Below are positions 1 through 64,000 of a DNA stretch of 64,000 nucleotides, in pieces. The notes under the pieces were generated by a model. The model ran no database searches, was not told the origin of the DNA, and saw only the letters and a program-made list of their open reading frames with translations. Every line of letters starts with the position of its first letter. The stretch's first letter is position 1. Source of the stretch: Synechocystis sp. PCC 7338 (lineage in GTDB: Bacteria; Cyanobacteriota; Cyanobacteriia; Cyanobacteriales; Microcystaceae); assembly GCF_018282115.1 (NCBI RefSeq), contig NZ_CP054306.1:1907488-1971487 (forward strand), read 5' to 3'. The position numbers and the translations under genes were made by a program.

Positions 1-522
1 AAAACCTTGGAGGAGCCAGGACGGGCCACTTTGATCCTGCTGGCCCCCAGCGTCGATGCCCTCTTACCCACCATTGTTTCCCGTTGCCAGCGCATTCCCT
101 TTTATCGTTTGGAGGAAGATGACATGGCCAAAATTTTGCAAAGGCTAGGCCGTCAGGAAATCCTTAATCACCCTGAACTTTTGGCGATCGCCCAGGGTAG
201 TCCCGGCATTTTGTTTGAAGCCTGGGAACAGATGCAAAGTATCTCCGCTGAACTGCGGCAAAAGTTAATTCACCCCCCCGTCGATCCCCTGGCGGCGTTT
301 GATTTGGCCAAACTGGTGGACAGTAACCTCGACAATGGTGCCCAACTCTGGTTGGTGGATTATCTGCAATACCATTACTGGCAAAGCTACGGCCAACGGC
401 AATGGCTAGAAATTTTGGAGAAAGCCCGTAAATATCTAACGGCCTACGTCCAGCCCCGTTTGGTGTGGGAATCCACTTTCCTTACCCTCTATCGTCTAGA
501 AAACCATGGCGATCGCCAATAA
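1..522 (+). CDS. holB: DNA polymerase III delta' subunit, C-terminal part (5' end outside window)
   Basis: This is the last 173 residues of the clamp-loader delta' subunit, which works in the gamma/tau-delta-delta' complex that opens the sliding clamp. The reading frame is open from base 1 and begins KTLEEPG, the well-known stretch following the sensor region of clamp-loader AAA+ proteins; it continues with ATLILLA and a SRCQRIPF segment (sensor 1 SRC motif). The rest is the helical collar domain. Family members are about 310-330 residues, so roughly half is missing to the left. An internal TTG at base 7 is not a real start. The gene ends 302 bases before urtA on the same strand, and an NtcA promoter lies between them, so the two are probably transcribed separately. 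In PCC 6803 I recall the same neighbour order (slr0446-slr0447). Confidence 0.88.
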   Translation, partial: KTLEEPGRATLILLAPSVDALLPTIVSRCQRIPFYRLEEDDMAKILQRLGRQEILNHPELLAIAQGSPGILFEAWEQMQSISAELRQKLIHPPVDPLAAFDLAKLVDSNLDNGAQLWLVDYLQYHYWQSYGQRQWLEILEKARKYLTAYVQPRLVWESTFLTLYRLENHGDRQ

Positions 523-614
523 TCAAGATTGTTCCCTTTGAACGGTTCCAATGCCAAACCTCCCTGACAATGGGAGCAAAACCGGCCAAAAATACGTTTA
601 ACCAGGGAAAGAAG

Positions 615-657
615 GTATCCTATGCTACATAACTGTTTCTTAACCTGCTCGTAGTAT
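615..657 (+). promoter_or_regulatory. NtcA-activated promoter of urtA
   Basis: A perfect GTA-N8-TAC palindrome lies at 615-628. It is followed after 23 bases by TAGTAT at 652-657, a TAN3T -10 box. This matches the consensus for class II promoters activated by the nitrogen regulator NtcA (site centred near -41.5, replacing the -35 box). The start of transcription would be near 664, leaving an untranslated leader of about 160 bases. The downstream gene is the urea-binding protein, a known kind of NtcA target. The remainder of the 523-824 gap shows no gene. Confidence 0.85.
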
Positions 658-824
658 GGGGTCTTATTTGTTTCCGGTGAACCTATTCTCGGAAATGGCT
701 TCCCTTGTTGACCTAAATAAACTGCGGATAAAAACTTTTTAAGAGCACTGTTTCCGCCCAATAACTCCTCTCCACCAGCCAACAAGCATATTTAGAATCC
801 TTACGAGGTAATAATTTTTCGCGT

Positions 825-2153
825 ATGACTAACCCTTTTGGAAGACGTAAATTTTTGCTGTATGGATCAGCAACCCTAGGCGCCAGTCTATTGCTCAAAG
901 CCTGTGGTGGTGGGACAGAACCGACCACTGAACCCACCGACACCCCCACAGAAGGAATGGCCCCCACCGGGGAACCGGTCAAAGTTGGTTTGCTCCACTC
1001 CCTCAGTGGCACCATGGCCATCAGTGAAACCACCGTAGTGGAAGCGGCGGAACTGGCGATCGAGGAAATTAATGCGGCCGGTGGAGTATTGGGTCGGCCA
1101 ATTCAGGCCATCAAAGAAGATGGTGCTTCCGATTGGCCCACCTTTGCGGAAAAAGCAGCGAAGTTGATTGACCAAGACAAAGTAGTTAACGTCTTCGGTT
1201 GTTGGACTTCCGCTAGCCGTAAAGCAGTACTGCCCGTATTTGAAGCTAAAAACCACATGCTTTGGTACCCGGTACAGTACGAAGGGCAAGAATGTTCTAA
1301 AAATATTTTCTACACCGGTGCCGCTCCTAACCAGCAAATTGAACCAGCGGTGGATTGGTTGTTGGAAAACAAGGGGAATAAGTTCTTCCTAGTGGGTTCT
1401 GATTATGTGTTCCCCCGCACTGCCAACACCATTATCAAAGAGCAATTAAAAGCCAAAGGTGGCGAAACCGTTGGGGAAGATTACCTGCCCCTGGGCAACA
1501 CTGAAGTTACCCCCATCATCACCAAAATCCGGGAAGCTCTGCCCGATGGTGGCGTAATTTTCAACACCCTGAATGGGGACAGTAACGTTGCCTTCTTCAA
1601 ACAGATCCAATCTGCTGGTTTGACCCCCGACAAATATCCGGTTATGTCCGTGAGTGTGGCGGAAGAGGAAGTACGACAAATTGGTAAGGAGTACCTCCTT
1701 GGTCAATTTGCTTCTTGGAACTATTTCCAAAGCGTGGATACCCCCGCCAACCAGAAGTTTGTGGCCGCCTTTAAAGCCAAGTATGGTGAAGACCGGGTGA
1801 CCAATGACCCCATGGAAGCGGCCTATATTTCCGTTTACCTCTGGAAAGCCGCGGTGGAAGCGGCTGGAGATGTGGGTGAAACTCCCGAAGGGCTAGAAAA
1901 AGTCCGGGCGGCGGCGATCGGTCAAACCTTTGACGCCCCAGAGGGCATGGTGACCATGCAACCCAACCACCACATTTCCAAAACTGTCCGCATCGGGGAA
2001 GTTAACGACGAAGGTCAGTTCACCATTGTTTGGTCTAGTGAAGGCCCCGTTGATCCCATCCCCTGGAACCAATTTGTACCGGAAACCAAAGGTTTCACCT
2101 GCGATTGGACCCGAACCGACGTGGAAAATCCCGGTAAGTTCAAAGCCAGCTAG
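825..2153 (+). CDS. urtA: Urea ABC transporter substrate-binding lipoprotein
   Basis: A 442-residue periplasmic binding protein of the high-affinity urea ABC transporter UrtABCDE. The N-terminus has a twin-arginine motif (RRKFL, residues 7-11) followed by a hydrophobic stretch and a lipobox ending LLKAC, with Cys27 as lipid anchor; a Pro/Thr-rich linker (residues 31-48) then leads into a Leu/Ile/Val-binding-protein type fold (starts [11 protein letters not shown]). The length and the ending resemble cyanobacterial UrtA rather than amide-binding AmiC proteins. The other urt genes are not in this window, as in PCC 6803 where from memory they are scattered. Expression is probably induced under nitrogen limitation through the NtcA promoter at 615-657. 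A GAGG sequence at 804-807 is rather far from the ATG for a ribosome site. Confidence 0.92.
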
Positions 2154-2346
2154 GTTGGCATCGTTTTTAACCGAGTAAATAGCCATAACACTGATCACTG
2201 TTTGATGGTTTGAGTTATTAGGGCCATTGGTCACATTGATTTCCCCTTGGCGGGATCTGAATGGGCCAGTGGTTTTTTCTTGCTTCTTGCTCGATTTGGG
2301 GTGATTAGGTCAAGATAGGGCCCTAAGTTTATTCTCCTTGGCACCC

Positions 2347-3861
2347 ATGGCTAAAGCCCGGACAAAGTTTGTTTGCTCTGCCTGTGGAGCGGACCATGCC
2401 CAATGGTTTGGCCGTTGTCCTAAATGTCATGAGTACGGCACTCTACAGGAAGAGTTGGTCAATGCTACTTCTAGCGGTACTAACCGCCGTAGTTTAGGGG
2501 CAAAAAAATCCGGTTCTTCCAGGGTAAAAACTGGGCAACCCCAGAGGGCTTTAACGTTTTCTCAAATTCACCAGGAAAATCAAGGACGTTTTCCCTCTGG
2601 CTATGGGGAGTTAGACCGGGTTTTGGGGGGGGGCATTGTCCCTGGGGCGTTAATTTTAATTGGGGGAGACCCAGGCATTGGTAAATCAACTTTGTTACTC
2701 CAAGTGGCTTTCCAGTTGGCCACCCGCTTGCCAAGGATTTTATACGTTTCAGCGGAGGAGTCGGGACAGCAAATTAAGCTCCGGGCCACCCGTTTAGGTA
2801 TTACCCAAACCGTCAATGCTAGCGACAGCAACATTACCGAGGAAAAACTTCCCCATGACGGTAATTTATTTGTTTTGCCAGAAACTAATTTGGAGGATAT
2901 TTTGCGGGAATTGGAAGCCCTGCAACCCCAGGTGGCCATCATTGACAGTATTCAAAATTTATATTTTCCTGCCCTTGGTTCAGCTCCGGGTTCCGTTTCC
3001 CAGGTGCGAGAATGTACAGGTTTATTGATGCAATTGGCCAAACGGGATCACATTAGTTTATTTATTGTGGGCCATGTCACAAAGGAAGGGGCGATCGCCG
3101 GGCCGAAAGTATTGGAGCATTTGGTAGATACGGTGTTGTATTTCCAGGGCGATCGATTTGCGTCCCACCGTTTACTCAGATCAGTTAAAAATCGTTTTGG
3201 AGCTACCCAAGAAATTGGCATTTTTGAAATGGTGCAGTCGGGGCTGCAGGAAGTGCTCAATCCTTCCCAATTATTTTTGGGCAGTCGGGAAGAATTTATG
3301 TCCGGCACTGCCATTACGGTGGCCTGTGAAGGAACTAGACCCCTGGTGGTGGAATTACAAGCTCTGGTTAGTCCCACCAGTTATGCTTCCCCCCGACGAT
3401 CAACTACAGGGGTAGATTACAATCGCCTTTTGCAAGTTCTTGCTGTACTGGAAAAACGTCTGGGGGTACCCCTTTCTAAACTAGATGCTTACCTGTCTGT
3501 GGCGGGGGGGTTGGAAGTGGAAGAGCCGGCGGTGGATTTGGCCATGGCGATCGCCTTAGTAGCCAGTTTTCGGGATCGGGTGGTGGATCCGACCATGATT
3601 ATTTTGGGAGAAATCGGTTTGGGGGGTCAAATTCGCCCCGTTTCCCAGCTAGAAATTCGTCTTAAGGAAGCCGCCAAACTAGGTTTTAAAAAAGCCATTG
3701 TGCCCAAAGGTCAAACCGGGATTGAATCCGCTGGTATCAAGCTCATTTCCGTGGGCAAAGTCTTTGCGGCGATCGCCGTTGCTCTACCAGCCAACGAAAA
3801 TGCAACGGATCAAGGCAATGGGGCAGAAGCCAAAATGGGCAATGGCTCAGGGACAAAATAG
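2347..3861 (+). CDS. radA: DNA repair protein RadA (Sms)
   Basis: A 504-residue RecA-like ATPase that helps process recombination intermediates and promotes branch migration. A C4 zinc finger (Cys10, Cys13, Cys24, Cys27) is at the N-terminus, then a Walker A motif (GGDPGIGKST), a Walker B-like region (VAIIDSIQ), the RadA-specific KNRFG motif, and a C-terminal Lon-protease-like domain. The ATG at 2347 is chosen over the in-frame TTG three codons earlier because the family starts close to the zinc finger. The coding sequence contains a run of nine G at 2625-2633 (within VLGGGIVPG). The last 15 bases overlap tail-to-tail with the convergent pentapeptide gene. Confidence 0.93.
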   Translation: MAKARTKFVCSACGADHAQWFGRCPKCHEYGTLQEELVNATSSGTNRRSLGAKKSGSSRVKTGQPQRALTFSQIHQENQGRFPSGYGELDRVLGGGIVPGALILIGGDPGIGKSTLLLQVAFQLATRLPRILYVSAEESGQQIKLRATRLGITQTVNASDSNITEEKLPHDGNLFVLPETNLEDILRELEALQPQVAIIDSIQNLYFPALGSAPGSVSQVRECTGLLMQLAKRDHISLFIVGHVTKEGAIAGPKVLEHLVDTVLYFQGDRFASHRLLRSVKNRFGATQEIGIFEMVQSGLQEVLNPSQLFLGSREEFMSGTAITVACEGTRPLVVELQALVSPTSYASPRRSTTGVDYNRLLQVLAVLEKRLGVPLSKLDAYLSVAGGLEVEEPAVDLAMAIALVASFRDRVVDPTMIILGEIGLGGQIRPVSQLEIRLKEAAKLGFKKAIVPKGQTGIESAGIKLISVGKVFAAIAVALPANENATDQGNGAEAKMGNGSGTK

Positions 3862-4467
3862 AGTCTCTTTCGTTTCTCGTCCTGTGACTGGATTGGTTCC
3901 CGTTGCTAGTCCACAGAGGTAATCCTCCGTGTCGGGTCTTAAAATAATGTCCGTTAGGTCTGCCCCTTCAATGTCCACTTCTCCAAACTTAGTATTGGTG
4001 CCAAAAGACCCCTCCAAACGGGCATTGCGGAGATTGGCATGGGTCAGACGGGCGGACTCAAAATCTACGCCCCGGGCATCGGCCCCTTCTAAAATGGCAC
4101 CGTCCATATTGGCAGAAAAAAACCGTGCTCCTTGCAGATTAGCTCCGGTGAAGTCTGCCCCTCGTAAATTGGCATGGTCAAAGATAGAACCACGTAGATC
4201 TTGATGGGAGAAATCTGCCCCCACCAAGTTACCCCGGTTATAGTCTAGGGCAAAACTAGGGCTAGCTAGGACGACCATAGTTAGGATAAAAGTGGTAACT
4301 AATAAGCCAGCCTGAACCGCGGATCGCCACCGGCCAAAGGGCTTTGGTTTTTCCCTGTAAACCCTGGCGATCGCCTTCCATGGGAATAGATTATGGGCGA
4401 AAAATTTTTGACAAATCATTAAAAAATTCATTAATATCTGGCTCCCATAGCGCTTACCTTTTTCCAC
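3847..4467 (-). CDS. Pentapeptide-repeat protein, probably thylakoid lumen or periplasm
   Basis: A 206-residue protein with a basic N-terminal extension, one hydrophobic segment (about residues 53-73, ending SPSFA before LDYN, a likely signal-peptidase site) and then a run of A(D/N)LXX pentapeptides such as ADFSH, ANLRG, ADFTG, ANLQG, ARFFS, which would fold into a right-handed quadrilateral beta-helix. The C-terminus carries two cysteines (DYLCG and LFCP) as in lumenal cyanobacterial pentapeptide proteins. No function is assigned. A shorter start (MNFLMICQ) is also possible. It is convergent with radA, overlapping by 15 bases, and lies 305 bases upstream of the 3' end of nhaS2, which runs in the same direction. 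Confidence 0.78.
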   Translation of the reverse strand: MEKGKRYGSQILMNFLMICQKFFAHNLFPWKAIARVYREKPKPFGRWRSAVQAGLLVTTFILTMVVLASPSFALDYNRGNLVGADFSHQDLRGSIFDHANLRGADFTGANLQGARFFSANMDGAILEGADARGVDFESARLTHANLRNARLEGSFGTNTKFGEVDIEGADLTDIILRPDTEDYLCGLATGTNPVTGRETKETLFCP

Positions 4468-4772
4468 TATACATCAGCGCCCAAGAGCCTGTTTGTAAAG
4501 TCTGATTTCGCCCCCTAAATCTCTTCACTAAAGCTCCGGCAATACCGGAGGACTTTGCCTCTGTTTCCCCCCAAATTTGGAAGGTCAGGGGGGCTCTTCA
4601 AACACGTTCTAAGGGCAAGTTGCCCAAGTTTTAGTTTTTAGTTTGCTTCTTGAACCGAGCCACCAAAGCTCTGATCATACGAGGAAAATTTACTTACTTT
4701 CTCCTAATCTGGGAGAATCAGAAAGTTTTTTAAAAACTAGACTAAATATCGTTATCCCTACCATTGAGCTAA
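4468..4772. repeat. Intergenic region with hairpins, including a GCCCCC(C)TGAC...TTGGGGGG element
   Basis: This 305-base gap between nhaS2 (3' end) and the pentapeptide gene (5' end) holds no convincing gene. It contains a perfect 6-base hairpin, CTCCGG/CCGGAG, at 4534-4550, and a C-run/G-run inverted repeat at about 4566-4595. Read on the minus strand the second starts AGCCCCCCTGAC and ends TTGGGGGG, the same design as the hairpin behind glnN at 37779-37811. It may serve as an RNA stem or be a dispersed intergenic repeat. Confidence 0.5.
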
Positions 4773-6395
4773 TTAATCATCCTGCAGGGCTAAGAGTTTT
4801 TCATTCAATACCTGTAAATATTCATCACTGATGTCATCGGCTAATATTCCCTTTGCTAAGGCATCATTAATGGCACTTTTTTCGGCTATGTAGAGACGAC
4901 GGTATAGACCGTCAATATATTCTTTTTCTACTTCTCCCTCGGAAAAAATTAAATTTCTTTGGTTATAAAAACTTCTTAATTCTTGCTCAGAATTGGCAAT
5001 GCGAGCTTGATAATCGGCGAATAATTCTTCATACAAAAACTTAGGTAAACTGCCCGTTTCCAAGAGATATTTTAATTCCCCTTGGGCCGCCTTCGCCGTA
5101 ACTAAATTAAGTTGGAGCACGGCAATTTTTTCAGCCAAGGGAGAAGGTTTGCTCAATTGTAGTTTTTTCACCACCCAGGGCAGACTTAAGCCTTGCCCAA
5201 TTAGGGAAACCATCACAGTGCTAAAAACCAAGGTAATCACCTGCTCCCTTCCCGGTAAAGTGAGGGGCAGAGCCAATGCTAGGGCCATGGAAAGAGAACC
5301 TTTAACATTGCCGGCGATTAGAACATGTTGCCAGCGCAGGGGCAAAGGCCGGTCAAAGAAGCGGAGCAGATAAAGGAGCGGATAGATGGAAAAAACACGG
5401 CCAATTTGGTAGGCAACAATTGCGATCAAGGCGGCGGGGATGGTGGCCAAAAGAATGCGGGGATAGACCTCAATACCCACCAAGAGAAAAATTAGGGTGT
5501 TGACACCAAAACCGGCATATTGCCAGAAGCTTAACAGGGTAACCTTAATGGAAGCGGAGGTTTGCTTGAAGGCTAGATTACCAATAACTAAACCTGCCAC
5601 CACCACGGCGATCGCACTGGAGACCCCCAACATTTGGCCAATTTGAAAAGTTCCCAAGGATACGGACACCGTCAGCAAAATGTCACTCAGGTCATCGTCT
5701 AGCTGACGAAACAGACCGACGCACAGGTAACCAAGTCCCAGCCCCAGCAAAGTCCCCCCCACAAAGGCAATAAAAATTTGCTTAATGCCTTGCCCAGGGC
5801 TAAAAGTTCCTTGGACGTGGATGGTGGTAATGACACTGAGTAGTACCATGGCCACCCCGTCATTAAGTAGGCTTTCCCCTTCCACAATGGTGGCTAAACG
5901 TCGGGGCACGGGCACTGTGCGAAAAGCGGCAATGACGGAAACAGTGTCAGTAATGGTCAGGATCACGCTGACCCCCGCGGCGGTAATCCAGGCTAAACCA
6001 AGCCCTATTTTCAATAATACTGCAGTAATGGCGGAGGAAAGCACCACCCCCGGCCCCGCTAATAGGGCAATGGGTTTAATGGTGCTACGTAGCCGGCTAA
6101 TGTCGGTGTTAATGGCCGCCTCAAAAATGAGAATGGGCAGAAATAGATTGAAAATTAGTTCAGGATTGAGACCAATGGAAAGGTGACGGGGGATGGCCAA
6201 ACCCGCTAGCACTAAACCCACCACGTAGGGAATTTTCAGCCAGCGGGCCACCAAGGCCACCAAGGTAGCCACCAACAGAAGAATGATCAAATTCTCCACC
6301 AAGGTGGCGATGGCTAGGTTACCGATGGCTGATTCTGGCTCTGCAGGAAGTTTGTTGATATTGATTTCCGCACTGAGGGCCAAATATCTAATCAT
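4773..6395 (-). CDS. nhaS2: Na+/H+ antiporter, NhaP/CPA1 type
   Basis: A 540-residue cation/proton antiporter with about 12 hydrophobic segments in residues 25-410 and a soluble C-terminal tail of about 130 residues rich in charged helices. The membrane core carries the CPA1 signature GESLLNDG, whose Asp belongs to the ion-binding site, and an ITDTVSVIAAF segment. From memory the best PCC 6803 counterpart is NhaS2 (sll0273), an antiporter implicated in low-Na+ or low-K+ growth; the following gene on the same strand in PCC 6803 is sll0272, as here. The upstream neighbour in transcription order is ndhV, whose stop lies 45 bases before this ATG, so ndhV-nhaS2 may be cotranscribed. Confidence 0.87.
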   Translation of the reverse strand: MIRYLALSAEININKLPAEPESAIGNLAIATLVENLIILLLVATLVALVARWLKIPYVVGLVLAGLAIPRHLSIGLNPELIFNLFLPILIFEAAINTDISRLRSTIKPIALLAGPGVVLSSAITAVLLKIGLGLAWITAAGVSVILTITDTVSVIAAFRTVPVPRRLATIVEGESLLNDGVAMVLLSVITTIHVQGTFSPGQGIKQIFIAFVGGTLLGLGLGYLCVGLFRQLDDDLSDILLTVSVSLGTFQIGQMLGVSSAIAVVVAGLVIGNLAFKQTSASIKVTLLSFWQYAGFGVNTLIFLLVGIEVYPRILLATIPAALIAIVAYQIGRVFSIYPLLYLLRFFDRPLPLRWQHVLIAGNVKGSLSMALALALPLTLPGREQVITLVFSTVMVSLIGQGLSLPWVVKKLQLSKPSPLAEKIAVLQLNLVTAKAAQGELKYLLETGSLPKFLYEELFADYQARIANSEQELRSFYNQRNLIFSEGEVEKEYIDGLYRRLYIAEKSAINDALAKGILADDISDEYLQVLNEKLLALQDD

Positions 6396-6440
6396 TATGC
6401 TTGGTGGTATCCCCCGTAATGGGTGGTGACTGTGCTTGGG

Positions 6441-6866
6441 CTAGTTGCCCCCTAACCATTTTTGGCCATTCAATCGCTGTAGGGTGTAGAGCACCATTAA
6501 ATCAAGGGTGACCTTGCGCTCGTCAATCATAAAGGACTCCAGGGTGCTGGGGGGACGATTATCAACGCTGTAGGCAAAGCCTTTGGGACCTTTGATGTCT
6601 TCCTGGAAAAAATAGAGGTTGAATTGTTTGGGGATTTGGCGATCGCCGCTCCAGGTGCCTTGTACTTGCCAGTAGGCGGTATTGTCGGCACCGGGGATGG
6701 CTAGGGGTTGTTGGTTAAAGTCTAGGGCCACCTGACCTAGGCCAATTTTACCCAGAGCACTTTGGAGGGCGGGGAGAAAATCCTGCTTGATGAATTCGGT
6801 GAAGGGTTTCTCTTCCACTGCAGGGGGTTTCGCTTTCTTTTCAGCGGATGCTTTGGCTTCTGTCAT
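6441..6866 (-). CDS. ndhV: NDH-1 complex subunit V (DUF2996)
   Basis: A 141-residue soluble protein with a Lys/Ala-rich N-terminal tail (residues 1-20) and a DUF2996 domain. It matches, from memory, PCC 6803 Sll0272, described as NdhV, a peripheral subunit that helps ferredoxin-dependent electron entry and the stability of the photosynthetic NDH-1 complex on thylakoids. No signal peptide or membrane span is seen, consistent with a peripheral cytoplasmic subunit. It is preceded on the minus strand by nusB (78 bases between) and followed by nhaS2; the order nusB-ndhV-nhaS2 agrees with sll0271-sll0272-sll0273. Confidence 0.82.
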   Translation of the reverse strand: MTEAKASAEKKAKPPAVEEKPFTEFIKQDFLPALQSALGKIGLGQVALDFNQQPLAIPGADNTAYWQVQGTWSGDRQIPKQFNLYFFQEDIKGPKGFAYSVDNRPPSTLESFMIDERKVTLDLMVLYTLQRLNGQKWLGGN

Positions 6867-6944
6867 TAATTTGGGGGGCGATCGCCATAATACGAAAAAG
6901 GGAGTGAGCGCCCTTGGGGGCAGTCACAAAGAAAATAACAAATA

Positions 6945-7610
6945 TTAACGGGGTTCACCAGGGGTGACGGGGGCCCCATTAGTCTTTTTTTCCGTGACCC
7001 GGCGCAAAACCCCATTGATAAAACGATGACCGTCCTGGCCAGAGTAGCGCTTGGCCAACTCCACTGCTTCGTTAATGGCTACTTTTTGGGGTACACCGAG
7101 GTAATCCAGTTCGGCGATCGCCAAGCGGAGTATGTCTTGATCAATTTTGGCTAGGCGGGACAGTTGCCAGTCCACCATGGCTTCTTGCAGTTGCTCATCA
7201 ATCTGCTGACGGCGGCGGCAGACGGTGCCAATTAATTCCAACGCAAATTTCCGCACTTCCATTTGCCCAGCCAATTGCAAAGTTTCTGGTAAATCCACCG
7301 CTAGAGCTAGACGATTAATCACGGTTTCCGTGAGGGTCATGGCTTCTTCTAACATTGCCTTCGCACTGTTGAGATTACTGGCCCGGATTTCACTGTTTAA
7401 GAGGCGTTCATGACTACGACTCAATTCTGCTGAGGCTGTTTCTAAAATTTCATGGACTTCCCCACTCAGGGTGCGGGTGGCGGCCAACAACAATGCTTCC
7501 AGGTCGCCTTGCTCCAAGGTTTCGGGCTTAGTGTCCTTGCGGCTCAATTGACTCAGGCTCAATAGGGACAGTTCACGGGCCACACGGCGGGGTTGTTGAC
7601 GGGCAAGCAT
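6945..7610 (-). CDS. nusB: Transcription antitermination factor NusB
   Basis: A 221-residue NusB, which binds boxA RNA with ribosomal protein S10 in antitermination complexes during rRNA transcription. The ATG at 7610 is preferred to an upstream start about 50 codons earlier because the family begins directly with a MxxRRxARExxLxxLxQ helix (here [21 protein letters not shown] region). The protein is longer than E. coli NusB (139 residues) through an insertion of about 75 residues in the middle, as is usual in cyanobacteria. The C-terminal half has the conserved ILRLAIAEL and [12 protein letters not shown] segments and the ending FINGVLRRV. Confidence 0.9.
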
Positions 7611-7837
7611 AGGTTCAAATCTCAGCAAATCAGGAGCAATACTTTTTCTGATCCTATGCCCATTGTTGGTTACTTGGACAATCTGGCCCAGGCCTTGGCG
7701 ATCGCCAGCCCGATTGCGATTATTATTCAACTCACCAATGCCGATGGATTGGCGATGCACGAGAACGCTACTAAGGGATTGGTGGCATTGTGGATCAATG
7801 GCAGAATAGCTCCATGACCCTAGGGGATTTGCTGAAA

Positions 7838-9646
7838 ATGATTAGTTGGAACAGAAATTGGTTGGGTTTTTCGCGTTTATTTGTGCTCACCCTGGCGGCC
7901 ATGCTGGGGCTAAAACTGTTTTTGGCCAGTCCGGTGGCGGCCCAATCCCCCTCAAATTTTATCCAACAGGGCAATCAAATTAGCATTGATGGCAAATCCT
8001 ATCCCGTCGCCTGGGGCCAATGGCGGGAAGGGGGCCAGACCCACACCAGCCTTGGGGATACCGGGGCTATGCAGTTTTTAGGGCTGGATCTGCTCGATAA
8101 CACCAACCCCAACCAACAACCGGTGCAATGGTTCAGTGGCGATCGCCAGATTTTGAACGCCCGTTTTGTCGCTCCTAATCGTTATTTAGATGTAACTCCC
8201 CTATTGCAACCGCTGGGTACAGTCCAGTCCCAGGGCAATACCCTCGTCATGCCTAATACCAATGCCCAAATTCTGACGGTGCGGGACGGTAGGCAACCCT
8301 GGGGGGAAAGGGTGGTGCTGGAACTGAGCCGACCGGCTTTTTGGCAAGTGAGCCAAGCTAAGGAAGAAGCGGTTTTGACTATCAACGCCAGCAGTACTAT
8401 CGGTGGCCAAGGTAATCCTAACTCCCCCGGCTTGCAAGCCATTGACCAGGACGATTTGGGTGGCAAAACCAGCGGCGGGCAACAGATTCGTTATCGCCTG
8501 GAAAGATTAGGTTCCAGCAGTAAAGTCCATTTCCAATTACCCGTGGGCTACAAGCTCCAGGTTAGTACCCTTACTTCTCCCTTCCGTTTGGTGATCGATG
8601 CCCGGACCGATGCTCCCCCAGTCAAAACCATTAATTGGGTAGAGGGAATTACTTGGCAACAACGTTTTGTCAACATTGCTGGCGGTCAGTTTCCCGTCAC
8701 CACAGTCACCATTAATCCCCGATCGCCAGCCATTTCCCTACGACCTTTAATGGCTAATCCCACCATGGCCCAGGGCACTGCCCCGTTAGTAACCATGGCT
8801 AGGGACCAGCAGGCGGCGGTGGCCATCAATGCTGGTTTTTTCAACCGCAATAATCAACTTCCCCTTGGGGCGGTGTGGAGTCAGCAAAATTGGCGATCAG
8901 GGCCCATTCTGAACCGGGGGGCGATTGCCTGGAATGACCAAGGACAAACCACCTTTGGCCGCCTCTCCCTCTCGGAAATTATCACCACCGTATCGGGACA
9001 ACGCTTAACCGCCAATTATCTCAACAGTGGCTATGTGCAAAGGGGCATTGCCCGCTATACCCCTGCCTGGGGGCCAACCTATGTTCCCCTCAGTGATAAC
9101 GAACGGGTTTATCTGGTGCAAAATAACCAAATCACTGCCCAATATCCTTTACCCAAATCGGGACAACAGCAAATGCCCATTCCCAGCGATGGCTATCTAA
9201 TCATTGACCGGGGTAACCAAATTCCCGCCGGAGTTTTAGCCGTCGGCACCACTATCAACGTCAACGGGCGATCGACACCGGAAGTATTTAATGCTTTTCC
9301 CCACGGCCTGGGGGCAGGGCCACTATTGATTGACCAAGGGCGCATTGTCCTCAACGCGGCAGGGGAAGGTTTTTCCAATGCCTTTCAAGAGCAACGGGCC
9401 TCCCGCAGTGCGATCGCCGTGGACAGAAACGGCAATATTATCCTGGTGGCGAGCCATAACCGGGTGGGAGGAGCCGGAGCTAGCTTGGGGGAATTTGCCC
9501 AAATTTTGCAACAGTTAGGGACGGTGAATGCTTTGAATTTAGACGGTGGTAGTTCCACTTCCCTAGTCCTGGGGGGTCAATTATTGGATCGATCGCCAGT
9601 GACGGCGGCCCGGGTGAGCAATGCCATTGGCGTCTTTGTTCGTTAA
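7838..9646 (+). CDS. Secreted phosphodiester-glycosidase-like protein (NAGPA/DUF2233 domain)
   Basis: A protein of about 602 residues with an N-terminal signal peptide ([25 protein letters not shown], cut after VAA or AAQ), a central beta-rich region that resembles AMIN or copper-amine-oxidase-N type domains (residues about 40-250), and a C-terminal domain of the phosphodiester glycosidase/NAGPA family, recognised by INAGFFN and by the ending [12 protein letters not shown]. Such domains cleave sugar-phosphodiesters or act on cell-wall glycans; the substrate here is unknown. The start is uncertain: an ATG at 7814 and a GTG at 7790 are in frame, and 7838 gives the most typical signal peptide. 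It is convergent with the nuclease gene at 9658, with only 11 bases between stops. From memory it corresponds to slr0280. Confidence 0.75.
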
Positions 9647-9657
9647 TCCCTAATCAG

Positions 9658-11388
9658 TTACTTTTTGGGGTATTTAAAGTCAATGCGCCAGATAACCGCC
9701 GCTATTTTAGCCAAGTGTTTTTGTCGAGATTCAATTTTGGCTTCATCCCAGATATCGTAATGTTCGGCGATCGCCTGAGTAATTTGGAAATCGCTTTGGG
9801 CATATACCTTGCGTTTGGTTGCATAATCCCCATTGCCCAGATCTCGATTACGAGCAGTTTCTAGGGGGGTCATGTTGCCAAGACGATAAATTAAACGATC
9901 CTGTTTAACCTCGTCAATGGTAGACCAAGCAGCGGAAGGATTTTCAGGCAGGATATGTTCCAAGTTGTAGGTGGCACTTTCAAAGTCGAAGTCCTGACCT
10001 GATCTTTGTCTCTCGATGGCAAACAAAAGATAACGAACAACTTTTTTATTGCGACTGTAGGTGGTACGGAGTTCTTTATCTGCAAAGGCATTTTTAAATT
10101 GGTCATCGTCGGGATAAACAGCTTGGAGGGTTGCCAATACCTGTTGATAGGTGAAGTAGGTTCTATTAGAAATCTTGACCGCAATATCGTTATAGAGCCT
10201 TTCTTGGTCATGGGTTTGCAGGTTACAAATGACGTTGTAGCGCAAGGAAATAATGGCGATCGCCTTAGTAATACGGGTAAAAGCAGCTCGATCTGAGTCA
10301 AAAAAATGATGATGGCAAGCCAGGAGCATGGCTAAGGGTTGGCGCACGCTAAACATTAATAATTGCTGGAGACTTTGTTTTTCTTCCGTATTCCAGGTTG
10401 GGTCTTGGGGGTCCCGGAGAGCTGCATAGATAGCGGCACACTGATCGAGGCTACGAACCAGGCTAAAAGCATTTTCCCTGCTGGTGATCTGTCGTCGGAT
10501 GGTTTTAAACAAGTCGGATTTACGCACTAGCTTATGGCGACTATTCCAAAATACCCGCAGAAATTCGGGAAAGCTCTCACTACCCAGTAGTCCCACAATC
10601 CGTTCCCATTGTTCTTCAAGCGCCCGCATTTCGGTTTCATGGGTCTCGGCGGTGCTGATCAGGGAGAATAAATAATTTTTCAGCAAGTCGGTGGCGGAAA
10701 GACGCACACCCCTAGCATTGAGGGTTTCAAAGACTTTAAAAGCGTTGAGTTCGTCGGTGACAGTAATAACCGTAAAAAAGAGCTTATCCACCAGGGAGTC
10801 AATGAAGGCGGCAAAGTTCTGCCCGCTGTCAGGTTGATTGCCTAGTCGGGTTTTGAGGCGGTCTTTGAACCACAGGAAAGCTTTCCTAAGTTGATGTTCA
10901 GACGCATTGAGACCCCGTTGGGGAATATGTTCTAAGGGAACTAGATAAGTTTGATAAAAGCGATCATTGTGGCGATTGAGTCGCAATTTTGATTGGGCAA
11001 TGAGGCTAACAGGATCGAGGTAACCGATGTAGCTATTTTGTAGTTGTTCTTGGCGGCGACGGTTGTTGTCAGCATCTAAGCCAGTATTAATTAGGTCTTT
11101 TAAGTAGCTAAGCCCGGCCAAAATCATAATGCTGATGGTGGTCAGGCGTTGTTGGCCATCAATAATATCGAAGCGTTTGCTATCGGAGGATTGCAGTACC
11201 AAATAGCCCATGTAGTGAGCCGGTTCACCGTCTGCTTCAAAAAGAGCAGTAATATCCTGCCAGAGATCATCCCATTCGTCATCGCCCCAGGAATAGTCCC
11301 GCTGGAAGGGAGGAACGTGATAGCTCAGTCCGTTGCCCAGTAGTTGGCGGAAAGTAGAATTGGTGGTGTTGAAATTTAAAGTTGCCAC
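9658..11388 (-). CDS. DUF262-DUF1524 (GmrSD-like) nuclease, third gene of defence operon
   Basis: A 576-residue single-chain protein of the GmrS/GmrD type. The N-terminal DUF262 domain has [10 protein letters not shown] (about residues 25-34), an IDGQQRLTT motif near residue 80 and an [16 protein letters not shown] segment; such domains bind and hydrolyse nucleotides. The C-terminal DUF1524 domain has the HNH-family NLEHILP motif near residue 475 and the RLGNMTPLE helix, so both halves look intact. GmrSD enzymes are type IV restriction systems that cut modified (glucosylated hydroxymethylcytosine) phage DNA. A GTG at 11388, two bases after the HNH gene stop and preceded by a G-rich ribosome site, is chosen over an ATG at 11427 because homologs start MATLxF. 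It is the last gene of the operon with the HNH protein and the ATPase. Confidence 0.82.
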
Positions 11389-11390
11389 GG

Positions 11391-12017
11391 TTATTCCCCC
11401 CCAAATAAATAGTGAATACTTGACCAAAAAGGGTTGAATTCACCAGAGGATAAAGGCAGTAAATATTTCTGCACGAATAAATTAAGCTCTTCCATTGAGA
11501 GAGATTCGTCCAGAAACGGCTCGATCGCCTGTCGGCGCAGGGCGCGTAATGCGGGAATATCTAAACCTAGTTTCGAGATGGTGGTAATGGCCGCTTGATC
11601 CTGATCATGGCGAGGCTGGATATAACCATCAGCAGTAAATTTAAATGATGTTTCACACTTGGGGTCAAGGGGAGAAATCAATAATACTGGGTCAAACCAA
11701 TGACCTTTGAGGTTACCGCAATGACGGGGTTCTCCTTTTTTAATTTGGTTTTGGCAGGAGCAGAGCAGATTGTCAAAGTCCAGAGGATCAACTGTGGGAT
11801 CACTCTGGGGGCGAAAATGCTCTATGTGGGAATCGTTTGGGTCTAGTTTTTGTTCACAGTAACAACAAAGATAGCCTTGTTCTTGCATTAAGGCTTGTTT
11901 AATCGTTCGTTTAAGGTCACTGCCCAGGGTTGCATAACTGGGCTGCCAATGGTCGTTGCTTTGTTGTTTCCAATGGTGGAGTTCCGGCGGTTCTGCTTGT
12001 TTTTGGATATATTTCAT
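11391..12017 (-). CDS. PtuB-like HNH endonuclease (TIGR02646 type), second gene of defence operon
   Basis: A 208-residue HNH nuclease of the family linked to retrons and to the Septu (PtuAB) defence system. The metal and catalytic layout is visible: CCYCEQ at residues 51-56, HIEHFRP at 64-70, DNLLCSC at 82-88 and HCGNLKG at 99-105, which together give the paired-cysteine zinc site and the His-containing beta-beta-alpha-metal finger. Its start codon overlaps the stop of the ATPase gene by 4 bases (ATGA), so the two are translationally coupled, as expected for partners. No reverse transcriptase or retron RNA is next to it, which argues for a Septu-like rather than a retron arrangement. Confidence 0.83.
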
Positions 12018-13276
12018 CGACCAATGATCTCCTTGCGTCGAATCAGCACCTCGGCCTTGACCAATTCAGGATCGTTACCGATCGCCGCTTTCATTTCGGT
12101 AATCGCCTGTTGAGCTACGGGGAGTTGACCTTGATCGATCAGTTGGTAAATGTGATGAAGATCTTGACTAACTTGTTGGGGTCGGGTGGTGTCTAAACCC
12201 ATGAGGTCTTCCAAAATTCGGTCTACCGTTTTCCCGTAGGATGCACTGGGTTGAGTGACGGTGATATTATCGGGAGTTTGGGTCAGGAGAAAAATATTGT
12301 CGGGCTGGACATGGGTTAGGACATGGGGCGAATGGGTGGAAACGATAAATTGACAGTTAGGAAACACCTTAACGAGTTGAGGAATAATCATTCGCTGCCA
12401 AGTGGGATGGAGATGCAGATCGATTTCATCAATCAAAACGATGCCATCTCCCTCTAGGGGTTTCCCAATGGGGTTGGCGATCGCCAAACGCCGGGCCAGA
12501 TCACTAACCATTGCAATCAGACATTTTTCCCCATCGGAGAGTTGATTAATGGCGAAGAATTGCCCCCGCTTTTGAATTTCCATTCTGAGAGGATTTCGCC
12601 TCACGTTTAAATTTTCAAAGTCAGGCAGGAACTGCTTTAAAGCACTACGAACCGCTTCTAGTTGAGGATCAGGCCTGAAATCTTGAGAATGGGTTAAAAA
12701 CTTTCGACTTTCGTTCTCTAAATCTTCACGTTCTCTAAACCACTGAAAAAAAGGATTGAATGTGGAACTTCCGGTTAAGGCTTGATCATAGGCTCCCATC
12801 AAATCAAAGGTCTGGTTCTGTCTAGGTTCTAGGGAAATTTTGGTTACAGCCCGGCCCACGGGATAAAAAATGAATATTGGGATATTTGTCTGTCCTTTTG
12901 TAGCTGTGATACTAGCTTGTATCTTTGCTGCGTACTTATCCAATGAGGCAAAATCACTAAAATTAAGGGACGAAGAATGGCCTTGACGACTTTTGCCAAC
13001 TAACCATTTCACTGGTTTGTCATCGTCAACAAAGCTTATTTCAATTGAAGTATTGGGTTCGCCAATCTTAATATCCTCTTCTGAGATTGAATTTCCTTTT
13101 TTTCCAAGGCTCCGAATCCGACTAATCGCCCAGGACAACATGAGGGCGATCGCATCAAGAACAGTGGATTTACCCGCCCCATTACAACCCACCAGCACGT
13201 TTAAGCGGGGCTGCAACTCCATTGTCAAGGACTGCGCTCCACGATAATTGTGCAGGCTTAGGGTTTTGATGTGCAT
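12014..13276 (-). CDS. PtuA-like ABC/SMC-type ATPase, first gene of defence operon
   Basis: A 420-residue ATPase of the AAA_15/AAA_21 type. Walker A is GCNGAGKST at residues 30-38, the ABC signature is LSDGEK, Walker B is IVLIDEIDLHLHP near 279-291 (catalytic Glu284) and the H-loop is STHSPH near 313. No TOPRIM domain follows, unlike OLD nucleases, which fits PtuA of Septu; there the ATPase holds the HNH partner inactive until infection. The ATG at 13276 is 108 bases from the divergent antitoxin gene start, and the shared space holds the palindrome at 13326-13342. First gene of a three-gene operon with the HNH and DUF262 proteins. Confidence 0.83.
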   Translation of the reverse strand: MHIKTLSLHNYRGAQSLTMELQPRLNVLVGCNGAGKSTVLDAIALMLSWAISRIRSLGKKGNSISEEDIKIGEPNTSIEISFVDDDKPVKWLVGKSRQGHSSSLNFSDFASLDKYAAKIQASITATKGQTNIPIFIFYPVGRAVTKISLEPRQNQTFDLMGAYDQALTGSSTFNPFFQWFREREDLENESRKFLTHSQDFRPDPQLEAVRSALKQFLPDFENLNVRRNPLRMEIQKRGQFFAINQLSDGEKCLIAMVSDLARRLAIANPIGKPLEGDGIVLIDEIDLHLHPTWQRMIIPQLVKVFPNCQFIVSTHSPHVLTHVQPDNIFLLTQTPDNITVTQPSASYGKTVDRILEDLMGLDTTRPQQVSQDLHHIYQLIDQGQLPVAQQAITEMKAAIGNDPELVKAEVLIRRKEIIGR

Positions 13277-13325
13277 GGCTGCGGTTGAATGCCTGTTAAC
13301 TGGTAGAAGTCATGGAAAGCTTTTT

Positions 13326-13342
13326 CATTGTAATGTACAATG
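13326..13342. promoter_or_regulatory. Palindromic operator overlapping the -10 box of the toxin-antitoxin operon
   Basis: CATTGTA and TACAATG form a perfect 7-base inverted repeat around the spacer ATG. The right arm contains TACAAT (13336-13341), a good -10 box, about 44 bases upstream of the antitoxin ATG. Ribbon-helix-helix antitoxins usually repress their own operon by binding such palindromes, so this is the likely autoregulatory operator. It lies between the divergent antitoxin and ATPase genes and could influence both. Confidence 0.6.
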
Positions 13343-13384
13343 TGAGCACAAGTGATGGGCATTAAGAATCCCTGTTAACAAGTT

Positions 13385-13669
13385 ATGAATAGCAAAGCTT
13401 CCCAGACTAAGGACGAGCGTGTGCAGTTGCGTTTAACCCAACGACAGAAAGCAACAATCCAGCAAGCGTCTCAGATTAAACAGACATCGATGACCAATTT
13501 TATATTGGATCAATCCTACCAGGCAGCTTTGACGGTGGTGGCCAATCAGCAATTATTTTCCCTATCGGATCAGGCCTGGGATGACTTTTGTATAGCATTG
13601 GAATCACCTCCGAAATCTTTACCCCGTTTGCACGCCCTCTTAACGGAGCCTGGGGTGTTCGATGACTAG
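13385..13669 (+). CDS. DUF1778 ribbon-helix-helix antitoxin (TacA-like)
   Basis: A 94-residue DUF1778 protein. The N-terminal part (about residues 11-45) has the ribbon-helix-helix pattern RVQLRLTQRQKATIQQAS, giving a DNA-binding dimer; the C-terminal part (SLSDQAWDDFCIALESPP) is the region that in TacA-type antitoxins covers the acetyltransferase active site. It overlaps the GNAT gene by 8 bases, the usual arrangement for this toxin-antitoxin family. It is expected to neutralise the toxin and, with it, repress the promoter at 13326-13342. Confidence 0.85.
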   Translation: MNSKASQTKDERVQLRLTQRQKATIQQASQIKQTSMTNFILDQSYQAALTVVANQQLFSLSDQAWDDFCIALESPPKSLPRLHALLTEPGVFDD

Positions 13670-14177
13670 GGGGAAATCATTCCAGGCCCCGATCGCCTTA
13701 GAGCCTAGCCATGATCTGGGGAGTTTTGATTGTGGCGTTCCTGAACTGAATCTGTTTTTGCAGAAATATGCGTTGACCAATAGCCGTAACCACACTGCCA
13801 AAACCTTTGTAGCGTTAGGGGAGGCTGGGCAGGTGATTGGTTTTTATAGTTTGGTCGCGGGGGCGGTGGAGCATGGGGCCGTACCACCGAGGGTGAGTAA
13901 GGGTTTGGGGAAATATCCGATTCCGGTCATTGTTTTGGCGCGATTGGCGGTGGATCGGCGTTATCAAGGTCTGGGGTTGGGAAAAGGTTTATTAAAAGAT
14001 GCATTGTTGCGATGTTTGAATGTGGTGGAGCAAATTGGGGCAAGGGCGATCGCCGTCCATGCCAAGGATGAGGAAGCGGCGGCGTTTTATGAACGCTATG
14101 ATTTTGAGCGATCGCCGTTGTCGGAATGTCATTTATATTTATTGGTCAAGGATATTAGTAAGACGGCGGGGATTTAG
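13662..14177 (+). CDS. GNAT acetyltransferase toxin (TacT/AtaT-like)
   Basis: A 171-residue Gcn5-related N-acetyltransferase. The acetyl-CoA binding motif is QGLGLGKG at residues 102-109, and AFYERYDF (Tyr143 as probable catalytic residue) is near residue 141. Toxins of this family acetylate the amino group of aminoacyl-tRNA and stop translation. The gene starts inside the end of the DUF1778 antitoxin gene (8-base overlap). All core motifs are present, so it looks active. Its 3' end overlaps by 39 bases with a small convergent open frame downstream of priA. Confidence 0.83.
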   Translation: MTRGKSFQAPIALEPSHDLGSFDCGVPELNLFLQKYALTNSRNHTAKTFVALGEAGQVIGFYSLVAGAVEHGAVPPRVSKGLGKYPIPVIVLARLAVDRRYQGLGLGKGLLKDALLRCLNVVEQIGARAIAVHAKDEEAAAFYERYDFERSPLSECHLYLLVKDISKTAGI

Positions 14178-14474
14178 GCGAGCCAGGGAATTTTTGTGAA
14201 GAGTTTGGTAAATTTGGGTTAAAAAGGTAGTGGCATAAATTTTCATAAACCAGGCAAAGTCTTGGTAAATTTCAGGGATAGTAGCAAGCAATTCTGCCTT
14301 AGCTAATTGAGATTCCATTCCGGTTTCTGGATTGAGCAAGAATCCATTGGTTTTGTTAACGGTGATGCCATGGTTCGTCAAGCAAAAAAGGGCAGTATCT
14401 GGGAGACAAATAAGAATAGAACATTTACCAAAAATTAAATCCTGGAAGTCAAGCAAGTTGGAGAGTACTCTCAA
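14139..14474 (-). CDS. Hypothetical protein downstream of priA
   Basis: An open frame of 111 codons whose TTG start overlaps the priA stop by 4 bases. No family is recognised. The sequence has a Cys/Leu-rich N-terminal half and a helical C-terminal half (KAELLATIPEIYQDFAWFMKIYATTFLTQIYQTLHKN). It could be translated by coupling with priA, but there is no ATG at the start and the 3' end runs 39 bases into the GNAT toxin gene on the other strand, possibly because the island was inserted here. It is the only candidate in the 14178-14470 gap. Confidence 0.35.
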   Translation of the reverse strand: MRVLSNLLDFQDLIFGKCSILICLPDTALFCLTNHGITVNKTNGFLLNPETGMESQLAKAELLATIPEIYQDFAWFMKIYATTFLTQIYQTLHKNSLARLNPRRLTNILDQ

Positions 14475-16966
14475 TCAATGCTAAGGGGGTCCACGTCAAT
14501 GTCCAAGTAAACGGAACTAGGACAGATTTGTTTAATTCTCTCCAGGGGCAAATTTACCTTCACGGAACTTGGGTATTTAATTAAGAACTGCCAGCGATAC
14601 CGTTGGGCAATGCGGAGAATGCTGGCCGGGGCAGGGCCCAAAATCTCCACCGTCTTTGGCAAAAGCTGACTACATAAAATGGCGATCGCCTGGATAGTTT
14701 TTTCCACTTCCCTTTCATTGGTCCCCAGACAACGGAGCAGAATTAACTTGCCGTAGGGAGGATAATTTAACATTTCCCGTTGGGGTAACTCCTGGGCTAT
14801 GAAACCATGGTAATTGTGGGTTTTCACCGCTTGGATGACGGGATGGTGGGGAGTGTAGGTTTGGATAATCACCTGCCCCGGTTCTTCCCCCCGGCCGGCC
14901 CGGCCACTCACCTGGGTTAAGGTCTGAAAACCCCGTTCAGCGGAACGGTAATCGGCAAAATTAAGCAAACTATCGGCGGCCACTACCCCCACCAACGTAA
15001 TCTGGGCCAGATCTAACCCTTTAGTTAACATTTGAGTCCCCACCAGTAAGTCCGCTTCTCCCTGTTTAAATTGCTCCAACAATTGCCGATGGGCTCCCTT
15101 TCTGCGGGTGGTGTCACTGTCAAAGCGAATCCAACGTAAATCGGGAAATTCCTGGGTCAGAGCTTCGGTTACCTTTTGGGTACCACTGCCAAAAAATTTT
15201 AGATAGGGAGACGAACATTCTGGGCATACCTTGGGCTGGGTTTCAGCATGGTTGCAGTAATGGCAGCGCAGAAGGGGTTGGGCATTGCCCTGGACGTAGT
15301 GATAGGAAAGGGAGACGTCACAGTTGGGACACTCCAACACATAACCGCAACTGCGACAGGAGACAAAGGTGCTATGGCCCCGACGGTTAATGAATAAAAT
15401 GCCCTGCTGTTGTTTGGCTTTTAACTCCCCCAGAGCAGTTTGCAAAGCCCGACTAAAAATGGAGCGATTGCCCTGCTTTAATTCCGCCCGCATATCGACA
15501 ATTTTGACCGGGGGCAGGGGTCGGGACTGTACCCGATCCGGTAACGCTAGGTAATGCCGTTGGGGGTCACCTTGAGGTTGATGAACCGTGTGCCAACTTT
15601 CCAAAGCAGGGGTGGCAGAACCGAGGATGAGGGGGCATTGTTCCAGCTCGGCCCGGCGTTGGGCCACGGTGCGGGCATGGTAATTGGGGCTGGACTGGGT
15701 TTGCTTAAAACTACTGTCGTGCTCTTCGTCGAGGATAATTAGTCCTAACTTAGGCAGGGGTGTGAAAATGGCGGATCGGGTGCCGATGATGATTTGTTCA
15801 TAGCCCAACAGAGTTTGGCGCCAGGTGTCGTATTTTTCCCCGGCAGATAGGGCGCTATGGTACACCGCAACTTTTTGGCCAAAGCGGGCCCGAAAACGGT
15901 CGGTTAGCTGAGGCGTTAAACCAATTTCCGGCACTAACACTAAAACGGATTGCCCGTTGCCCAGGCGATCGCCACAGATTTGCAGATAAACTTCTGTTTT
16001 GCCGGAGCCGGTGACGCCGTGGAGTAGAACTTGATGATAGCCCTGGAGGGGACGGATAGTTTGGCAGGCCTGCTCCTGGTCTGGGGTTAACTGGGGAGCA
16101 TGGCTAGCATGGACGGCTGGTTGCTGCAAAAGGCGCAATTTCTCCCGTTCGGCGATCGCCACTAGCCCTTTTTTGGCCAAAGATTGAATGGTGGAGGCGG
16201 AACAAGGCACCGCTTTGAGCAAATCTGCTAACCAGAATTCCCCTCCTTGATTTTTGAGCACTGTCAGGGCCCTGGCTTGTAATTCCGTTAATTTGAGGTC
16301 TGAGTCAAAGTTCAACAAAGTCACCATTTTGGGTAACTGGGGCCGCACCGCTTTGGGGGGTTCTAGATAACTTTCCACCCATTGCCGCTTGAGCAAATCC
16401 CGCAACGCCTTAGTCAGCCCCGGTACTTTTTGCCGCAGATAACGGTAACTGTAATCCCCTTCTTTGGAAGACTGCAGTAGGGTCAAAATTTGCCTTGCTC
16501 CCTGGTGGGATGGCTGACTCAAAAACATGGGCCAATCCGACGGCAGGCGATCGCCGTTTAGTTTAATGCGGCGCTGGGAACGCTGGAGTAAACCCGGCGG
16601 CAAGGCCATGCGAATGACCGTGATTAACTCCGTACAATAATATTCCGCCAACCAATGCAACAACCGCCAATAATGGGGCGCAAAAAAGCCCGACACAATT
16701 ACGTCTTGAATCGGCTTAATTTTCTCGGCGGGCAAATCCGGGGGCAAGCTGGCCACACAGCCCACCACTACTCCCCCCAACTGTTGGTTACCAAAGGGCA
16801 CCGCCACAATGTCCCCATCCTGCACCGTTAAATCCGGGGGAATGGCATAGGTGTAAATGCCATCGGTTTGGGGCAAATCCACCAACACCACTGCCCAGGG
16901 CCGCACCTTGTTTCCTTCTTGATAGTTAAAGCCCAACTCCGCCAGGGCTAGGGGAGAAACCGTCAT
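14471..16966 (-). CDS. priA: Primosomal replication helicase PriA
   Basis: An 831-residue superfamily 2 DNA helicase that restarts stalled replication forks. The N-terminal DNA-binding domain begins about residue 20 (VRPWAVVLVDLP); Walker A is GVTGSGKTE, the DEAH-type box is ILDEEHDSS, and the characteristic zinc-binding insertion follows as CRSCGYVLECPNC ... CHYCNH ... CPECSS, giving the eight cysteines expected. Helicase motifs V and VI (GTQMLTKGLD and QVSGRAGRG) are present. Length is normal for cyanobacteria. It follows a DUF948-type gene on the same strand; from memory it is sll0270 in PCC 6803. Confidence 0.93.
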   Translation of the reverse strand: MTVSPLALAELGFNYQEGNKVRPWAVVLVDLPQTDGIYTYAIPPDLTVQDGDIVAVPFGNQQLGGVVVGCVASLPPDLPAEKIKPIQDVIVSGFFAPHYWRLLHWLAEYYCTELITVIRMALPPGLLQRSQRRIKLNGDRLPSDWPMFLSQPSHQGARQILTLLQSSKEGDYSYRYLRQKVPGLTKALRDLLKRQWVESYLEPPKAVRPQLPKMVTLLNFDSDLKLTELQARALTVLKNQGGEFWLADLLKAVPCSASTIQSLAKKGLVAIAEREKLRLLQQPAVHASHAPQLTPDQEQACQTIRPLQGYHQVLLHGVTGSGKTEVYLQICGDRLGNGQSVLVLVPEIGLTPQLTDRFRARFGQKVAVYHSALSAGEKYDTWRQTLLGYEQIIIGTRSAIFTPLPKLGLIILDEEHDSSFKQTQSSPNYHARTVAQRRAELEQCPLILGSATPALESWHTVHQPQGDPQRHYLALPDRVQSRPLPPVKIVDMRAELKQGNRSIFSRALQTALGELKAKQQQGILFINRRGHSTFVSCRSCGYVLECPNCDVSLSYHYVQGNAQPLLRCHYCNHAETQPKVCPECSSPYLKFFGSGTQKVTEALTQEFPDLRWIRFDSDTTRRKGAHRQLLEQFKQGEADLLVGTQMLTKGLDLAQITLVGVVAADSLLNFADYRSAERGFQTLTQVSGRAGRGEEPGQVIIQTYTPHHPVIQAVKTHNYHGFIAQELPQREMLNYPPYGKLILLRCLGTNEREVEKTIQAIAILCSQLLPKTVEILGPAPASILRIAQRYRWQFLIKYPSSVKVNLPLERIKQICPSSVYLDIDVDPLSID

Positions 16967-16972
16967 ACCGTT

Positions 16973-17386
16973 TTAGTTTTTGCCATTTTTCCCCTTGCTC
17001 TCCACAGCCAAATGGTCCGTGGGATAGACCTGCCAGGAATGCCAGGCCGCCTTCATCCCCGCCAGCAAACGCTTAGAGCCACTCTGCACTTTTTTGGCCC
17101 CTTCTTTGGTGATGGTTACGCCCCGGTCCACCGTTTGGGCCACATCTTCCACCGTTCTCACCCCCTGGTTCAAATCATCCGTCAACTCACTAATTTCCAA
17201 GCCCGTTAAACGAATCGCTTCCAACGTAGGGGGAAATTCCCGGTTGAGGCTATCAAACAACTTTTCGGCACTACGGGCCGCTCGGGCCAACTCCTGGAGG
17301 GCTGGTAGGGCCACCACCAGGACAGCGGTAAGGCTAATGGACACCATGGTGAGGGAAAGACCCAGCCAAAAAAGGGGTTCGGTCAT
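16973..17386 (-). CDS. DUF948-like small membrane protein
   Basis: A 137-residue protein with one N-terminal membrane span (FWLGLSLTMVSISLTAVLVVALPAL) and a long helical cytoplasmic part with a heptad pattern (residues 35-115), as in DUF948/YtxG general-stress proteins. Function is unknown. The ATG at 17386 is preferred to an in-frame TTG six codons upstream. It ends 6 bases before priA, so the two are probably in one transcript, and follows the YtxH-domain gene at 17493; DUF948 and YtxH proteins often occur side by side in bacteria. Confidence 0.7.
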   Translation of the reverse strand: MTEPLFWLGLSLTMVSISLTAVLVVALPALQELARAARSAEKLFDSLNREFPPTLEAIRLTGLEISELTDDLNQGVRTVEDVAQTVDRGVTITKEGAKKVQSGSKRLLAGMKAAWHSWQVYPTDHLAVESKGKNGKN

Positions 17387-17492
17387 AGGTACGACAAAAG
17401 TCAATGGGGGAGCAACGGGGCAAAATGTTTACGGCGGGGAAAAATTCTAGGTTAGTTACCTAAGGATTAACCAAAGGAAGCATCAATGAAAA

Positions 17493-17840
17493 CTAGTTAT
17501 CCGCCAAAGTGGTTTCCGCTGTAATGTCCCTGGGTTTTAGTTCCGGCTCTGACACCACGGTTGTCTGAGTTGCTTCCACCCCAGCGGCGATCGCCTCCTT
17601 TAACCGTTCTAGGGTGTCCTGCCAGTTACGTTGGGTGGCTTCGGAAAGATAGTCCGCCTGCAATTGCAGGGTGGTGGCCAAATCCTCGGCTAAATCGGGA
17701 AGGGCGTCAGCGGATTTTTTCAACAGTTGTCTGGTCTGTTTACCGGAACGGGGGGCCAACAAAAGCCCCGTCACCGATCCCACTAAACCACCAATTACCA
17801 TGCCTGCCAACAGAGCGCCACCTTTGTTATTGCTGGCCAT
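17493..17840 (-). CDS. YtxH-domain protein
   Basis: A 115-residue protein starting MASNNKGG with a glycine-rich membrane segment (GALLAGMVIGGLVGSVTGLLLAPRSGKQTR), the diagnostic YtxH pattern ending APRSGKxTR, and an amphipathic helical tail. YtxH proteins are small membrane-associated stress proteins of unclear role. The ATG at 17840 has a G-rich ribosome site; a TTG four codons earlier is less likely. The gene lies between the GGDEF/EAL gene (upstream in transcription) and the DUF948 gene. Confidence 0.75.
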   Translation of the reverse strand: MASNNKGGALLAGMVIGGLVGSVTGLLLAPRSGKQTRQLLKKSADALPDLAEDLATTLQLQADYLSEATQRNWQDTLERLKEAIAAGVEATQTTVVSEPELKPRDITAETTLADN

Positions 17841-17950
17841 GTTCCCCCGCAAAAAGAATTTCCCCCATTCTAGTGGACAGGGAGAAAATGCTGTCGGGAT
17901 TTTTGGTGGAGTTGGGCCATGGCAGATTTTCTGACAACAGTGGGCAATTT

Positions 17951-20900
17951 CTAATCAATTTGTAAAAGGGTATGAAATTCTTCGATCGCCATCGGTCGGC
18001 CATAGAAATAACCCTGGAAGAGATGACAACCCCGCTCGGCCAAAAAATCAACCTGTTCCTTGGTTTCCACCCCTTCCGCAATGATTGCCAGGTTAAAGTT
18101 ACGGGCCACCCCGATGATTGCTTCCACCAACGCCGCATTGTTCAAATCCGTGGGGGCATCCTGGACAAAAATGCGATCAATTTTTAATTCATTCAAAGGT
18201 AACTGCTTCAGGTAAGCCAGGGAAGAATAGCCGGTGCCAAAATCATCCACCGAAAAATGTACACCCAAAGCTTGCAACTCAAACATGGTGGCGATCGCCT
18301 GGCGGGTATCCTCCACAATCAGCCCCTCCGTCACCTCCAGGGTTAAAAGGGAAGGATCAATGGCAATGCGGGCCAAAAGAGCTTTCATATCATCCACAAA
18401 GCTGGGCTGGCGAAATTGTCGCGGGCTGACGTTAACTGCAATGTGGAGCCTAGAACCAAGGTTTTGTAGCCGAGCTAAATATTGGCCCACCTCCTCCAAC
18501 ACAAAGTCTCCAATATCGCAAATCAGGCCATTCTCCTCCGCAATGGGAATGAAAAGATTGGGCGAAATGAACCCCCGAGTAGGATGGTGCCACCTCAGTA
18601 AGGCTTCGGCTCCGACCCACACTCCATGGTGGTTCACCTGGGGTTGGAGATAAACCCGGAATTCCTTGTTCTCCAGGGCATAGCGTAGATCTGCTTCCAG
18701 AGCAAAGCGAGACTCCACTTCCAACTGCATTTGCGACTCAAACAAACAGACCTTATTGCGGCCAGCCTTTTTAGCTTGGTACATGGCCGTGTCTGCTTCC
18801 TTAAACAAATCCGCAATTGTTTCATTGACTTTGGGAAAGAGGGTAATGCCAATACTGCCGCTGATCTGAACCTGTTCGGTTTCCAGGGTAAAAGGGTTGG
18901 CCAAAGCCCGGCGAATTTTTTCCCCCACCCCCAACCCCAACCGGGCCGCTAGTTCCTGGTCATGGGACAATTCCGGCAACAACACAATGAATTCATCTCC
19001 CCCCAATCGGGCCACCGTATCCGAATCCCGTAGGTTATCCGCTAATCTTTTGGCCACCATTTTCAACAGGCGATCGCCACTGTCATGGCCCCGGGCATCG
19101 TTAAGGGTTTTAAAACCGTCTAAATCAATCAACATCACCGCCCCATAATGTTTGGATCGTTGGGCCAGGGCCAGGGCATTTGTAGCTCGGTCCAACAATA
19201 GGCGACGATTGGGCAAAGCCGTGAGGGGATCGTAATAGGCCAGGGTTTTAATCTGGGCTTCCGCCCGTTTGCGCTCCGTAATGTCAGTCAAAATCCCCAA
19301 CATTCTCAGGGGTTTACCCTGGGCATCCCATTCGACAATTTTCCCCAGGGACAGGAGCCATTTCCATTGCCCGGTCATGGTCTGTTGCCGATACTCCACT
19401 TCGTAACGGGAAATCTTACCTCCAATGTAACTGTTATATTTTTTCTCCACCCGTTGCCGGTCCTGGGGATGAATGCGCCCCAGCCAAAGTTGAAGAGTTT
19501 CTTGGAAGTTTTCTGGGTCGTAGTCCAAAATTTGAGCGTACTGGGGAGAAACCACTGCCAGCCCAGTTTGTAAGTTGAGATCGTAAAAGCCTTGGTTCGC
19601 CACCTCTAGGGCCAGCCTCAATCTTTCTTCATTTTCCGCCAACAGTCGCTGGGCCGTCTGCTTACTTTTGTCCGATCTAATGGCCGTCAGGGCAAAGGAA
19701 ATATTGTCGCCAATTTCCTGGAGCAGTCCCTGTTCATCTGCGGTGAAAAATTCCGCTTCCTGGGAATACAAAGTTAATACTGCCACTACCTGTCTAGCTT
19801 CCCAGATGGGCACTGAGGCAGCAGAGAGGAAACCATAGCGTAGTGCACCACTGCGCCAGGGAGCCATATTTGGATCTTGGATAATGTCGGAACAGATCAC
19901 CAATCTTCTTTCTCTCACGGCCGTACCAGCAGGGCCCCAGCCAGCGGGTTCATCTCGGATGGTGATGTGGATACTGTCTAGGTAAGCGGTAGTGTGGCCG
20001 CCAGCAATGTAGGGAATCACAGCTTGGCTTTCGGGGTCAATCAACCCAAACCAGATCAGGGGAAATTTGCCCACTTTTACCCCCACGTCACAGATGGCCC
20101 GGAATAAATCGTCCCGTTCTCGATTTTCGATGATGGCCCGGTTAACCTGGCTGAGGGTAGCATAAAGGCGGGACAAATGCTCGATGCGGCGCTGGTTTTG
20201 TTTGCGTTCACTAATGTCCCGCACCACCGACAGCAGGCGAGCTTTACCATCAATGACCGTCGGCTGAATGGATACTTCCACCCAAAAAACACTGCCGTTT
20301 TGTCTGCGGGCTAGCCATTCAAACATTTGTAGTCCGTCATTGCCTGTCTGGCGAATTTTTTTCTCTATCTCCACTTCGGTCTTACCCGGTTTATCGGCAC
20401 TAAAATCCAGAATCGAACGCCCTATCACACTCTCCTTGTGGACGTAGCCGTACATGGTGAGCATGGATTGGTTAACATCGACCACCGCTCCAGTTTGGGG
20501 GTCTTGGATAAAGATGGCTTCGTGGGTAGAATTAAAAATTTCCCGGTAATTGCGCTCGTTTCTTTCCAGGACAATTTCGGTGTAATGGGATTCTAGAAAA
20601 CGGCTGAGGAATTGGCCAATGGTACTGAGTAACTGTTCCTCCTGGGACAAAAACTCCCTTCCTTCGCTGTAGCAGACTTCCAAACGTCCTTGGTGGAAAT
20701 GTTCCGTCTGAAAATCAACGATCAAACAGCAATTGGTCTTTTGATAATCGGTGGTTTGGTAGAGGGAATTGCCCCAGGTCAGGCGGGCAGAAGCCAGCCT
20801 ATCGTGGTGGAAAGCCAGGGGCAAAAGTTCCACCGTGTTTTGCAAAAATTCTTCTAAAACTAAATCCGGCTGTTGGGCCATCTGGGCGATCGCCACCAGG

Positions 20901-22705
20901 CAATCCATTTCCTTGACCCTTTCTCGCAACTGCCCCAGGGTTGCCCGTAATTCCTTAGTTCTTTGCCTGATTTGGTGGGTGAGATTGGCCTGACTGTTGG
21001 TGACAATAGACACAATGATGGTAATCAGGGCAGTGATGCCTGTGCCAATGACAAATGTGATCAGGGCCGCTCGCTCAGCCTGTTTTTGGTTAAAGTCCGG
21101 CCCCGGCCAGAGCAAAAGGGCGTAGGTTTTACCGAAAATAAAGACGGGATAAGTCTGAAATAGCCTCGGGTGATCGTGCCCTGCCTGTTCCCCTTGCCAA
21201 CGACTGATGGAGAAAGGGGGAGGGGAAGATGAGGCTAGCAGTTGGGGCGCTAACTCCGTATCAAGTTCTAACCATGCCAACTCCAGGGAGTTATCTCCAA
21301 AGCTGATCTCTCCAAAGGTTTGCCGCAAAAATGCATCTAGCCTGATCACCACCGCCGCCACTCCCATGGGGGAATTTTCCACCTTACCGCCGGCAAAAAC
21401 TGGGGCATAGGCCACAACGCCCCTCTGTTCTTCCATCTCTTGGACAAGGGTAAGGGGATTAGTGGCACTGGGAAGTCCAGATTTTAGGGCATTATCCAAA
21501 GCTGTTTTGGAGGGCCCCCTAGAACTGACATCAAACCCCAGGGCCATTTCATTGCCCCCTAAGGGCTCTGCATAAAAAATTGGGTAGTAGAAATCCCGCC
21601 CTCGGGCTGGAACCATTTCCCCCTGGCGATCAACTTCAAAAATGCGAAAATCTTTTAAGCCTTCTTCTTGAGCTTGCCGCTCAAACTCTGGCTTATCCGC
21701 TGCTAAAACCTTAGGAATCCATTCCCAAGCCTGAATACTAGATTGCCTAACCATCGGCCAGGTAAAACGGGTAAACTCCGAACGGGTGACCTCCTCACTA
21801 GATTCAATAAAACTAGTCAGGCTGGAAAGGCCATAATTTTGCAACTCCCAAAGCCTTTGGGCGAACAGAGTGGCCCGGGGAATGGCAACTTGGTTGAAAT
21901 CACTTTGGCTGACTAGGAGAGTGTTTTCTTCCACCAAGGCCATGGTAACTATGCTTAAACATAGGCCCACGATCGCCATGGCCAGAGCTTCTCCTTGATT
22001 GACAATAAATCTGTTCCCCCAACGGTGGCGGCACTGCAGTAGATAATCTCCCCCCAGAATTACAACAATTAATCCTAGGGAAAAAAGCAAAGGGGCCCAA
22101 ATTTTCTCCCGTAATTGACTTTTCCACTGACTGGCTTCAATATCTATGGCGACAATTACCAAAATCTTTGGGGAGCGAGGCTGAAGGATGGGGGCATAGG
22201 CCGAGACAAAATTACCCCGTTCACCCTGGTAGGGGCCAATAATTAACTTTTTGGCCGGGGGCTCGAATAATTGCCTGATGGCCGTTGGAGGGTTTTGGTA
22301 AACAGCCCCGGGGAAATTAGCCAGCAAATCCCCAGAATTAAGACTATCGGGGCCAAAGAGAATTTTTCCTCCCCGCCTCACCATGGTGTAGATACTGCGG
22401 TTATCAAAGGTCTGGGCATAGGCCATCATCTGATTGTGCAGTCTTTGAAAATGGGGAGCCGTTAGATCCTCAGTAGTGAAGGTAAGTTCCTGGAACAGTT
22501 GGGGATTAAGGTTGGAGGAAACCATTTCAACTTGTTCTAGTAAATCTTGACGCATCTGTTCACCAACTTTTTCCATGCGCCAGCGGGCCACCCCCAATCC
22601 CCCCAGGATAATTAAAAAAACTAGACCAGATAAAATTAATTTTCGCCAAAAACCCCGCCCATGGTGGCGAAAAGTAGAAGACGGGGGGGGAGAAATGATA
22701 GACAT
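17951..22705 (-). CDS. Multi-sensor diguanylate cyclase/phosphodiesterase (CHASE-GAF-PAS-GAF-PAS-GGDEF-EAL)
   Basis: A 1584-residue signalling protein. Order of parts: a membrane span near residues 20-40, an outer region, two spans near 205-260, a periplasmic CHASE domain (about 290-500, with the region FRIFEVDRQGE ... FYYPIFYAEPL), a further span near 545-567, a GAF-like region, a PAS domain with PAC (VNQSMLTMYGY, SVVRDISERKQ), a GAF domain (about 860-1010), another PAS/PAC, GGDEF (motif RLGGDEF intact) and EAL (EALLRW and DDFGTGYSSL present). Both catalytic motifs look intact, so it could make or break cyclic-di-GMP depending on signal. From memory it is sll0267 in PCC 6803. CHASE ligand unknown. 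Confidence 0.88.
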   Translation of the reverse strand: MSIISPPPSSTFRHHGRGFWRKLILSGLVFLIILGGLGVARWRMEKVGEQMRQDLLEQVEMVSSNLNPQLFQELTFTTEDLTAPHFQRLHNQMMAYAQTFDNRSIYTMVRRGGKILFGPDSLNSGDLLANFPGAVYQNPPTAIRQLFEPPAKKLIIGPYQGERGNFVSAYAPILQPRSPKILVIVAIDIEASQWKSQLREKIWAPLLFSLGLIVVILGGDYLLQCRHRWGNRFIVNQGEALAMAIVGLCLSIVTMALVEENTLLVSQSDFNQVAIPRATLFAQRLWELQNYGLSSLTSFIESSEEVTRSEFTRFTWPMVRQSSIQAWEWIPKVLAADKPEFERQAQEEGLKDFRIFEVDRQGEMVPARGRDFYYPIFYAEPLGGNEMALGFDVSSRGPSKTALDNALKSGLPSATNPLTLVQEMEEQRGVVAYAPVFAGGKVENSPMGVAAVVIRLDAFLRQTFGEISFGDNSLELAWLELDTELAPQLLASSSPPPFSISRWQGEQAGHDHPRLFQTYPVFIFGKTYALLLWPGPDFNQKQAERAALITFVIGTGITALITIIVSIVTNSQANLTHQIRQRTKELRATLGQLRERVKEMDCLVAIAQMAQQPDLVLEEFLQNTVELLPLAFHHDRLASARLTWGNSLYQTTDYQKTNCCLIVDFQTEHFHQGRLEVCYSEGREFLSQEEQLLSTIGQFLSRFLESHYTEIVLERNERNYREIFNSTHEAIFIQDPQTGAVVDVNQSMLTMYGYVHKESVIGRSILDFSADKPGKTEVEIEKKIRQTGNDGLQMFEWLARRQNGSVFWVEVSIQPTVIDGKARLLSVVRDISERKQNQRRIEHLSRLYATLSQVNRAIIENRERDDLFRAICDVGVKVGKFPLIWFGLIDPESQAVIPYIAGGHTTAYLDSIHITIRDEPAGWGPAGTAVRERRLVICSDIIQDPNMAPWRSGALRYGFLSAASVPIWEARQVVAVLTLYSQEAEFFTADEQGLLQEIGDNISFALTAIRSDKSKQTAQRLLAENEERLRLALEVANQGFYDLNLQTGLAVVSPQYAQILDYDPENFQETLQLWLGRIHPQDRQRVEKKYNSYIGGKISRYEVEYRQQTMTGQWKWLLSLGKIVEWDAQGKPLRMLGILTDITERKRAEAQIKTLAYYDPLTALPNRRLLLDRATNALALAQRSKHYGAVMLIDLDGFKTLNDARGHDSGDRLLKMVAKRLADNLRDSDTVARLGGDEFIVLLPELSHDQELAARLGLGVGEKIRRALANPFTLETEQVQISGSIGITLFPKVNETIADLFKEADTAMYQAKKAGRNKVCLFESQMQLEVESRFALEADLRYALENKEFRVYLQPQVNHHGVWVGAEALLRWHHPTRGFISPNLFIPIAEENGLICDIGDFVLEEVGQYLARLQNLGSRLHIAVNVSPRQFRQPSFVDDMKALLARIAIDPSLLTLEVTEGLIVEDTRQAIATMFELQALGVHFSVDDFGTGYSSLAYLKQLPLNELKIDRIFVQDAPTDLNNAALVEAIIGVARNFNLAIIAEGVETKEQVDFLAERGCHLFQGYFYGRPMAIEEFHTLLQID

Positions 22706-22899
22706 CGGGAAGTTGGGGATACATTACCCAGGGAAAAATGCCGGAGCTACCATCTTGAACAGCAGTACCTCCCCTCCTGTGGCTCAATCAGAGGGAGAAA
22801 TTGGTTTGTGTTAAGCATTGAAGCATTAGAGTGCGAAAGTTTATAGACTTCCCCACACCATCAGTTTAAACAAAACTTGCTTAATTTTTGATGGTAGCA

Positions 22900-24147
22900 C
22901 TACCCTTTAATTTGCCTTGGGAGAGGCGGAGGGGAAAGAGTTTGTTTAAAAAAACTTTGCAATGCTCTGCACTGGAGTTTTAAATAACGTTCCATGGAAT
23001 TGCCTTTCATCAGAGCCATAGATTTATTCGCCTGGTCTACAAACGTTAGGGGGTCTAGGTATGCTTGGTAGGATAACCAGGCTTCTTGGTGAGTTTGAAA
23101 ACTGAGGTGCAACCCTTCCGTTTCTTGGGCGAAACAGGCCCAAAGCATGGCCTCACATTCCTGGGCAGAAAGACTGAATAAAGGCGATGTGAGGAGTTTA
23201 GCAATGATGCCGTACAGGGCAGGGTCGTACCAAAAAATTCCATTGATGGCAGCGGATACATGGTAGTGATCCCTTTGGCATCCCCTAATGCCCAAGTTGA
23301 CTAGTTGGCGCTCAAAGGCAGTGGGAGCGGGAAGGAGGCGTCCAACATCGTGGGACAAAATGGTGGAGGTATTGAAGTGAAAGCTTTCGTCGAGAAAATG
23401 ATAATAGGAAATTTGGGTCGGGATCGAGTTCCGTTCTGCTTCCTGTTGTTGGTAAAAGTGACTAAGTTTGTGCTGCACTAATTTGCCATTCAAGGTCCGC
23501 AATCCCCGTACCGTGAGATATTGGCAAGCTAAAAAAGCATTGTTCGCAGACAGTAAACCAAAGCCCTGGAGTTGCAGACCCTTCCACCAATTTTTAAACC
23601 AATTTGTGTTGGCAAAAATCATCGTTTCCCGAAATGGCGATCGCCGGGGCTGACCAAATAGATGGCCGCCAAAGAGAATTTGCTCCACTTGGTCAATCAC
23701 TGTCTGAAAAGCCTGGATATGGCACCGTTCTTGGGAAGTTTCCAGATCTAGGGTGTCACAAACTAAGCGAAAATCCGTCAGGGGATAGAGACCCGTGGCG
23801 CTGGTTTGATTGAAATAAATGGTAGCCACTTCCGCCGCAATAATTTGGCTGTAGTAAGCCACCCAGTAAAGATGGTTGAGGATAAGTTTTTGATCTGCAC
23901 TAGCTTGGTCCCACAGGGGAGTGCCATAGAGGAGGGAAAATTCTGGAGCTTGCCAGTATTGGCTTCGACATTGCTGATAATCAAATTGCTCAGCTAATTG
24001 ATCTAATGCTGGACTATGATCTGTTTGCTTAGCCCGACGATAATTAAGCTCTAATTTTTTACGGGTTTTGCTATCCTTTGCTAACAGAGATGGCGGAGGA
24101 TTACTAGACTTATGGAGGGCATTGACAGTGGTTGACATGGGACACAT
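22900..24147 (-). CDS. AurF-like diiron oxygenase family protein
   Basis: A 415-residue protein with the ligand pattern of the AurF (p-aminobenzoate N-oxygenase) diiron family: Glu106 (IIAAEVATIY), Glu140-x2-His143 (SQERCHIQAF), and His250-x3-Glu254-x2-His257 (YHFLDESFHF), matching the spacing E101, E136xxH139 and H223xxxE227xxH230 that I recall for AurF. The acidic residue equivalent to E196 could not be placed with confidence. Substrate unknown. It starts 3 bases after the ferritin-like gene stop and is the last gene of a five-gene run with desD and a Rieske oxygenase. The first codons MCPMSTT allow starts at either Met. Confidence 0.65.
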   Translation of the reverse strand: MCPMSTTVNALHKSSNPPPSLLAKDSKTRKKLELNYRRAKQTDHSPALDQLAEQFDYQQCRSQYWQAPEFSLLYGTPLWDQASADQKLILNHLYWVAYYSQIIAAEVATIYFNQTSATGLYPLTDFRLVCDTLDLETSQERCHIQAFQTVIDQVEQILFGGHLFGQPRRSPFRETMIFANTNWFKNWWKGLQLQGFGLLSANNAFLACQYLTVRGLRTLNGKLVQHKLSHFYQQQEAERNSIPTQISYYHFLDESFHFNTSTILSHDVGRLLPAPTAFERQLVNLGIRGCQRDHYHVSAAINGIFWYDPALYGIIAKLLTSPLFSLSAQECEAMLWACFAQETEGLHLSFQTHQEAWLSYQAYLDPLTFVDQANKSMALMKGNSMERYLKLQCRALQSFFKQTLSPPPLPRQIKG

Positions 24148-24150
24148 TCT

Positions 24151-25050
24151 CTAGCACAATTCAGCGGCATAGGGGACAAAACATTGTTGTTCTTCCAGGC
24201 AAGATAAAATTTTTGGTGGTACTCCGTGGGCCATTAAGGAACGCAAAAGATTGAGTTTATTTTGGCTCTGCACTTCCGTTTTTAATTCAGTAAAGATTTG
24301 TCGGCGATCGCCAGGGGATAAATAACCTCTGCCCTGTTCCACTGCTTGAACCAATCGTTGGGGCCCCACCTGCACCATGTGCAGAAATTCCCTGAGGGCT
24401 TGGTAAATATTTTCTAGACTGAGTTGATCGTATGACCAAGTTTGTAATTGCTGGACTCCCGTGGCGTGGTGGCGGGCTTCAGCAGCCAAAAAGCTTTGTA
24501 GGGTTGCAGTTAAACGATCATTTTGACAATGGCTAGCCAGGGAACGGTAATGGCTCAGACCCCAACCTTCTAGTACCACTTGCACCATGGTTAACAACAG
24601 AGCTTTATCGTTAGACTCCAATAATTGCCCCATAAAAGATAAAAAACTATCCTGATTAAATTCTGGCTTTTGCTGAAAAAATTGTTCAATTTGGCATAAA
24701 TGTTGGGCTTCATCGGCGGCAAATAAACTGTACAAAATTCGTTCTTCATTACTTTCTGCTAGCAGGATCATTTTGGCCATATAGCCCATGCCTGCTTGTT
24801 CTACCCAATAAATTTCCGTCAGCAAGTCCTGGTTGGCGATCTCCAAAATTGTGTCCTGTTCTCCGGCACTGGCCTGCTGAAACAGGGTCACTTGGTTTAA
24901 ACCAAAATATTCGGCGGGCCAATATGGTGGCTGGCCATGGTCAACAGTATCCTTCTCCCCTGGTCGATTTAAGGCTGAATTGAGAATTCGCTGTAGGTGA
25001 TCGCCGGGGGCAGTCGAGGGGAGCGTAAAGCCACTAATGGATTGGGTCAT
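24151..25050 (-). CDS. Ferritin-like diiron protein
   Basis: A 299-residue four-helix-bundle protein. It has the full ferritin/ribonucleotide-reductase-type iron set: Glu84, Glu114-x2-His117 (DEAQH), Glu161 (LEGWGLSHY) and Glu191-x2-His194 (EARHH), with exactly 30 residues between first and second ligands in both halves. The substrate is not known; such proteins oxidise or desaturate organic molecules or handle iron. It overlaps the Rieske gene by 17 bases and is followed after 3 bases by the AurF-like gene, so coupled expression is very likely. Confidence 0.75.
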   Translation of the reverse strand: MTQSISGFTLPSTAPGDHLQRILNSALNRPGEKDTVDHGQPPYWPAEYFGLNQVTLFQQASAGEQDTILEIANQDLLTEIYWVEQAGMGYMAKMILLAESNEERILYSLFAADEAQHLCQIEQFFQQKPEFNQDSFLSFMGQLLESNDKALLLTMVQVVLEGWGLSHYRSLASHCQNDRLTATLQSFLAAEARHHATGVQQLQTWSYDQLSLENIYQALREFLHMVQVGPQRLVQAVEQGRGYLSPGDRRQIFTELKTEVQSQNKLNLLRSLMAHGVPPKILSCLEEQQCFVPYAAELC

Positions 25051-26173
25051 GGATTTTTACCCCTCCATTGTGGTTAGTTACTGCCGGGGCAGATGGCAAT
25101 TTTTTTTCATCTAATGGTTGCCAAGTTTCCCAATGAAGGATTGGTTGCTTTTCTAGATGGTGGATAAATTCAAGAATTGATCTATCCTCTGCTAAAGGCG
25201 TTTTGAGTGCGAATTTAATGGTCTCAAAAATCTTGGTATCTCCCTTCGCAAAATAATTGCCCACCAGATTAGTTAGCCAAAGAATAATGTTATTAAAAAA
25301 CCAGCCCCAAAGCCCAGGGTGATGCTTAGTCAACAAAATTGTTTGCCCTTCCGTTTGCCCATTCTCGCCTAAGCGCAAGGTGAACATAAGATAAAAATGC
25401 AAAAAGTCTGGCCCCAATGTCACCGTCCCCGTACTACCAAACCAGTAGGATAAATTATAGGTGCCCGCTTCCCGGTAAAAGGGTTTAATCAGACGCACAA
25501 AAAGGGAATCATTGCCCCCCTGGGTGGTGTTGGCAAAATTAATCATGCTTTGATTAATAATCTCGGCTTTGAAGTTGATTTCCACCGGGAAATTATGCAC
25601 TGTATTGAAATGGTGGGCATCAATGGCATTAACCATCACCACATTGGGATGGCAAGCTTTCGTAAAGTTTTTACCTAAGGCACTGGCCACTTTTTGATCA
25701 GCCAACTCCGGCGGTATAGGTAAAGTTTGACTAGGTTCAGTCCCAGTCCAGAGCCAAATCAAACCATAGGCTTCTGTCACTGGCCAGGTAGTAATTTTTA
25801 GCGGCAATGATTTCCCTAAACAGGGTACTTCCACGCATTGTCCATCGTGATCAAACCGCCAATTGTGGAAAAAACAACGTAAACTTTCCCCTTCCACCTT
25901 GCCCTCCGCTAAATGGGCCCCCATGTGGGGACAATGGGCATCCACCGCCACCACTCTGCCGCTGTCAGTGCGGTAAACCGCCAAATCTTTGCCCAATAAA
26001 AATACGGCTTTAACCTGGCCCCGTTTTAATTGTTTGGAGCGCAGTAACCAATACCAACCGGCCACAAAGCGCTGGGGCTGATTAAAAACTTTGGGAGAGT
26101 GCGGTTTGGGCAGGAAGACCACGGTGGTCAGACCAATTAGCTCAAGATATTTACAGCATAGCTGGAATGCCAA
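25034..26173 (-). CDS. Rieske non-heme iron oxygenase
   Basis: A 379-residue Rieske-type oxygenase. The [2Fe-2S] site is CPH ... CFFH (Cys-x-His-x16-Cys-x2-His, about residues 81-102) and the mononuclear iron site is visible as DAHHFNTVH with a later Asp expected. The C-terminal half is the catalytic domain. It resembles the cell-envelope/plastid-type single-component oxygenases (like pheophorbide or choline monooxygenase relatives) rather than ring-hydroxylating dioxygenase alpha subunits; substrate unknown. The ATG at 26173 overlaps the previous gene by 37 bases; a GTG at 26122 just after that gene's stop is an alternative. From memory it corresponds to sll0264 or a neighbour in PCC 6803. 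Confidence 0.8.
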   Translation of the reverse strand: MAFQLCCKYLELIGLTTVVFLPKPHSPKVFNQPQRFVAGWYWLLRSKQLKRGQVKAVFLLGKDLAVYRTDSGRVVAVDAHCPHMGAHLAEGKVEGESLRCFFHNWRFDHDGQCVEVPCLGKSLPLKITTWPVTEAYGLIWLWTGTEPSQTLPIPPELADQKVASALGKNFTKACHPNVVMVNAIDAHHFNTVHNFPVEINFKAEIINQSMINFANTTQGGNDSLFVRLIKPFYREAGTYNLSYWFGSTGTVTLGPDFLHFYLMFTLRLGENGQTEGQTILLTKHHPGLWGWFFNNIILWLTNLVGNYFAKGDTKIFETIKFALKTPLAEDRSILEFIHHLEKQPILHWETWQPLDEKKLPSAPAVTNHNGGVKIHDPIH

Positions 26174-26856
26174 ATTCTTAGTCCTGCTTTGGTCAAATTT
26201 TCCGTTGACACCTCAGCCAAACAAACCAACTCATCCCCCTGGATATGACCGGGATTTTTTTGCAAAAAGAACTCCACATGGCGATCGCCTAATTTTTCCG
26301 TGGGCACCTGGCGCAGGTTAGGGGTTAATACTTGGGGCTGGGGTAAGCGCACAATGCCCAAAATGGGGTCATAGTTGCCTTGGAATTTTTCTTGGGCTAG
26401 CTGGTCGATAAAATTTTGTACAGGCGGGGGAGTGGGGTGGAGATAGTGGGGATAGAATTCCTGGGCAAAAATGCTCAAAAACCGATAGGTACGGTAACCG
26501 GAGGAAATCAGGAGCCAATAAAGTTTTTCTGGCCTGGCCCCATGGAGAATTTGCATGGCCTTTGTCCAAGCCTTAGCTAAGGCAGGATTAGACCACATAG
26601 ATGGATCGGTGATGGTGTCACCGGAATAGACAATTCTGACGGTTTCACCTTCCCGCTGGGCTGGATAGAAGCCAAAGGTGGTGAAGCCTTTCAACACCCC
26701 AGCCAATTTGAGTAAAATCACCCAATCCTTATCCACCAGGTCTGCTTGAAATTGCGGCCAATGGGGCCCCTCAAAGTGGGTTTGGAGCAATGCCAACATT
26801 AACCGTTGGTCGGCAGCGGGGATTTGGTCGGCGGGCAACAGAAAGGCTTCAATCAT
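26137..26856 (-). CDS. Hypothetical protein in the desaturase/oxygenase operon
   Basis: A 239-residue soluble protein without a recognised family name. The middle (VLKGFTTFGFYPAQREGETVRIVYSGDT, then a helix and LYWLLISSGYRTYRFLSIF) has the strand-helix look of an acetyltransferase (GNAT-like) fold, but no convincing acetyl-CoA loop was found, so this is only a suggestion. It lies 44 bases downstream of desD and overlaps the Rieske gene by 37 bases, tying it to this operon. No signal peptide or membrane span. Confidence 0.7.
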   Translation of the reverse strand: MIEAFLLPADQIPAADQRLMLALLQTHFEGPHWPQFQADLVDKDWVILLKLAGVLKGFTTFGFYPAQREGETVRIVYSGDTITDPSMWSNPALAKAWTKAMQILHGARPEKLYWLLISSGYRTYRFLSIFAQEFYPHYLHPTPPPVQNFIDQLAQEKFQGNYDPILGIVRLPQPQVLTPNLRQVPTEKLGDRHVEFFLQKNPGHIQGDELVCLAEVSTENLTKAGLRIWHSSYAVNILS

Positions 26857-26900
26857 GGATTTGAAAAATTTTGCCTTCTCACCTCAATCTCTGGGGAAGG

Positions 26901-27980
26901 TCACGATGGTTTGCCCATGGCCTCTAGCCAACGATAGTTAGAGGAGATCGCCGCTCTGAAGGTGGGATAAACTTTGTACTCTACATCAAATTCTTGGCAA
27001 ACATCCTTAATGATATTTTCTAGCTGGGGATAGTGAATATGACAAATATTAGGAAAAAGATGGTGGGTAACTTGGTGATTTAAACCTCCACAAAACCAGT
27101 TCCAAAAGGGATTAGTGGTGGCAAAATTGGCCGTGGTGCGAATTTGACAAATAGCCCACTCGTCATCAATGGTACCGGATTCACCGTCGGGGGTTAAAAA
27201 TTCGGTGCATTCCAACACATGGGCCAGCATAAAAATAGTACAGACCACAATGCCGTAGGTCATATAGGTGACAGAAGCACCAATTAATACCTCAGGAATG
27301 GAAAAGCCTAGGGCCAGGGGTAAACCGAAAACATAACCTAGCCAAAGCACTTTAATAGCCAATAAACTAGCTAATTCCAGGGGCTGAAAAGGAGGGATTT
27401 TATGGTCATGGTATTTACCTTTATTCAGCACTAGATAAATGTCATAAATGAACCAATAAAAGGGAATAAAAAGATATAAGCCCCAAATATAAAATTGTTG
27501 GAAACGATAAATGCCAACATGTTCCTGTTCAGGACTCATGCGTACTGCTCCGTCCCCGTGGATTTCCACGTCGTGGCCGAGGATATTGGTGTAGGTGTGG
27601 TGCAAATAGTTATGACGATAGCGCCAAAGAAAACTGGATAACCCGACAAAGTCGTAGGTCAGGCCCAAGGCCCGATTCACGTGGGGATTGGAGGAATAGG
27701 CGTTATGGTTGGCGTCGTGGCCGACATTGAAGGAAAAGGCCGCGACGGCGATCGCCAAAACCACACAACCGAGGAGGCGTACCGGAAAAATAACTGGAGC
27801 AAAAAGCACAAAGGCCCAAGCGGAAAACAACCAGAGCACGATGATCAGGGTTTTCAGATACATGGCGGGGTTATCCCTTTGGGTCAGGCCATGCTCGGCA
27901 AAGTAGGCATCAACCCGTTGGTTTAGTACCCGACGAAACCCCCGCTTCTGGGTAAATTTAATTCTTTCCGCTGTTAACAT
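26901..27980 (-). CDS. desD: Acyl-lipid delta-6 desaturase
   Basis: A 359-residue membrane desaturase that puts a double bond at carbon 6 of linoleic and linolenic acid bound to membrane glycerolipids, using ferredoxin electrons. The three histidine boxes are HDANH (near residue 89), HNYLHH (near 124) and QVTHH (near 305), where Q replaces H in the third box, the hallmark of front-end desaturases. There is no fused cytochrome b5 domain, as in Synechocystis DesD. Compared with my memory of PCC 6803 Sll0262 only scattered residues differ (for example Ala for Ser near residue 39), so this is a very close relative. It heads a run of five same-strand genes, all but one being iron enzymes. Confidence 0.95.
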   Translation of the reverse strand: MLTAERIKFTQKRGFRRVLNQRVDAYFAEHGLTQRDNPAMYLKTLIIVLWLFSAWAFVLFAPVIFPVRLLGCVVLAIAVAAFSFNVGHDANHNAYSSNPHVNRALGLTYDFVGLSSFLWRYRHNYLHHTYTNILGHDVEIHGDGAVRMSPEQEHVGIYRFQQFYIWGLYLFIPFYWFIYDIYLVLNKGKYHDHKIPPFQPLELASLLAIKVLWLGYVFGLPLALGFSIPEVLIGASVTYMTYGIVVCTIFMLAHVLECTEFLTPDGESGTIDDEWAICQIRTTANFATTNPFWNWFCGGLNHQVTHHLFPNICHIHYPQLENIIKDVCQEFDVEYKVYPTFRAAISSNYRWLEAMGKPS

Positions 27981-28474
27981 TTATAAATTTTAAATAGATA
28001 AAAAACTCCCACATTATACCGCTATTAACTACCAAAAAAAACTCCAGCACCGAGGGAATCTAAAAATTTACTCAAAATAGCAGACCGTTGACAAAGTTAT
28101 CGCCTGCTCCCCATCAACCCGTTCAAGCTCCAGCAAGAAGAGAGAAATTGTATAGGGTTTTTTCTCAAAATTGAGTAGTGAGAGGATTATTTAAACATAT
28201 CTTGAGGAGAATGACGAGGTCTTCCTGAACAGATGCTAGTCAACCACCACAATAACTAAACAATAAAGTGAAGCTGTTGGCTCCATTCATCCTTTTCTAG
28301 TATTATTTGCCAGTAAAATTTAGCTACAAGTTAAACTTATGTTGCTATTTTTTCTGCTTTAACTTTTCGACAAAAATCACCCTCTGCTGTCGTCTAATTT
28401 AAAAATATCAAACATAGGCAAAATGTTCTTTTTTGATCACTATTAGCCCACGCAAAAATTCTATTCCACCCATG
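27981..28474. other. AT-rich intergenic region with probable desD promoter
   Basis: A 494-base gap without a convincing gene on either strand. On the minus strand a TATAAT box is at 28018-28013, about 33 bases upstream of the desD ATG, preceded by a T-rich stretch but no clear -35 element. The rest is AT-rich with no clear terminator for the channel gene that ends at 28475 (its transcript runs into this region). Confidence 0.4.
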
Positions 28475-30181
28475 CTAAACCAAAAAAGAGTCCAGGGGAT
28501 CCGCGGTGGCATGGGGCGATCGCCAAAGTTGCTCCAGGGCAGTGGCGGGCATGGTTAGATACAATACATCCCCGGAGGTGAGATGGGTGCTCAACAATTC
28601 CCAGCTATGGATAGTTTTGCCACCTCGTTCTAGATAAAGGGGAACGAAATCTGATTTTTGGGCCGCAATTTTCACCAATTGGTCAGCAAAGGGATGGTTG
28701 GGAGTGATTAAGGTCGCTAGGGCTACCCAAAGCAGATCATCGGTCATGCCGTTGCCCAAAATTTTGCCCCCCAGGGCCGCCGCCGCAAAGGAATAGGTGG
28801 CCAATTCCGCTGGACAAAGCACCGTTTCAAATTCAAATACTTCCTGCAGGGACAAGCTAAACTGGGCATCCTGACAGCGCAACACCACCGGCAAACTAGG
28901 GGCGATCGCCTTAGCGGTCAGGCCAATTTCCAAATTCACTGTATCGTTACTAGTGGCTACCACAATGGCTTCGGCTCGGTTGATATTGGCACAGGCTAAA
29001 CTTCTTTCCAGGCGGGCATCTTCCACAATTACTGGCACCCCCAGGGAGCGGGCCGTATGCAAAAAACGATTATCGGTATCTTTTTCAATCACCACAATTT
29101 CATGGCCCTGGTGAATTAACTCTTCAATGATGGCCATGCTCACGCCCCCCAGCCCACAAATAATGATGTGATGGCGATCGGGTAACTTGGCGGCATCCAA
29201 AAACTGACTAAAGCGACTGCCGAGGATGAAATCATTCAGCAGGGCGTAGCAAATGCCAATCACCCCCGCCCCAGCTATCATCATCACCGCTGTGAACACT
29301 TTGATAATATCGGGGGACTTTTCCGCCACTTCTTCCTTGCCACCGGCCCCGGTAATCATACCAACGGAAAAATACAGCGCATCTACTGGGGCAATATGTT
29401 GGTCAATGGAAACGTAGGTGAATGTGGCCAGAAAAATCATCAACAACAAAAACAGCACTACCCACATCACCTGTTGGACGTAGCGCTGATATTCCCGCAG
29501 ATTGGTAATTAGTTTGGAAACTTTGCGCCAAGGCGATCGCCTTTTGGCCTTGGGTTGGGGTTTTTGACCCACAATCAAATGATCCCCAGCTTGCAAAGTT
29601 AGCCCATCCACCACTGCGCCGATTAAATCTGTTTCACTATGGGCCGGCAGATAATAGATCAACATCCGACTGGGGTCATCCCATAAGTCTGCCAGGGGTA
29701 AATTGAACCAGGGATGGTCTTGGTCAATGATAATTTCTTGGATGGGCCAAGTCTGGTCAAACAAACGCAATTGCCCGATCGCCTGATTGCCCAAAGCCGC
29801 AAAGGAAAAAATCGGCGCCGCCAGGGCAGAAACACTTAAACTAACGTGGTCTGGTAAAGTGCTGTCCAAGCGTTTGCCCAGGGCATGGTTAAACAAACGA
29901 TTAACAATGCGAATGCGGGGATTGAGAATGCGGGCCTGGGTCAGGATAGCCAGATTCAGGGCGTCGTCACTGGTGGCTAGCACTAAGGTTTGAGCGGTGT
30001 GGATGGCGGCCTTAGTTAGGGTAACGGTGGATCTCAGTTCCCCCACCACAATATTGCTGGGATTTTCCCCTGGTATGGGGCGATCGGAAATGCCAATCAC
30101 CTCCGCTCCCTGTTGTTTGAGCAGACTGAAAATTCGATAACCCGTTTGTCCCAGCCCACAAACGACGATGTGCGGTTTCAT
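28475..30181 (-). CDS. Two-RCK ion channel-like protein with unusual pore motif
   Basis: A 568-residue protein laid out as RCK(TrkA-N)-membrane-pore-membrane-RCK. The first Rossmann domain starts at residue 5 (VVCGLGQTGYRIF), a membrane span is at about 238-256, the pore loop at 266-282 and a second span at 295-318, then a second Rossmann domain (IIICGLGGVSMAI, about 339-351) and a C-terminal half-domain. RCK domains bind nucleotides or ions and gate K+ channels. The expected selectivity filter TVGYGD is replaced by TGAGG (277-281), so potassium selectivity is doubtful. Divergent from the small membrane protein at 30477 with 295 bases between. From memory similar to sll0261-type proteins of PCC 6803, unverified. 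Confidence 0.75.
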   Translation of the reverse strand: MKPHIVVCGLGQTGYRIFSLLKQQGAEVIGISDRPIPGENPSNIVVGELRSTVTLTKAAIHTAQTLVLATSDDALNLAILTQARILNPRIRIVNRLFNHALGKRLDSTLPDHVSLSVSALAAPIFSFAALGNQAIGQLRLFDQTWPIQEIIIDQDHPWFNLPLADLWDDPSRMLIYYLPAHSETDLIGAVVDGLTLQAGDHLIVGQKPQPKAKRRSPWRKVSKLITNLREYQRYVQQVMWVVLFLLLMIFLATFTYVSIDQHIAPVDALYFSVGMITGAGGKEEVAEKSPDIIKVFTAVMMIAGAGVIGICYALLNDFILGSRFSQFLDAAKLPDRHHIIICGLGGVSMAIIEELIHQGHEIVVIEKDTDNRFLHTARSLGVPVIVEDARLERSLACANINRAEAIVVATSNDTVNLEIGLTAKAIAPSLPVVLRCQDAQFSLSLQEVFEFETVLCPAELATYSFAAAALGGKILGNGMTDDLLWVALATLITPNHPFADQLVKIAAQKSDFVPLYLERGGKTIHSWELLSTHLTSGDVLYLTMPATALEQLWRSPHATADPLDSFLV

Positions 30182-30476
30182 AACGTCCTAAAAAAATGGG
30201 AACCTGAACAAAAAACGTCGCCAACGGGAAGCCCTGTCCCAGAGCCTCTGGAACTGATCAAACTCACCAAACGGCACTTTGCTAACCCAGCCATTTCATT
30301 TTCTCCATTCTCCCCAGACATCGCTAGCAAAACTGTCACCGTTCAATCATTTTGTCCCCACTGGCGATCGCCATAGCGCCAAAGACGTACTGAAACTAAT
30401 CCTTCAACCATTACGGCCAACGTTTAAGATGGGAGCATTGTTCTAGTCCGTCATTGTAATTACCAACGGAGGGAAA

Positions 30477-30827
30477 ATGTTACAACTACTGATCGTCTGG
30501 ATTGTTACCTCAGTCAGTCTCCTCATCATTGCCCAACTGCCCACAGGGGTAGAGATTTCTAGCTTCAAAAAAGCCCTCATTTCCGCCGTCGTCATTGGTT
30601 TACTCAATGCCCTAGTACGTCCAATACTAACATTTTTCACTTTTCCCCTAATTTTTCTCACCTTTGGGCTGTTCTACACCGTAGTTAACGCCATCATTTT
30701 TGCCCTCGCCGCGGCCTTTGTGGATGGCTTCAGCCTCCGTTGGGGTTTTTGGAGCGCCCTCATTGGAGCCATTTTGCTGGGATTTATCAACTCCCTGCTC
30801 TTTCAATTACTACCCATCGGTAGCTAG
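30477..30827 (+). CDS. Small four-helix membrane protein, phage-holin family 4 superfamily (YvlD-like)
   Basis: A 116-residue protein with four hydrophobic segments (about 3-22, 31-55, 57-80, 87-112) and the LNALVRPIL and GFINSLLF motifs typical of PF04020, a family named for holins but found mostly as housekeeping membrane proteins of unknown function. The ATG is preceded by GGAGGG six bases upstream. There is no phage context here. It is followed by the radical SAM gene on the same strand. Confidence 0.8.
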   Translation: MLQLLIVWIVTSVSLLIIAQLPTGVEISSFKKALISAVVIGLLNALVRPILTFFTFPLIFLTFGLFYTVVNAIIFALAAAFVDGFSLRWGFWSALIGAILLGFINSLLFQLLPIGS

Positions 30828-30940
30828 TCCAAATGTGAGATTAGGATTCTAGAGTGTCTAGTAAAGGCGGTGGGGTTGATTTTAACGTCACCGTTCTTGT
30901 TTATATATTGCAAAAATTGAAATTGTTCGAGGAAAAAATT

Positions 30941-31792
30941 TTGCAAGTTACCATTAACCAAGCTAAATCTCTCCTCAATAAAGCCACTGGTTTTATCCAG
31001 GATTATGATTTTACTCTTAATCCCTATCGCGGTTGCCAGTTTGGTTGTGACTATTGCTACGCTTCTGCCTTTAGTCCCAATACTCAGCTAAAAGCCAATT
31101 GGGGAGACTGGGTAATGGTAAAAGAAAATTCAGCAGAATTATTAGTACATGAACTAGAGCGAACTAGCAAAAAATACGATCGTCCGATTCGGATCTATAT
31201 GAGTAGTGTAACGGATCCCTATCAACCCATTGAGCAAAAAGTACAGATCACCAGAAAAATTCTACAGGTCTTAATTAAGTATCAACCTGTGTTAGTTTTA
31301 CAAACCCGCAGTCCCATGGTGGTGAGAGATATTGACCTTTTACGTCAATTTCATAACCTAAGAATTAATATCAGCATTCCTACTGCTAGCGAAAGAGTAA
31401 GAAAAGATTTTGAAAATCGTTCTCCCAGTGTTAAAGCTCGCCTACAGACGGTGGAAAAACTTAGGCATCAACTTCCTTCTGATGATGATTATAAAATCAA
31501 ATTCGCCGTTACTATGACCCCACTGCTGCCTTCCTACGATGAAGATTTAGCGAAATTTATTGAACAATTAGCCACAGTTGACAGAATAGTTATACAGCCA
31601 TTTCACAGCAGTCAAAATCAATCTCTAAAAGCCGCCACCCCTGCCAAGGCAATAGAACTAAAAAGAAAATATGAATGGTGGTATCAAAACGAAGATGACA
31701 ATTATCATAATCTACTCAACAGACTAGAATTGATCAACCAATGCTATGGCGTAGAAATTTTTGAAGGTAGGGAAGGATTTGGTTATGATTAA
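30941..31792 (+). CDS. SplB-like radical SAM protein
   Basis: A 283-residue radical S-adenosylmethionine enzyme. The iron-sulfur motif NPYRGCQFGCDYCYA gives Cys-x3-Cys-x2-Cys, and the rest (YMSSVTDPYQPIE, VLQTRSPMVVRDIDLL, INISIPTASERVRKDFE) is the SplB/COG1533 pattern of spore photoproduct lyase relatives. The substrate outside spore formers is unknown. The TTG at 30941 has a good GAGGA ribosome site 7 bases upstream; an in-frame GTG at 30854 would add 29 poorly conserved residues. Base composition is clearly more AT-rich than neighbours. It overlaps the next gene by 8 bases. Confidence 0.78.
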   Translation: MQVTINQAKSLLNKATGFIQDYDFTLNPYRGCQFGCDYCYASAFSPNTQLKANWGDWVMVKENSAELLVHELERTSKKYDRPIRIYMSSVTDPYQPIEQKVQITRKILQVLIKYQPVLVLQTRSPMVVRDIDLLRQFHNLRINISIPTASERVRKDFENRSPSVKARLQTVEKLRHQLPSDDDYKIKFAVTMTPLLPSYDEDLAKFIEQLATVDRIVIQPFHSSQNQSLKAATPAKAIELKRKYEWWYQNEDDNYHNLLNRLELINQCYGVEIFEGREGFGYD

Positions 31793-33056
31793 ACCGATTC
31801 AATTTGTCAAAAGTTTATGGCAATTGCAGATTATCAAAGCGGAAATTGCCAAAGGAAATCGTAAGTTAGCTCAACATTTAATTTTAGCAAGAAAAAAACA
31901 GGGATATAAATTAACTTTGTTGGAAAGATTGTTCTTGGAAAACCAGGGACAAACCAAGCAAAATAGTGATTATTTGCCTGGACGTACTGCCACTATAGCT
32001 AGGCAAAAATTTACCACACAACAAAAGTTAATACAAAAAATTAATAGTGCTTTTCATTTAATTGACCACGATGGTCACAAAATAGAATGTACAGGAATTG
32101 AAGAGTCTATTTTTACAAAATTAGAGACTGAATTAGTGATTTTTTTAGAAAAAATCATTGATGCCGTCGACTTGAACAAGAATCAAGTTAAGCAAAAAAT
32201 TAAGGAGGCTTATCGAGATTTAAATGGATTGAAAAAAGGAATTGATCCAACCTATGATAAAGCTTTTAGTCCCCATGTTTATTTCATCAAATATTTTTTG
32301 GATAACGTTTATTGTAGTTATCTCGCCTATTTTTTTATCTATCAATCTGGTCAATTAAAGAGAAATCTGAAAATTCTTGACATCGCCGCTGGCCCCGCTA
32401 CGATGTTGTTTGGTTTATCCCTCTTTTTAGAGTCTTTGGCTGATTATCAAGAAATTGCTGATTTTACCTGTTCTTATTACTCCCTAGAAAAACAACGCAA
32501 TTTACAGTACAGAGGACTACAGTTTTGGCGTCAATATCTTGATAGCCTTAAATTGCCCCCCAATATTTTTTATCAATTTAATACAGTCAATATCTTCGAT
32601 TATGACAATTATTCTTCTAAGTTGCCCAGGGGATTCTTCGATTTAATTATCATTGCCCATTGTTTTTTCTATCAAGGAAAAGATAGAAGTAAATCTTTTG
32701 ATATTTATCGATCAATTTTTAAACAATGTTTGCGATCAGAAGGTAGGGTTTTGTTGGTTGTTCAGGGAAACAAATTTTATAAAATGTTTGACACTTATCC
32801 TGATGAAAACATAGATAAAGAACGGTACTTAATTGATACATTATTAGATTCTCTCGGTCTACAACTAATCTTTTACAAATACTTGACTTCAACTGGCAAG
32901 CGAACTAGCAGCAAGGAGAATTTTAAAAAATTTATCCTAGGTAATCTTCCAGAACAACCACAAATGGATAAAGTAAAATGGGAATATCTCAACTATAAAA
33001 ATCCTAGTAAATACGTTATTGATGATTTTGTGATTTATGCAGAAAGACAATTCTAA
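31785..33056 (+). CDS. SAM-dependent methyltransferase-like protein
   Basis: A 423-residue protein. The central part has a Rossmann methyltransferase motif I (ILDIAAGPATM), an acidic strand after it (FTCSYYSLEKQ), FDLIIIAHCFF as motif IV and GRVLLVVQGN as a later strand, so a class I methyltransferase is likely; the long N-terminal helical part is not recognised. The ATG at 31785 has a GGAAGGA ribosome site and overlaps the radical SAM gene by 8 bases, suggesting a functional pair. It is AT-rich compared with the surroundings. Its position next to the CNNM and rpsP genes resembles that of slr0286 in PCC 6803, a gene linked to photosystem II assembly, but I could not check identity. Confidence 0.62.
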   Translation: MIKPIQFVKSLWQLQIIKAEIAKGNRKLAQHLILARKKQGYKLTLLERLFLENQGQTKQNSDYLPGRTATIARQKFTTQQKLIQKINSAFHLIDHDGHKIECTGIEESIFTKLETELVIFLEKIIDAVDLNKNQVKQKIKEAYRDLNGLKKGIDPTYDKAFSPHVYFIKYFLDNVYCSYLAYFFIYQSGQLKRNLKILDIAAGPATMLFGLSLFLESLADYQEIADFTCSYYSLEKQRNLQYRGLQFWRQYLDSLKLPPNIFYQFNTVNIFDYDNYSSKLPRGFFDLIIIAHCFFYQGKDRSKSFDIYRSIFKQCLRSEGRVLLVVQGNKFYKMFDTYPDENIDKERYLIDTLLDSLGLQLIFYKYLTSTGKRTSSKENFKKFILGNLPEQPQMDKVKWEYLNYKNPSKYVIDDFVIYAERQF

Positions 33057-34399
33057 TCATCTGTTTGAGGCTCTTCTTCTGTTGTAGAAGAATCCTCTGG
33101 TAACTGACTAATCAATACTTTATCAATGCGGATGCCGTCCATATCCACCACTTCCACCCGTAGGGTATCGGAAACAAAATATTCTCCTGATTGGGGAATT
33201 TTACCTAGGCTTTCAATCACAAAGCCCCCTAGGGTATGATAATGCCCTTCCTCTTCGTTGGAGAGGGTTTCAAGGTCGAAAATTTCCTTAAATTCATCAA
33301 TGGGCAATAGGCCATCGAGCAGGTAGGAACCATCTTCCCGTTGAATAATTTGGGGCTCTTGAATTTCGTCGTCATTGGGAATGCTGCCCACGATCGCCTC
33401 GATCAGGTCATTGAGGGTGACTAGGCCTTCAATGCCACCATATTCGTCCGTAATTAAAGCCAAATGGATACCAGAGGCCCGGAACATTTCCAACACATTC
33501 AGGGAACGGGTATTTTCTGCCACAAATAGGGGAGGCTGAACAATTTCCTCCAGGTTGATTTTTTGCCCCGACCATTGACTATTGAGAATATCCTTCACCC
33601 GTACAAATCCTAAACATTCGTCCAGGCTGTCCCTACCCACCGGAAAGCGAGAATAGGGAGTATCGAGGATTTCCTGTTGATTTTCCGCCCAGTCCGACTC
33701 CACATCCAACCAGGCGATCGCCGTGCGGGGAGTCATTAACGTTTTAACCGGGCGGTCCCCCAAACGAAAAACCCGTTCCACCATTTCCTGTTCGGCCTCG
33801 TCGATCATGCCGGCCTGGGCCCCTTGTTCAATCATGACCCGAATCTCCTCTTCGGTAATGGGGCTAGCTTCCTTGCTAGTGATGCCAAACAGCCGCAGTA
33901 CTCCATCGGTGGAAAGGCCCAAAAAATAGACCAAGGGAGCGGTGAGCTTGGCCACTAAATTCATAGCTGGAGCCACCCCACAGGCAATTTCTTCTGGATG
34001 ACTGAGGGCAATACGCTTGGGCACCAACTCTCCCACTACCAGGGATAGATAGGTGATACATCCCACCAACAAAGCAATGCTGAGGGGACTAGCGTAGGGA
34101 GCCAGCAGGGGAATATTGTTAAGAAAATCCGCCAGCCGCAGAGCCACCGTTGCGCCTCCCACCGCACCACTCAAAATGCCAATCAGGGTAATGCCAATCT
34201 GGACCGCCGACAAAAAATTATTGGGGGCTGTGGCCAGCTTCAGCGCTAGCTTTGCTTTGTGATTACCCCGCTTTGCCAACTGTTCCAAACGAACCTTGCG
34301 AGCTGAGACGACGGCAATTTCCGAGCCGGAAAAAACTCCATTTAACACCACCAAAACGAAGATGAAAAAAAGTTCCAGCTCAACAGAAGAGGAAAACAT
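33053..34399 (-). CDS. CNNM/CorC-type membrane protein with CBS domains
   Basis: A 448-residue protein of the so-called hemolysin (TlyC/CorB) family. It has a DUF21/CNNM membrane domain of about 190 residues (four hydrophobic segments starting LEELFFIFVLVVLNGVFSGSEIA-like), a pair of CBS domains (about 215-335, starting LMTPRTAIAWLD) that bind nucleotides, and a C-terminal CorC/HlyC domain (about 350-430). Members take part in Mg2+/Co2+ efflux or tolerance. Its stop codon overlaps the stop of the convergent methyltransferase gene by 4 bases. Divergent from rpsP. From memory sll0260. Confidence 0.87.
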   Translation of the reverse strand: MFSSSVELELFFIFVLVVLNGVFSGSEIAVVSARKVRLEQLAKRGNHKAKLALKLATAPNNFLSAVQIGITLIGILSGAVGGATVALRLADFLNNIPLLAPYASPLSIALLVGCITYLSLVVGELVPKRIALSHPEEIACGVAPAMNLVAKLTAPLVYFLGLSTDGVLRLFGITSKEASPITEEEIRVMIEQGAQAGMIDEAEQEMVERVFRLGDRPVKTLMTPRTAIAWLDVESDWAENQQEILDTPYSRFPVGRDSLDECLGFVRVKDILNSQWSGQKINLEEIVQPPLFVAENTRSLNVLEMFRASGIHLALITDEYGGIEGLVTLNDLIEAIVGSIPNDDEIQEPQIIQREDGSYLLDGLLPIDEFKEIFDLETLSNEEEGHYHTLGGFVIESLGKIPQSGEYFVSDTLRVEVVDMDGIRIDKVLISQLPEDSSTTEEEPQTDD

Positions 34400-34611
34400 T
34401 CAATTTTTAGGGATATGAATCCGGTAGGCCGGGGATAAAGTCGGTGGGGAGTGGCTAGCGACAACCATCAATCATAGAAGAAAACATCCCGACTGTCTGT
34501 GCTCTGGATTCAGTTTGTTCCCAGAGAAAGGCCCACAATCCTTGACTCCGTTGGGCAAACTCGGTTCCCATGGCCGTGTTTGGGGATTGATCCGCCCCTC
34601 TGACAATTTAC

Positions 34612-34649
34612 GCCCCGAAAAATTCTGGCCCCGAAAAATAGGTTAGAAT
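34612..34649 (+). promoter_or_regulatory. rpsP promoter region with tandem 12-base direct repeat
   Basis: GCCCCGAAAAAT occurs twice (34612-34623 and 34628-34639), 16 bases apart, directly followed by TAGAAT at 34644-34649, a good -10 box about 40 bases upstream of the rpsP ATG. The second repeat covers the spacer and the first lies over the -35 zone, so the repeats may be a regulator site. This is the only signal noted in the divergent space between the CNNM gene and rpsP. Confidence 0.45.
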
Positions 34650-34688
34650 GATAAACGCGAAATTTTTCCCAATTTATTTTTAGTTAGT

Positions 34689-34937
34689 ATGATTAAACTC
34701 CGTCTGAAACGCTTTGGCAAGAAACGTGAAGTGAGCTATCGGATCGTCGCCATGCACAGCACCAGCCGTCGGGATGGTCGTCCCCTGGAAGAATTAGGTT
34801 TCTACAATCCCCGCACCGATGAAACCCGCCTTGATGTACCGGCGATCGTCAAAAGATTGAAAGAAGGGGCCCAACCCACCGACACCGTCCGCTCCATTTT
34901 GACCAAAGCCCAGGTTTTTGAACAGCTAAAGGCTTAG
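34689..34937 (+). CDS. rpsP: 30S ribosomal protein bS16
   Basis: An 82-residue ribosomal protein S16, starting [20 protein letters not shown] with the family pattern KLRLxRxGxKxxxxYRIVxxxxxxxRDGRxxExLGxYxP complete ([14 protein letters not shown]). It binds 16S rRNA in the small subunit body and is needed for assembly. It is followed 41 bases later by the KH-domain gene, the conserved rpsP-khpA pairing of many bacteria, here without the usual rimM/trmD partners. Confidence 0.97.
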
Positions 34938-34977
34938 TGCCGGTTTTTTCCTTGGTGTTTACCAACGTTTGCCCCCT

Positions 34978-35334
34978 GTGACTACCCTAAACTACGTTGA
35001 ATTGGTCAAGTTTCTTGTCCGCCCCTTTTTGGAAAAGCCCGATGACCTGAAGGTGGACTGTGAGGTGTTTCGACAAAATAGCCGAGTTTGGATTCGCTTA
35101 GCCCTAGAGGACGAAGACCGGGAAAGACTCATCGGCCGGGGGGGAAGGAGTTTGCAAACCATTCGCACCCTGCTCACCACTGCTGCCGACCAGGTGCAAC
35201 AGTCGGCCTTCCTAGAAATATACGCCATCGATTCCATTGGGAAATCCACTCCCCTGCGCCGCCGTCGCTCCTCTGCTGGCCCGGCCCCTGTACGTCGTTC
35301 TCGCAGTCGGGGAGAGTCCGTTAATCGCTACTAG
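34978..35334 (+). CDS. khpA: KH-domain RNA-binding protein KhpA
   Basis: A 118-residue single KH-domain protein. The GxxG RNA-binding loop is GRGG within ERLIGRGGRSLQTIRTLL, and a basic C-terminal tail (RRRRSSAGPAPVRRSRSR) follows the domain. KhpA, often with KhpB, binds structured small RNAs and affects cell division and length in other bacteria. The start is unsure: GTG at 34978 is used, while a TTG three codons earlier is in frame; neither has a strong ribosome site. It follows rpsP and corresponds from memory to slr0287. Confidence 0.85.
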   Translation: MTTLNYVELVKFLVRPFLEKPDDLKVDCEVFRQNSRVWIRLALEDEDRERLIGRGGRSLQTIRTLLTTAADQVQQSAFLEIYAIDSIGKSTPLRRRRSSAGPAPVRRSRSRGESVNRY

Positions 35335-35350
35335 GGGAGACTAGTTTTTT
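35330..35350 (+). terminator. Possible terminator behind khpA
   Basis: A short stem ACTAG/CTAGT with loop GGGAGA overlaps the khpA stop codon and is followed by six T. The 5-base stem is weak for an intrinsic terminator, so confidence is limited; it does separate the rpsP-khpA unit from the glnN promoter. Confidence 0.4.
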
Positions 35351-35451
35351 AGGCACCACGACTTTTTTGTAATATTTCTTCATATTTTGGATTTATAGCC
35401 TCGGCTCGTTTCCGTCTCCCCTTGGGAGGAAAGGAATGGGTCGTTGTTTTT

Positions 35452-35493
35452 GTATCTATATTGTCTATTTGAAAAAAATGTCTTGCGTATGAT
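35452..35493 (+). promoter_or_regulatory. NtcA-type promoter of glnN with a degenerate right half-site
   Basis: GTA at 35452-35454 and, after 8 bases, GTC at 35463-35465 form an imperfect NtcA site (the consensus right half is TAC). TATGAT, a good -10 box, follows 22 bases later at 35488-35493. The spacing is exactly that of NtcA-activated promoters, and glnN is known in PCC 6803 to be induced by nitrogen starvation through NtcA. Transcription would start near 35500, about 32 bases before the ATG. Confidence 0.6.
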
Positions 35494-35531
35494 TGGAGGA
35501 TCTGTAAACTCCGAAGTAGAGATTTAAGCCA

Positions 35532-37706
35532 ATGAGTGGAAATGCGGCCCGCGCCCAAGCAGTGCATCAAATCATCAACCAGAAACCCTTACCTGCAAAA
35601 GAGTCACCCCGTCTAGAAGACCTGTGGGCGGATAACGTCTTTAACCTGAGTAAAATGCAGGCGAGCCTCCCCAAAAGTGTCTTCAAATCCATCAAAAATA
35701 CCATTGTCACCGGGGAAAAGCTGGATCCGACGATCGCCGATGCGGTGGCCACGGCCATGCGGGATTGGGCTATGGGCAAAGGAGCTTTGTATTACGCCCA
35801 CGTTTTTTACCCCATGACTAACCTCTCGGCGGAAAAGCATGATGGCTTTATTTCCGTGCAAGGAGACGGCAATGTCATCTCGGAGTTTTCCGGCAAAGTT
35901 TTGGTGCAGGGGGAACCGGATGGCTCTTCTTTTCCTAATGGTGGCATTCGGGATACCTTTGAGGCCAGGGGCTACACGGGATGGGACGTAACTAGTCCCG
36001 CCTACATTATGGAAACAGATAATGGTTCCACCCTCTGTATTCCTACGGTATTTGTTTCCTGGACAGGGGAAGCATTGGACAAAAAAGTGCCTTTGTTGCG
36101 TTCCATTGCCGCCATGGATAAAGCGGCCAATAAGGTGCTCAAACTTTTAGGCAATGAAAATATAGCCCATGTCAATTCCAGTTGTGGGGCGGAGCAGGAA
36201 TATTTCCTCGTTGATGCCAATTTTGCTAGCCAACGTCCCGATTTACTCTTAGCCGGCCGGACTTTATTTGGCAAAGCCCCCGCCAAGGGCCAAGAGTTTG
36301 ATGACCATTACTTTGGGGCCATTCCCGAGCGGGTGCAGGTCTTTATGCAGGATGTGGAGGAAACCCTTTATAAATTGGGCATTCCTGCCAAAACTCGCCA
36401 TAACGAGGTTGCCCCTGGTCAGTTTGAAATTGCGCCCTTTTTTGAAGCGGCTAACGTGGCCAGCGACCACCAACAGTTGTTAATGACCGTGTTGAAAAAT
36501 ACCGCCAAAAAACACGGCTTTGTCTGTTTATTACACGAAAAGCCCTTTGCTGGCATCAATGGTTCCGGCAAGCACGTCAACTGGTCAGTGGGCAACTCCA
36601 CCCAGGGTAATTTGCTCGATCCCGGCGATTCACCCCATGATAATGCCCAATTCTTGGTCTTTTGCGGTGCAGTAATCCGGGGTGTCCATAAGTATGGCCC
36701 TCTGATGCGGGCGGCGATCGCCACGGCCAGCAATGACCACCGCCTAGGGGCCAACGAAGCTCCCCCGGCAATTATGTCGGTTTATCTCGGCACCCAACTC
36801 GAAGAGGTATTTGAACAAATCAAAACCGGTTCCATTGTGGAGTCTAAACAAAAAGGGGTAATGGATCTGGGCGTTGACGTGCTCCCCGCCCTAAGTAAGG
36901 ACGCTGGCGATCGTAACCGTACCTCTCCCTTTGCCTTCACCGGCAACCGCTTTGAATTTCGGGCGGTGGGATCTAGTCAGTCAGTATCCGGACCCTTGAT
37001 TGTCCTCAACACCATGTTGGCGGATTCCCTAGCTTGGATTGGCGATCGCCTGGAAAGTGAATTAGGCAAAGGCTTAGACCTTGATACCGCCATTCTCACC
37101 GTCCTCAAAGAAGTGATGAATGCCCACGGTGCCGTCGTTTTTGGGGGCAATGGTTATTCCGAGGAATGGCACAAAATGGCTGTGGAAGAACGGGGGCTGT
37201 CTAACCTCCGCACCACCGCCGATGCCCTCCCCGTGCTCAAGGAGCAATACATCAAAGACCTCTTTGAAAGCACTGGTGTTTTAACCCCGGTTGAACTAGC
37301 CAGCCGCTTTGAAGTGTATGCGGAGCAATACATTAAGTCTATTGATGTGGAGGTCAAGCTCGTCATCAGCATTGCAAAAACGTTGATTTACCCCGCTGCC
37401 ATTGAATATTTAGCCAAACTTTCATCGACGATCGCCAGCTTAGGAAGTATGGGGATTGACCTGGATAAAAACAGCGCTAAAACCATTGCGGACTTAACCA
37501 ACACCATGATGAATGCCGTTGATAAATTGAGCCATGCCAGCAAAAAGCATGGTTTTGCTTCAACAGAGGAAGAGCTACAATACTACGCCCAAACCCTAAA
37601 GCCATTAATGGACGAGGTGCGGGTTTCTGCCGATGCCATTGAAGCAGAAGTAGCAGATGAGTTTTGGCCCTTGCCTACCTATCAAGAAATGTTGTTTATC
37701 AAATAG
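35532..37706 (+). CDS. glnN: Type III glutamine synthetase
   Basis: A 724-residue class III glutamine synthetase (GSIII), which joins ammonia to glutamate with ATP as the first step of the GS-GOGAT cycle. The length (over 700) separates it from GSI (about 470). Recognisable parts are [14 protein letters not shown] (metal-binding Glu region), [13 protein letters not shown]-like [22 protein letters not shown] and the ending helical domain. In PCC 6803 GlnN (slr0288) serves during nitrogen starvation and recovery. The NtcA-like promoter at 35452-35493 fits this. The gene is monocistronic: a hairpin follows at 37779. Confidence 0.95.
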
Positions 37707-37778
37707 TCAAGTACTATTTAATAGGCAATGGTTGCTGACAGTGAAAAACTGTTAGTAATCTAAGATTTATTTGGAAAG

Positions 37779-37816
37779 CCCCCTGACTTTAGCCATAGGA
37801 GAGTTGGGGGGTTATT
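37779..37816 (+). terminator. Hairpin behind glnN, probable terminator and member of an intergenic repeat family
   Basis: CCCCCTGACT (37779-37788) can pair with AGTTGGGGGG (37802-37811) over ten positions, two of them G-U, with a 13-base loop, followed by TTATTT. It lies 73 bases after the glnN stop. A similar element occurs in the gap at 4566-4595 in opposite orientation. Confidence 0.5.
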
Positions 37817-37850
37817 TGATGTTTTGCAGATCCCAAGCAAAAAGTTAGCG

Positions 37851-37958
37851 ATGGCAAAATTAGAAGTAAAATCCTCCAAAAGTTGGCAAGATTATCAAAT
37901 TCGTTCTCGTTTCAAAGATGCCCTAGCCAAAGTTAGGGATGGGATGGTTGGGCGTTAA
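37851..37958 (+). CDS. Possible 35-residue basic small protein
   Basis: An ATG-started frame of 36 codons between the glnN hairpin and the convergent hydrolase-fold gene, which it overlaps by 4 bases at the stop. The product is basic and helical (KSWQDYQIRSRFKDALAKVRDGMVGR at its end, of which only parts are quoted here: SRFKDALAKVRDG). No ribosome site is obvious and no family is known. It may be a true small protein, or the remnant of a longer gene cut off here. Confidence 0.3.
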   Translation: MAKLEVKSSKSWQDYQIRSRFKDALAKVRDGMVGR

Positions 37959-39082
37959 TATTGTATTAATTGCCGGCCAACTAAAGTGCTGTGGGCTTGG
38001 CCAGAGGAATGGAGTCCGATGGTGGTGCTCACAACGATGGCCAGGGACTGGGAAGGCAGGGCTGCAAAAAACAGATTGTAGCCGCCGAAACGGGGATTCT
38101 GCACTAGCCAACCATTGGCATAGATAATGCCCAGACCATAATAAAGATCCGGTCTATTCCGACCTAAACCCACCGTGGTGGGGGCAATTTGGGCTTGGGC
38201 CGCTTGGGGAGAGAGCAGAGTACCTTTGGCGATCGCCAGGGCTAATAAACCGAGATCCCCCAGGGTGGAAATCATCATCCCAGAGTAGGAAGTCCAAGAA
38301 GGATTCCAATAGGTAGAATCTTCAAAAACGTCCCTATCCTTGCTAAAAGCATGTAGTACCGGAGCCGGGATTTCGCTGGTATGGGGATAACTGCTGTTAG
38401 TTAAACCCAGGGGAGCAAAAATTTCCCGCTCTAGTAATTCCTGTATGGATTGCCCAGTAATCCTTTGCAATAGTTGCCCCAAAACAACAAAATTTGTGTG
38501 GGAATAATTCCAACTTTCCCCCGGTTCATACAGAAGAGGAGTAGCAAAGGCAATATCTAGCAATTCCTGGGTTTTCCACTGGCGGAAAGGATTATAGTTG
38601 TTGGCGTCGATCAAGGTTTGATCCTGTTCAAAGTCTGGGTAACCAGAGGTGGAATTGGCTAATTGTTGGAGGGTAACCTTTTCTGCCCTTGGTAACTCTG
38701 GCCACCAACGGCCCACAGGATCGTCTAAATTAACTATGCCCCGATCCACCAATCTCAATAGCACCAAGCAAATGCAGGTTATGGTAACTCCCCCAGCCCG
38801 GAGATGCATAACAGTGGTAGCAGGCACATTGGTTTGGGAATGACCGATCGCCGTGGAAATGATTGTTTTTTCTCCCTGCCACACTCCACACAGCAGGGCG
38901 GAAAGACCGTATTCCTGTTGGGCTTGCTGGAGGATAGCTAAAATTTCTTTGGATAAGGAGGAATCGACTTCTAAATCAGTGGCGATCGCCGGATTGGTCA
39001 AACCTTTCCATCTTTGGCTCCCCAGCCAAGCAGAAGCGGCTAAAATTGCTAAAAATCCACGACGTTTGAGATTAAGTTCCAT
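37955..39082 (-). CDS. Serine beta-lactamase-fold protein lacking the catalytic motifs (predicted pseudoenzyme)
   Basis: A 375-residue protein of the beta-lactamase/D-aminopeptidase (class C, PF00144) fold: LVDRGIVNLDDPVGRWWPELP and the REIFAPLGLTNSSYP segment are typical. The N-terminus has a twin-arginine-like KRRGFLAIL signal. All three active-site motifs are altered: Ser-x-x-Lys is Gly98-Val-Thr-Ile101, Tyr-x-Asn is Tyr193-Ser-His195, and the His/Lys-x-Gly strand reads RFGGYN. The open frame is otherwise full length with normal codon use, so it appears to be kept as a non-hydrolytic, perhaps binding, protein. It lies between glnN (convergent) and psbV (upstream on the same strand, separated by a terminator). 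Confidence 0.78.
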   Translation of the reverse strand: MELNLKRRGFLAILAASAWLGSQRWKGLTNPAIATDLEVDSSLSKEILAILQQAQQEYGLSALLCGVWQGEKTIISTAIGHSQTNVPATTVMHLRAGGVTITCICLVLLRLVDRGIVNLDDPVGRWWPELPRAEKVTLQQLANSTSGYPDFEQDQTLIDANNYNPFRQWKTQELLDIAFATPLLYEPGESWNYSHTNFVVLGQLLQRITGQSIQELLEREIFAPLGLTNSSYPHTSEIPAPVLHAFSKDRDVFEDSTYWNPSWTSYSGMMISTLGDLGLLALAIAKGTLLSPQAAQAQIAPTTVGLGRNRPDLYYGLGIIYANGWLVQNPRFGGYNLFFAALPSQSLAIVVSTTIGLHSSGQAHSTLVGRQLIQY

Positions 39083-39146
39083 ACATTATCCCTAATAGGA
39101 TGGAGAGAAACGGCGATCAAAAAATTTAGTAGGGTTTAATATTAAT

Positions 39147-39182
39147 TAAAAAAGACCTCCCCTCAGTTTTGAGTGGAAGATC
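39147..39182 (-). terminator. Intrinsic terminator of psbV
   Basis: On the minus strand GATCTTCCACTC pairs with GAGGGGAGGTC (one mismatch, two G-U pairs) around a short A-rich loop and is followed by TTTTTT. It lies about 125 bases downstream of the psbV stop and before the hydrolase-fold gene, so it ends the psbV transcript. Confidence 0.7.
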
Positions 39183-39307
39183 TTCTGCGTTTTTATGGAG
39201 TTTTATATTCACCGTTAAAACTTTGTTCGTAAACTGCCTCCAAACTTGGGGAATTTAGAGGGAAACTAATTAAACTAATTTTTTTACAAACAAAATTCCC
39301 CGTAGGT

Positions 39308-39790
39308 TTAGAAGTAGATAGTACCACCCCACCGTTCATCCAATTTGGGGGCAATGAGAGTGTAACCAGCCACATCAAAGATGTCATCTTCAGTGTAGTT
39401 TCTCATTTCTGGGTAGATGTCGGGACGGGAAATGTTGGGATGTAATTCCGAATAGTCATCTTCACCGTCATAACTCTTGGGATTTTTGAGATATTCCACC
39501 AAGGCCAAGAGATTATCCCGACGGGGCTCAGCACCGGCCAAGTCTACCAAACCTAAACTGACGTTATTGTTAGTTTTGGTTTTACCCTGGAGGTGACATT
39601 GGGTACAGGTGTCCACAAAAATCTTTTGGCCGTTGGTGAACTGGCGGGCGGTTAAAGTTGTGGTGCCACCGGCCTCATCTAGGGCAACGGTGCGGGTGCT
39701 TTCGGTCAACTCCACCGCATTGGCACTGCCGGCCATGGTGTTAAACAAAAATAGGACAGAGGCGATCGCCACCAGAAAAAAGCGTTTCAC
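39308..39790 (-). CDS. psbV: Photosystem II cytochrome c550
   Basis: A 160-residue extrinsic subunit of the photosystem II oxygen-evolving complex on the lumen side of thylakoids, stabilising the Mn cluster and its chloride and calcium. The signal peptide is MKRFFLVAIASVLFLFNTMAGSANA, cut before VELTES; the c-type heme motif is CTQCH, with the second axial His in the ELHPNISRPD region. The GTG at 39790 is chosen because it gives the known start MKRFF and has GAGGAGA 6-12 bases upstream; a longer frame starting at 39805 is not needed. Close match to memory of PCC 6803 Sll0258. A terminator follows at 39147-39182. Confidence 0.96.
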   Translation of the reverse strand: MKRFFLVAIASVLFLFNTMAGSANAVELTESTRTVALDEAGGTTTLTARQFTNGQKIFVDTCTQCHLQGKTKTNNNVSLGLVDLAGAEPRRDNLLALVEYLKNPKSYDGEDDYSELHPNISRPDIYPEMRNYTEDDIFDVAGYTLIAPKLDERWGGTIYF

Positions 39791-39957
39791 AAAGGTTCTC
39801 CTCAAACTGTTGGTATAAGGGGTGAGAAAGGTAATCGGTCAATTCTCAATCTTTTTTTAAAAATAGGGTTTTAATCAAGTGTGCCAAGAAAATCGAGGGT
39901 TTTTGATCGGTCAGTATGGTGATAGGAGCCATAGCAATGGTCTGACAGTGTTAGGAA

Positions 39958-40158
39958 CTAGAAATTGTCCCCTTCCCCAGCGGCTGATTGTTGACGGTGC
40001 AAAATTTGCATAATTACCGCCTTCGCATCCTCCAGGGCCAGATTAGTTTCTTGGTTTTTGTAGGCTATGCCGAGTTGGTCGCACAGGTCAAAGACCGATT
40101 GCACAGTCAGATCGTACTCCGTGGCAATGGACTGAATCGACAGATCCGCAAATCCCAT
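39958..40158 (-). CDS. Small protein resembling the N-terminal domain of translation initiation factor IF-2
   Basis: A 66-residue protein. The sequence SIQSIATEYDLTVQSVFDLCDQLGIAYKNQETNLALEDAKAVI has the pattern of the IF2_N module (helical domain that precedes the G domain in IF-2), here encoded alone. Stand-alone copies are common in cyanobacteria and their role is unknown; binding to the ribosome or nucleic acid is a guess. It is divergent from the sirohydrochlorin chelatase-like gene and ends 168 bases upstream of psbV on the same strand. Confidence 0.7.
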   Translation of the reverse strand: MGFADLSIQSIATEYDLTVQSVFDLCDQLGIAYKNQETNLALEDAKAVIMQILHRQQSAAGEGDNF

Positions 40159-40415
40159 AAAATTTTATTGCTATGGTTTACCGAAAGATTGAGTGGTATA
40201 ACCATCATGCCATTGTAAGTTCCCTTTGCCACAGCCTCCCTCCGGCGATCTCCCAGAGATTTGTTACGCAGGGCGCTATTGCCGGGGGAGATTAAGTCGA
40301 AATTTGCAGTTTTCGTGGGGGGATAGAGCCAAATTTGGTTAAAATCGCCACCCCAGGGCATGGAAATGTTGATTAAGATATATGAAGCTAAGCCCCTTTT
40401 ACCCCCCAACAAGCT

Positions 40416-41246
40416 TTGTCCATCGCCTATCTGTTGGTTGCCCACGGTAGCCGTGATCCCCGTCCCCAGATCGCCCTCGATCGCCTAACTTATCTAGTGA
40501 GTCAGTTTCTGCGCCCCCGTTCCGCCGCAGGAAAAAAGGCCCTGATCAAACGCCATGGCATGGCAACTTTGGGAAGTTACCTTGGGGGGACGTTGATCAC
40601 CATTAGCCAGGAAAGTACTTCCCAGTCCCCAGTCCAGGTATTTAGCTCCAGTTTGGAAGCCCAAGCCCTGCCCCTCCATCAACAATTGGTTAACCTTGCT
40701 AGGGATTTGATTCCCCAAGGGGTGAAAAAAATTGCCGTTATGCCCCTCTTCCTACTCATGGGGGTGCACACCTGCGAAGACTTACCCCGGGAAATTGCCC
40801 AAGCCCAGGCCTTATTGGGTAATGACATTTCCATTGATTGCTTACCAATTTTAGGGGTTTATCCCTGGCTACCAGCTCTGCTCGACAAGTGTTTTACCCA
40901 GTACCAAACCCAACCCCAGGCCGAAAGAATTTTATTAGCCCACGGTAGCAAACGGGCCGGTGGTAATTTGGCGATCGCCACTGTGGCGGAAAAACTAGGA
41001 GCCAGGGCGGCCTATTGGAAAGGGGGCATCAGTTTGGGGACTGTCCTGAGGGAAATTAAGACAGCGGGGGAAGTGGTGATTTTGCCTTACTTTTTATTTG
41101 CCGGAGGATTAACAGACCTAATCAGGCAAGAGCGAGAGCAACTCCAATCAGTCCATGGTCGGCTCCGTCTTAAATTAGGGGAACCTCTAGGGCCCCAACC
41201 ATTGCTGGCCCAGTTAATTGCCACGGAGCTACAGCGTTTTGATTGA
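40416..41246 (+). CDS. sirB: CbiX-type sirohydrochlorin chelatase
   Basis: A 276-residue class II chelatase of the long CbiX form, made of two repeats of the CbiX half-domain: the first starts AYLLVAHGSRDPR and the second ILLAHGSKRAGG, each bringing an active-site His near its N-terminus. Such enzymes insert iron (siroheme for nitrite and sulfite reductases) or cobalt (cobalamin) into sirohydrochlorin; the sequence alone does not decide which. The start TTG at 40416 is used because the HGSR motif should lie within about ten residues of the N-terminus and no ATG is available nearby. Confidence 0.78.
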   Translation: MSIAYLLVAHGSRDPRPQIALDRLTYLVSQFLRPRSAAGKKALIKRHGMATLGSYLGGTLITISQESTSQSPVQVFSSSLEAQALPLHQQLVNLARDLIPQGVKKIAVMPLFLLMGVHTCEDLPREIAQAQALLGNDISIDCLPILGVYPWLPALLDKCFTQYQTQPQAERILLAHGSKRAGGNLAIATVAEKLGARAAYWKGGISLGTVLREIKTAGEVVILPYFLFAGGLTDLIRQEREQLQSVHGRLRLKLGEPLGPQPLLAQLIATELQRFD

Positions 41247-41306
41247 TACGAGCGGGAATTCCCCTTCCTCGCACGCAGTTGACTGCGACAAGTAGGCAGG
41301 AGTAGT

Positions 41307-41780
41307 TCACCTAGGGGACAATAGATCTTTCAAGTCCACGGCCCAGTCCACGGCTGTCAGGGTGATGGCCCGCCCTTCCCCTTGGTGGCATAGTTGAATT
41401 TGCAAATACTGGTTTGGTAGTTGGGGTAATCTTTCCGGCCACTCCACGGCGGTAATCCCCAAGGGAAAATCTTCCCCCTGCCAATATTGTTCTGGGTATA
41501 AATATTCGACTTCAAGGGAATTAAGCCGATACAAATCCAGATGGTAAAGAGGCATCTTGCCTTTCCGATACTCATTAACAATGGTGAAAGTGGGACTGAC
41601 AATTTCCCCCACAATGCCCAACCCCCTACCAAGGCCCTGGACTAAGCTGGTTTTCCCGGCCCCCAAATCCCCCTGCAACAAGATGATGGTGCCCAGGGGT
41701 AACTGTTGAGCCAATTGTTGCCCCCATTGATGGGTCGCATTTAAGTCGGGAAGAAAAAATTGCATAGAGTTTTCATTCAT
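41307..41780 (-). CDS. tsaE: tRNA threonylcarbamoyladenosine biosynthesis ATPase TsaE
   Basis: A protein of 157 residues with P-loop GDLGAGKTSLVQGLGRGLGI, the TsaE signature SPTFTIVNEY and HLDLYRL, and the VEWPERL strand. TsaE hydrolyses ATP in the TsaBDE complex that makes the t6A modification at position 37 of tRNAs reading ANN codons. The ATG at 41780 is used; an ATG five codons later (41765) would also give a normal N-terminus. It is divergent from gcvP with 178 bases between. Confidence 0.9.
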   Translation of the reverse strand: MNENSMQFFLPDLNATHQWGQQLAQQLPLGTIILLQGDLGAGKTSLVQGLGRGLGIVGEIVSPTFTIVNEYRKGKMPLYHLDLYRLNSLEVEYLYPEQYWQGEDFPLGITAVEWPERLPQLPNQYLQIQLCHQGEGRAITLTAVDWAVDLKDLLSPR

Positions 41781-41958
41781 CGGCAAATGGGAGAAATTTT
41801 AAAGGCATTGGACAAGTTTGATGGGGATCGGCCCGTCTGGAAAATGTTGACCCCTAGTCCTACCAAAATTTGTTAAGCTTTGTATCTAATTAGAGCCAAT
41901 CTGTAACATTTTTTGACAGATCCAGTCTAGGCGTTCACCCTTTCCCTACTCCGCCATT

Positions 41959-44910
41959 ATGCCCAACCTAGAGTCCGCCGTTGTTGTCCCCACCTCCGAG
42001 GCGATCGCCGTTGACCCGAACCAGCTAGAAGGAAAGTTGACTCCGGCGGATAGTTTTTTGGAACGCCACCTAGGGCCCGGAGAAACGGAACAACAGCAGA
42101 TGCTCCAGACGTTGGGCTTTGATGCATTGGAGGATTTGATTGACCAAGCGGTGCCCCCGGCCATTCGCCTCTCCCGGTCCCTCAAACTGCCCGCTTCCCA
42201 GGGTGAGTATGGGGCGATCGCCCAGTTGAAATCCATTGCTTCCAAAAACCAAGTTTTTCGCTCCTACATCGGCATGGGGTATTACGACACCATCACCCCG
42301 CCGGTTATTCAACGGAACATTTTAGAAAATCCCGGCTGGTACACAGCCTATACCCCCTACCAAGCAGAAATTGCCCAGGGTCGCTTGGAAGCGCTGTTGA
42401 ATTTTCAAACCATGGTGATGGATTTAACTGGGTTGGAAATTGCCAATGCTTCTCTGTTGGATGAGGGTACCGCCGCCGCCGAAGCCATGGCCTTGAGTTA
42501 TGGAGTGAGTAAAAGCAAAGCTAATGCTTTTTTTGTTGCCCAGGACTGCCATCCCCAAACCATTGCAGTGATTAAAACCAGGGCCAATCCCCTCGGCATT
42601 GACGTGATTGTGGGCGATCACCGCACCTTTTCCTTCTCCACGCCCATTTTCGGCGCGTTACTGCAATACCCCGCCACCGATGGGGCCATCTATGATTACC
42701 GCAGTTTCATTGACCAAGCCCATCAACACCAAGCCTTGGTTACCCTGGCCGCCGATCCCCTCAGTCTCACCCTGCTGACTCCCCCCGGTGAATTGGGGGC
42801 CGATATTGCGGTGGGCAGTACCCAGCGGTTTGGCATTCCCTTGGGGTATGGTGGGCCCCACGCCGCCTACTTTGCCACCAAGGCCGAATATCAACGGAAA
42901 ATGCCGGGGCGCATTGTGGGGGTTTCCAAGGATGTCCATGGTAATCCCGCCCTCCGTTTAGCCCTACAAACCAGGGAACAGCATATCCGTCGCGACAAAG
43001 CCACCAGTAATATCTGCACTGCCCAAGTTCTCCTCGCAGTGATGGCTTCCATGTACGGTGTGTACCATGGCTCCACGGGTTTAAAAAATATTGCCCTGAG
43101 AATTCACCAGTTGACAGCCCTATTGGCGATCGGTTTAAAGCGGTTAAATTACAGCCTCAACAACGATTACTTTTTTGATACCTTGCGGGTGGGGGTAGGG
43201 GAACAGAGTGCCCCAGCGATTTTAAAAGCGGCAGAGGGACGAGGAATTAATCTGCGACCCCTGGCCCCTGGGGAAGTGGGCATTAGCTTAGATGAAACGG
43301 TGACAGTGCAGGATCTGCTCGATCTGTGGCAAATTTTTGCTGGCAAGGATGATTTATCCTTTACACCGGCAGAACTGTGGTCGGAAGTTAAAACAAGTTT
43401 TCCCGCAGATTTAACCCGTCAGAGTCCTTACCTACAGGATGCCGTTTTTAATCAGTACCATTCAGAAACGGAATTATTGCGCTATCTCCATCAACTGGAA
43501 AGCAAGGATTTAGCCCTGAACACTTCCATGATTCCGTTGGGTTCCTGCACTATGAAACTCAATGCCACAGCGGAAATGATGCCCGTTACCTGGCCCGAAT
43601 TTGGCAAAATTCACCCCTTTGCCCCCGCCGGTCAAACGGAAGGTTATCAGATTTTATTTGCCCAGTTGGAAGCTTGGTTAGGAGAAATCACCGGTTTTGA
43701 TGCCATTTCTTTGCAGCCCAATGCCGGTTCCCAGGGAGAATATGCCGGTTTGCAAGTGATCCGTCAGTATCATCTCAGTCGGGGAGAAGCACAACGCAAC
43801 ATCTGTTTAATCCCCGAATCTGCCCATGGCACCAATCCGGCTAGTGCGGTGATGTGCGGCATGCAGGTAGTGCCGGTGAAATGCGACGGGGAAGGAAACA
43901 TCGATGTAGAGGATTTAACCGGGAAAGCAGAAAAGTACGGCGATCGCCTGGCGGCCTTGATGGTGACCTATCCTTCCACCCATGGGGTATTTGAAGCTAC
44001 CATCAGCTCAATTTGTGATACTGTGCATCGCTTTGGCGGCCAAGTTTATATGGACGGGGCCAATATGAATGCCCAGGTGGGGTTATGTCGTCCCGCTGAC
44101 TTTGGGGCGGATGTGTGCCATCTCAATTTACACAAGACTTTTTGCATTCCCCACGGCGGTGGCGGCCCCGGGATGGGACCCATTGGAGTTAAGGCCCATT
44201 TGCAGGAATTTTTACCCTGGACTAGCTTAAATTTTTTTGCTGCAACCCCAGAAGAAGATCAGTCCATTGGCATGATTTCCGCCGCTCCCTACGGCAGTGC
44301 CAGCATCTTAGTTATTTCTTGGATGTACATTGCCATGATGGGCCCTCAAGGTTTGACCAAAGCGACAGAGGTGGCTATCCTCAGCGCCAATTACATGGCT
44401 AAGCGGTTGGAAAATTATTACCCCATTTTATTCAAGGGTAATAATGGCTTAGTGGCCCATGAATGCATCCTTGATTTGCGCCCTCTGAAAAAACAAGCGG
44501 CGATCGAGGTGGAAGATGTGGCCAAACGCTTAATGGATTTTGGTTTCCATGCCCCCACGGTGTCTTGGCCGGTGCTGGGCACCATGATGGTGGAACCGAC
44601 GGAAAGTGAATCCCTGGCGGAATTAGACCGTTTTTGTGATGCCATGATTACCATTTACCAAGAGGCCCAGGCGATCGTCCATGGGGAAATTGATCCCGTT
44701 GATAACCCCTTGAAAAATGCCCCCCATACGGCCCAATCCCTCATCTGTGGTGAATGGAACCATCCCTACGACCGGGAACAGGCCGCCTACCCCGCCCCCT
44801 GGACTAAACAGTTTAAATTCTGGCCCGCCGTTGGCCGCATTAATAACACCTACGGCGATCGCCATTTAGTTTGCTCCTGCGAGGGTATGGAAGCTTACAA
44901 GGAAAATTAA
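41959..44910 (+). CDS. gcvP: Glycine dehydrogenase (decarboxylating), P-protein of the glycine cleavage system
   Basis: A 983-residue pyridoxal-phosphate enzyme that decarboxylates glycine and passes the aminomethyl group to lipoylated H-protein; in cyanobacteria it is part of photorespiratory 2-phosphoglycolate metabolism. It is the fused, full-length form (the two half-size subunits of other bacteria are joined). The cofactor lysine is in [21 protein letters not shown], and the N-terminal half has the [21 protein letters not shown] block. Close to PCC 6803 Slr0293 from memory. It is convergent with recN, 69 bases apart. Confidence 0.96.
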
Positions 44911-44979
44911 CCGGAGTCAGGGCAACGGTGAGGTGGGGGGGACAAACAAATTGGTCTCAACTTTATTTGCCAGTGGCAG

Positions 44980-46734
44980 TTAAACCTGGGAGGCTTGGCG
45001 GCGGGCAGCGGATTTTTCTAGTAGAGATTGGGCAAAGGCTAACGCTTCTTTGGCGGAATGGCCCCCAGTTAATTGGGCTAATTCCTGTTGGCGATCGCCA
45101 TCGGACTGGAGGGGAGTAATGCGAATAACGGTGCGTAAATCCTCATCAAGCTGGGGGTTCACCGGATCGGCAATGTTCTCATTAATCACTACTTTGTCCA
45201 CATGGAAATGGGCATCGGCCAAAGCCGCCACCAACGGTTGATGGGTGACACAGAGGAGTTGTTGACGTTGACTCAGTTGGGCTAGTTTGTCGGCGATCGC
45301 CTGGGCCACTTTGCCAGATACACCCACATCAATTTCATCGAAAATTAAGGTTTGGCTGGGGGGAGCCAGGTCACTAAAACAGGCTTTGAGAGCAAGGAGG
45401 AAGCGGCTCATTTCCCCCCCGGAGGCGGTGGCCGCTAAGGGTTGAATTTTTTCCCCCGTATTAGGACTGAAATAAAACACCACCTGTTCTGCACCAAAAC
45501 TACTGGGAGGGGTGGACTCCAATTGACAAACGAAAATCACCTTTTCCATGGCCAAAGGTTTAAGTTCCTGTACCAATCTTTTTTCTAGTTTTTGGGCTGT
45601 TTTTTGTCGGATTAAAGTTAACTGACCACAATGCTTGATTAATTTTTGCTCTGCCTCAGTCAATGCTTCTTGCAACTGGGCTAGGGATTGTTCTCCATCC
45701 GCCAACTGGTCATATTCAGCTTGAATTTTTTCTTGGTAAGCAATGGCTTCGGTTAAACTGGGGCCGTATTTACGGCAAATTCTTTTCAATACTTGCAGCC
45801 TTGCTTCCACTTCCCCCAACCGCTCTGGGTCGGCTTCTAAATTATCGCCGTAGCGTTGCACTTGCCGTCCTGCTTCAATTACTTGGGTTAATGCTGTTTG
45901 TATCATTTCCAATAAGGGATTAAGGGCACTGTCAAATTCCGCCATGGTTTGCAACTGTCCCTCCGCATCTCCCAATAGATCGGCGATCGCCGGGGTATCC
46001 CGTTCACTTTGGTACAAAAGTTGAGTGGCTTGGTAACTTAACTGCTGTAGCTCCACCACATGGGAAAGTTTTTCTTGCTCCTGGATTAACAATTCCCACT
46101 CATCGCCATCGGTTAATTCAGCTTCTGTTAATTCCTGTAACTGATAGGTTAAAAAATCCAACCGTTGTAAACGATTTTGTTCCGATTGTTGCCTGGCCGT
46201 TAAAGCTTGTTTTGCTTGGGTAAATTCTCTATAGGCTGCTTCCACAGCTTGACGTTTTTCTAATAAGTTTTGCCCACCAAATAAATCCAGTAGTTGCCGT
46301 TGTTGACTAGGATCTAATAATTGTTGAGTTTGTCCCTGGGCTGTAATTTCCACCAATTGGCTCCGCAATTCTGCCAAAACCTGTCGATTTATCAACACCC
46401 CGTTAAGACGGGAACGGGAATTTAATGAGCTTCCTTTTTTGCTAAATTCTCTGGTGCAAGCAATGGTGCTATCTTCTAACGGTTCAATGCCCTGGGCCGC
46501 TAACCATTGGTCAATGGCAGGGGTAGCGGTAAAAATCCCCTCAATGGATCCACTGGGGCAACCCTGACGCAAAACCCTGGCCCCAGCTTTTCCCCCTAGT
46601 AACAAATCAATAGCATCAAGCAAAATTGATTTCCCAGCTCCGGTTTCCCCCGTCAATACATTTAAGCCTTGCTCGAAATTAATTTCTAAGCAATCAATCA
46701 AAGCAAAATTAATAATTCGCAGGGATAGTAGCAT
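44980..46734 (-). CDS. recN: DNA repair protein RecN
   Basis: A 584-residue SMC-like ATPase for double-strand break repair. The N-terminal half-ATPase has Walker A GETGAGKSILLDAIDLL, the central part is coiled coil (residues about 150-370), and the C-terminal half has the signature ATASGGEMSRFLLALK and Walker B TLIFDEIDVGVSG. All parts are intact and length is normal (550-590). In PCC 6803 the gene is sll1520 from memory, far in numbering from gcvP (slr0293), so its place here marks a difference in gene order. The start is divergent from an accessory region. Confidence 0.93.
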   Translation of the reverse strand: MLLSLRIINFALIDCLEINFEQGLNVLTGETGAGKSILLDAIDLLLGGKAGARVLRQGCPSGSIEGIFTATPAIDQWLAAQGIEPLEDSTIACTREFSKKGSSLNSRSRLNGVLINRQVLAELRSQLVEITAQGQTQQLLDPSQQRQLLDLFGGQNLLEKRQAVEAAYREFTQAKQALTARQQSEQNRLQRLDFLTYQLQELTEAELTDGDEWELLIQEQEKLSHVVELQQLSYQATQLLYQSERDTPAIADLLGDAEGQLQTMAEFDSALNPLLEMIQTALTQVIEAGRQVQRYGDNLEADPERLGEVEARLQVLKRICRKYGPSLTEAIAYQEKIQAEYDQLADGEQSLAQLQEALTEAEQKLIKHCGQLTLIRQKTAQKLEKRLVQELKPLAMEKVIFVCQLESTPPSSFGAEQVVFYFSPNTGEKIQPLAATASGGEMSRFLLALKACFSDLAPPSQTLIFDEIDVGVSGKVAQAIADKLAQLSQRQQLLCVTHQPLVAALADAHFHVDKVVINENIADPVNPQLDEDLRTVIRITPLQSDGDRQQELAQLTGGHSAKEALAFAQSLLEKSAARRQASQV

Positions 46735-46865
46735 GGAGAATTGGCCGATGGTTTGAACATTCTGCTATGAAGGAGCGCCTTTTACAATAACTAAGCCTAG
46801 AATACAAGTGCAAATTAAAGTACGCTGGCTTTTCATACCCAACTCGGCATGAAGTTTGATTGTAC

Positions 46866-46979
46866 ATGGCTAAGCACCAGGGTCGTGACCGAGTAGTGGT
46901 GTTTGAATCCCCGGGGAACGCTGACTCCGCAACAGAAACGACAAGGGATGTCATCGATATTAACTCCAATGAGCAATGA
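46866..46979 (+). CDS. Possible 37-residue small protein
   Basis: A 38-codon ATG frame in the 789-base gap between recN and the pilin-like gene. The product starts MAKHQGRDRVVVFESPGN and ends in a polar, acidic tail (VIDINSNEQ). Possible -10 boxes (TACAAT at 46783-46788, TAGAAT at 46798-46803) lie 63-83 bases upstream on the same strand, but no good ribosome site is present. No family recognised. Codon choice is varied and without rare-codon clustering, which is weak support. Confidence 0.3.
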   Translation: MAKHQGRDRVVVFESPGNADSATETTRDVIDINSNEQ

Positions 46980-47315
46980 AAATTAATTAACTTTTTCCCA
47001 ACCTTAACTTTAACTAATCCTTAAAAAGTCTTTAAAAAATCTTTAAATTTGCTTGCTGACAAGGGGGGTTGGGGCAAGGTGCTAATTTATCTAGAGCCAT
47101 TGCCGGCTCGCACTTTTATTTGTGTTGGATGGAGCACTCTTTTCTGGTTCAGTTACCAAATACCTTATCCCCCAGTAGGGTATATTTAATTGAGCTAGGA
47201 TTCTTATTCAGCAAGGGGTTTAGGCTTCTAATCTAAATTATTTGTAACCTGTCTGCTACTTTTGTGATCTCTTCTGGGTAGGTTGGGATCAGGGTTTATT
47301 GAGGGGCTAGAAGGC

Positions 47316-47358
47316 TGTGATCTGGATCACATCCCTGAGTCAAACAGAGTAATAGAAT
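47316..47358 (+). promoter_or_regulatory. SyCRP1 (cAMP receptor protein)-type site and class II promoter
   Basis: TGTGATCTGGATCACA at 47316-47331 is a perfect TGTGA-N6-TCACA palindrome, nearly identical to the site I recall for SyCRP1 in front of slr1667. TAGAAT at 47353-47358 is a good -10 box; with a start near 47365 the palindrome is centred at about -41.5, the geometry of class II CRP-activated promoters. The leader to the next ATG would be about 160 bases. The remaining part of this gap (46980-47315) holds AT-rich sequence without recognisable features. Confidence 0.78.
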
Positions 47359-47523
47359 ATATATAGCTTGGTGAGATGAAATGTCGTTGAGGAGAGTTGG
47401 CTCAGATCCAAGCGATAAATACAGTTGAGTGTCCTTAATTTAACTTCTTTGTCTTTTATTTTTAGTTATTGATTGCTTTCCTGTCTCGCCTACCTTATTT
47501 TTACTTACAGTTGAAGATCAGTC

Positions 47524-49302
47524 ATGAATACTCGCTTTTTTCTCAATTTCCTCACTGCTTCCAAACGTAATGCCGGTTTTGCCATGCCCATGGTGATCAT
47601 GGGAGGGTTGGTGATTACCGTGGCGGCGGCGGCGATCGCCATGAAGGGGATGAATGACCAAAATCAGGTCACTTCTAAAGCGATGAAGCAACAATCTGAG
47701 GCAGTAGCTGAAGCTGGAGTGACACAGATACAAAATTTTTTACTGGGCTCAAAGTTTATGGCTTTGTATCCTAAGGATAAATGGGAAACGGCAATAACAA
47801 TCAACGGTGATGGCACAGTTGCGATTAATGATGCTGATCTCCAAAAATATGTGACAAAAGTTGCAACGAACTTGGCTTCTGGAGGTGGAGCAGCCGGTAA
47901 TAGCGCGTGTAGTAGCGGGACTCCTCCTACCTCAGCTGAAATTACGGCAAAGGAAACCCAAATCAAGTCAGCACTGAAAGATCTTCGCACCGCAGCAGTG
48001 ACAGGGAAAGATTTAGTTGCAGGAGACTCTAGCAAAGGCAGATTTCGTCTGACAAGTTTTAGCTATCAAGGCTATGATTCTTCCACTGGACAAAGCTATT
48101 ATCCTCCGTCAGAGAGTAGTTGGTTAGCCGAAATGACCGTTGAGGGTGAGGTTCCGGGTAAAGAAGCGAAGACAACTATCACAACTACATTCCCTATTTC
48201 CGTCACTCCAGAATCGGGTGAAACTCCCTTTGACGTGAGCACGATTTCTCCCGGATTATGGGTTAAAGAGGGAGGGGTTAACGATCTAAGCAAACCGGAA
48301 ACTAGTTACAATGACAGTGCTGGCACAATTGATGGCGACATTGCCATCAGCGACTGTGGTGGAAATATTTCAAACACCTACATGGGTCAATTAAATGCAG
48401 CACAAAAATCGAGAGGCTATGAAGCATATAGAACTGACGCCCCAATGCCATCAATTCCTAGCGTTCCCACAGGGGTCACCCCCTATACATTGACTGGCTC
48501 AGCCTCTTTGCCAAGAGTTGGAGAGGTACCGGCGGCCGATGGCTATTACTATTACAGCAGTCCTTCAAATTTAGGGGATATTACCCTGGATCACAGTGGT
48601 GGTAAAAAATACAGAATTTATCTTTATGGAGATATTCCTAAAACAACAAGTGTCAATAGCAACTGCAAAACCACAGCCGGTTGTGTTCCGACGAATCTAC
48701 AAATTTTCGGTATGAAGTCATCTGGTGGCGAAATTTGCATGAACGGTAACTCTGATAGGGCAGTGGACGCTTTTGTTCTTGCTCCTAACTATGCCCTTGG
48801 TAAAACTGGCAATGGTAACTTTTACGGTACTTTCATTGTTAAGAGCTTCGGCAAGATAGGCAGTTGTGGATCAAACAATGGCAAATTAGCGATAGTTTCC
48901 ACCCAGCCTTCAAACACCGTTCCCAACGAATTTACAAATACCACTTCTTCTGCCTATCCTATCCCAGCCATAGGAGCCAGCTCAACATGGCAATCTTTGG
49001 AAACCAGTACCACTGGCACTGTGCCAAGCTTATCTCCCCTTGCCCAAGGCGGTCGTCTTGTTTCTCAACCTCCCCTGGTCAGTGGTGTTTCAAGTTCTAG
49101 CTCCATAGCGTCAAGTGCTGCTTCTAGTATCAGTTCGCAGGTTTCCAGTACCGCATCTAGTACGACATCCAGTGCCAGTTCCATGGCATCAAGCGCTCAG
49201 TCTAGCGTTAGTTCTGCCCTTCCCCTTAGTTCAATTACTGATCGTGTGACTTGTATTGCCGCTGGCGGTAAATGGAACAACGGACAAAAATCTTGTCGCT
49301 AG
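47524..49302 (+). CDS. Pilin-like/PilX-N-type surface protein with Ser/Ala-rich tail
   Basis: A 592-residue protein with a type IV pilin-like N-terminus: a short basic leader, Gly followed by FAMPMVIMGGLVITVAAAAIAMK, then a polar region (NDQNQ). The Glu at +5 of true pilins is missing, as in PilX-N family minor components. A long beta-rich region (residues about 60-500) follows, then a low-complexity SSSAS-type stretch (nt 49084-49222) and a short C-terminal motif with two cysteines (VTCIAAGGKWNNGQKSCR). The upstream CRP-type promoter recalls the SyCRP1-dependent pilus-related genes slr1667/slr1668 and slr2015-slr2018 of PCC 6803. A role in surface or motility structures is inferred, not shown. 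Confidence 0.68.
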   Translation: MNTRFFLNFLTASKRNAGFAMPMVIMGGLVITVAAAAIAMKGMNDQNQVTSKAMKQQSEAVAEAGVTQIQNFLLGSKFMALYPKDKWETAITINGDGTVAINDADLQKYVTKVATNLASGGGAAGNSACSSGTPPTSAEITAKETQIKSALKDLRTAAVTGKDLVAGDSSKGRFRLTSFSYQGYDSSTGQSYYPPSESSWLAEMTVEGEVPGKEAKTTITTTFPISVTPESGETPFDVSTISPGLWVKEGGVNDLSKPETSYNDSAGTIDGDIAISDCGGNISNTYMGQLNAAQKSRGYEAYRTDAPMPSIPSVPTGVTPYTLTGSASLPRVGEVPAADGYYYYSSPSNLGDITLDHSGGKKYRIYLYGDIPKTTSVNSNCKTTAGCVPTNLQIFGMKSSGGEICMNGNSDRAVDAFVLAPNYALGKTGNGNFYGTFIVKSFGKIGSCGSNNGKLAIVSTQPSNTVPNEFTNTTSSAYPIPAIGASSTWQSLETSTTGTVPSLSPLAQGGRLVSQPPLVSGVSSSSSIASSAASSISSQVSSTASSTTSSASSMASSAQSSVSSALPLSSITDRVTCIAAGGKWNNGQKSCR

Positions 49303-49368
49303 TGTCAAACTAACTAGATCTCTTATCTCAATAGAATTCTGATTCCGAAGCAACAACTCATGATTGTT

Positions 49369-49405
49369 AGAGGCATGCCTTAGTTGTATGCCTTTAATTT
49401 TTTTA
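49369..49405 (+). terminator. Terminator between the convergent pilin-like and PMT genes
   Basis: AGGCAT (49371-49376) and ATGCCT (49388-49393) form a 6-base stem, extendable by two weaker pairs, with an 11-base loop; it is followed by TTAATTTTTTT. It ends the pilin-like transcript; on the opposite strand the A-rich flank could serve less well for the convergent gene. Confidence 0.5.
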
Positions 49406-50902
49406 TTTGTAAAATCCTGTTCTTGCACAATTTACACATCGTAAATCCCAAAGAGGGAAAATCATGCGCTGGCGGAACTGTTCATCATTTAAAGGTTGAT
49501 AATAGGTTAATGGACTATAAAAACGATATGAGACCAAAATTGCTGCTGACAACATTGCTAAAATCAAAATTTTGTATTTAGTTTTTAATACTAAGTTTCC
49601 TATTTGCCTTGCTTCCTCCACCAAAAGAGCAAACAAGCAAAAACTAAATAACAGCGCTGGGAAGTAATGATATAAATACATTACCCTACCCAGTTGACTA
49701 ATGATAACCATATAGCTCCAGTAAAGAAGCAAAAAAGTAGCCACTAGGAATCTATTTTTAAGCGGTTCCCGTAATGGAAAAAAGATATAAACAAAAATCA
49801 ATGCTGTTGTTCCCAGCGATCCACTGAGTCCCAAAAACCAGACCACTGAATTGACCTGCAAGTATAGGTATTTGTAGAAAACACCGTCGGTAGTTTCCCA
49901 GCGATAGTTGATTGCTCTGGCTCCCAAAGGCCAAAATAAGCTCGGACTTCCATTTTCATCTGGCTTGCTTAAATCTAATTTCGGTACGCCCTTTTGATAA
50001 TTTTTTACGTGCTTAAAATGCTCTTGGAGTCTTAAAGGAAATGACCAAATTTCATTCTGTTTATTCTGATCAATTAACTCTCGATATTCTGTAGAAATAT
50101 TAAAATATCCACTATTATCTAAATTTGGGTTAATATTTTTGGCAATAGAAAAATGTATTTGCCAAACCATGACGAACGTCATGATAAAACTAATCAAGAC
50201 AATTCCCAATGACAAAGTGACTTTTTGCCAATGAGGAAATAGCTTAGAAAATAACAGTGGAATTAATAATAAGATAATTAATCCAGTTACTTTTGTGGTC
50301 GCTACTAGACCGACGCTAATCCCTAGACAAATTGAACAAATAACCAGGCATATATTACATTTTTTATTCTTTAAAGCTAACAAAAAAAATAAAACTGAAA
50401 GGGCGATAAATAACATTAATGGTGCATCTAGCATTGCTGCCCGAAAATGCACAATCATTGCATTATCAAATAAAACAAGAAAGCTCAATAAAAAAGCGAT
50501 AATCTTATTGTCCACTAAATTTAAGGTAATAAAAAAAAATATCAAGGGCAATAACCAAGCACAAATTGTTGGAATAAAACGATAACCGGCAAAGGAAAAG
50601 TCAGTAGGGAAGTCTTTAGCATAATAAACATCATTAAACTGATTGGAAAAATTATTAGAATGTAGTAAATGCTCTCCAAGGGCAACTAACATTGGTCCCA
50701 GTGGAGGATGCTCATACATAAAAAAAGTTCTGTTAAGATACTTCTGGGCTGCAGGAATATGATAATTTTCATCCCAAAAGACTGCCTGGGGATAATTATA
50801 ATTATGAAAGTAAGTAAAATAAGAAATGGCTAATATGACAATAGATAACAGAATAAATTGAATTTTATCCCTACTTAATCTTTCATAAAAATGTACTTTC
50901 AT
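49403..50902 (-). CDS. PMT-family (GT39-like) membrane glycosyltransferase
   Basis: A 499-residue membrane protein with about 11-12 hydrophobic segments. The first loop has the DENYHIPAAQKYL acidic motif and EHPPLGPMLVALGE, which match the dolichyl/undecaprenyl-phosphate-sugar protein O-mannosyltransferase (PMT-2) family; a large middle loop contains the DGVFYKYLYLQVNSVVWFLG segment. It likely moves a sugar from a lipid carrier to a protein or glycan on the outer side of the membrane. It is AT-rich compared with neighbours. Its place next to the pilin-like gene would suit pilin glycosylation, but this is only a guess from position. Confidence 0.72.
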   Translation of the reverse strand: MKVHFYERLSRDKIQFILLSIVILAISYFTYFHNYNYPQAVFWDENYHIPAAQKYLNRTFFMYEHPPLGPMLVALGEHLLHSNNFSNQFNDVYYAKDFPTDFSFAGYRFIPTICAWLLPLIFFFITLNLVDNKIIAFLLSFLVLFDNAMIVHFRAAMLDAPLMLFIALSVLFFLLALKNKKCNICLVICSICLGISVGLVATTKVTGLIILLLIPLLFSKLFPHWQKVTLSLGIVLISFIMTFVMVWQIHFSIAKNINPNLDNSGYFNISTEYRELIDQNKQNEIWSFPLRLQEHFKHVKNYQKGVPKLDLSKPDENGSPSLFWPLGARAINYRWETTDGVFYKYLYLQVNSVVWFLGLSGSLGTTALIFVYIFFPLREPLKNRFLVATFLLLYWSYMVIISQLGRVMYLYHYFPALLFSFCLFALLVEEARQIGNLVLKTKYKILILAMLSAAILVSYRFYSPLTYYQPLNDEQFRQRMIFPLWDLRCVNCARTGFYK

Positions 50903-51111
50903 AAACTGATAGCCAGTAAAAATTACGCATTTGATTTGTAGGTATTATCTCAGAAGCAGACCCCAGAGGTTTGCCTTGTTTTTTGTCTGCTTTTTCTACA
51001 GCGACATTTTTGGTCTGGAGTTATCTGGCGATCGAGGATAGGATGGTGCTTGGCGATGGTAATGGAGATCATTAGGTATTGCTAAAATGGAAAAGTCCTA
51101 AGGAATAAGCA

Positions 51112-51414
51112 ATGCTAGACTTTCAAACCTTTATAGCAATCATCACCACTATCCTGGTGTTTGTAACGGGAGTAGCCCTCAAATATGAAACCATCTACCT
51201 CAGAAACTACCAACTCCATATTCCCCAATGGGCAGGACTTAGCTTCGCCGGGATTACTTTCACGTTTGTGGTCTTGGATCAACTCCTACGGGGGTTTGTC
51301 CGACTTGAGGAACAGCAACGCCGAACTGAGGAAACACAACGAAGAGCTAAGTCAGAAGAACGAGAAACTCGCCGAACTAGAATCGAAACTAGATACCGTA
51401 TTGCAACCATCTAG
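51112..51414 (+). CDS. Small protein with two membrane spans and coiled-coil tail
   Basis: A 100-residue protein with two hydrophobic segments (residues about 5-23 and 41-60) followed by a charged Glu/Arg/Gln-rich helix (RLEEQQRRTEETQRRAKSEERETRR). The ATG has an AAGGA ribosome site. No function known; I have a general memory of similar small membrane proteins in cyanobacteria. The shifted frame across the same bases also reads as a coiled coil up to 51454, so a frameshift in the tail cannot be excluded. Confidence 0.55.
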   Translation: MLDFQTFIAIITTILVFVTGVALKYETIYLRNYQLHIPQWAGLSFAGITFTFVVLDQLLRGFVRLEEQQRRTEETQRRAKSEERETRRTRIETRYRIATI

Positions 51415-51565
51415 TACCAACTTGACCCCAACAATCTCCACCGAGAACAATTAGGGGATATTCAGGCAAATATCAAGATACCCTTTAGCTAATTGGCGAT
51501 CGCCGCTTAATTCTCTTCATGATGGCGAGTAGATGGCCGTTAAAGTTCAGATTTCAAAATTGGTG

Positions 51566-51919
51566 TTATTTTAATGCCTCAATTAATGCCTCAATATAAT
51601 CAACGTATACATTTATTAATTTGTAGTCCATGACTAAGTTTTCAATTTCTGGCCAAACTTTTGCTAAAAATAAATGAAAATCTTTTTTACGCATATTGCC
51701 AAAACGTAAATGAACAACTTTAGCAGGAGATTCATCAATCATTAGTCTCTCTGAAAAGTCAGCATCTTTGGTCACGATAATTAGACTATTGACTTTAGCA
51801 TATTCCCAAATTTGGCTATCCGTTGGACTTTTTCCCAAACTAGAGACATGATAAATTGGCAAAGATGATTGAAACGTCAGATTTGCGGGTAAATTTTCAT
51901 CAAATAAATATCCCTTCAT
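51566..51919 (-). CDS. DUF5615 PIN-like toxin
   Basis: A 117-residue protein of the DUF5615 family, a PIN-like ribonuclease fold. The conserved start MKGYLFDENLP gives the first acidic site (DE), TKDADFSE the second, and the LRFGNM strand is typical. It is found with DUF433 partners as a type II toxin-antitoxin pair. The start overlaps the stop of the DUF433 gene by 4 bases. All expected acidic residues are present, so an active nuclease is plausible. Confidence 0.8.
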   Translation of the reverse strand: MKGYLFDENLPANLTFQSSLPIYHVSSLGKSPTDSQIWEYAKVNSLIIVTKDADFSERLMIDESPAKVVHLRFGNMRKKDFHLFLAKVWPEIENLVMDYKLINVYVDYIEALIEALK

Positions 51920-52137
51920 GCAATTTCTTTGATTTGGTAGCTCCGAGCCATGAGTTTGGTCGCAAATTGAAGGCAGGCATAAATATCATCTTCAGTTAAG
52001 CTAGGGTATTCTTCTAGGATATCTGAAATTGAATCTCCAGCGCCCAGAAATTCCATAATTGTTTGCACAGTAATTCTGGTTCCGGCAATTGTTGGTTTTC
52101 CGTTGCAAATATCAGGATCAATTTGAATTCTATTCAT
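51916..52137 (-). CDS. DUF433 antitoxin
   Basis: A 73-residue DUF433 protein with the family pattern RIQIDPDICNGKPTIAGTRITVQTIMEFLGAG followed by the EYPSLTEDDIYACLQFA helix. This compact winged-helix-like domain acts as DNA-binding antitoxin to DUF5615. First gene of the pair, coupled to the toxin by ATGA overlap. Confidence 0.85.
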   Translation of the reverse strand: MNRIQIDPDICNGKPTIAGTRITVQTIMEFLGAGDSISDILEEYPSLTEDDIYACLQFATKLMARSYQIKEIA

Positions 52138-52301
52138 GGTGATTAGTAATGGAGTTAGGTTAAATAAGAATGGTTTTAGATGGCGATTGGATCGCCGTTA
52201 AATTTCGGATTCTAGAGCTTTTTGTGTCGAAATTTTGACATCTAACTCTTTGAGAATCACCTTTTGAGTTTCGTCTAAGGTTTGACCTTCGTCATTTGAT
52301 A

Positions 52302-53165
52302 TTACTCTTTCCAATCCCTCCAAAATAAAGGAATAGGATCATTTTCAATGTTTAAAGGTGACAAATATGGTAACAAAAACATTATAGTTTTATGCTGTTC
52401 ATTCATGATTGAAAACTTACATGGTGGGATGGCTTGGATTTTTACGTTTGCCAATCTCCAATCAATAGAAAATTCTTTTAAAAAATTAAGCTCATTTATT
52501 CCATTTTCAGGCGTGATATCAATAATGACACCATTACAAAATATTTCCCAGTGATTATTGTAAGCTCTATTTTGCTTAGCTTGTAAGCGATGATCTCGAC
52601 TACCGATACGATAAATAGGCCCTCTAATTTCTTTCACATATCGACTTCGCTTAATTTTTAGACAGCTTTGCTTATTCTCGGATTGAAACTTTTTGATGAT
52701 TGCGGCAGCACCTGTAGATGTATAATTGCTAGCATCGTATTTGATATATATCTTGGTTAGCGTTGTCGAGTTTCCATTGATACATCCTATTGCAAAGACT
52801 TTATTCGTAATTTTCTTAAGTAGTCTTCGTAAGATAATTTCAGAAGGGACGATTTTGGGAAGTTCAACTTTTGTGTCATTTAATAATGGTTTATAATGGT
52901 CAATGAAATATTTCTCTGCCGTTCCCAAATCATCAATATTACAAGTCAGCCAAAATACTTTAACAGGATATCTAGCATTAATTTCACCTATTTGATCTTT
53001 GCGATGGTGATTTTTCCAGCGTTTGTTTATATTCTCTGATTTGCCAATATAGTGAATTATAAAATTACTATCTAAAACAAAGTAAATACCTGCACAACTC
53101 GGTAAATTACTTAATTTCGTAAAATTCACAGACGGTAGATTTTCGATAGAGAAACTGAAATTCAT
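52302..53165 (-). CDS. GIY-YIG nuclease-domain protein
   Basis: A 287-residue protein whose first 100 residues form a complete GIY-YIG nuclease domain: GIY at 26-28, YIG at 39-41, Arg49, Glu84 (metal ligand) and Asn96 (KPLLN). The remaining 190 residues are not recognised and may bind nucleic acid; they include a basic segment (KQSCLKIKRSRYVKEIRG). It is AT-rich and lies between two toxin-antitoxin pairs, which suggests an accessory or mobile origin; it could be a solitary homing-type or defence nuclease. No intron or intein was found around it. Confidence 0.72.
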   Translation of the reverse strand: MNFSFSIENLPSVNFTKLSNLPSCAGIYFVLDSNFIIHYIGKSENINKRWKNHHRKDQIGEINARYPVKVFWLTCNIDDLGTAEKYFIDHYKPLLNDTKVELPKIVPSEIILRRLLKKITNKVFAIGCINGNSTTLTKIYIKYDASNYTSTGAAAIIKKFQSENKQSCLKIKRSRYVKEIRGPIYRIGSRDHRLQAKQNRAYNNHWEIFCNGVIIDITPENGINELNFLKEFSIDWRLANVKIQAIPPCKFSIMNEQHKTIMFLLPYLSPLNIENDPIPLFWRDWKE

Positions 53166-53248
53166 GGACTTCAGAATTAACAGTCAGAGATAATATATTT
53201 ATTTTGCCTTTGAAACAGGTGATCGCCGGGGAGCTTGACTTTATTAAT

Positions 53249-53497
53249 CTAATATTTATTGTTGGGAAGAGGAATTTCTTTTTTGTCACTTAAATAAACT
53301 GTCTCAATCCATAATTGTCGTGCTTCATCAATATTTGCTACAACTTCTTCAATTGTTTCTCCTTGAGTAATACAACCCGGTAAATCAGGAATTAGGGCAG
53401 TAAATCCACCTTCTTCTTCCGGAATAATAGAAATAGGATATTTCAAATTGAGATAATATTCTAAAGATTGCTTTTCAAGAGCTTGCTTAGTTGTCAT
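53249..53497 (-). CDS. hicB: HicB-type antitoxin
   Basis: An 82-residue HicB-like protein: the partial RNase H fold is seen as YPISIIPEEEGGFTALIPDLPGCITQGETIEEVVANIDEA, the standard HicB pattern. It lacks a clear C-terminal ribbon-helix-helix DNA-binding domain, so it is the short form. It overlaps the hicA gene by 11 bases and follows it, the hicAB order. Confidence 0.85.
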   Translation of the reverse strand: MTTKQALEKQSLEYYLNLKYPISIIPEEEGGFTALIPDLPGCITQGETIEEVVANIDEARQLWIETVYLSDKKEIPLPNNKY

Positions 53498-53738
53498 TCT
53501 GCCAGTTCTCCAAATCTAACAGCTTAATGAGCTTTTGGGCATAAGTGCGTTTTACGGCTTTACCTCCTTTTTTGGGAATAACAATAACGTCACCATCAGC
53601 ATTTTCAAAAGTATGGTGGCTCCCCTTTGATCGAATTTGAATATAGCCAAATTCCTTCAGAAGATACTCCACCTCCTCAAAACGGACTTCAGGGGGATGG
53701 GTTAAAAACTTACGAATAATTTTTGAGAGCTTGCCCAT
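53487..53738 (-). CDS. hicA: HicA-type mRNA interferase toxin
   Basis: An 83-residue HicA-like protein with a dsRNA-binding-like fold. The catalytic His lies in SKGSHHTFENADG, followed by VIVIPKKGGKAVKRTYAQKLIKLLDL, the usual HicA ending. The ATG at 53738 is used; the frame remains open to a TTG seven codons earlier. HicA cleaves mRNA when not bound by HicB. An N-terminal helix (KIIRKFLTHPPEVRFEEVEYLLKEFGY) precedes the domain, slightly longer than in the smallest HicA proteins. Confidence 0.84.
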   Translation of the reverse strand: MGKLSKIIRKFLTHPPEVRFEEVEYLLKEFGYIQIRSKGSHHTFENADGDVIVIPKKGGKAVKRTYAQKLIKLLDLENWQNDN

Positions 53739-53793
53739 AAGCAAAAGGGTGAGCCGCAACCCACCCCTACATTGTAAATCAGGATTTTAGAAA

Positions 53794-56700
53794 TTACTCA
53801 ACTCCTTCAATCCGGTCTTCCACTTCTTGGTAAAGCTCCTGTAACCGCTCTAGGTTTTCGTCAGAGGTTTCCCAATAACCGCGACCATTGACTTCCAATA
53901 AAGTGCTGACCATGCGGCGGAAAGAGTTGGGGTTTAAGTCCATCAGCCGTTTACACATTTCCTCATCTTTGATGAAGGTGCTGTTGGCATCCTCATAAAC
54001 CCAGTTATCTACTGCGCCAGCGGTGGCACTCCAGCCCATGGTATTGACCAAACGCTTGGACAGTTCCCGTACTCCTTCATAGCCGTGGGAAAGCATCCCT
54101 TCGTACCATTTGGGATTAAGGAGTTTAGTGCGGGCATCGAGACGCACCGTTTCCGACAGGGTTCGTACCTGGGCGTTGGCGGTGGTGGTGTCGGCAATGT
54201 AAGCCGCAGGGGCCTTACCGTCATCCCGCAGGGTGGAAATTAACTTGGTGGGGTCAGAGTCAAAATAGTGGGACACATCGGTGAGGCTGATTTCCGAGGA
54301 ATCCAGGTTTTGGAAAGTGGCATCGGCGGTTTTTAAAGCCCGCTCGAACATATCCCGATTTTGGTCCATCATGCCGGGGTTATCGGAGTTGAAGGCAAAG
54401 GATTTGCGTTTGAGGTACATTTCCTGTAATTCAGCCTCGTCTTCCCAACTGCTGTTTTCCACCGCTAAGTTCACATTAGAAGAATAGGAACCGGAGGCGT
54501 TGGAGAAAATCCGGGTGGCCGCTTCCCGCACCCCAATGCCCATTTCCTCGGCCTGTTCGAGGGCGTGCTTGCGAACAAAGTTCATTTCCAGGGGTTCGTT
54601 GGCTTCGGCGGCAAGTTTCACCGCTTGATCCAACAAATTCATTTGGTTAATAAACAGATCCCGGAAAACACCAGAACAGTTCACCACCACATCGATGCGG
54701 GGACGACCCAATTCTTCCAGGGAGACCAGTTCGATTTTATTAACCCGACCAAGGGCGTCAGGCACAGGTTTAGCCCCCACCATCCACATAATCTGGGCCA
54801 GGGATTCGCCGTAGGTTTTGATATTGTCCGTGCCCCAGAGTACAGAAGCGATGGTTTCGGGATAATCACCGCCATTTTCCACTTTTTGCCGCTCTAAGAG
54901 GCGATCCACTACCACTTTTGCTGACTGCACAGCAGCCAGGGTAGGAATAGACTGGGGATCTAGGGCGTGGATATTTTTCCCTGTTGGTAACACGTTGGGG
55001 TTGCGGATAGGGTCACCGCCGGGGCCAGGTAGAACATATTCCCCCTCTAGAGCTTGGAGCAAACCACCAAATTCATTGTCGGCACAAACCTGTTCTAGGC
55101 AAAATTCCAGGTATTCAAACAGGGGTTTGAGCTTTTCTTCATTGACGTTGGGGTAGCCGGAATCACAGAGGGATTTGACCCAAGGCGCTTTTTTGCCAAT
55201 TTTGAAGAAATTCAACTTAGACACAAAAGAAACCCGACCGTCGGCGTTAATTTGCTCCTGTACTAAAGCGGCCACAGCGGCCCGACTTGCCATGGTGATG
55301 TCCTGTAACAGTTCTACGTCAGCTAATATGCCTTTGTCGCTGTTGCGGTAAATTTCCTCCATATTGCGCCCAATGCTTTCCGCAATCAGGGTGGGCAACG
55401 CCCAAATACCTTCCTCCTCCCTGTCCAAACTGGCGATATTAACCAGGGTAGCGATCGCTTCTTCGGCGCTGGGGGGTTGACCAATAACATGGAGACCACA
55501 GGGCAGGAGCCGGGACTCAATTTCCATTAGCTTGCGATAAACGGAACCGACAATGGTATCCCGTTGTTCGGCACTCATCTCCTCCGCATTAATATCCGGC
55601 AGATTCACATCCTGATCAAGGTTGCAGATGCGAGCCTGGTCCATGATGGTATTGACAATCTGGATGCCCCGGCCGGAGTCCTTCAGGGTTTGATAGGAAC
55701 CAATTAACTCACTTAATTCCTGTAAGCCTTTGTATAAACCGGCATTTTCCGCTGGGGGAGTGAGGTAGGAAATGGTGGAGGCATAACCCCGTCGTTTGGC
55801 GATGGTGGCCTCGGAGGGATTGTTGGCGGCGTAATAATACAGGTTGGGAATAGTGCCGATTAAATTATCGGGATAGCACTCCCCGGACATACCCATTTGC
55901 TTACCGGGCATAAATTCCAAGGAACCGTGGGTACCAAAATGAAGCACCGCATCGGCTTTCCAAATGTGATTCAAATAGGTGTAGTAGGCGGCAAAACCGT
56001 GGTGGGGACTGGCAGAACGGGAGAATAGCAAACGCATGGGGTCCCCTTCGTAGCCAAAGGTGGGTTGCACACCGATAAAGACGTTGCCAAATGCCTTGCC
56101 GTAAACTATTAGGTTCTGCCCGTCACTGTTCAAATGCCCCGGTGGTTTGCCCCAGTTTTCTTCCAAGCGTACGGAGTAGGGCGTGAGCCGTTCATACTGT
56201 TCCACCGACATGCGGTAGGCAATATTTAATTCTGGGCTGTTGTATTGGGCCTGGGCATCGTGGATTACCGCTTCCATTAATTCGTTGGCAGAACCAGGTA
56301 AATCCTGGACATCGTAACCGTTACCCTGGAGCCCCTTCATTACTTCGTAAATGGAGCCAAACACATCCAGGTAAGCTGCTGTGCCCACATTGCCCTTATC
56401 GGGGGGGAAGCTAAAAACGGTAATGGCAACTTTCTTATCCAGTTTGGGCTTTTTGCGTAAATTGGCCCACTTCATAGCCCGTTGGGCGATCGCCTCTAGG
56501 CGGTCTTGGAGAGCAATGGCCCGGCCGGTGGAACCATCTCGACCGGAAAGAATAATGGGTTCGATCGCCCCATCTAGTTCAGGAATGGCAATCTGGAGAG
56601 CTACTTGAATGGGATGTAAACCAAGGTCACTGGCTTCCCACTCCTCTGTAGTTTGGAACACCAGGGGCAGGGCGCACATATAGGGACGGTTAAGCTTTTT

Positions 56701-57789
56701 CAGAGATTCAATGGCACGGGGATGGTCTTGGCGAGCGGGGCCTCCCACCAGGGCAAAACCAGTTAGAGAGACTACTGCATCGACTATCGGCAGCGGTTCC
56801 ATGCCATTGACACTTTTATCCAAGAAATACTCATCCACCGGTTTGGAGAAATCTAGCCCGCCGGAGAACACACAAATAACCCGGGCCCCCATGGCTTCTA
56901 GTTCCTGTACCATGCCGACGTAATGGGCATCATCCCCGGTAACCAGGTGCGTCCGTTGCATGATTAAACCAATACAAGGAGCTAGGGGATCTTTTAAGTC
57001 GTCGGAAATATCGGGCCGCTGATTGTACCATTCCAGATAATCCTTGACATTTTCGAACATTTGCATGGACAGGGGATGCCAAATGCCCATATCGGGGTAC
57101 ACCACCGGCTCCTGGTAGTTCACCAGTTTGTGCAAACCCAAATCAGGATAGACATATTTGTCTGTCAGCATGAGCAGGAAGTTTTCCAAGTTTTCCTGGG
57201 AGCCCCCCAACCAATACTGGAAGCTGAGCATAAAATTACGGGCATCCTGGGCCTTTTCCACTGGCAAATATTTCAACACTGTGGGCAGGGTCCGCAAGAG
57301 CTTGAGCATTGCATCCTGGAAGCCAGCGCCACTGCTGTTTTCCTTGCGCTTTTTCATAAACTGGGCGATCGCACTCTTGGACTGGCCCAATTGCGCCATG
57401 GAAAAAGAACCCATTTTGTTCAGGCGCATCACCTGGGGCATGGAGGGGAATACGATCGCCGCATCCAACTGGTCCCGATAGGGAGCCACCGCTTCCACCA
57501 CTTTATCGGCCAAATCTTCAATGAAAATCAGGGAAGCAATGAAGAGATTGGCTTCGCTGACATCCTGCTTAAAGTTGGCGTAATTTTCCGGGTCCCGCAA
57601 CTCCTCAATCAAATAGCCCGTTAACTGGATGGCCAAGCTGGAGTTAGTGCGGTTAATGTTTCTAACGGCCGCCGACAAAGCGCTCTGATACTGGGATTCC
57701 AAGACCACATAGACCACCTTGAGTAGCTTGCGCCCATGTAACGCTTCGGGATCAACACGGCGGATGGTGGACTTGACGTTAGTAAACAT
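53794..57789 (-). CDS. chlH: Magnesium chelatase subunit H
   Basis: A 1331-residue large subunit of Mg-chelatase, which binds protoporphyrin IX and, driven by ChlI/ChlD ATP hydrolysis, inserts Mg2+ at the entry to chlorophyll synthesis. It belongs to the CobN/BchH family; recognisable blocks include [36 protein letters not shown] and [19 protein letters not shown] with its metal-site histidines. The start [17 protein letters not shown] agrees with cyanobacterial ChlH and has GGAGAA upstream. From memory slr1055 in PCC 6803. The gene is divergent from the RTX gene; hairpin-forming sequences lie in the space between. Confidence 0.97.
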
Positions 57790-58266
57790 ATAATTGGTGT
57801 TCTCCTACAGGGTTCGATTTTAAAGGGATTTTTTAAAGAGCCCCCTAGGTATTTCTAGCAGAAAATTCGAGGCCGTGGGGGCGTCTCCGCCTTTCTGGGG
57901 TAAATTAGCCTCCGGCGATCGCCAAAGTCTCGACTCGGACTACCACAATTTTTCCGGCTCTGAATTAGCAACTAAAAAGCCTGAGTTTACAAAACTCAAC
58001 TTAAGAACATAAAAATTAATCAAACAGCCCATTCTTTAAGCATTCCTTAGCACTTAAATCAATTAACCTAGTATAAAATTTCAGTATGAACACCTACAAG
58101 TGGATGATCAATCCGTTTGGTTTATCTGGAAAGTCGCCAGATTCCTTTGATTTGCCAATCTAATCGCTGCCATCAGATTCGCCAACCACTGTTTCCCCAT
58201 TAATGGTGTTCATATTTCAAGCATTAGTTTTTTACACTACACAGTTTACATTAGAGGTTAGGTACT
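57790..58266. promoter_or_regulatory. Divergent chlH/RTX intergenic region with inverted repeats
   Basis: A 477-base gap. It contains: GCCCCC/GGGGGC (57840-57845 and 57877-57882) in the chlH leader; a perfect 7-base palindrome TGAGTTT-ACA-AAACTCA at 57982-57998, a possible regulator site; and a perfect 10-base inverted repeat TATGAACACC (58085-58094)/GGTGTTCATA (58205-58214) enclosing a 25-codon open frame at 58086-58163. No clear promoter boxes could be assigned to either gene. Confidence 0.45.
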
Positions 58267-59985
58267 ATGGCTATTATTAACGGAACTCCCCAAAACGATG
58301 ACAACACTGGTGCTTCATTTGGAGGCTTTTTAGGTCTAGTTTTGCAGACCAAGAACTTTCGTCCGGCTCTAATTGGTACTCTTGGCGATGATCAAATCTT
58401 CGGTGATGCGGGAACCGATATCCTTGTAGGATTGGCCGGTAACGATCTTTTGGATGGTGGTCCTGGCGCGGACACCATGTTTGGTGGTTTCGGTGACGAT
58501 ACCTACATTGTCGATGATGCCGGGGATTTAGTTGGAGAGTGGCTAGACACAGATGGCACAGATTTAGTCGAATCTTCAGTGACCTATTCATTAAACGGTC
58601 CCACCTTTTCTTTGCCAGGTATCAGTGGACTTGCTAATAATACTGCTGCCGCCCTGCCCGTGATCGGACTAGGTCCTGTTGACTATGCTCTTTATCTAGG
58701 ACTGACGTTACTTGATTTAACCCCTCAATTTATTGAGAATCTAACTTTGACCGGTACGGATAACATTAACGGTGAAGGTAATGCCCTAGATAACGTAATT
58801 ACTGGTAACAACGAAAATAACATCCTATCTGGTCTAGGGGGAAATGACACCATCTACGGTATGGGGGGGGATGACACCATATCCGGCGGTGATGGAGACG
58901 ACAGCATACTCGGTGGTGACGGAAATGACAGCATATCCGGTGGTGATGGAAATGATTTCCTGAACGGGAATGTGGGAGATGATTTTTTAAACGGGAATGT
59001 AGGTGATGATACTGTCAGGGGCGGGAAAGGCAATGATACCGTCAGGGGCGGGAAAGGCAATGACAGCTTATACGGCGATCTGGGAGATGACAGCGTATTT
59101 GGTGATCTCGACAATGACACCCTATTTGGTGGCCAAGGCAATGACACCATGGATGGTGGCGACGATTATGACACTGCCCACTATGGAGACCTTGAAGATA
59201 GTGGTGACCAGGCTATTACCCTAAAAGGCACTGGTGACCTATCCTTAACCGTAGAAAAGGGCGCTCTGGGCACAGATACGCTCCTCAACATCGAAGAAGT
59301 CATTGCCAATGGTGGTGCTAACAATAACACCATCGACTTTTCTGGCGCTGTTTCACCGGTTAATGTAGATTTGAGCGCTGAAACTCTGTCTTCCCCCAAC
59401 GAAACTGATCCCACTTTTTCTCTAGCAAAAGTCATTAACTTTGATGATGTTATCGGCACTAGTGGTAATGATAGTATTACCGGCGATGCTCAAGACAACA
59501 TCCTAAAAGGAGGGGGGGGCAAGGACACCATCTTTGGGGGCGATGGAAATGACTTTATCTCTGGTGGTGCAGAAAAGGACATTCTAACTGGTGGTTCTGA
59601 TAATGACCTGTTTGACTACACTACTCTGACTGATTCTCAGATAGGCATTTCCTGGTTCAACATTAATTTGTCTAAGGTTGATGTCATTACTGATTTTACA
59701 ATTGGGCAAGATAAGTTCTTTGTTCAAGAGGTACCAACTGACGGTATCCTTCCAGGTGTTCGCCAACTGAGCGCTAATAGCATCTTTGGACTGGGGATAA
59801 CAGTTCTTGGCTTGTCAACTCTTGGCGCCTATGACGCCGCTCAAATTACCGTAGGTTCACGCACCTTTGTGGCTATCAACGATGGCTCAATTGGCTTTAA
59901 TGCTAGCAAGGATGCGTTCATCGAATTGACTAACTTTAGCGGCACATTAACGACTAACGATTTTACCAACATACTTCCTGTTTAA
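58267..59985 (+). CDS. RTX-type calcium-binding secreted protein
   Basis: A 572-residue acidic protein built of glycine/aspartate-rich nonapeptides (GGxGxDxUx). Repeats occur in three blocks: about residues 38-80, 165-310 and 400-445, the middle block being the longest; each would form Ca2+-binding parallel beta-rolls. No N-terminal signal peptide is present, and the C-terminus is non-repetitive, as expected for type I secretion with a C-terminal signal. No secretion genes are adjacent. It carries no recognisable enzyme domain; the spacer regions (FSLPGISGLANN..., VDYALYLGLTLLDLTP) are unassigned. A cell-surface or S-layer-like role is possible. The ATG follows GAGGTTAGGT. Confidence 0.82.
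   Translation: MAIINGTPQNDDNTGASFGGFLGLVLQTKNFRPALIGTLGDDQIFGDAGTDILVGLAGNDLLDGGPGADTMFGGFGDDTYIVDDAGDLVGEWLDTDGTDLVESSVTYSLNGPTFSLPGISGLANNTAAALPVIGLGPVDYALYLGLTLLDLTPQFIENLTLTGTDNINGEGNALDNVITGNNENNILSGLGGNDTIYGMGGDDTISGGDGDDSILGGDGNDSISGGDGNDFLNGNVGDDFLNGNVGDDTVRGGKGNDTVRGGKGNDSLYGDLGDDSVFGDLDNDTLFGGQGNDTMDGGDDYDTAHYGDLEDSGDQAITLKGTGDLSLTVEKGALGTDTLLNIEEVIANGGANNNTIDFSGAVSPVNVDLSAETLSSPNETDPTFSLAKVINFDDVIGTSGNDSITGDAQDNILKGGGGKDTIFGGDGNDFISGGAEKDILTGGSDNDLFDYTTLTDSQIGISWFNINLSKVDVITDFTIGQDKFFVQEVPTDGILPGVRQLSANSIFGLGITVLGLSTLGAYDAAQITVGSRTFVAINDGSIGFNASKDAFIELTNFSGTLTTNDFTNILPV
58957..59064 (+). repeat. Tandem 27-base repeats in the RTX gene
   Basis: Four consecutive 27-base units encode nonapeptides. 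Units 58957-58983 and 58984-59010 are near-copies (NGNVGDD each), and units 59011-59037 and 59038-59064 differ at only two bases (VRGGKGND each). The near identity at DNA level shows recent duplication by slippage or unequal recombination. Confidence 0.85.
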
Positions 59986-60035
59986 AAGTGACGTATATCA
60001 AGTCTGATCGTTGATCTACTGAATAACTCCCGCCT

Positions 60036-60866
60036 CTAATTCATCGTATTGGGGGCATTTTTTTGTTCTTTTGCCGGAGCAATACTGCCAAAGGCGCTGA
60101 AACTAAATTCGTCCGGGCTGATGTCATACCGCAAAATTCTGGCGGTGATACCCCGATTTTCCAATCTTTTCAAGCTGAGGTTATCGCTAAAACTACCGAT
60201 GATGCTGTTGAGAATATTGGTATTAATACGGCGGCCGTTGAGGATGGCGCTGGGGTTCACCAGGATTAGGCGATCGCCGTTTTGGATGGAGATGCCGGTT
60301 TCGATGGCGATGGCTAATTTTTCTAGTTCAGCATTGGGTTCCAATTGTTGCCCCAGTTCTAAGTTAATGCCTAGGCGATCGTCTTCAAGGAAATCCACCT
60401 GGGCATTGAGTAGTTGAAAGCGGGGCACATCTGCCGGCACTCGTTGGTCAATTTGTTTTTGTAACCGTTCTTTAACGGTGGGATTTTGCAAAGCCCGATT
60501 CAGGTCAGCTTCGGTGAGCACCAGTTCCGCCGCCCCTTGAAATGGTTGCCGTAGGGCCTGCCTCAGTCCCGCTAGGTTACGGTTTTCCCGCAGGGCTTGT
60601 AGATCTACGTCAATGAGATCGGTTTCCAATTGCAATTGTTGAATCCTTAGACTGGGCACTATTTCCAAGCCTCGACTGGCCAGGCGTACCCGTTGGATTT
60701 TGCCCTGGATTAGTTGGTAGTTGGGGGCATTATCCACCCGCACCGATAGGTCTTCCACCCCATGGACCCGCTGGCGAATTTGGTTAGCAATTACCTGATC
60801 GCCGATGAAGTTAACGGGAGCAAGGAAAGTGAGAAAAGTAGACAGGGCAATGGCGAACCATTCCAT
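60036..60866 (-). CDS. DUF2993 (LmeA-like) lipid-binding envelope protein
   Basis: A 276-residue protein with an N-terminal hydrophobic anchor or signal (FAIALSTFLTFLAPVNFIG) and a DUF2993 domain: the ADLNRALQ block, LQLETDLIDVDLQALRENRNL and KLAIAIETGISIQNGDRLILVNPSA are typical. LmeA-like proteins bind phospholipids or lipoglycan precursors in the periplasm; in cyanobacteria several copies exist with unknown roles. It lies between the RTX gene (convergent, 50 bases) and the TPR protein gene upstream. Confidence 0.78.
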   Translation of the reverse strand: MEWFAIALSTFLTFLAPVNFIGDQVIANQIRQRVHGVEDLSVRVDNAPNYQLIQGKIQRVRLASRGLEIVPSLRIQQLQLETDLIDVDLQALRENRNLAGLRQALRQPFQGAAELVLTEADLNRALQNPTVKERLQKQIDQRVPADVPRFQLLNAQVDFLEDDRLGINLELGQQLEPNAELEKLAIAIETGISIQNGDRLILVNPSAILNGRRINTNILNSIIGSFSDNLSLKRLENRGITARILRYDISPDEFSFSAFGSIAPAKEQKNAPNTMN

Positions 60867-60978
60867 AGAAGCCGTTGGGGATGATTGTTTCTCGCCTAGT
60901 TTAATGGGTTTTTAGCCAACCAGTAACTAATGGCAACTACCATCACTGACTTTTGCCATGGCCATAGCTTGCCCAGGG

Positions 60979-61491
60979 TTAATTTAACCAATAGGTTACC
61001 CCCAGTAAGAGAGCTAAAAAGGCGATCGCCGTAAAGATAAAACCATTGTCTTTGGTATTCATTCTCCGGGTATCTTCAAACTGGATGGGGGCCGGCTCCG
61101 GCTGACGACGAAGGCGACGGGCCATGCGGGGGGTAGTGGGTTTAGTATTTTCCTGGTCGGTTAAATCCGGGATGGGGGTCAACCACTCCTTCGGGCGGGT
61201 CAACTGGGGGGCTTGCAAAATTTCCAACACCTGTTGCCCCTGCTTGCGGCACTCAGGATGGGGATGGCGTACCAATTTACGGCAAATCTGTTTAGCTGTG
61301 GTCACATCTCCACCGGCCTGGTGGGCCATGGCTAACCACAACTGAGCTTCTCCGCCGCGACGGGTTGCCCCAGCAGAAAGTTTAACCGCTTCCTCAAAGA
61401 GGCCAATACTTTGGCGGTAGCGCCCCCGATCAAAAGCAGTTTTTCCTTCCTCAAATTTTTGTTCAAATTGGCCTTGATGATGGGCTCCCAT
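60979..61491 (-). CDS. Short TPR protein with C-terminal membrane anchor
   Basis: A 170-residue protein. The N-terminal 80 residues form two tetratricopeptide-like helical pairs (FEEGKTAFDRGRYRQSIGLFEEAVKLS; AQLWLAMAHQAGGDVTTAKQICRKLV), then a Pro/Arg-rich linker and one C-terminal span (GFIFTAIAFLALLLGVTYWLN), so it is tail-anchored with the TPR in the cytoplasm. Function unknown; such proteins scaffold complexes. It ends 35 bases from the fabI stop region in the same direction (downstream of fabI), so they may share a transcript. Confidence 0.72.
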   Translation of the reverse strand: MGAHHQGQFEQKFEEGKTAFDRGRYRQSIGLFEEAVKLSAGATRRGGEAQLWLAMAHQAGGDVTTAKQICRKLVRHPHPECRKQGQQVLEILQAPQLTRPKEWLTPIPDLTDQENTKPTTPRMARRLRRQPEPAPIQFEDTRRMNTKDNGFIFTAIAFLALLLGVTYWLN

Positions 61492-61526
61492 GGCAAAGAA
61501 CTATTTTTGTCGTTTAATCTTTACCA

Positions 61527-62309
61527 TTACATATACATACCCATAATTTCATAGCCAGAATCGACGTAGATGATTTGCCCAGTAATACCGCTGGAGAGGT
61601 CACTGGCCAGGAAAGCCGCTGTATTTCCTACTTCCGTTTGGGTAACAGTGCGCTTCAATGGTGCCACCTCTTCCACGTGGTGAATCATATCCAAAATGCC
61701 CCCCACGGCCGAAGAAGCCAAGGTCCGGATGGGGCCAGCGGAAATACCATTGACACGGATATTTTGGGGCCCCAATTCCGCCGCTAGATAACGCACAGTC
61801 ATTTCTAAACCAGCCTTAGCCACCCCCATCAAGTTGTAGTTAGGAATAACTTTCACGCCGCCGAAATAGGTCAGGGTGATGATGCTACCGCCATTGGTCA
61901 TTAGGGGTTTTGCGCCCCGGGCCAAACGACCAAGGGAATAGGTGCTAATTTCCATGGCTTGACTAAAGGCTTCCTTCGGGATGTCGGTGTAATTGCCCGT
62001 TAAACCGGACTTGTCCGCAAAGGCCAAACAATGGATCAAAATATCGAGTTTGCCCCATTTTTCCTTCACCGTATTGAACAAGGCATCCACCTGGGCATCG
62101 TCCTGTACGTCCCCCGGCAACACTAGACTTGGGTGCAAAGGCTCAGTCAACTCCCGCACTTTTTTTTCAAATCTGCCTTTGTCGTCTGGAAGATAACTAA
62201 CGCCAATTTCAGCCCCGGCGTGGTGTAGTTGTTGGGCAATGCCCCAGGCAATGGAACGATTATTGGCGATGCCAGTAACGAAGGCGTGTTTGCCGCTGAG
62301 ATCTAACAT
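61527..62309 (-). CDS. fabI: Enoyl-[acyl-carrier-protein] reductase (NADH)
   Basis: A 260-residue short-chain dehydrogenase that performs the last reduction in each round of type II fatty acid synthesis. The cofactor site is TGIANNRSIAWGIA and the catalytic pair is Tyr-x6-Lys in YNLMGVAKAGLE; the substrate loop (TLASSAVGG) is typical for FabI. The ATG giving MLDLSGKHAFVTG is used instead of the in-frame start eight codons earlier. Nearly identical to my memory of PCC 6803 Slr1051. Adjacent genes are a TPR protein (downstream) and an ABC ATPase (upstream). Confidence 0.95.
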   Translation of the reverse strand: MLDLSGKHAFVTGIANNRSIAWGIAQQLHHAGAEIGVSYLPDDKGRFEKKVRELTEPLHPSLVLPGDVQDDAQVDALFNTVKEKWGKLDILIHCLAFADKSGLTGNYTDIPKEAFSQAMEISTYSLGRLARGAKPLMTNGGSIITLTYFGGVKVIPNYNLMGVAKAGLEMTVRYLAAELGPQNIRVNGISAGPIRTLASSAVGGILDMIHHVEEVAPLKRTVTQTEVGNTAAFLASDLSSGITGQIIYVDSGYEIMGMYM

Positions 62310-62435
62310 AAAATTTTCCCTGGGAGTGCTCAAATGTGGTAATTGCTCAAAAACTGGTTCGGGGAGCCATCAGCCCCGATCTTTCAATATACCTCCCAGT
62401 CCGTACTTCCAAGAAGCCCATCGGGGTAGGGCTAA

Positions 62436-63266
62436 CTATCCACTTAACCCATTGCGGTCTGAACCTGGGACGTTACCGATTTTCTGAAGTTCTTCCGCCC
62501 GGTGGGGAATGGTTTTAATAATCTGATCCCGGAGAATTTGCCCATCCTGGAAGGAAATGATCCGTTCTCCGTGGCTGGCCACGTCAGCTTCGTGGGTCAC
62601 CACCACAATGGTGATGCCCGTGCTATGTAACTGTTCAAAAATAGCTAATACCTCCTCGGTGGTGTGGGAATCCAACGCCCCAGTGGGTTCATCGGCCAGC
62701 AGCAATAACGGTTCATTAACAATGGCCCTGGCGATCGCCACCCGTTGTTGTTGTCCGCCGGACAATTGATTGGGCCGGTTATGTAACCTCTGGCTGAGCC
62801 CGACCCTAACCAAGGCGGCAATGGCTTTTTCCTTCCTGGTTTCTGCCGGTATGCCCGCATAGATCATTGGCAACATGACATTTTCCAGGGCGCTCATCTG
62901 GGGCAACAGGTAAAATTGCTGAAAAACAAAGCCAATTTTGCGATTACGAATTTTAGCCAACTGATCGGCACTCAAACCGGATACATCTTCTCCATCCAGG
63001 AAATAATGCCCCAGGGTAGGACGGTCTAGGCAACCAATAATATTCATCATGGTGGACTTTCCCGATCCAGAAGCCCCCATAATGGCGCAGTAACTGCCCC
63101 GTTTGATCGCCAAACTAACATCGGCCAAGGCTTTGACTTCCGTTTCCCCCTCTCCATAAATTTTGGATACTCCCTCTAGGCGCAGTAGCACATCACCTTG
63201 GGGAGAATGTTGGCGATCGCCCTTGCTGGCCGGGGAATAAGTCATTAACTGGTTTGAATCAAGCAT
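62436..63266 (-). CDS. ABC transporter ATP-binding protein, MacB/LolD type
   Basis: A 276-residue ATPase. Walker A is GASGSGKST, Q-loop FQQFYLLPQM, signature LSGGQQQR, Walker B LLLADEPTGALD and the H-loop VVTHE. The N-terminal 25 residues are a variable extension before VSKIYGEG. The PTGALDS context and spacing put it in the MacB/LolD group, which pairs with FtsX-like permeases for lipoprotein or antibiotic/peptide export. No permease gene lies in the window, so the partner must be elsewhere. Confidence 0.9.
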   Translation of the reverse strand: MLDSNQLMTYSPASKGDRQHSPQGDVLLRLEGVSKIYGEGETEVKALADVSLAIKRGSYCAIMGASGSGKSTMMNIIGCLDRPTLGHYFLDGEDVSGLSADQLAKIRNRKIGFVFQQFYLLPQMSALENVMLPMIYAGIPAETRKEKAIAALVRVGLSQRLHNRPNQLSGGQQQRVAIARAIVNEPLLLLADEPTGALDSHTTEEVLAIFEQLHSTGITIVVVTHEADVASHGERIISFQDGQILRDQIIKTIPHRAEELQKIGNVPGSDRNGLSG

Positions 63267-63459
63267 GGAGGCTATCTAGAGCGAACGGCAGATAACAGGG
63301 ATATTAGTCGCGTCTATCATGATAACGACTTTGATGTTCTAGAATTTTCATAGGGGACTGCACAGTAACAGGAACAATGGGCGATCAATAGTTATTAGTT
63401 TGCGATCACTCCCCCTGGCTGATCGTGACAAATTCCAACTTTTGCTTGGAGAAAACACC

Positions 63460-64000
63460 ATGCGCTTCCCTTGGCTATTAATTCTCAGTTTTTTTTTCTT
63501 CCCAGCCCGGTCTATAGCCAGGAAAAGGTAGAAATCATTGATAGTGCTATTGGCGAGTTGGAAGCGGGGGATTTAAGCTCAGATAATGGGGTGATTTTTG
63601 ACCTTTATCCCCTCCAATTGACGGCGGATCAGCCCGTATTAATTTACCTAGAAAGTCAGGATTTTGACCCCTATTTAATTTTGATGGATGGAGAAGGTAA
63701 TAAGTTAGCAGAAAATGATGATTTATATGACACTAATGCAGGTATTTTAATCGACCAAATCGATCCCCAAGGGTATGGGGTAGTGGTGACTAGTAATAAA
63801 GCAGGAGTAACGGGCAAATACAAACTACAAATTATTCTGCCTGATGCCAACCGATTAATTGAAATCCAAGGCCATCAATCCCTCATCCAAGCCCAGGCCA
63901 TGATGGATGAAGGTTCTAAGGAGTCATTGTTCCAGGCGATCGAGTTATTTACTCAAGGTGTGGAATTCTATCGGCAAATAGGCATTGTTAATCGAGAAAT
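63460..64000 (+). pseudogene. Secreted PPC-domain protein with frameshift in the signal peptide (3' end outside window)
   Basis: The ATG at 63460, with GGAG eight bases before, opens a signal peptide (MRFPWLLILSFFF...) that reaches a stop after 23 codons. From the T9 tract (63489-63497) the next frame continues as LPSPVYSQEKVEI and stays open to the window end. One more T (T10) would join the two into a perfect signal peptide ending VYS-Q. The mature part resembles a bacterial pre-peptidase C-terminal (PPC) domain (VLIYLESQDFDPYLILMDGEG) followed by the beginning of TPR-like helices, as in cyanobacterial CHAT-domain proteins. It may be a base-call error, a true mutation or slippage-controlled. 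Confidence 0.6.

Follow-up and report, generated by a model that had tools for sequence, protein, structure and literature searches.

A cyanobacterial operon that joins a Septu-type PtuAB pair to a GmrSD-type nuclease: known defence modules in a new combination

Three adjoining genes of Synechocystis sp. PCC 7338, predicted to encode an ATPase, an HNH nuclease and a DUF262/DUF1524 protein, raise the question of whether such a cassette represents a single new anti-phage machine or two defences placed in one operon. The genes lie in a window of 64,000 nucleotides, the whole stretch of DNA analysed, and are arranged as follows.

9658-11388, minus strand: gmrSD, 576 aa, GTG start; Pfam GmrSD_N and GmrSD_C, PADLOC HEC-06/Orf5.
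11391-12017, minus strand: ptuB-like gene, 208 aa, ATG start; ATGA overlap with ptuA.
12014-13276, minus strand: ptuA-like gene, 420 aa, ATG start; first in the operon.
13277-13384, no strand: divergent intergenic region between ptuA and a tacA-like antitoxin gene; likely operon promoter.

The open reading frames and their coordinates agree with the minus-strand operon proposed in a sequence-only reading of this DNA, with a 4-base overlap between the ATPase and HNH genes (the shared ATGA at 12014-12017) and a gap of 2 bases from the stop codon of ptuB (11391) to the GTG of gmrSD (11388). An alternative, longer gmrSD start, TTG at 11427, would run into ptuB. The three genes are presumably co-transcribed; a promoter scan of 13277-13384 gave chance-level matches, as did terminator patterns between the genes, where no clear terminator was found. 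Pfam and PADLOC scores for the three proteins are far above chance, and dN/dS values relative to Synechocystis salina are 0.16 for ptuA, 0.19 for ptuB and 0.06 for gmrSD, so all three genes are maintained by purifying selection. The cassette is real and intact and is probably functional. Divergent from ptuA (13385-14177, plus strand) are genes for a TacA-like antitoxin (PF08681) and a GNAT acetyltransferase that overlap by 8 bases; this pair is a TacAT-type toxin-antitoxin.

All three proteins keep the key motifs previously ascribed to them. The PtuA-like protein is an OLD/ABC-type ATPase (Pfam AAA_21/AAA_15) with a Walker A motif (GCNGAGKST, 30), an LSDGE signature (246), a Walker B motif (LIDEIDLHLHP, 281) and STHSP (313). 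PtuB carries CCYC (51), HIEHF (64, including H67) and N83, and its catalytic residues H67 and N83 are invariant. The PtuB-like protein scores 103 bits against TIGR02646 (cut-off 52), and the best PADLOC matches are PtuA1 (506 bits) and PtuB1 (289 bits), which bears out the proposed Septu layout of an ATPase with a TIGR02646-type HNH protein. By phmmer, PtuA matches the solved PtuA chains 9e8z (E 8e-58) and 8ee4 (E 5e-40), and the nearest structures for PtuB are PDB PtuB chains (E 9e-11). Against the NCBIfam equivalog models of the retron Ec78 proteins, both fall short of the cut-off (PtuA, 337 of 500; PtuB, 123 of 150), which is consistent with another PtuAB clade, one whose ATPase is shorter. 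As in Septu type I, a PtuA-family ATPase adjoins a PtuB-family HNH protein, a pairing seen in 33 loci, and the Walker A/B and HNH catalytic residues are retained. Assignment to retron I-A (Septu type II) was rejected: the ORF list holds no reverse transcriptase adjoining PtuAB, and Rfam gave no match to a retron RNA at the locus.

The third protein exceeds the Pfam cut-offs for both GmrSD_N (130 bits) and GmrSD_C (101 bits), and PADLOC matches it to HEC-06 over nearly its full length (812 bits) and to Orf5 (813 bits). Its motifs are FQRDYSW (28), DGQQR (77), FETLN (220) and EHILP (477); it thus combines in one chain the QR, DGQQR and FxxxN motifs of DUF262 and the DUF1524 nuclease that mark the HEC-06 group. 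An AlphaFold2 model built on a 4-row alignment has a mean pLDDT of 48.8 and was set aside for that reason. A scan of viral contigs found no GmrSD, and in phages there were two matches only, at 26% identity. The organism's own genome (3.8 Mb) holds five DUF262 (GmrSD_N) genes. Elsewhere among the cyanobacteria, relatives in L025, L029, L031, L087 and L094 are either interrupted by an in-frame stop in the matching region or reduced to fragments, which suggests that gmrSD is often lost.

PtuA and PtuB are always paired: in all PtuAB loci found, the two genes are neighbours and overlap slightly. GmrSD, in contrast, is an optional companion. Of 33 PtuAB loci, 4 have GmrSD next to the pair, and of 34 GmrSD loci, 4 have PtuAB as a neighbour; these counts cover all loci fetched and are approximate because some contigs are short. 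Across 386 cyanobacterial genomes, a PtuB relative was detected in 52 and a GmrSD relative in 43 at the thresholds used, with adjacency confined, among the loci retrieved, to the genus Synechocystis. The 369 gammaproteobacterial genomes yielded GmrSD in 7 and PtuA in 4, with both only in Lamprobacter; as that sample was built around Lamprobacter, its presence there is biased. Searches of plasmids gave no triad. Across the lineages compared, the three genes are therefore not conserved in co-occurrence or order. The sequence-only reading would have taken adjacency at this one locus alone as fatal to a three-part system; the adjacency is not so limited, because an independent gammaproteobacterial triad exists.

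The four triads are those of the window, Synechocystis salina LEGE 00031, RI_101 and Lamprobacter modestohalophilus. In S. salina the triad occupies the same site as in the window (90% identity over 13.4 kb) and is vertically inherited; in an empty-site comparison with a related Synechocystis (G014), homologues of the flanking NAGPA and nusB genes proved to be separated. RI_101, of the same genus, has its triad elsewhere in the chromosome, next to murG and to a mazEF-like pair; the latter adjoins ptuA, where the window has its TacAT-type pair. At that locus (L015:7001-11283) ptuA is intact and ptuB is broken at about codon 104, where a deletion joins it to a GmrSD remnant; a PEP-CTERM-like gene comes next, and then a full GmrSD. 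This intact copy lies 2 kb downstream and shares 92% DNA identity with the remnant. In Lamprobacter the order is brxA-brxB-brxC-(AAA module)-pglX-ptuA-ptuB'-gmrSD, at a contig end (pglX was called by PADLOC; brxA, brxB and brxC were read off the ORFs). Its ptuB encodes 153 aa: the C-terminal 55 aa are missing but the HNH core is retained, and the gene shares an ATGA with gmrSD. An extra ATPase and a 180-aa protein are encoded between brxC and pglX (L164:7124-8727), and this BREX locus therefore holds at least three inserted modules.

The PtuA tree places Lamprobacter with Marinobacter and Acidithiobacillus, both without GmrSD beside PtuAB, and the Synechocystis and RI_101 sequences with other cyanobacteria; a single clade of the four GmrSD-linked PtuAs, and with it a single vertical origin of the triad, was rejected (AU p = 9.9e-6). 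The triad GmrSDs are 78-92% alike and belong to a clade that includes Septu-free GmrSDs from a Pseudanabaena plasmid (81%) and G141 (76%); further relatives without PtuAB occur in G451 (66%) and in G002, G066 and G296 (63-64%). Therefore, the association was gained at least twice, or GmrSD moved between Septu loci. Synonymous divergence of GmrSD between window 9658-11388 and L096:6631-8352 is 0.73 (bootstrap 0.64-0.92), compared with 0.25-0.56 for ptuA, ptuB and flanking genes (ten neighbours), about a twofold difference, which suggests a separate history for the GmrSD allele. This is consistent with separate allelic replacement of GmrSD between the two Synechocystis genomes, and even inside this genus the gene seems to have undergone exchange of its own.

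Both PtuAB and GmrSD are already-described auxiliary modules, and GmrSD as well as dyads of OLD-ABC and HNH proteins have been reported as BREX auxiliary effectors (PMC12839542). The clade to which the window's PtuAB belongs is found repeatedly as an insert in BREX loci: in Marinobacter, a Sericytochromatia MAG and G447, the pair is flanked by pglX on one side and pglZ-brxL on the other (PglX, PglZ and BrxL by PADLOC). BREX type I operons hold PtuAB at L009, L010, L011 and L152 (and L014); it takes the pglX / pglZ-brxL position where the contig shows it, with short gaps or overlaps on both sides, the BREX context of L010 and part of L152 being assigned by matching ORFs. Type I restriction-modification operons contain a diverged PtuAB in Ketogulonicigenium and a GmrSD relative (53%) in Paracoccus. 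The earlier statement that GmrSD-type proteins are normally stand-alone is thus correct in part: HEC-06 acts alone, according to a passage of PMC11411939 that cites Payne and colleagues, and BrxU acts independently of BREX (PMC8565348), but such genes are often also embedded in type I restriction-modification, BREX and Hma operons. A decayed BREX locus was considered for the window and rejected, as no PglZ was found in its genome.

Septu and GmrSD are each usually found without the other, and we therefore consider it most likely, with a probability of roughly 0.77, that the cassette is a co-transcribed stack of two self-sufficient anti-phage defences. Of the possibilities raised at the outset, it is the composite, two defence modules in one operon, that best describes the locus. 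The first module would be Septu type I, a complex of the PtuA ATPase and the PtuB HNH nuclease that stays quiet until infection and then may cleave nucleic acid (tRNA or DNA, by variant), stopping phage growth. PtuAB is active without a third gene (PMC13096335), and its relatives in Septu EcB88 (PMC13096335) and retron Eco7 (PMC11555353) cleave tRNA-Tyr. The second would be a GmrSD of HEC-06/BrxU type, whose DUF262 domain is predicted to use NTP and sense modified phage DNA and whose DUF1524 His-Me nuclease would cut that DNA; GmrSD enzymes are known for NTP-using cleavage of modified DNA (PMC8565348). The gmrSD gene was probably acquired downstream of ptuB in Synechocystis and, as a separate event, in Lamprobacter. 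Most simply, two layers, modified-DNA restriction and an infection-triggered nuclease, would be expressed together and act independently.

Some observations count against so plain a stack. The tight spacing in both Synechocystis genomes and Lamprobacter suggests that expressing the genes together was selected for. Naive chance would not predict that one gene order with one GmrSD subfamily should arise at least twice, and within the Synechocystis lineage the triad occupies two chromosomal sites, that of the window and that of RI_101. The spacing of the genes, together with the two independent associations, would also suit coupled layers, in which PtuAB guards or backs up GmrSD and fires when a phage protein inhibits GmrSD (compare PARIS with Ocr) or on DNA nicked or cut by GmrSD; type IV restriction would thus trigger, or be backed by, abortive tRNA or DNA cleavage. 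OLD-ABC/nuclease dyads have been proposed as BREX back-up effectors (PMC12839542), T4 injects the specific GmrSD inhibitors Ip1-3 (PMC12373910), and a report quoted in PMC11555353 gives nicked DNA as the target of PtuAB from E. coli ATCC25922. However, most PtuAB loci lack an adjoining GmrSD, most close GmrSDs lack PtuAB, and GmrSD persists beside the broken ptuB of RI_101 and the truncated one of Lamprobacter. We regard such coupling as unlikely.

The infrequency of the association, and a tacAT-like toxin-antitoxin pair just upstream in keeping with the clustering of defence genes, could instead mean that GmrSD landed downstream without selection, as a chance neighbour in a defence hot spot. 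Intact frames, dN/dS of 0.06-0.19, retention in both Synechocystis genomes and two gains of the same gene order argue against this, and we hold it to be quite improbable. A complex of three obligatory subunits, in effect a Septu type whose third subunit is GmrSD, is what three genes in one operon with a 4-base overlap and a 2-base gap might lead one to expect, but we give it very little credence: GmrSD is intact next to a broken or truncated ptuB, the phylogenies and synonymous divergences are separable, and published work has HEC-06 and Septu each acting by itself. The proposal of a new three-part system is more generally not supported, given the rarity of the adjacency, the absence of PtuAB from the closest outside relatives of GmrSD and the two or more origins of the triad. 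In addition, a PADLOC search for added Septu genes reported reverse transcriptase as the only third gene (PMC8565338).

We conclude that the cassette, most likely a stack of separate defences, is a new combination of known modules and not a new three-part machine. The PtuA-PtuB-GmrSD arrangement was not found in the literature searched, in line with the initial remark that no described system joins these three; the 15 GmrSD groups of enterobacteria are one-gene or two-GmrS systems (PMC12373910). The locus shows separate defences stacked in one operon, with the same two modules having met at least twice, once inside BREX, and the known families gain from it an uncharacterised Septu and an uncharacterised HEC-06 of cyanobacterial origin. 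If the layers were coupled, it would become possible to test whether OLD-ABC/nuclease pairs protect restriction enzymes from phage inhibitors by acting as guards.

Among known systems, Septu type I shares with the window the tandem ATPase and TIGR02646-type HNH genes with Walker and HNH residues kept; the window differs in a PtuA (420 aa) shorter than the retron Ec78 form and in the GmrSD gene that follows. Septu type II (retron I-A; Eco7, Eco4) has PtuAB effectors too, and its solved PtuA structures are the nearest PDB matches, but the window pair has neither an adjoining reverse transcriptase ORF nor an Rfam retron RNA match. HEC-06 and BrxU (HEC-05), single-chain GmrSD type IV restriction enzymes, have the same DUF262 and DUF1524 domains with all motifs, whereas the partner operon here is Septu and not Hma, BREX or type I restriction-modification. 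In the two-gene systems TgvAB and GrwAB a GmrSD-type nuclease likewise has an operon partner, although that partner is a second DUF262 protein and not an ATPase/HNH pair. BREX loci with auxiliary nucleases (PMC12839542) carry both kinds of module as cargo, as the Lamprobacter BREX locus does, whereas the window cassette has both without BREX genes.
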